This document shows positions 1 to 28,764 of a stretch of DNA of 28,764 nt, piece by piece. The notes beneath the pieces were generated by a model that saw only the letters and a program-made list of their open reading frames with translations, had not been told where the DNA came from and searched no databases. Made by a program: the position numbers and the translations under genes. Positions within the stretch are counted from its first letter, which is position 1. Each line of letters opens with the position of its first letter. The stretch is from Phoronis ovalis. Its lineage: Eukaryota > Phoronida > Phoronidae. The stretch is taken from NCBI GenBank assembly GCA_028565635.1, contig JAOXYB010037062.1, positions 1 to 28,764 on the forward strand. The letters are read 5' to 3'.

Positions 1-156
1 GCCGAATATGAAACCGATCGGGTAAAAACTGAAGCTGTTATCGCGAGACAAAGAAAGTGTTACATACGACAACAACGCCTACACTACGACAATGTGCCCA
101 TCCACCACTATGTGGATGGGCATAAAAAGCCTTGCCAGTTCACAAAGAATATATAA
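1..156 (+). CDS. Possible 3'-terminal coding exon of an upstream gene (partial)
   Basis: Frame 1 is open from the first base to a TAA at 154-156 (51 codons). It uses mixed, GC-richer codons, unlike the AT-rich DNA after it. The encoded segment is basic and polar, with a middle part reading YDNVPIHHYVDGHKKPCQF. An AATAAA lies at 187-192, as expected just after a last exon. I do not recognise the protein. It could be the end of a neighbouring gene on the same strand as RINT1, or a fragment of a mobile element. The window cuts the 5' side, so no splice acceptor can be tested. Confidence 0.35.
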   Translation, partial: AEYETDRVKTEAVIARQRKCYIRQQRLHYDNVPIHHYVDGHKKPCQFTKNI

Positions 157-186
157 CCCCGGAAGGTCTTCCATATAAGCAACTGC

Positions 187-192
187 AATAAA
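187..192 (+). terminator. AATAAA poly(A) signal candidate after the first open frame
   Basis: An exact AATAAA lies 31 bases after the TAA that closes the open frame at 1-156. It supports a 3' end here only if that frame is real; in DNA this AT-rich the hexamer also arises by chance. Confidence 0.25.
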
Positions 193-1599
193 ACTGCTAC
201 AGGAAGAATATTAATATCCACATCAATATTCACATATCTGTTACTAGTACGGTAAGAACTATATTTTATTTTTTATTGCATTAGGACTATTAATTGAAAT
301 CTTTGAATATTTCTATCCTTTAGAATCAAATCTTGTTTTTTAACAATTTCCAGTAAATCTAGGTGTTATGACTGAACCTGGTTTACAGTCAAATACATCA
401 GCAACAAGCAATTATAATGTTCTCCTATATAAGATCATCAAAGCGTGAAGGGGCACTAACATGGGGATTCTCTTTTAACTTTAAAATAAGAACCAGAGAT
501 AGAACTCCACAGCAAATAAGGTTTCAAAATCTGCCCATTCAAAAACATTGAAATTTTGGACTATCAAAAATGTGTGAAAATGTGTCCTTGAGAATATTAC
601 TCACAAATGGATGATCTTTTCTCCACGCTTTTCTTTCTTCTGAAAGTCTTCCTATTGCAATTCCAGACATGGTACTAGTACTACAATGTAAATCTGAATA
701 AATACCTTATCTGAAAAACAGAAACAAAACCTGACAAGTATAAGTAACATAAGTAGATGTAACTATTTTACTTTCACTTTCGTCAATGAGTCATGTGGCC
801 CACAGTCCCAGGGTGAACACTTGCAATATTTTTGATCAGGGCTGCTGCCCCTTTTTTACATAAACTTGGGTAAATCTGTATCCTTTTCTGTACAATAGAT
901 ATAAAATTCAGACCCTCTTTTTATATGCTTTTTTCAATTCCCATCACTTTTCAATGCCAGTTTCTTTGAAATACATACCCCTTTCAGACCGAGATCAGTT
1001 CATTGCGATGAGTTTATTAATTTGACAACTGGATCACTTTTACTGGACCTTCTTTGTGCAGGAATTTTTTTTCACTACCTTTTTATGCCTGTAGTAGGTA
1101 AATATAGACTCTTTCTCATACCAAAATGGACATTAAAACAACCCCTTTTCATACTGGCAAACCTCAAATATGTGATCCACTTGGCAAGGGGGGGAACAGA
1201 TCAGGATTTCTAAAGAGTTGCCACCAAATGGTTTATTTAAGCATGAAAAACAACTTTTTTCAAAATTTCAGCTGGTACATGAGACTATTTCAGCTGGCAG
1301 ATAAGTTTTGTCACATATTCAGCTGTCTGGGAAATTTAAATAAAAGTATCTTTCAGATGAATGAGGAGCAGGTATAGTCTTCCAAGCTACACTAGCAAAT
1401 GGTTTATTTAAGTAACATATACAAAATGTGTTGGTTTGCTATATAAATCCCCCCAAAATTATCCTCATTGGGTCCTCTGTCAGAATAACAGAGAGTTATA
1501 GCTCAAAATCAGAAGATCAGGAGTAAAGGTAGGGTCCCAGGGGTAGGGATATACATGTAGGACAGCAGATATGCCAAGTCGTCAAAACAGAGAGAGGTA

Positions 1600-1775
1600 C
1601 CAGCATGTACCATATCCCCCCCGAACATTTTGAAAATTAAGGTACTGAAATCTGGTGCAATTTGAGCTAAAATTACTATTTTTGGTACGCTTTATTAGTC
1701 AATGACTGGAAAATGGGAAAATCAAATAAATGATCTTACAAGGAGACTTGACATCATTGGGACAGTGTGGGATCA
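1600..1775 (+). repeat. Dispersed repeat, copy A
   Basis: This stretch aligns, with substitutions and small gaps, to 2985-3155 in the same orientation. Shared blocks are a C-rich start, a GCAATTTGAGCTAAAATTA core, GCTTTRTTAG-CAATGAC, and a GACTTGRCATCA end. It is an old interspersed repeat of unknown family. Confidence 0.6.
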
Positions 1776-2488
1776 CATACCATATGATTTCCCTCCCCCG
1801 ACTAATGTAGATGTAGACAATTAGCTTAAAGAATATTTTGTATATAACTATAACTACAAGATATCTACTCCTAACGAGGAATCCAATCAGAGCACAATTA
1901 ACAATCAAAAAAGGTGTGGAAAGTTCTTGAAGAAACTTTCTGACTTGAATCTAAGAGTGGGTGATATTCCTCGAATGCATCACATGTCTTGTTAATACGT
2001 ATGGACACTTGTCCTAGCTCAATTCAAGTCATGTTTCAAGCGGGATCGCGGAAAATGAATGATGACGCCATACAAAACAAAGCACAAGCTGAAATATATG
2101 TTATTGGTGTACTAAGTCTTATTTTCGAATTCAGGTTTTCGAATAACAATCACAAAAGGGTTGTCAGAACTCGGATGCTCACCTATTCGGTTAGACTTTT
2201 CTGTGTAAGAACGATCAAGGACAAATTTAAATTGACAACTCGCGCCGTCTTCTTGTTGAAAATGGAGGCTGTCCTGTGAACGTCCACAACTAAAAGTTGT
2301 TAACGGAAATGCAATTTTAGCATAAAAATATTTTTTAAAATCTAAATAAATATCGTTAGTCATACCACTAAATATTAGTTAAACTGTATACATTGTTTAT
2401 TTAGAATTCTCATCAAAATTAATAGAAGATATTGTTCATTATTTTTTATGATTTTCTTTTCTTAAATATTTTTGTAACAAAATCCAAC

Positions 2489-12588
<10,100 letters not shown>

Positions 12589-13160
12589 AAAAGGGCAGGA
12601 AACAGTGGCTGACCTTGATTGAGTATGCCGATGTATCCCACAGATATCAGTATGAACAGAATGTCATTGTTTCATTCTGGGTCGATGCAACAAGATGGTG
12701 TTTCTAGAAAGCAAAATATTCCCGTAAAACAATTTAGTTGAGTAAATTACATTTTAAATTAGTATTATAGCATTTAATACTGGTTTCTGTGAACTTGTAA
12801 CTTTTTTCTAATACTACTTATGATTTTATTTGTATGTTTTCAAAACAGCCTCATATTGGAGACATGGTTTCCACTAGATTGATATTTCCCCTATGGTGTA
12901 CCTATCACGTGACCGGTCCAAGCGGTGTATGCTGATCGACATACTCAATCAAGTTCACCCAATTATGCTTGATATTACAGCAATAGGCAAAGGTGGCGCT
13001 ACTTGTGCAGTGTATTCTTGTTTAAGTACATTGCATTGAAGTGAGGATAAAGTTTTGCAAATACCTCTAATCATGTATTTGCACTTTAGACAATGTGATT
13101 CCTAAACATTAAGGAGCATCGTCTGTACTTTATTATCTGAAGAATGAAACATGAAATAAA
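12589..13160 (+). other. RINT1 3' UTR (inferred)
   Basis: The DNA after the TAA at 12586-12588 carries no further RINT1-like exon. The first well-placed canonical AATAAA is at 13155-13160. The UTR extent is inferred from that signal only. Confidence 0.5.
13155..13160 (+). terminator. RINT1 poly(A) signal candidate
   Basis: AATAAA lies 567 bases after the stop codon and is followed by T-rich and GT-containing sequence (about 13175-13250), as expected for a downstream element. Confidence 0.5.
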
Positions 13161-14021
13161 AGAAGCATAAAAGATATATTTATCCATCTGGATATTGCTT
13201 TCATCATATCTATCGATGAGTTCTTTGCTGTTCTTTCGTTTATTTCATTTTTCCTTCTTCAAAGTAATTTTTCATCTTTTAAGTGAAGAACCAACTGGGT
13301 ACCCCTTTTCAGTATTCACTATATATATTTATATAATTTAACTAAGTACCTCTTATTACAATGAAATGCTGGTCAAAATAAGAGCAACACATTCTAGAAT
13401 GAGTAATGACTGTGAAATAGATGTGGAAAAATTTAAAAGCATGTTTTTACAAATTTTAGTGATCTACAATGTTCGGAATTCTTACCAAAAAAATTATTTA
13501 TTTGTATTTATTATTATTTAGTAGTCTGATATGCAACATAAAAACTAGACAAATTAGTCTGAACATGTATACTGCCATACTTAACAATGTGATCAATGTT
13601 TAATTGACACAATTATTACAATAGGTGGTGAACCTAGATTGTTTTCTAGCAAAATTGATATATTACAAATAAATACATTCATACAATGATGTTTAAAATC
13701 TTTTGAAGTTCTATACAATCTAAAGAATATCATGATGTTGCTAGTTGGTCATTTTAGTCTTCATCTTTTATAATATTACTATCATGACATATTTATTCAA
13801 AATTTTAATTAACATAATTTAAAAATATGAAATGGTTTTAAAATGTTTAAAGGCTAAATCATCCAATGCTATATAATATTATTTTAATTACTAAAAAATG
13901 ATTAATTTATTACAAAATAAAAATTTATAAAAAGTTAGTACTTGGGGCAATTTGAGTGTAAATAAGTCAGTTTATAAAAAAATGTAACACAAATTTTATT
14001 CAGACTGAGCCCAGTCTACTT

Positions 14022-14099
14022 TTTTGGTTGTTTTTCGCAGTTACTGTTGTCAGGTCAGTTAACTATTTTGGTTGTTTTTTTTCCAAGTTGCTGTTGTCA
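14022..14099. repeat. Direct duplication of a ~31-bp unit
   Basis: TTTTGGTTGTTTTT...GTTACTGTTGTCA at 14022-14052 recurs as TTTTGGTTGTTTTT...GTTGCTGTTGTCA at 14066-14099 with small differences. Local duplication in the intergenic region. Confidence 0.75.
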
Positions 14100-17000
14100 A
14101 CCAAGGTTCACGTTGTTGATGATTTTTAAATGGTGACTTGTAAAAGGTAAAACTAGTTTAAACTAGCTATACAAGTATATATTTCATATCTTTAGTTATA
14201 ATAAATACTTCAGTAACATTGTACAGAATGTTTGCATGATTAGCAACTGTTACAGCTCATTTAGCATCATGTCTAAACTGTTTGATTTTGAAAAGGCAAC
14301 AGTCTACATAAACATCTTTTAAGAACAGGATGAAGTAGGAGGAGAATGCAATTATTTATGAGCATATTGTTTGTAAACAAAATAATATTGAATTTCTCAA
14401 CAATTTTATTTAATGGGACTGATAAGAAAGTAAAGTTGCATATTACAATAATATACCAATTTTATACCATTTTTTTCATGTTCCCCAATTTTGAAGAAAG
14501 AAGAGTTTTAGTGCTAAAGTATTAAATTGTATTTATTATTTACTAGTAATATAAGTGCATTGCAGTACACTTGTAGTGTTAGGAAAATCAACCACAGAAA
14601 CCACTCAAAAACATGTAAAGGCTATCAGCTTTTAATGTTGTTGTAATTATAAATCAACTTACTGTTTTATCATTTATGAATCACCAGTCTAACCTAAAAC
14701 AAATACTTAACACTTTTGATTAGTATATTACAGATTCTCTTTTATCTGTGAAATTTGAGCTTTAATTTTTGAGAAATCATAAGGAAAACACTCTCAAGTC
14801 GAGGGGTGTCCTGAATTTGAGTGCAGTTTCAATGGTGAATCCTTTTATAAAGGAGCCAAGAAGCTTAGCAATAACTAGATCCAATATAAACAGATGAGTT
14901 GTCTGCATTAGATAAATGACTGGTGGGAAATAATTCTAATCTCAAGATTTAAACAGACTCTTTTACAGCATTAAATTTCAAAACACTGCTGGTTCCTTTT
15001 GCAAAGTTGCTTCAAGTGCATGACATGTTCTCTGGTGTTGCACAAACTCACTAATCTTGTAGTAGACATTTTATTAAGAAAGCATGTTTTCCTGTTAAAT
15101 TTATTGCTTTTTATTATAAACTAATTCTATCTAGTATTTTGGCCAAAGATATTTAATTTTTTCCATCCATATAGTATTTGTTCGATCCTTCACCTTTATG
15201 GCTATAAAAAAATAGTAAAGACAAACCTGTTTATGTCTGCTGGCATTTTAAAACCCATTTCTATGTTAATTCATTGAACCAAGTTAATGTATAAAACAGT
15301 AATTTTTTGCATATACAGTAATCCTCTAAAAAGGAGAAAGCACTAGTTTTGCTTTACCAGGAGTGCAGATTGTTGTTTGCTGGTTAACAATTAGTAAAAC
15401 TTTTAAAATTCTCTTCTTAGTGTGATGCACACTCATGAGATGCTTCTAGCAGTTATAATCTTCTAATACCATACTTATTGTGTCCGCTTTAGGCCTATTT
15501 AAGAATAAGTTTTAATAGTGTCCAACAGCAAATTTATTGCATTTTTATTGCCTTTGGTTCACTCCCTGTTGGCTTCTTGGAGGAAAAGAGGCAAACTTTC
15601 AAGTCCTCAGAAAGGTAGACAAATATATCATGATGTTAATATATTGTTAGTTTACAATTTACTCATTTCTTCACTTTAGGAATGAACATGAAAGTATATA
15701 AAATCAAATTTTGTGGCTTGTAAAAATAATCTTTCTTAGCAAGTTTAGACAGGTGGCATCTTTTAAAGAGCAAAAAAATCCCAAAGCAGTGACTGAGCAA
15801 ACAGGATTTATATTTTTGGTGGAATAAATTCTTCTATTGGAGAATAAAGGTAGGAGTACTGTGAAGCATCTTCAGCACATATTTGGCATCTAATACACTC
15901 TTCTCATGCATGCTGTTCGAATCTCCCCCCAATACTACCAGGCATACATTCAATACAAATTACTCTAAACTTGTCAAAATTAAAAATAATTGTTAGGTTT
16001 AGAATTTTTTCCTGTTGATATATATATATAGTATACATGTACTCAAAAGGTTGTTTTTCATAAAATTTTGTTTCCTGATTTTTAAAAGTCGGATAAACCT
16101 TTATTTATAGTGTAATTGATTGATAGTTTGCACCTGTATAAAAACAGGAAGTTGAGGGTAGATCAACTGATGGAATAGCTAGCTGTGAGAAGATAAAGTT
16201 ACTATTAGGAGTTTGATGATGTTGTTTACCCACATAAAACAATTGTATACCTAGATTGCACACACAAAGTAACAATACCAGCTTGTTGAGCTTGACATAA
16301 CTTTGTTTTATATTTTAAAAAACAATAATACAACGCATCACTAAAAGCGGCAAAAGCGATGAGAACAGAAATGCAATCTAATTGTATAGTGTAAATCTAG
16401 TTGACACCGATTCAGCAATTATTAAAATTCTAAAAATTCTAGCATTACATGTATGTCGGTATAAAATGCTGTAACAAAACTTAACATTGGTCAGAAAAAT
16501 AAAATGACAATATAAAACTGGAGGGTACTGAAAGCACACACAGTAAAATTGTCAGTATACACGAGGTTACTTTATAGTTTTTAATCAAAAAACGATGTAT
16601 GTACACTTCACTAAATTACTAGATTTTAGTGGCTTTCAGATTGTAAATTTAAGAGCTCAAATTGAATAGAGATGTTCTGTTTACGATAATAAATCTAATA
16701 TGTAACACAAATGCATATATAACAACACCATTAACATTTACAACACAAATATACATAAAATTTGCAATTATATATAATAGAATGTTATACAGTTTCATAA
16801 ATTAAAATGCTCTTCTGATGTGTAACAATCAGTTTAGCTTTCTCTTCGACATAATTTTACTATTTCCGAACTGAGAGAAACACATTTTACACTTGGAATG
16901 ATCAAATAAATTACATATTAATATAATTACATTCACCGATTAATTTTAAAATATCTTCATTTAATATTTGCCTGCATATGTAACAGTTGTGCAATAAAAT

Positions 17001-17318
17001 AAAGAATTTCACAATTAAATTGTGTGCGCCAAGCATTATATAAACAGGATATGTATCTATAATTATCTGCAGTTCCCTAACACATCATATATGTCTACCA
17101 ATTCAACTGAAAATAAATAGTTTCTGGATATCTGTTCATAAGACACAGGCAAATACAAATAAGACATTTGAATTATAATACTATAGTACCTCACTTTATC
17201 TCTGAGGAATAAAACTTTCAATGCATAATTTCTCTTTCTTTACAAATAAATAATGTATAAAAGATACAACTATGTACAAACTTGATGTTCTTTTGGAAGC
17301 AAAATATACAAATATAGT

Positions 17319-17324
17319 TTTATT
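17319..17324 (-). terminator. Poly(A) signal candidate of the neuregulin-like gene
   Basis: TTTATT on the + strand reads AATAAA on the minus strand, 443 bases past the stop codon, with T-rich minus-strand sequence after it. It is the first such hexamer after the stop that I noted; further ones lie as low as 13497-13512, so longer 3' UTRs are possible. Confidence 0.35.
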
Positions 17325-17766
17325 CAATCAATAAAAATGATGACACATTGTGTTTTCTCTGCAATCAGATCAGAAATTTTGTGTGTGTTAACTATTATAG
17401 TTCACCTTGATGCATGACAAAATGAGATTAAAAGTAGTTTTGAAAGATTGCAAAGGAAACACAAAAACATACAAGATAATGGAAATATTTAAATATAACA
17501 TATTATATAAAACATGGCTACTTCGGGCATTTCATTGGCATTACTGACAAACAAATTATACAAAATGGAAACTTTACTTTCCACAAAATTTAACAAACCA
17601 TATAGCAAATTTGAAACCGCAATGACAAGCATGTGCCAGGAATTTGTTTTAATACTGGCCAAGCAAAGCATTTTTGTGTTCCGAAGGCAGAAAATAAAAA
17701 CAATAATTTTCAGCCATTTGAATTTTATCCAATCAAATAGCAACAGTCATATGATCAGTGTTTTAA

Positions 17767-18357
17767 TTAAGAATCAATTATCAGCGGTGCGTGTTGTTCA
17801 GCCTTGGCAAGTTCGTCCTCATGATGAGCTTTATGAATACTGTTTTCCCTTATATGAACAATGTCTCCATTTTCATTCCCAGATGATTGTTTGGGATCGA
17901 TTTTCAACATTTCAACAGTCTCAATGTTCACAATTTTGGGGCTATCTATTTCATCTAAACCAGCAAGAGAGTCATTAGAAGTCCCAACCTCATCATTGTC
18001 ATATAAGCTCGTGTTATCCTCATTGCTTGTACCATGAACACGATGTCTGCTCCCAGGAGAGTTTTCATTGCTACGAGGGGAGCCATTATAGGATTCCGTT
18101 TTTGAGCTCTGTGATGGCACATCAGGATCAAATTCTTCATCATGGCGTGGGCCAGAAACTGAATTGTCAGCAATATCATCAAAGCTAGCACCTGGTGTAT
18201 GGGACACTGCTGACAAACGACTGCGTGATATACGACGGCCAGATTCGGTGGACAGGAGACGGCGTTCTTTAGGGTGTGCTCGTAAGAAAGGTTCTGCTTG
18301 CGGTATAAAATCACTAAGATCTACTGGACCTATCTGCACTGGTTCTGTTTGCGTCAT
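17767..18357 (-). CDS. Neuregulin-like: last coding exon, most of the cytoplasmic tail
   Basis: The exon opens in phase 0 after ATTTTTAG and encodes 196 residues to a stop. It is polar and rich in Ser, Asp, Glu and Asn, so probably disordered. A basic Ser cluster, SGRRISRSRLSAVS, contains an R-R-x-S protein kinase A-type consensus. The end reads HAPLIIDS. Its first codon is ATG, but similarity of the preceding exons and phase agreement show it is a downstream exon rather than a separate gene. Beyond the juxtamembrane part the tail does not obviously align with vertebrate NRG tails. Confidence 0.85.
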   Translation of the reverse strand: MTQTEPVQIGPVDLSDFIPQAEPFLRAHPKERRLLSTESGRRISRSRLSAVSHTPGASFDDIADNSVSGPRHDEEFDPDVPSQSSKTESYNGSPRSNENSPGSRHRVHGTSNEDNTSLYDNDEVGTSNDSLAGLDEIDSPKIVNIETVEMLKIDPKQSSGNENGDIVHIRENSIHKAHHEDELAKAEQHAPLIIDS

Positions 18358-21300
18358 CTAAAAATACACAAATACAATTGCTTATTAATTTGTAGTTAAT
18401 TTCTAGAACTATGACATAACATCTAAATGTGCTATATGCCTGAACTTGCATGTTTTTTTTTCGAATTTGTTTTTTATCAGTGTGGAATATGGTTTTAGTA
18501 TTTTTTTCAAAATGCTAGTAGTAATGGGGTTCCACACTTTAATATTAAATTAACTTAGAAATCAAAAGTTCTCAGAATTGGCATTAATCCATCTGAAAGT
18601 AGACTGCACTTATTAGAAATCTATAAAGGGAAACCACTGTTATTAGAGCCCTAGATTCAATCAAGGGAACTGAAAAGATTATGCCAACCATGTGTAACTA
18701 AGCTTTAGGAATTAAATGCTTTATCAGATATTGAAAGGGAATTAAATTTATAAAGTTTACTGTGCATCTGATTTAAAACTTAGGGATCACCACAAAAAAG
18801 GAAATATCATATAGAAAAGCCTAATAATTCAAAGTTATTTTTAAACATAGGTTAAAACAAAGGATACATTAATACCATACTGTTAAGTGTTATAAAAGTT
18901 GGAAACATTCAAACATTCAGATTTTTTTTTTTTAATTTAAATCTTTCAGAACATTTATTTGAATTATGCAGTGACAAAATTATGTTACTACAGCAACTTC
19001 TTCTAATTTACTGACCAGACAGTTAACCTGGGTGGGGTTCATGTTATACATTCTCCACAGAAACCCTTATGCAACTTCATATGTTACAGGCAGGTAACAA
19101 ATTGGAAAGATAGTGAAAAACATGAAGTTAGAACACATCCTGTGACTATCTTATAAAATTAGCATCATTACAAGAGTTATTAAATCCAATCTTTGTAACA
19201 TTAATTTACCTGCTTATCACCTTTGAATGATACGCTATACTGAAAATGCATTAAAGCATGTATATACTAGTCTAACATACTTAACATAAAACAATTCTGT
19301 AGAAGTCATCTACAACAGATGTGTAATTCACGCAACATCCAAAATGTCTCACAAAATATTCCATTGATATTTGTATTTTGGTTCAGTTTTTTTTTTCAGC
19401 ACTAACCATTTATTTCAGGTTCTTAAATTTAGTGATAGGCTGCTAACCAAAAGGTGAATAGTTCAATTTCAATACTTGTTCAAAATATCTTTCACTGAAT
19501 TTTTTTAAAATTTTAACTGAAATCATCTTAAAGAAACACACAATTTGTTACTTTTAATTTTGGATCAAACTCCAGCTCCTTTTAGGACTGCAAGTTTTTG
19601 AGTTAAACTTTAAAAACATACTGGTATAATACTAGACTGACATTAGTGATTAGAAACATAAATTGGAATTTATAAATTTAGCAATGCATACATAGTTCCT
19701 ACAATAAACTGAACTCCCTCCGTTATGTGCTTATTAACAATACACTAGCATATACTGTACATGTCTATGTGATATACTTATGTCTGTGGGTTATAATGTG
19801 TTAGGTTTTAACTTCAAAAGAAAATTAAGTATTTAGAAAATACTTTTGAATTACTTGATATATATTTTAATTATCTAATAATAACAGTGCTGATTAATAT
19901 TCAGTGTCCTCTACAAAAAAATTATACTTGTTCAAGGCACCAATGAACTTCAGTACATAAACCATATATTATTTATGAAAATTTTGTCTATCCATGTTTG
20001 GGATTTACATAAATATTATAATTGGCCCTGGAACATGTATACACTATTTTATGGAGAACACCAATATTAGTCCAGTATATTACGTGTACGTTACTTATAT
20101 AACCAATAATATGATACTTACACTACAGGCTCTTTGCACAAGCGGTCGCATACTGATGACTTGCGCGGGTCCAGTGCGTGGGTGATCAACATCATCGTCA
20201 CATCTAACATAGTTGCTAAAATTTATACGTTCTTGTTCATGCATTTTTCTTTGTTTGCCTTTTTTCCTGAAAACATTTTTATAGGAATATAGACAATATA
20301 TTCAAGTTAAAAAATGAACAGTTTAATAACTAGTCAGTAATTTAATTTAATGTTGATTTTCCAAAATTCATGGATTGTACATGACTTGTTCTGACACCAA
20401 AATATTTGCATCTGATATCAGTTAAAATTTTTGAAAGGAAAGATGTAAAAATACGTAATAAATTACCAACAATAATGATATCTGACTATCAAAATCAATA
20501 CATTTTTTTTCCATATTCTTACCAGGATAAAAACCATCCAACCAGCACTATAGAAAGTAAAACAACAACACCAATACAAATGCCCAAAATTGTTATAGTT
20601 CTGTCTTTGTTCTTTAAGTCTTCCATGATTTTATCTAAAATAGTAGAAATAAAATCGTAAGTTCATATACCTGGCAAGCAAAGACATTACCAGAAATAAT
20701 CGTTATAATATACCAGCTTCATCAGCTGCATTTTAAGTACCAGTTAAAAAAATCATTTGGAAACTATAAAGGATAACTATCACTTGCCAGACTTTCACAC
20801 AACTTCGATGGGAAAATTTAAAAACACCAAATACAGACCCATGTTGTCATTTTTTGGTTCCTTTACTTCAATATTTTAAATTAAGGTGGTTAGTCCTGTT
20901 CGCGGGGATAATTTTGGGAGGTAATTGAAGACTTATATAAGTATACATTTTTGGGTACTAATAATATGAAGATCTTGAAACATTATTTTCCTTGTTTGTC
21001 TAATGGGTGAAAACACACTTTTTTCAAAACAAACTTTTCAAAAATACAAGTCCCAAACCCCTATAGATGCAAAGTTGAAACTATGCTAAAGTTTACTTTC
21101 AACAGTTTCTCAAATTTTTTAAATTTTGCTCCATTTTTAAATGATGTGCTTTTTAACATATGGATGTATGCAAAACAAAATTTTCTGGCTAGCAAACAAA
21201 ATGAAGTTTGAAGGAACAAAACTTTTGAATAAAGCAAAATTTTAAAAATATGAAATATACATTTCGAGATTACATTTTAAAGCTAATTTTGGCAAAGTTT

Positions 21301-24300
21301 CAGGGGTGTTGGACTTGCATATCTTGAAGTGTGTTTTGAAAAAAGTGATATTTCACCAAAAAATTCCCTTGTTGATTACATAATCACTTGCCACCTTAAG
21401 CAAGATTTAACAAAAACCTGTAGAAGCACAGGACATATGTCTATCATGCATATACTAGCATTTTGATTTATTTATTCATTGTATACTTTATGAATGCTAA
21501 CAAAAACTATTTAGGTACTGCTAGCATTTTTTAAAGCTTCAAACATGCAGCAAACCAGACAAATAACATTGGAGGGTGAAAATTTTACACAAAAAATTGA
21601 TCTTGTTAATGCAATTAATCTATGTCCATTTTCAATTTATGTACAACTAACCTATGTCTAACAACTAACATGCTGTTGAGAAACATTTCAAAGGAAATAT
21701 AATTGCTAATTAAGCAGAGAAGTAGAAAGTTAAAAGTAAAAATTGTGTTCAGAAATTAATTACATTAAATTGGTTTTCAAACTTTTAGCAGATAAAAACT
21801 CCTACACATTTTAAGAGTATAAATTGCAGGGTGTCCAATTTCAGTTACTGGATGGGTATAAATCTAATTACAAATGGAATAATAGTTTGCATACAAGTTT
21901 TTTTCATCATGGTAAGGATTAGGCTTTAAAACAGAGATTAGCAATTTGTTTCAGCAAGTGTGATATGATGACAGTATTTATGTAACCCATCACAACAGAA
22001 ACTTGTTAATCAACAGTTTATATTGCCTGAACTCCCTGTAACCAGAAGATATATATGGCACCTGACAGATCAGTATGATGGTTACTGAGTACTATTATTT
22101 TGAAATGATAGCACTGTCATTCAATTTGAAAAAATTAACATCATGGGCACACAGGCATCTATTAGGAAACAAAATCTGGAAGTACACATTTTATTGGTTT
22201 TAATGTATTAGGCTCTTATTGAAAATTAGCTATTAGATTTGATACATAGGATTCCTGTTACCACTATTACAAGCAAACTTTTATTAGCTTTTCCAGTAAA
22301 ACAATTATCATAGAATAAAGGCTGCACGCAAATTAAGCAATTTAAATGATTACAAGGAATACCTGCAACTGTAGATTTTATTTGTAGAAGTACAGAAAAA
22401 TAATAACAAGCATAACACACAAAAATACACAAAAGTTAGAAAGGAAGCAATGTCGGAATTACTATGATTTCCAAAGCAAAGAAAGATGCAAATTCAGCAT
22501 AACCAAGTTACAAATAACATGCAGCTTCTGTCAAAAGAGCTACTGTAACAAGTGAAGGCCAGATAATTGTCACTTGATAATAAGTGACACATCTTATTAC
22601 TATAAAAGAGTACCTTCACCATCAGCAATCGTCACATGCAAATTTAGTATTGGGTTAGTAGATAAGCATCATTATTTGTCATCAGTAATTCAGTCTGAGG
22701 TAAAAACTTTCATTTCCATGCCTGCTGAACTAAATTTTTTAAACATAATGCAACATGATGCATATATAATCACTGGCAAATACGTACTTGCTTTTACTCC
22801 GTCTAATATAATGAAGGGGTCCTGGAATTGGCATCGTGCGCCACTGTACCGTGATGGGCACCTTAAGTAAGAAATCAGATAACAGTGAAAAAGGAGATAC
22901 AACATGGAAAGGGTTCTTGTAAAGCAAGGACAGACAGCAGTCAACAGGCAGTTAGCAGCACACACCATGATAGCGGGTAGTCCTGAAAATTCTTCACTAA
23001 TTTTATTAGATCTTAAAGCATTGGATTTATAACACTACAATCTAAGTATTTAATCATCATGCGAGGCAGGGAAATTTTGTATCACAAAATATGGACAGAA
23101 ATGCAGGTTAGTAAAACATGAAAATTTCTACTTTTCTACATTTCTATAACTTTTTGAATCGTGCATTTACCTACAAATTTTTAGCAAGTATATGTCTTTA
23201 TTGTATATGTACATATAAGTAGCACTTAATGAAACGTATTTTCTCTTTTATAATTTTTTTTAGTTTTTGGACATACAGTTCTCCATATTACGTAAATCAG
23301 ATTTTCCTACCTCATGCCATGCTTTAAGATCTGACCAAAACTAGTGAATAAAACATTTAAATTGAAACCTCTTGAACTAACTAATGAAAATTAAAGAGGT
23401 CTCGACGACACAAATGTTCAACACTCGCTGATTACCTACCAACATTAGGTAGCACCCTGGTGGTGGGAACTATTACTGTTTTTGACTGGCATCGTTTTCC
23501 ATCATAACCGTTACGACAGCTGTATTACAAAATTAAAATACAGTGTTACAGTGGATAAAGGAGTAATAATTACAATATAAATTGACATATGATTTTGTTG
23601 TCATGTTCTACATTGCCCTTGTTTTTTGGTATGTAATGTTGCATTCATCCAAGTAGTAGGTAGAAAACAATTCTGAGGGTATTATCACTGCATGAACCAA
23701 TTTAAAAGTACATAGCCTGAATGCATATGAAGATTAAGGTCCCCTTGCATATACACATTTGATTACATCACAGATATATTATGCACTATATCAAAAAATT
23801 AAGCCTAGTGGAAGGGCAACATACAATAAAATACATGACAAAAGAATCATGTCAATGAAAACTATAATAATTAGTTATCACTTGTAAAAAAAATAAAGAT
23901 TATTTAACAAACAGTTGGTCTCTGAGAGATACCTAACATTTAAGGAACTATATATTTGATAGCCTAGATGATAGCATTGGTGTATATAGATAAAGCCTAA
24001 ATGTCAGAATACAAGATTCTGAAGTCTTATCAAAGTGTGAACACAACAAAAGAAAGTGTTTGCAGAAGGCAACTTAAACTGCAAAGAAAATTGGATGTTG
24101 TCCAGGGTAACTTGCGCCACGATGCAAATGCAAATGTCATTGTAATATTTCCTGAATTTTGAAAAACACATGCCTTATGTACTGCATTATTGGAAGAACA
24201 TTATTATCAATGATTAGCGAGCACAGATGAGGAGGTATCTGTACATCTTCATTAATTTTGCTGAAATTCTGCCTGCGCTATTATATTCTAGAATTAACGA

Positions 24301-27300
24301 TGTATCTCCAACAGATTTATCTCCACAACTTACTGGAGTAGCTATTTGTATAAAACGCAGGTATTGTCAGCAGCCTCACAATAACTGTTTTTTTTTATTT
24401 GTCGACTTACCTACAGCTTTTTTCACGAACACCATCAAGAGTGGGATAATATACACATGTTCCCCCATTTAAACAATAAGTCTGCTTTTCACATTCACGC
24501 CAGTGCCCTCTTGCTGAAATTGAACAAATGATATTTTAGCGCACAATCTGACAACCTGACCTACCAGATTATAGTAGTAGTACAAAAGCAGCATCTAACC
24601 CATCTGATCAATTAATTCAGTAGTTTAATTTATTTTCTATATATTTTTGGAGAAAAAAATAGGGAATACAAAGCCTGAATAATATTATGTTCACTTTTTA
24701 TACTGTTTCCACATTTTTTACACTAACTCCAGATAATAATCAGTTCATAAGGTTAAATTTCAGAAATGCCAACCTATTTAATTTTTTTTCTAAAAGGTAT
24801 AAATATTGAGGCCTAGAACTCCTAAAGGGGGGTGCTCTAATATAAACAAAGCAACACAAAGCAACGTAAATTAAATTATGTTGTTTTTTCTTACCTATCA
24901 ACTACTACAATATCATTCAGCTTATAAAAAAATGTTTTTGCTTTTTTAAAATAGAAACTAAATCAAGTATCTATTAATGTCATTTTTGACACTTGTCTAG
25001 TTTTGTACACACATATCAATCAGCGCACTCTCACCAACAAGTCATTAAAAAGAAACTGATACACACAAGACAGTTCTGGTTCAGGAGGAAGGCAACTAAA
25101 AAACTACTTTGCTTGTTCCTTCTCTTCATTAAATGATACATACACCCCATGCATTTTGTGTTAATTATTTTAGGTTTAGGGTAGGAAGGGATACTTGGGT
25201 TTAAAATAACACATAAAGCATTCACTTTTTTTTTGCACATGGATAATATTGTGCATATTTGAATGTATAATAGATACTGTCTATTGTTTGATAAAAAATA
25301 ACTACAAGTTAACCTTTGTGTCATATTCATTTAATAAATATTACACTTACTTGTCTTACTTGTTGTTGATGGTGGTGAGGCAGTAGTTTCAGGTAACCTC
25401 ACTGAAAGAAAAAATGCATGATCAATAAATAGATTTCATAGAATTTGTGTTATACAAAGAGCATGCAGAATTTAAATAGCTATGGCAAATATAGACTCTG
25501 TCAGTGACAGTTTCAGATGGAATTGTAATAATTGCTTATTGGCAGTAGCACTAAAATTATTCAGACAGGTTAATTTTCAATTAAGACAACCACACACAAG
25601 TAAAGCACCTGTTACAATAATTCCAAAAAATGCTTACATTACAAAGCTAGATTTGATTTAGCTCTGAAGGCCAAAAGATCAGCAATTACCCATACTGGTA
25701 ATGTTCTCCTTGACAAACAAAATTTATGATCATTTGAGAGTCATTTACATTTGCTGTGAAGATGAAGGAGTAGCTACTAAATTTGGATATTCACATATAT
25801 CAAGTATTATTATTTGTGAGAAACAAAATTATATACTTTTTTCAGTTCAACAATATTCAATATTCATAATTCACAATGTTTACTGTACTGCTTTGTGCAT
25901 AATGAGTGTAGTTCATTACAGAACTTGCATTGCACCATATAAATGTTTTCTTTATACATCTACCTAAATCTGTTTCAGATTTCTATCACATTTGGAGGCC
26001 CAATGTTATAGTTTGATACAATAATTAGGCTATAATCAAGCTCTTGTTCTTAGGATTTAATTTGTACCATATTTGCCTGGTGGGCACTAGCTTTTAGTTT
26101 TTATTGCCCAGCTATTTTCTTTGGCAATTAAACAACTAAACTTGTTTTACTGAATTACAAGAAAAACATAGCACAAAGTTAATGTTTTGTTTACATTTTC
26201 AAGGAAAAAATATTTTGATGATGCCATTCAAATGCTTTATTGCTCAAAATTCTGAGTCACTCGTTTTTAGAAAGAATTGCACAATAATTTAATTTTTGTT
26301 CGAAACTTTTCTAAAAAATTTAATTAGGAAATATCAGCACTGTAACTCTTACGCACTACACTATCCTTTTTAACTTGCAACACTGCAGAGACAGTTGTCG
26401 AGTCAAGTACAGACATTTCACTTCAGTAAAAAAAAAACATTTAAGAATTGTTTGATTTGTGAATTTATCTGAATATGCAATGAAAACCTAGCAACAACAC
26501 CATTTATAAACCACATGTTTGACATCAGTTTTTTATTGTGTGTTAAATTTGTTTAAGAGCAATAATAAGATGTTGGGATCATTAAATTGGAAAACAGTGA
26601 TGACAGATGGAAAGAGCCTTTTATAAGTTAAATGATGCACCATAGGGGGCAGCCTTGAGAAAGTTCAACAGTCTGTAAATCCTACTTTGGGCGGCACAAG
26701 AAAACATTGAAGATAATGAAAGGTATGAATAAAGTGTATGTAATGCATAAAAAATACAAAAGTTGAATGTGCCACAGAAATTTTATAATTCTTTTGGCCA
26801 CAACTGAAATGCCATCAAGTTGTCAACAGTTGCACAGAGAAAGGCAATGGACTTTCAGTCTGCCTTGGTGGAGCAAATCAATCAGCAAATCACCCTAATT
26901 AACACTACAAGAACACAGAAGCATCTGGTAGACAGCCAGAATGCAGTATTCCAACCAGAAATCCAACATGCAACTCAGCCCAAGCCTTGGTAGTACATTT
27001 GCTATACCTGTGCAGTAACAAGACATCTGGATGAAGAAAAGATATGCAGATTTCGGTCTACTGTTTTGCAACAAATAATGTCATTCACATTGTTTGCGCC
27101 AAATTACATTACATCCCAGAACTAGGTCCTAAGAAGTGATTGGTACATGCAGCACAAGAATTAATTTAATTAGTGTTAATAATGGCTGTGCACCATTCAA
27201 GTCCGGAATTCCTTTCCACTGAGATTTAAATAATTGCAAACTTAATTTATAAAATTCCTATTGTTTATTGTTTTACTTCAGGTTACAATCAGTTTGCACA

Positions 27301-28113
27301 CATCTGTGTGCATATCAGCCCTTCCATGTCAGATCCTGTCACAGGGCATCACAATCAACTCCATGCAAAAATTTAGCTGACCAGCAATTGCTACAGTGAC
27401 CTTATGTGAACCATGCGAATAAGATGTCTGTTGTCTGCAGTTCATGCTGTGAAACACAGAAGCCAGATAACAATATGCCTTGAGGGTGCTTACTGGCCAG
27501 ATGGCCCCAGATGAACTTGAAATAGATTACTATCTCCTATGAAATAACTTTCATATGTCCGCAAATCTCTGAAAACCACAAAGTACAGCTTTTTTTTGGA
27601 AGATCAACCCGACCCAAGAAGGCATAGAGCAAAGCTACAGATCAGGAGCTGTTATGAAATTTGTTATATTAAATGGATAAATGCCGAAAACCACATTTCA
27701 AGATTGTTTCATCTCGCTGTTACCTCAGTGGCATAGTTGTCTCATGCTTCTTTTACAAGTTTTGTTGGTAAGAAACAATAGAGCCACTCCAGATGAAATC
27801 TGGATAGTGTCCTACAGTTTACTGCAATAATTAAGCTAACAGCCAAGTACAACACACACCAATCACAACTGATGACATGATAAACAAATGAGTTTTAAAT
27901 TGGCAATATAATATGCTAGTTCATTGCTTTTAGTGTAACTAAATAACTGAACATACAGAAAAACAAAACCACAAATATGTTGTATAACAAGTACAATAAA
28001 TACCTGAGACATGTATCTCCTTTACATCATCTCCCAAAACATTTCTGGCAACACATTTATAAACACCTTCATCTTTGGTTTGAGCTTTACTTACTTTAAG
28101 TGTTGTACCACTT
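17767..28113 (-). CDS. Neuregulin-like transmembrane ErbB ligand, 3' portion of the gene (5' exons outside the window)
   Basis: Exons in transcript order: 28113-28004 (Ig), 25401-25351 (spacer), 24513-24411 (EGF first part), then either 23519-23440 or 22861-22788 (EGF last part), 20634-20523 (transmembrane), 20266-20122 (juxtamembrane), 18357-17767 (tail, stop). All joins are GT-AG and in phase. The order Ig, Thr/Ser spacer, one EGF, helix, basic stop-transfer, long tail is that of neuregulins. The EGF has C3-x13-C4-x-C5-x8-C6; the 13-residue loop matches NRG1 and differs from the 10-residue loop of EGF itself. The membrane segment TITILGICIG followed by WKKGKQRKMH resembles NRG1 TITGICIA and KTKKQRKKLH. 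Neuregulins are made as membrane precursors, cleaved in the stalk, and activate ErbB receptors. Start codon, signal or N-terminal exons, and the first half of the Ig domain lie beyond 28764. Confidence 0.9.
18358..20121 (-). other. Neuregulin-like intron between juxtamembrane and tail exons
   Basis: The phase 0 intron runs on the minus strand from GTAAGT at 20121 to TTTTTAG at 18358. AT-rich with several T or A runs. No exon, repeat family or RNA gene recognised. Confidence 0.8.
20122..20266 (-). CDS. Neuregulin-like: juxtamembrane cytoplasmic exon
   Basis: The first base completes the TGG codon begun in the transmembrane exon, and 48 codons follow, ending in phase 0 at AGT|GTAAGT. The start, KKGKQRKMHEQ, is a basic stop-transfer sequence closely matching the KKQRKKLHD region of NRG1. 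It is followed by RINFSNYVRCDDDVDHP and ends LVQRACS. In neuregulins this region anchors the precursor and contributes to sorting and intracellular-domain signalling. Confidence 0.85.
20523..20634 (-). CDS. Neuregulin-like: transmembrane exon
   Basis: The exon starts in phase 1 after ATTTTAG and ends in phase 2 at TCCTG|GTAAGA. It encodes a charged stalk, KIMEDLKNKDR, and then a hydrophobic helix of about 22 residues, TITILGICIGVVVLLSIVLV followed by GWFLS. The upstream stalk is where ectodomain shedding would occur. The helix start closely resembles that of vertebrate NRG1. Confidence 0.88.
20635..22787 (-). other. Neuregulin-like intron between EGF last part and transmembrane exon
   Basis: The phase 1 intron on the minus strand begins GTACGT. 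It contains the TTAA-flanked foldback element at 20881-21399. I searched it for a further EGF C-terminal exon (Cys-x8-Cys after an acceptor in phase 2) and found none. Confidence 0.8.
20881..21399. mobile_element. TTAA-flanked foldback MITE
   Basis: The left end TTAAGGTGG (20881-20889) and right end CCACCTTAA (21391-21399) are perfect inverted copies. Either TTAA is a target duplication around GGTGG termini or it is part of the ends. The inverted similarity continues inside: GGTGAAAACACACTTTTTTC near 21006 pairs with GAAAAAAGTGATATTTCACC near 21336-21357, and ACAAGTCCCAAACCCCT near 21047 pairs with AGGGGTGTTGGACTTGC near 21302-21320. At 519 bases, with no coding capacity, it fits a non-autonomous DNA transposon. 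TTAA targets are typical of the piggyBac superfamily, but piggyBac ends usually begin CC rather than GG, so the family is uncertain. Confidence 0.8.
22788..22861 (-). CDS. Neuregulin-like: alternative EGF C-terminal exon 2 (membrane-proximal copy)
   Basis: The exon enters in phase 2 after TTACTTAAG and leaves in phase 1 at GCAA|GTACGT (74 bases). It supplies C5 and C6 as CPSRYSGARC, then the stalk QFQDPFIILDGVKA. Joined to the first EGF exon it gives C4-R-C5-x8-C6. The phase rules out the nearer GTAAAA donor, which would shift the transmembrane frame. The SGARC end resembles the TGARC of NRG1 alpha. Confidence 0.85.
22862..23439 (-). other. Intron between the two alternative EGF exons
   Basis: 578 bases separate the alternative exons, far enough that steric interference between splice sites is unlikely to enforce exclusivity. 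AT-rich; no third EGF-type exon found. Confidence 0.75.
23440..23519 (-). CDS. Neuregulin-like: alternative EGF C-terminal exon 1 (distal copy)
   Basis: The exon enters in phase 2 after TTGTAATACAG and leaves in phase 1 at GTTG|GTAGGT (80 bases). It encodes CRNGYDGKRCQ and then the stalk SKTVIVPTTRVLPNV. Joined to the first EGF exon it gives C4-S-C5-x8-C6 with the Gly-Tyr-x-Gly-x-Arg-Cys pattern typical of an EGF C-loop. The position, Cys spacing and phases equal those of 22788-22861, but the sequence is strongly different. Another donor (GTAATC, four bases further) is out of phase. Confidence 0.82.
23520..24410 (-). other. Intron after the first EGF exon
   Basis: The phase 2 intron on the minus strand starts GTAAGT. 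It contains ATGCAAATGCAAAT at 24122-24135 as an overlapping octamer-like repeat. No additional EGF-type exon was found by the Cys-x8-Cys search. Confidence 0.75.
24411..24513 (-). CDS. Neuregulin-like: EGF domain first part (C1 to C4)
   Basis: The exon enters in phase 1 after ATTTCAG and leaves in phase 2 at TGTAG|GTAAGT. It encodes RGHWRECEKQTYCLNGGTC and then a 13-residue loop ending in EKSC. The spacing is C1-x5-C2-x5-C3-x13-C4. The CxNGGxC core and loop length match the NRG family, and the exon break just after C4 is at the same place as in vertebrate NRG genes. Confidence 0.9.
24514..25350 (-). other. Intron between spacer and EGF exons
   Basis: The phase 1 intron on the minus strand starts GTAAGT. 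AT-rich; nothing recognised. Confidence 0.8.
25351..25401 (-). CDS. Neuregulin-like: Thr/Ser/Pro-rich spacer exon with tandem donors
   Basis: The exon starts in phase 1 after TTTCTTTCAG, whose neighbour completes a Val codon. It encodes RLPETTASPPSTTSKT, a short linker suited to O-glycosylation between Ig and EGF, as in the NRG1 spacer. Two consensus donors lie nine bases apart, GTAAGA (exon end 25360) and GTAAGT (exon end 25351). Both leave phase 1, so isoforms with or without three residues are possible. Confidence 0.8.
25402..28003 (-). other. Long intron between Ig and spacer exons
   Basis: The phase 1 intron on the minus strand starts GTATTT. The stretch from about 26380 to 27860 is less AT-rich and of higher complexity than the rest and may hold a repeat or an alternative first exon. 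A 43-codon Cys-rich hydrophobic minus-strand frame lies at 27026-26895. Nothing is established. Confidence 0.6.
28004..28113 (-). CDS. Neuregulin-like: C-terminal half of an Ig domain
   Basis: The exon enters in phase 2 (its first base completes a codon) after TTTTGTAG and leaves in phase 1 at TCAG|GTATTT. It encodes GTTLKVSKAQ, then the Ig signature DEGVYKC (D-x-G-x-Y-x-C), then the last strands ARNVLGDDVKEIHVS. This resembles the LRINKASLADSGEYMC part of the NRG1 Ig domain. The partner Cys and Trp must lie in an exon beyond 28764. Confidence 0.88.
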
Positions 28114-28764
28114 CTACAAAATCAAAAATATACTTTAATTAATTGATACTGTTGATGCAGGAAAACTTGGTAACGTCAATGAAATGTATAATTCTATATA
28201 CAATTTTTCTAATACATCAATTTTAATTAAAAACACCAAATTGGAAAATATGCACGAAATTTACAATTTACCAATATTTTAGCACATAAAACCCAACAGA
28301 AAGTTATTAAAAAACTTAAATTTGGTATTTTTTGTGATAAAATGTCCTTTATGACCTACGATAATAAAAAAATTCCAAATGACTGGCAGGAGGAGGAACC
28401 CCTAAGGAAAAAACTAACACAAATAGCAACTTAATACTCTATAATCAACTGGGGCTAAGTATTCAAAATCCAGAAAGATTTGGTGGAAATTTGAACTGAA
28501 ATAACCCCATTAATTTCAAGCAGTTGCAATATCTTTTAAATTAAAACAAAAAAAATGTGATTTAATAATGTGAACATAACAAATACCCCAAAAATACTCA
28601 CAAATGTTGATTTATTTGACTCTTCAAAAATTTGAAGTAGATGTTTGGCTAACATTTACAATATTTTGGACAGTATGCTAAAACAAACGGGAATTCCTCC
28701 ATAAGAACAACACGAAAATTATTATTAATAAATGATCATAAATGATAACTATAAACAGGTCCAA
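28114..28764 (-). other. Intron upstream of the Ig exon (incomplete)
   Basis: AT-rich DNA to the window edge. No exon for the first half of the Ig domain was found here, so it lies further upstream on the minus strand. Confidence 0.75.

Follow-up and report, generated by a model that had tools for sequence, protein, structure and literature searches.

Two candidate alternative EGF exons in a neuregulin-type gene of the phoronid Phoronis ovalis and their likeness to the alpha/beta pair of vertebrate NRG1

The alpha and beta isoforms of vertebrate NRG1 differ in their affinity for ErbB receptors, and the alternative exons that distinguish them are entered in phase 2 and left in phase 1. A contig of the phoronid Phoronis ovalis (JAOXYB010037062.1, assembly GCA_028565635.1), analysed here over its whole length of 28,764 bases and referred to below as the window, raises the question of whether a neuregulin-type gene outside the vertebrates offers the same choice between two exons for the end of its EGF domain. 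It also raises the question of how old such a choice might be.

The minus strand of the window carries a neuregulin-type ligand gene comprising half of an Ig domain, a spacer, an EGF domain, a transmembrane segment and cytoplasmic exons (Table 1). The gene model starts at the Ig exon, 28113-28004, with the contig ending at 28764, and is without the first Ig half or a signal peptide; residues 3-37 match positions 56-90 of the I-set profile, that is, the second half of the domain only. The spacer exon of human NRG1 has the same length as its phoronid counterpart, likewise 51 bases (PMC11360300). The transmembrane segment was judged by eye from its hydrophobic run. Between the common EGF exon and the transmembrane exon lies an intron of 3,776 bases (24410 to 20635), which contains the two candidate exons, A and B, that are the subject of this analysis. 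On the plus strand the neighbouring gene is RINT1 (window 2426-12588), convergent with the neuregulin-like gene. Its extent was judged from open frames, and a RINT1_TIP1 match is found in three of its four pieces, one of the three lying under the curated cut-off.

Table 1. Exons of the neuregulin-type gene in the window, in the order of the minus strand.
Feature	Position	Strand	Length, phase and evidence
Second half of Ig I-set domain	28004..28113	(-)	110 bases, phase 1 exit; I-set 25.4 bits, cut-off 23.7; splice sites
Spacer exon, Ser/Thr/Pro-rich	25351..25401	(-)	51 bases; open frame, splice sites
Common EGF exon, C1-C4	24411..24513	(-)	phase 2 exit, after the second base of the codon that separates C4 from C5
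Candidate alternative exon A (proximal), C5-x8-C6 and stalk	23440..23519	(-)	80 bases
Candidate alternative exon B (distal), C5-x8-C6 and stalk	22788..22861	(-)	74 bases
Stalk end and transmembrane segment	20523..20634	(-)	112 bases; phase 1 entry, phase 2 exit; hydrophobic run ITILGICIGVVVLLSIVLVGWFL
First cytoplasmic exon, basic juxtamembrane run	20122..20266	(-)	145 bases
Last coding exon, cytoplasmic tail and stop codon	17767..18357	(-)	

Assignment of the gene to a family rests upon its parts. NRG-type ligands are defined by an Ig I-set domain, one EGF domain and a transmembrane segment (PMC4914847), and an intron between EGF cysteines 4 and 5, in an EGF domain near the membrane, is the mark of ErbB ligands (PMC1618406). 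In the phoronid gene the I-set match exceeds its cut-off, the EGF domain exceeds its own Pfam cut-off of 21.5 bits whether completed by A (24.0 bits) or by B (23.3 bits), and a hydrophobic segment follows. A phase 2 intron lies past 24411, at the C4/C5 position, and a single exon links the EGF domain to the transmembrane exon. Judged by its Ig and EGF domains, its transmembrane segment and its C4/C5 intron, the predicted product is an NRG-type ErbB ligand, and the neuregulin-like ligand proposed when only the letters of this DNA had been read is borne out. The narrower label of NRG1/NRG2 orthologue was considered and rejected, as no vertebrate-type neuregulin cytoplasmic tail is recognised: no neuregulin tail family appears among the Pfam matches (7 and 9 at E <= 1).

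Comparison with known structures places the EGF part close to both EGF and NRG1. Completed by exon A, it matches mouse EGF best among PDB entries (1egf, 28.7 bits), NRG1 still scoring 26.7; completed by exon B, it matches NRG1 best (7mn5, 30.1 bits, a chain which from its loop we take to be NRG1 beta), and EGF scores 28.1. Exchanging A for B alone shifts the best match from EGF to NRG1, by small gaps in score. This part of the phoronid gene thus resembles mouse EGF and further ligands of EGFR, from which the gene is distinguished by its Ig domain. With the invertebrate NRG-type ligands, Drosophila vein and its relatives, it has in common both the Ig domain and the single EGF domain. The C4/C5 intron has been reported for vein in every species examined (PMC1618406); vein, however, is secreted, whereas the phoronid product has a transmembrane segment. 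NRG-type ligands are reported to be widespread in Bilateria (PMC4914847), and by our count of Table 2 in that source at least one occurs in 12 of 20 protostome species and in three of four xenacoelomorphs. The same source reports one EGFR and no EGF-type ligand for the phoronid Phoronopsis harmeri, and its ligand table has no phoronid row. In the portions of PMC1618406 and PMC4914847 available to us there is no mention of alternative EGF exons for invertebrate NRG-type ligands.

Exon A encodes the peptide S-CRNGYDGKRC-QSKTVIVPTTRVLPNV and exon B the peptide R-CPSRYSGARC-QFQDPFIILDGVKA. Both are entered in phase 2 and left in phase 1, and the split codon between C4 and C5 is completed as Ser by A and as Arg by B. 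Across all of the junctions (24411 to 23519 or 22861, then 23440 or 22788 to 20634) the frame remains open as far as the stop at 17767, giving isoforms of 396 residues with A and 394 with B when counting starts at the first complete codon of the Ig exon and runs to the natural stop. Joining A to B in one transcript shifts the frame and leads to a stop inside exon B, 19 residues past the last residue of A (PNV). Omission of both brings a stop at the second codon past the junction, and read-through of the A donor adds Gly-Arg and then stops. A membrane-anchored ligand is thus predicted only from transcripts that include exactly one of the two exons. Rebuilt exon by exon, the gene returns the same coordinates, phases and peptides for both segments as the sequence-only reading had given.

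Two short segments of this kind might turn up by chance in a large intron, and several measures speak to this point. A tight scan for an AG followed by C-x3-[YFW]-x-G-x2-C in phase 2 and a GT in phase 1 finds two sites in the intron, exactly A and B, and none in the remaining window on either strand. A loose scan for C-x8-C finds A and B only in the intron and one more site in the remaining window (26973, minus strand). Across 2000 dinucleotide-shuffled versions of this intron, the mean number of sites per shuffle is 0.001 for the tight scan and 0.075 for the loose one; the latter is the safer bound, because the tight pattern was devised with the exons already known. A coding-like base composition sets the two segments off as well: GC content is 0.45 in A and 0.50 in B versus 0.30-0.32 in the three surrounding introns, and intron windows of equal size reach the value of A in 1.3% of cases and that of B in 0.3%.

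Splice-site scores were computed from generic weights. On this scale 2.6% (A) and 3.0% (B) mark the donors' top ranks among GTs in the intron, whereas the acceptors reach only the top 24% (A) and 21% (B) among its AGs. The gene's other sites mostly score higher, with four of five donors and five of six acceptors exceeding those of A and B. The donors are moderate and the acceptors weak. Weak splice sites are common among alternative exons. The sequence-only reading had described both exons as having good splice sites, a description that holds only in part. Its broader claim, that two exon-like segments occupy the C5-C6 position of the EGF domain, agrees with the scans, the GC contents, the Pfam scores and the open frames.

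The arrangement parallels that of NRG1. There, two successive alternative exons, flanked by a shared EGF exon and by the part that encodes the transmembrane segment, end the EGF domain and supply the stalk. In the human gene alpha comes first, as exon 10, and beta follows as exon 11 (PMC7788813), and transcripts with both exons undergo a frame shift in the beta exon (PMC11360300), just as the joint inclusion of A and B shifts the phoronid frame. NRG2 has this exon pair as well, and the alpha and beta forms of NRG1 and NRG2 are entered as separate ligands in PMC1618406. What the phoronid intron holds is a pair of the alpha/beta type, namely two C5-x8-C6 exons with equal phases that are out of frame when both are included; their place, past EGF C4 and ahead of the transmembrane exon, is that of the NRG1 exons, as had been claimed. 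Unlike vertebrate NRG1, the pair belongs to a protostome, is followed by a tail without a match to the neuregulin tail family and is known from sequence only.

Residue by residue, the loops of A and B show no clear sorting into the alpha and beta classes. Scored over 11 residues against twelve human ligand loops, A ranges from 31 to 42 and B from 29 to 44. A contrast pairing A with alpha and B with beta yields p 0.37 over 11 residues and 0.91 over 18, with little power at such length.

The reading that we favour, with a probability of about 0.8, is that the gene encodes a membrane-anchored NRG-type ErbB ligand in which A and B are mutually exclusive exons that would alter the ErbB-binding loop and the stalk. 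The presence of ErbB-like receptor genes in the assembly, described below, is in keeping with this reading. During processing of the pre-mRNA, the common EGF exon with C1-C4 would be spliced to A or to B, never to both. A and B would each complete the EGF domain with a different C5-C6 loop and lead to the shared transmembrane exon through a different stalk. Exclusivity would be enforced by phase, since transcripts with A plus B, or with neither, run into an early stop. By analogy with NRG1, both exons may well be used by cells and the choice between them regulated, and the likeness to alpha and beta suggests that exchanging A for B could alter receptor binding, shedding or both. Read-through of the A donor might in addition produce a soluble EGF form comparable to beta3.

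Two other accounts of the same exons deserve consideration. One exon alone might be spliced in, the other being an unused or decaying duplicate, and the weak acceptors of both A and B would fit such a history. Yet in both exons C5 and C6 are still in register, the glycine and the aromatic residue typical of EGF are present, the frame is open and the phases are identical, even though divergence has left 18 of 34 compared bases identical, and both are GC-rich for their intron. Because a decayed copy would be expected to have lost some of these features, we consider this account unlikely. Alternatively, the second exon might serve mainly to generate truncated soluble forms with a complete A-type EGF domain, through joint inclusion of A and B or through read-through of the A donor. 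The early stops described above are as this account would have them, and alpha-beta3 and beta3 forms are on record for human NRG1 (PMC11360300, PMC7788813). It nonetheless leaves unexplained why B has an intact C5-x8-C6 in the other frame and a phase that reaches the transmembrane exon, and we hold it to be very unlikely.

If the choice between A and B is regulated, the introns that follow the two exons might carry motifs for splicing factors. Among 49 motif-by-intron tests over the seven introns of the gene, from which all of the p values here stem, GCATG occurs three times in the intron between A and B versus 0.34 expected (p 0.003; at 23322, 23317 and 23062, minus strand) and six times in that between B and the transmembrane exon versus 2.11 expected (p 0.027; at 22721, 22639, 22522, 21673, 21548 and 21449, minus strand). 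An excess of GCATG is absent from the gene's other five introns (p 0.106 or more). Also over-represented are YGCY between A and B (10 versus 5.27 expected, p 0.007) and TGCATG between B and the transmembrane exon (four versus 1.06 expected, p 0.033). The GCATG excess after A and after B may point to RbFox-type control, as a lead only.

How A and B are related bears upon their age. They share 6 of 11 loop residues, as do NRG1 alpha and beta, and on this ground are not recent duplicates; since their divergence equals that of human alpha and beta, the duplication appears to be old. A recent duplication of A into B was looked for directly and is not supported: between the 451-base flanks there is no match below E 1.0, and 18 of the 34 bases at the start of the exons are shared. 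When region 22700-24600 was searched as DNA against the assembly (77.4 Mb in 4,805 contigs), one place was found, the window itself, and no second copy. A protein search of the same assembly with isoform B found five places, all within the window, among eight candidates scored. A further protein search with isoform B yielded none at E <= 0.001 among 2748 candidates, in a database that we infer to be poor in eukaryotic relatives and that is uninformative on conservation.

For the origin of the pair we put at even odds an exon duplication in the phoronid's own line, independent of alpha and beta, at the conserved C4/C5 intron; this history is compatible with mutually exclusive use of A and B. 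It would fit with the low-power contrast above, in which the phoronid exons do not pair with the alpha and beta classes, and with the wide reported distribution of NRG-type ligands in Bilateria (PMC4914847) set beside the lack of any report of such invertebrate exons among the open-access matches listed. The position, the phase logic and the order of the pair, all as in NRG1, weigh against it, as does a divergence between A and B that matches that of human alpha and beta and bespeaks an old duplication. It is possible, if rather doubtful, that the choice of C5-C6 exon dates back to the neuregulin of the protostome-deuterostome ancestor, where one ErbB receptor would have served all ligands. 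The rest of the probability falls to one exon being unused or to other histories. Among the open-access matches listed there is no report of alternative EGF exons in invertebrate neuregulins, and in the literature surveyed we found no account of the age of the alternative EGF halves in vertebrate NRG1 and NRG2.

An NRG1-like layout in a lophophorate makes the age of the switch testable. Should the ancient origin be true, the alpha/beta switch would be older than the vertebrate ErbB receptors that it now reputedly discriminates. Retention of both exons in other protostomes and in amphioxus would date the switch to before ErbB receptors expanded; in the opposite case it would have arisen twice at a single fixed intron, and the C4/C5 intron of ErbB ligands would seem to invite such change. 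The device may also be commoner than records suggest, because automatic annotation easily misses exons as short as 74-80 bases when they lie in a large intron; short exons are known to be prone to omission (PMC1618406).

The identity of the host can be read from the mitochondrial contig of the assembly, C1114 (15,713 bases). It contains 21 frames of at least 90 residues under each of codes 4, 5, 9 and 13, and five under vertebrate code 2. The gene for cox1 was identified, and 11 of 12 further submitted frames match the expected Pfam family or superfamily at E <= 0.001, with the nad6 match below its cut-off and nad2 recognised only via a shared antiporter domain; atp8 has a weak match (0.016) and was assigned by its place. 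The large rRNA was found, and the small rRNA, absent from the Rfam matches, was placed in the gap before trnV. ARAGORN reports 24 tRNAs, two of which we take as spurious. Along the cox1 strand the order is cox1, cox2, trnD, atp8, an inverted block from trnF to rrnS, then cox3, atp6, nad3 and nad2.

Phoronids are described as sharing the mitochondrial gene order of the chiton Katharina apart from atp6, whose new place the passage does not name (PMC2678162). The order on C1114 is Katharina-like except for atp6, which lies between cox3 and nad3. The MCYWQGE block of tRNAs has been considered a potential synapomorphy of molluscs, with an inverted strand in Solenogastres (PMC11488289); on C1114 trnM, C, W, Q, G and E, the block minus trnY, lie on the cox1 strand, unlike the inverted block of Solenogastres. 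In annelids the mitochondrial genes are all on one strand (eight of eight in a table of PMC2678162). Mitochondrial code and gene order agree with the invertebrate host surmised from the window and indicate a lophotrochozoan, most likely a phoronid rather than a mollusc or annelid, the agreement in gene order falling short of full proof.

The same assembly contains two ErbB-like receptor genes, at C720:26293-29115 and C726:12767-15532. They encode 1220 and 1392 residues, respectively, each in one open frame without introns, and are 60% identical over 940 residues; a scan for the Receptor L, furin-like, domain IV and kinase domains covered the C720 protein only. Both look like retrocopy-derived or expanded ErbB receptors. 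A many-exon EGFR was not found with the receptor query in the assembly, which is possibly incomplete. An open frame of 485 residues at C2229:1419-1940 gives a weak match to the ErbB-like transmembrane and kinase part (28% identity, E 7.5e-8). Finally, receptor L-domain exons are present at C50:7669-16277, and by eye these look like part of an insulin-type receptor.
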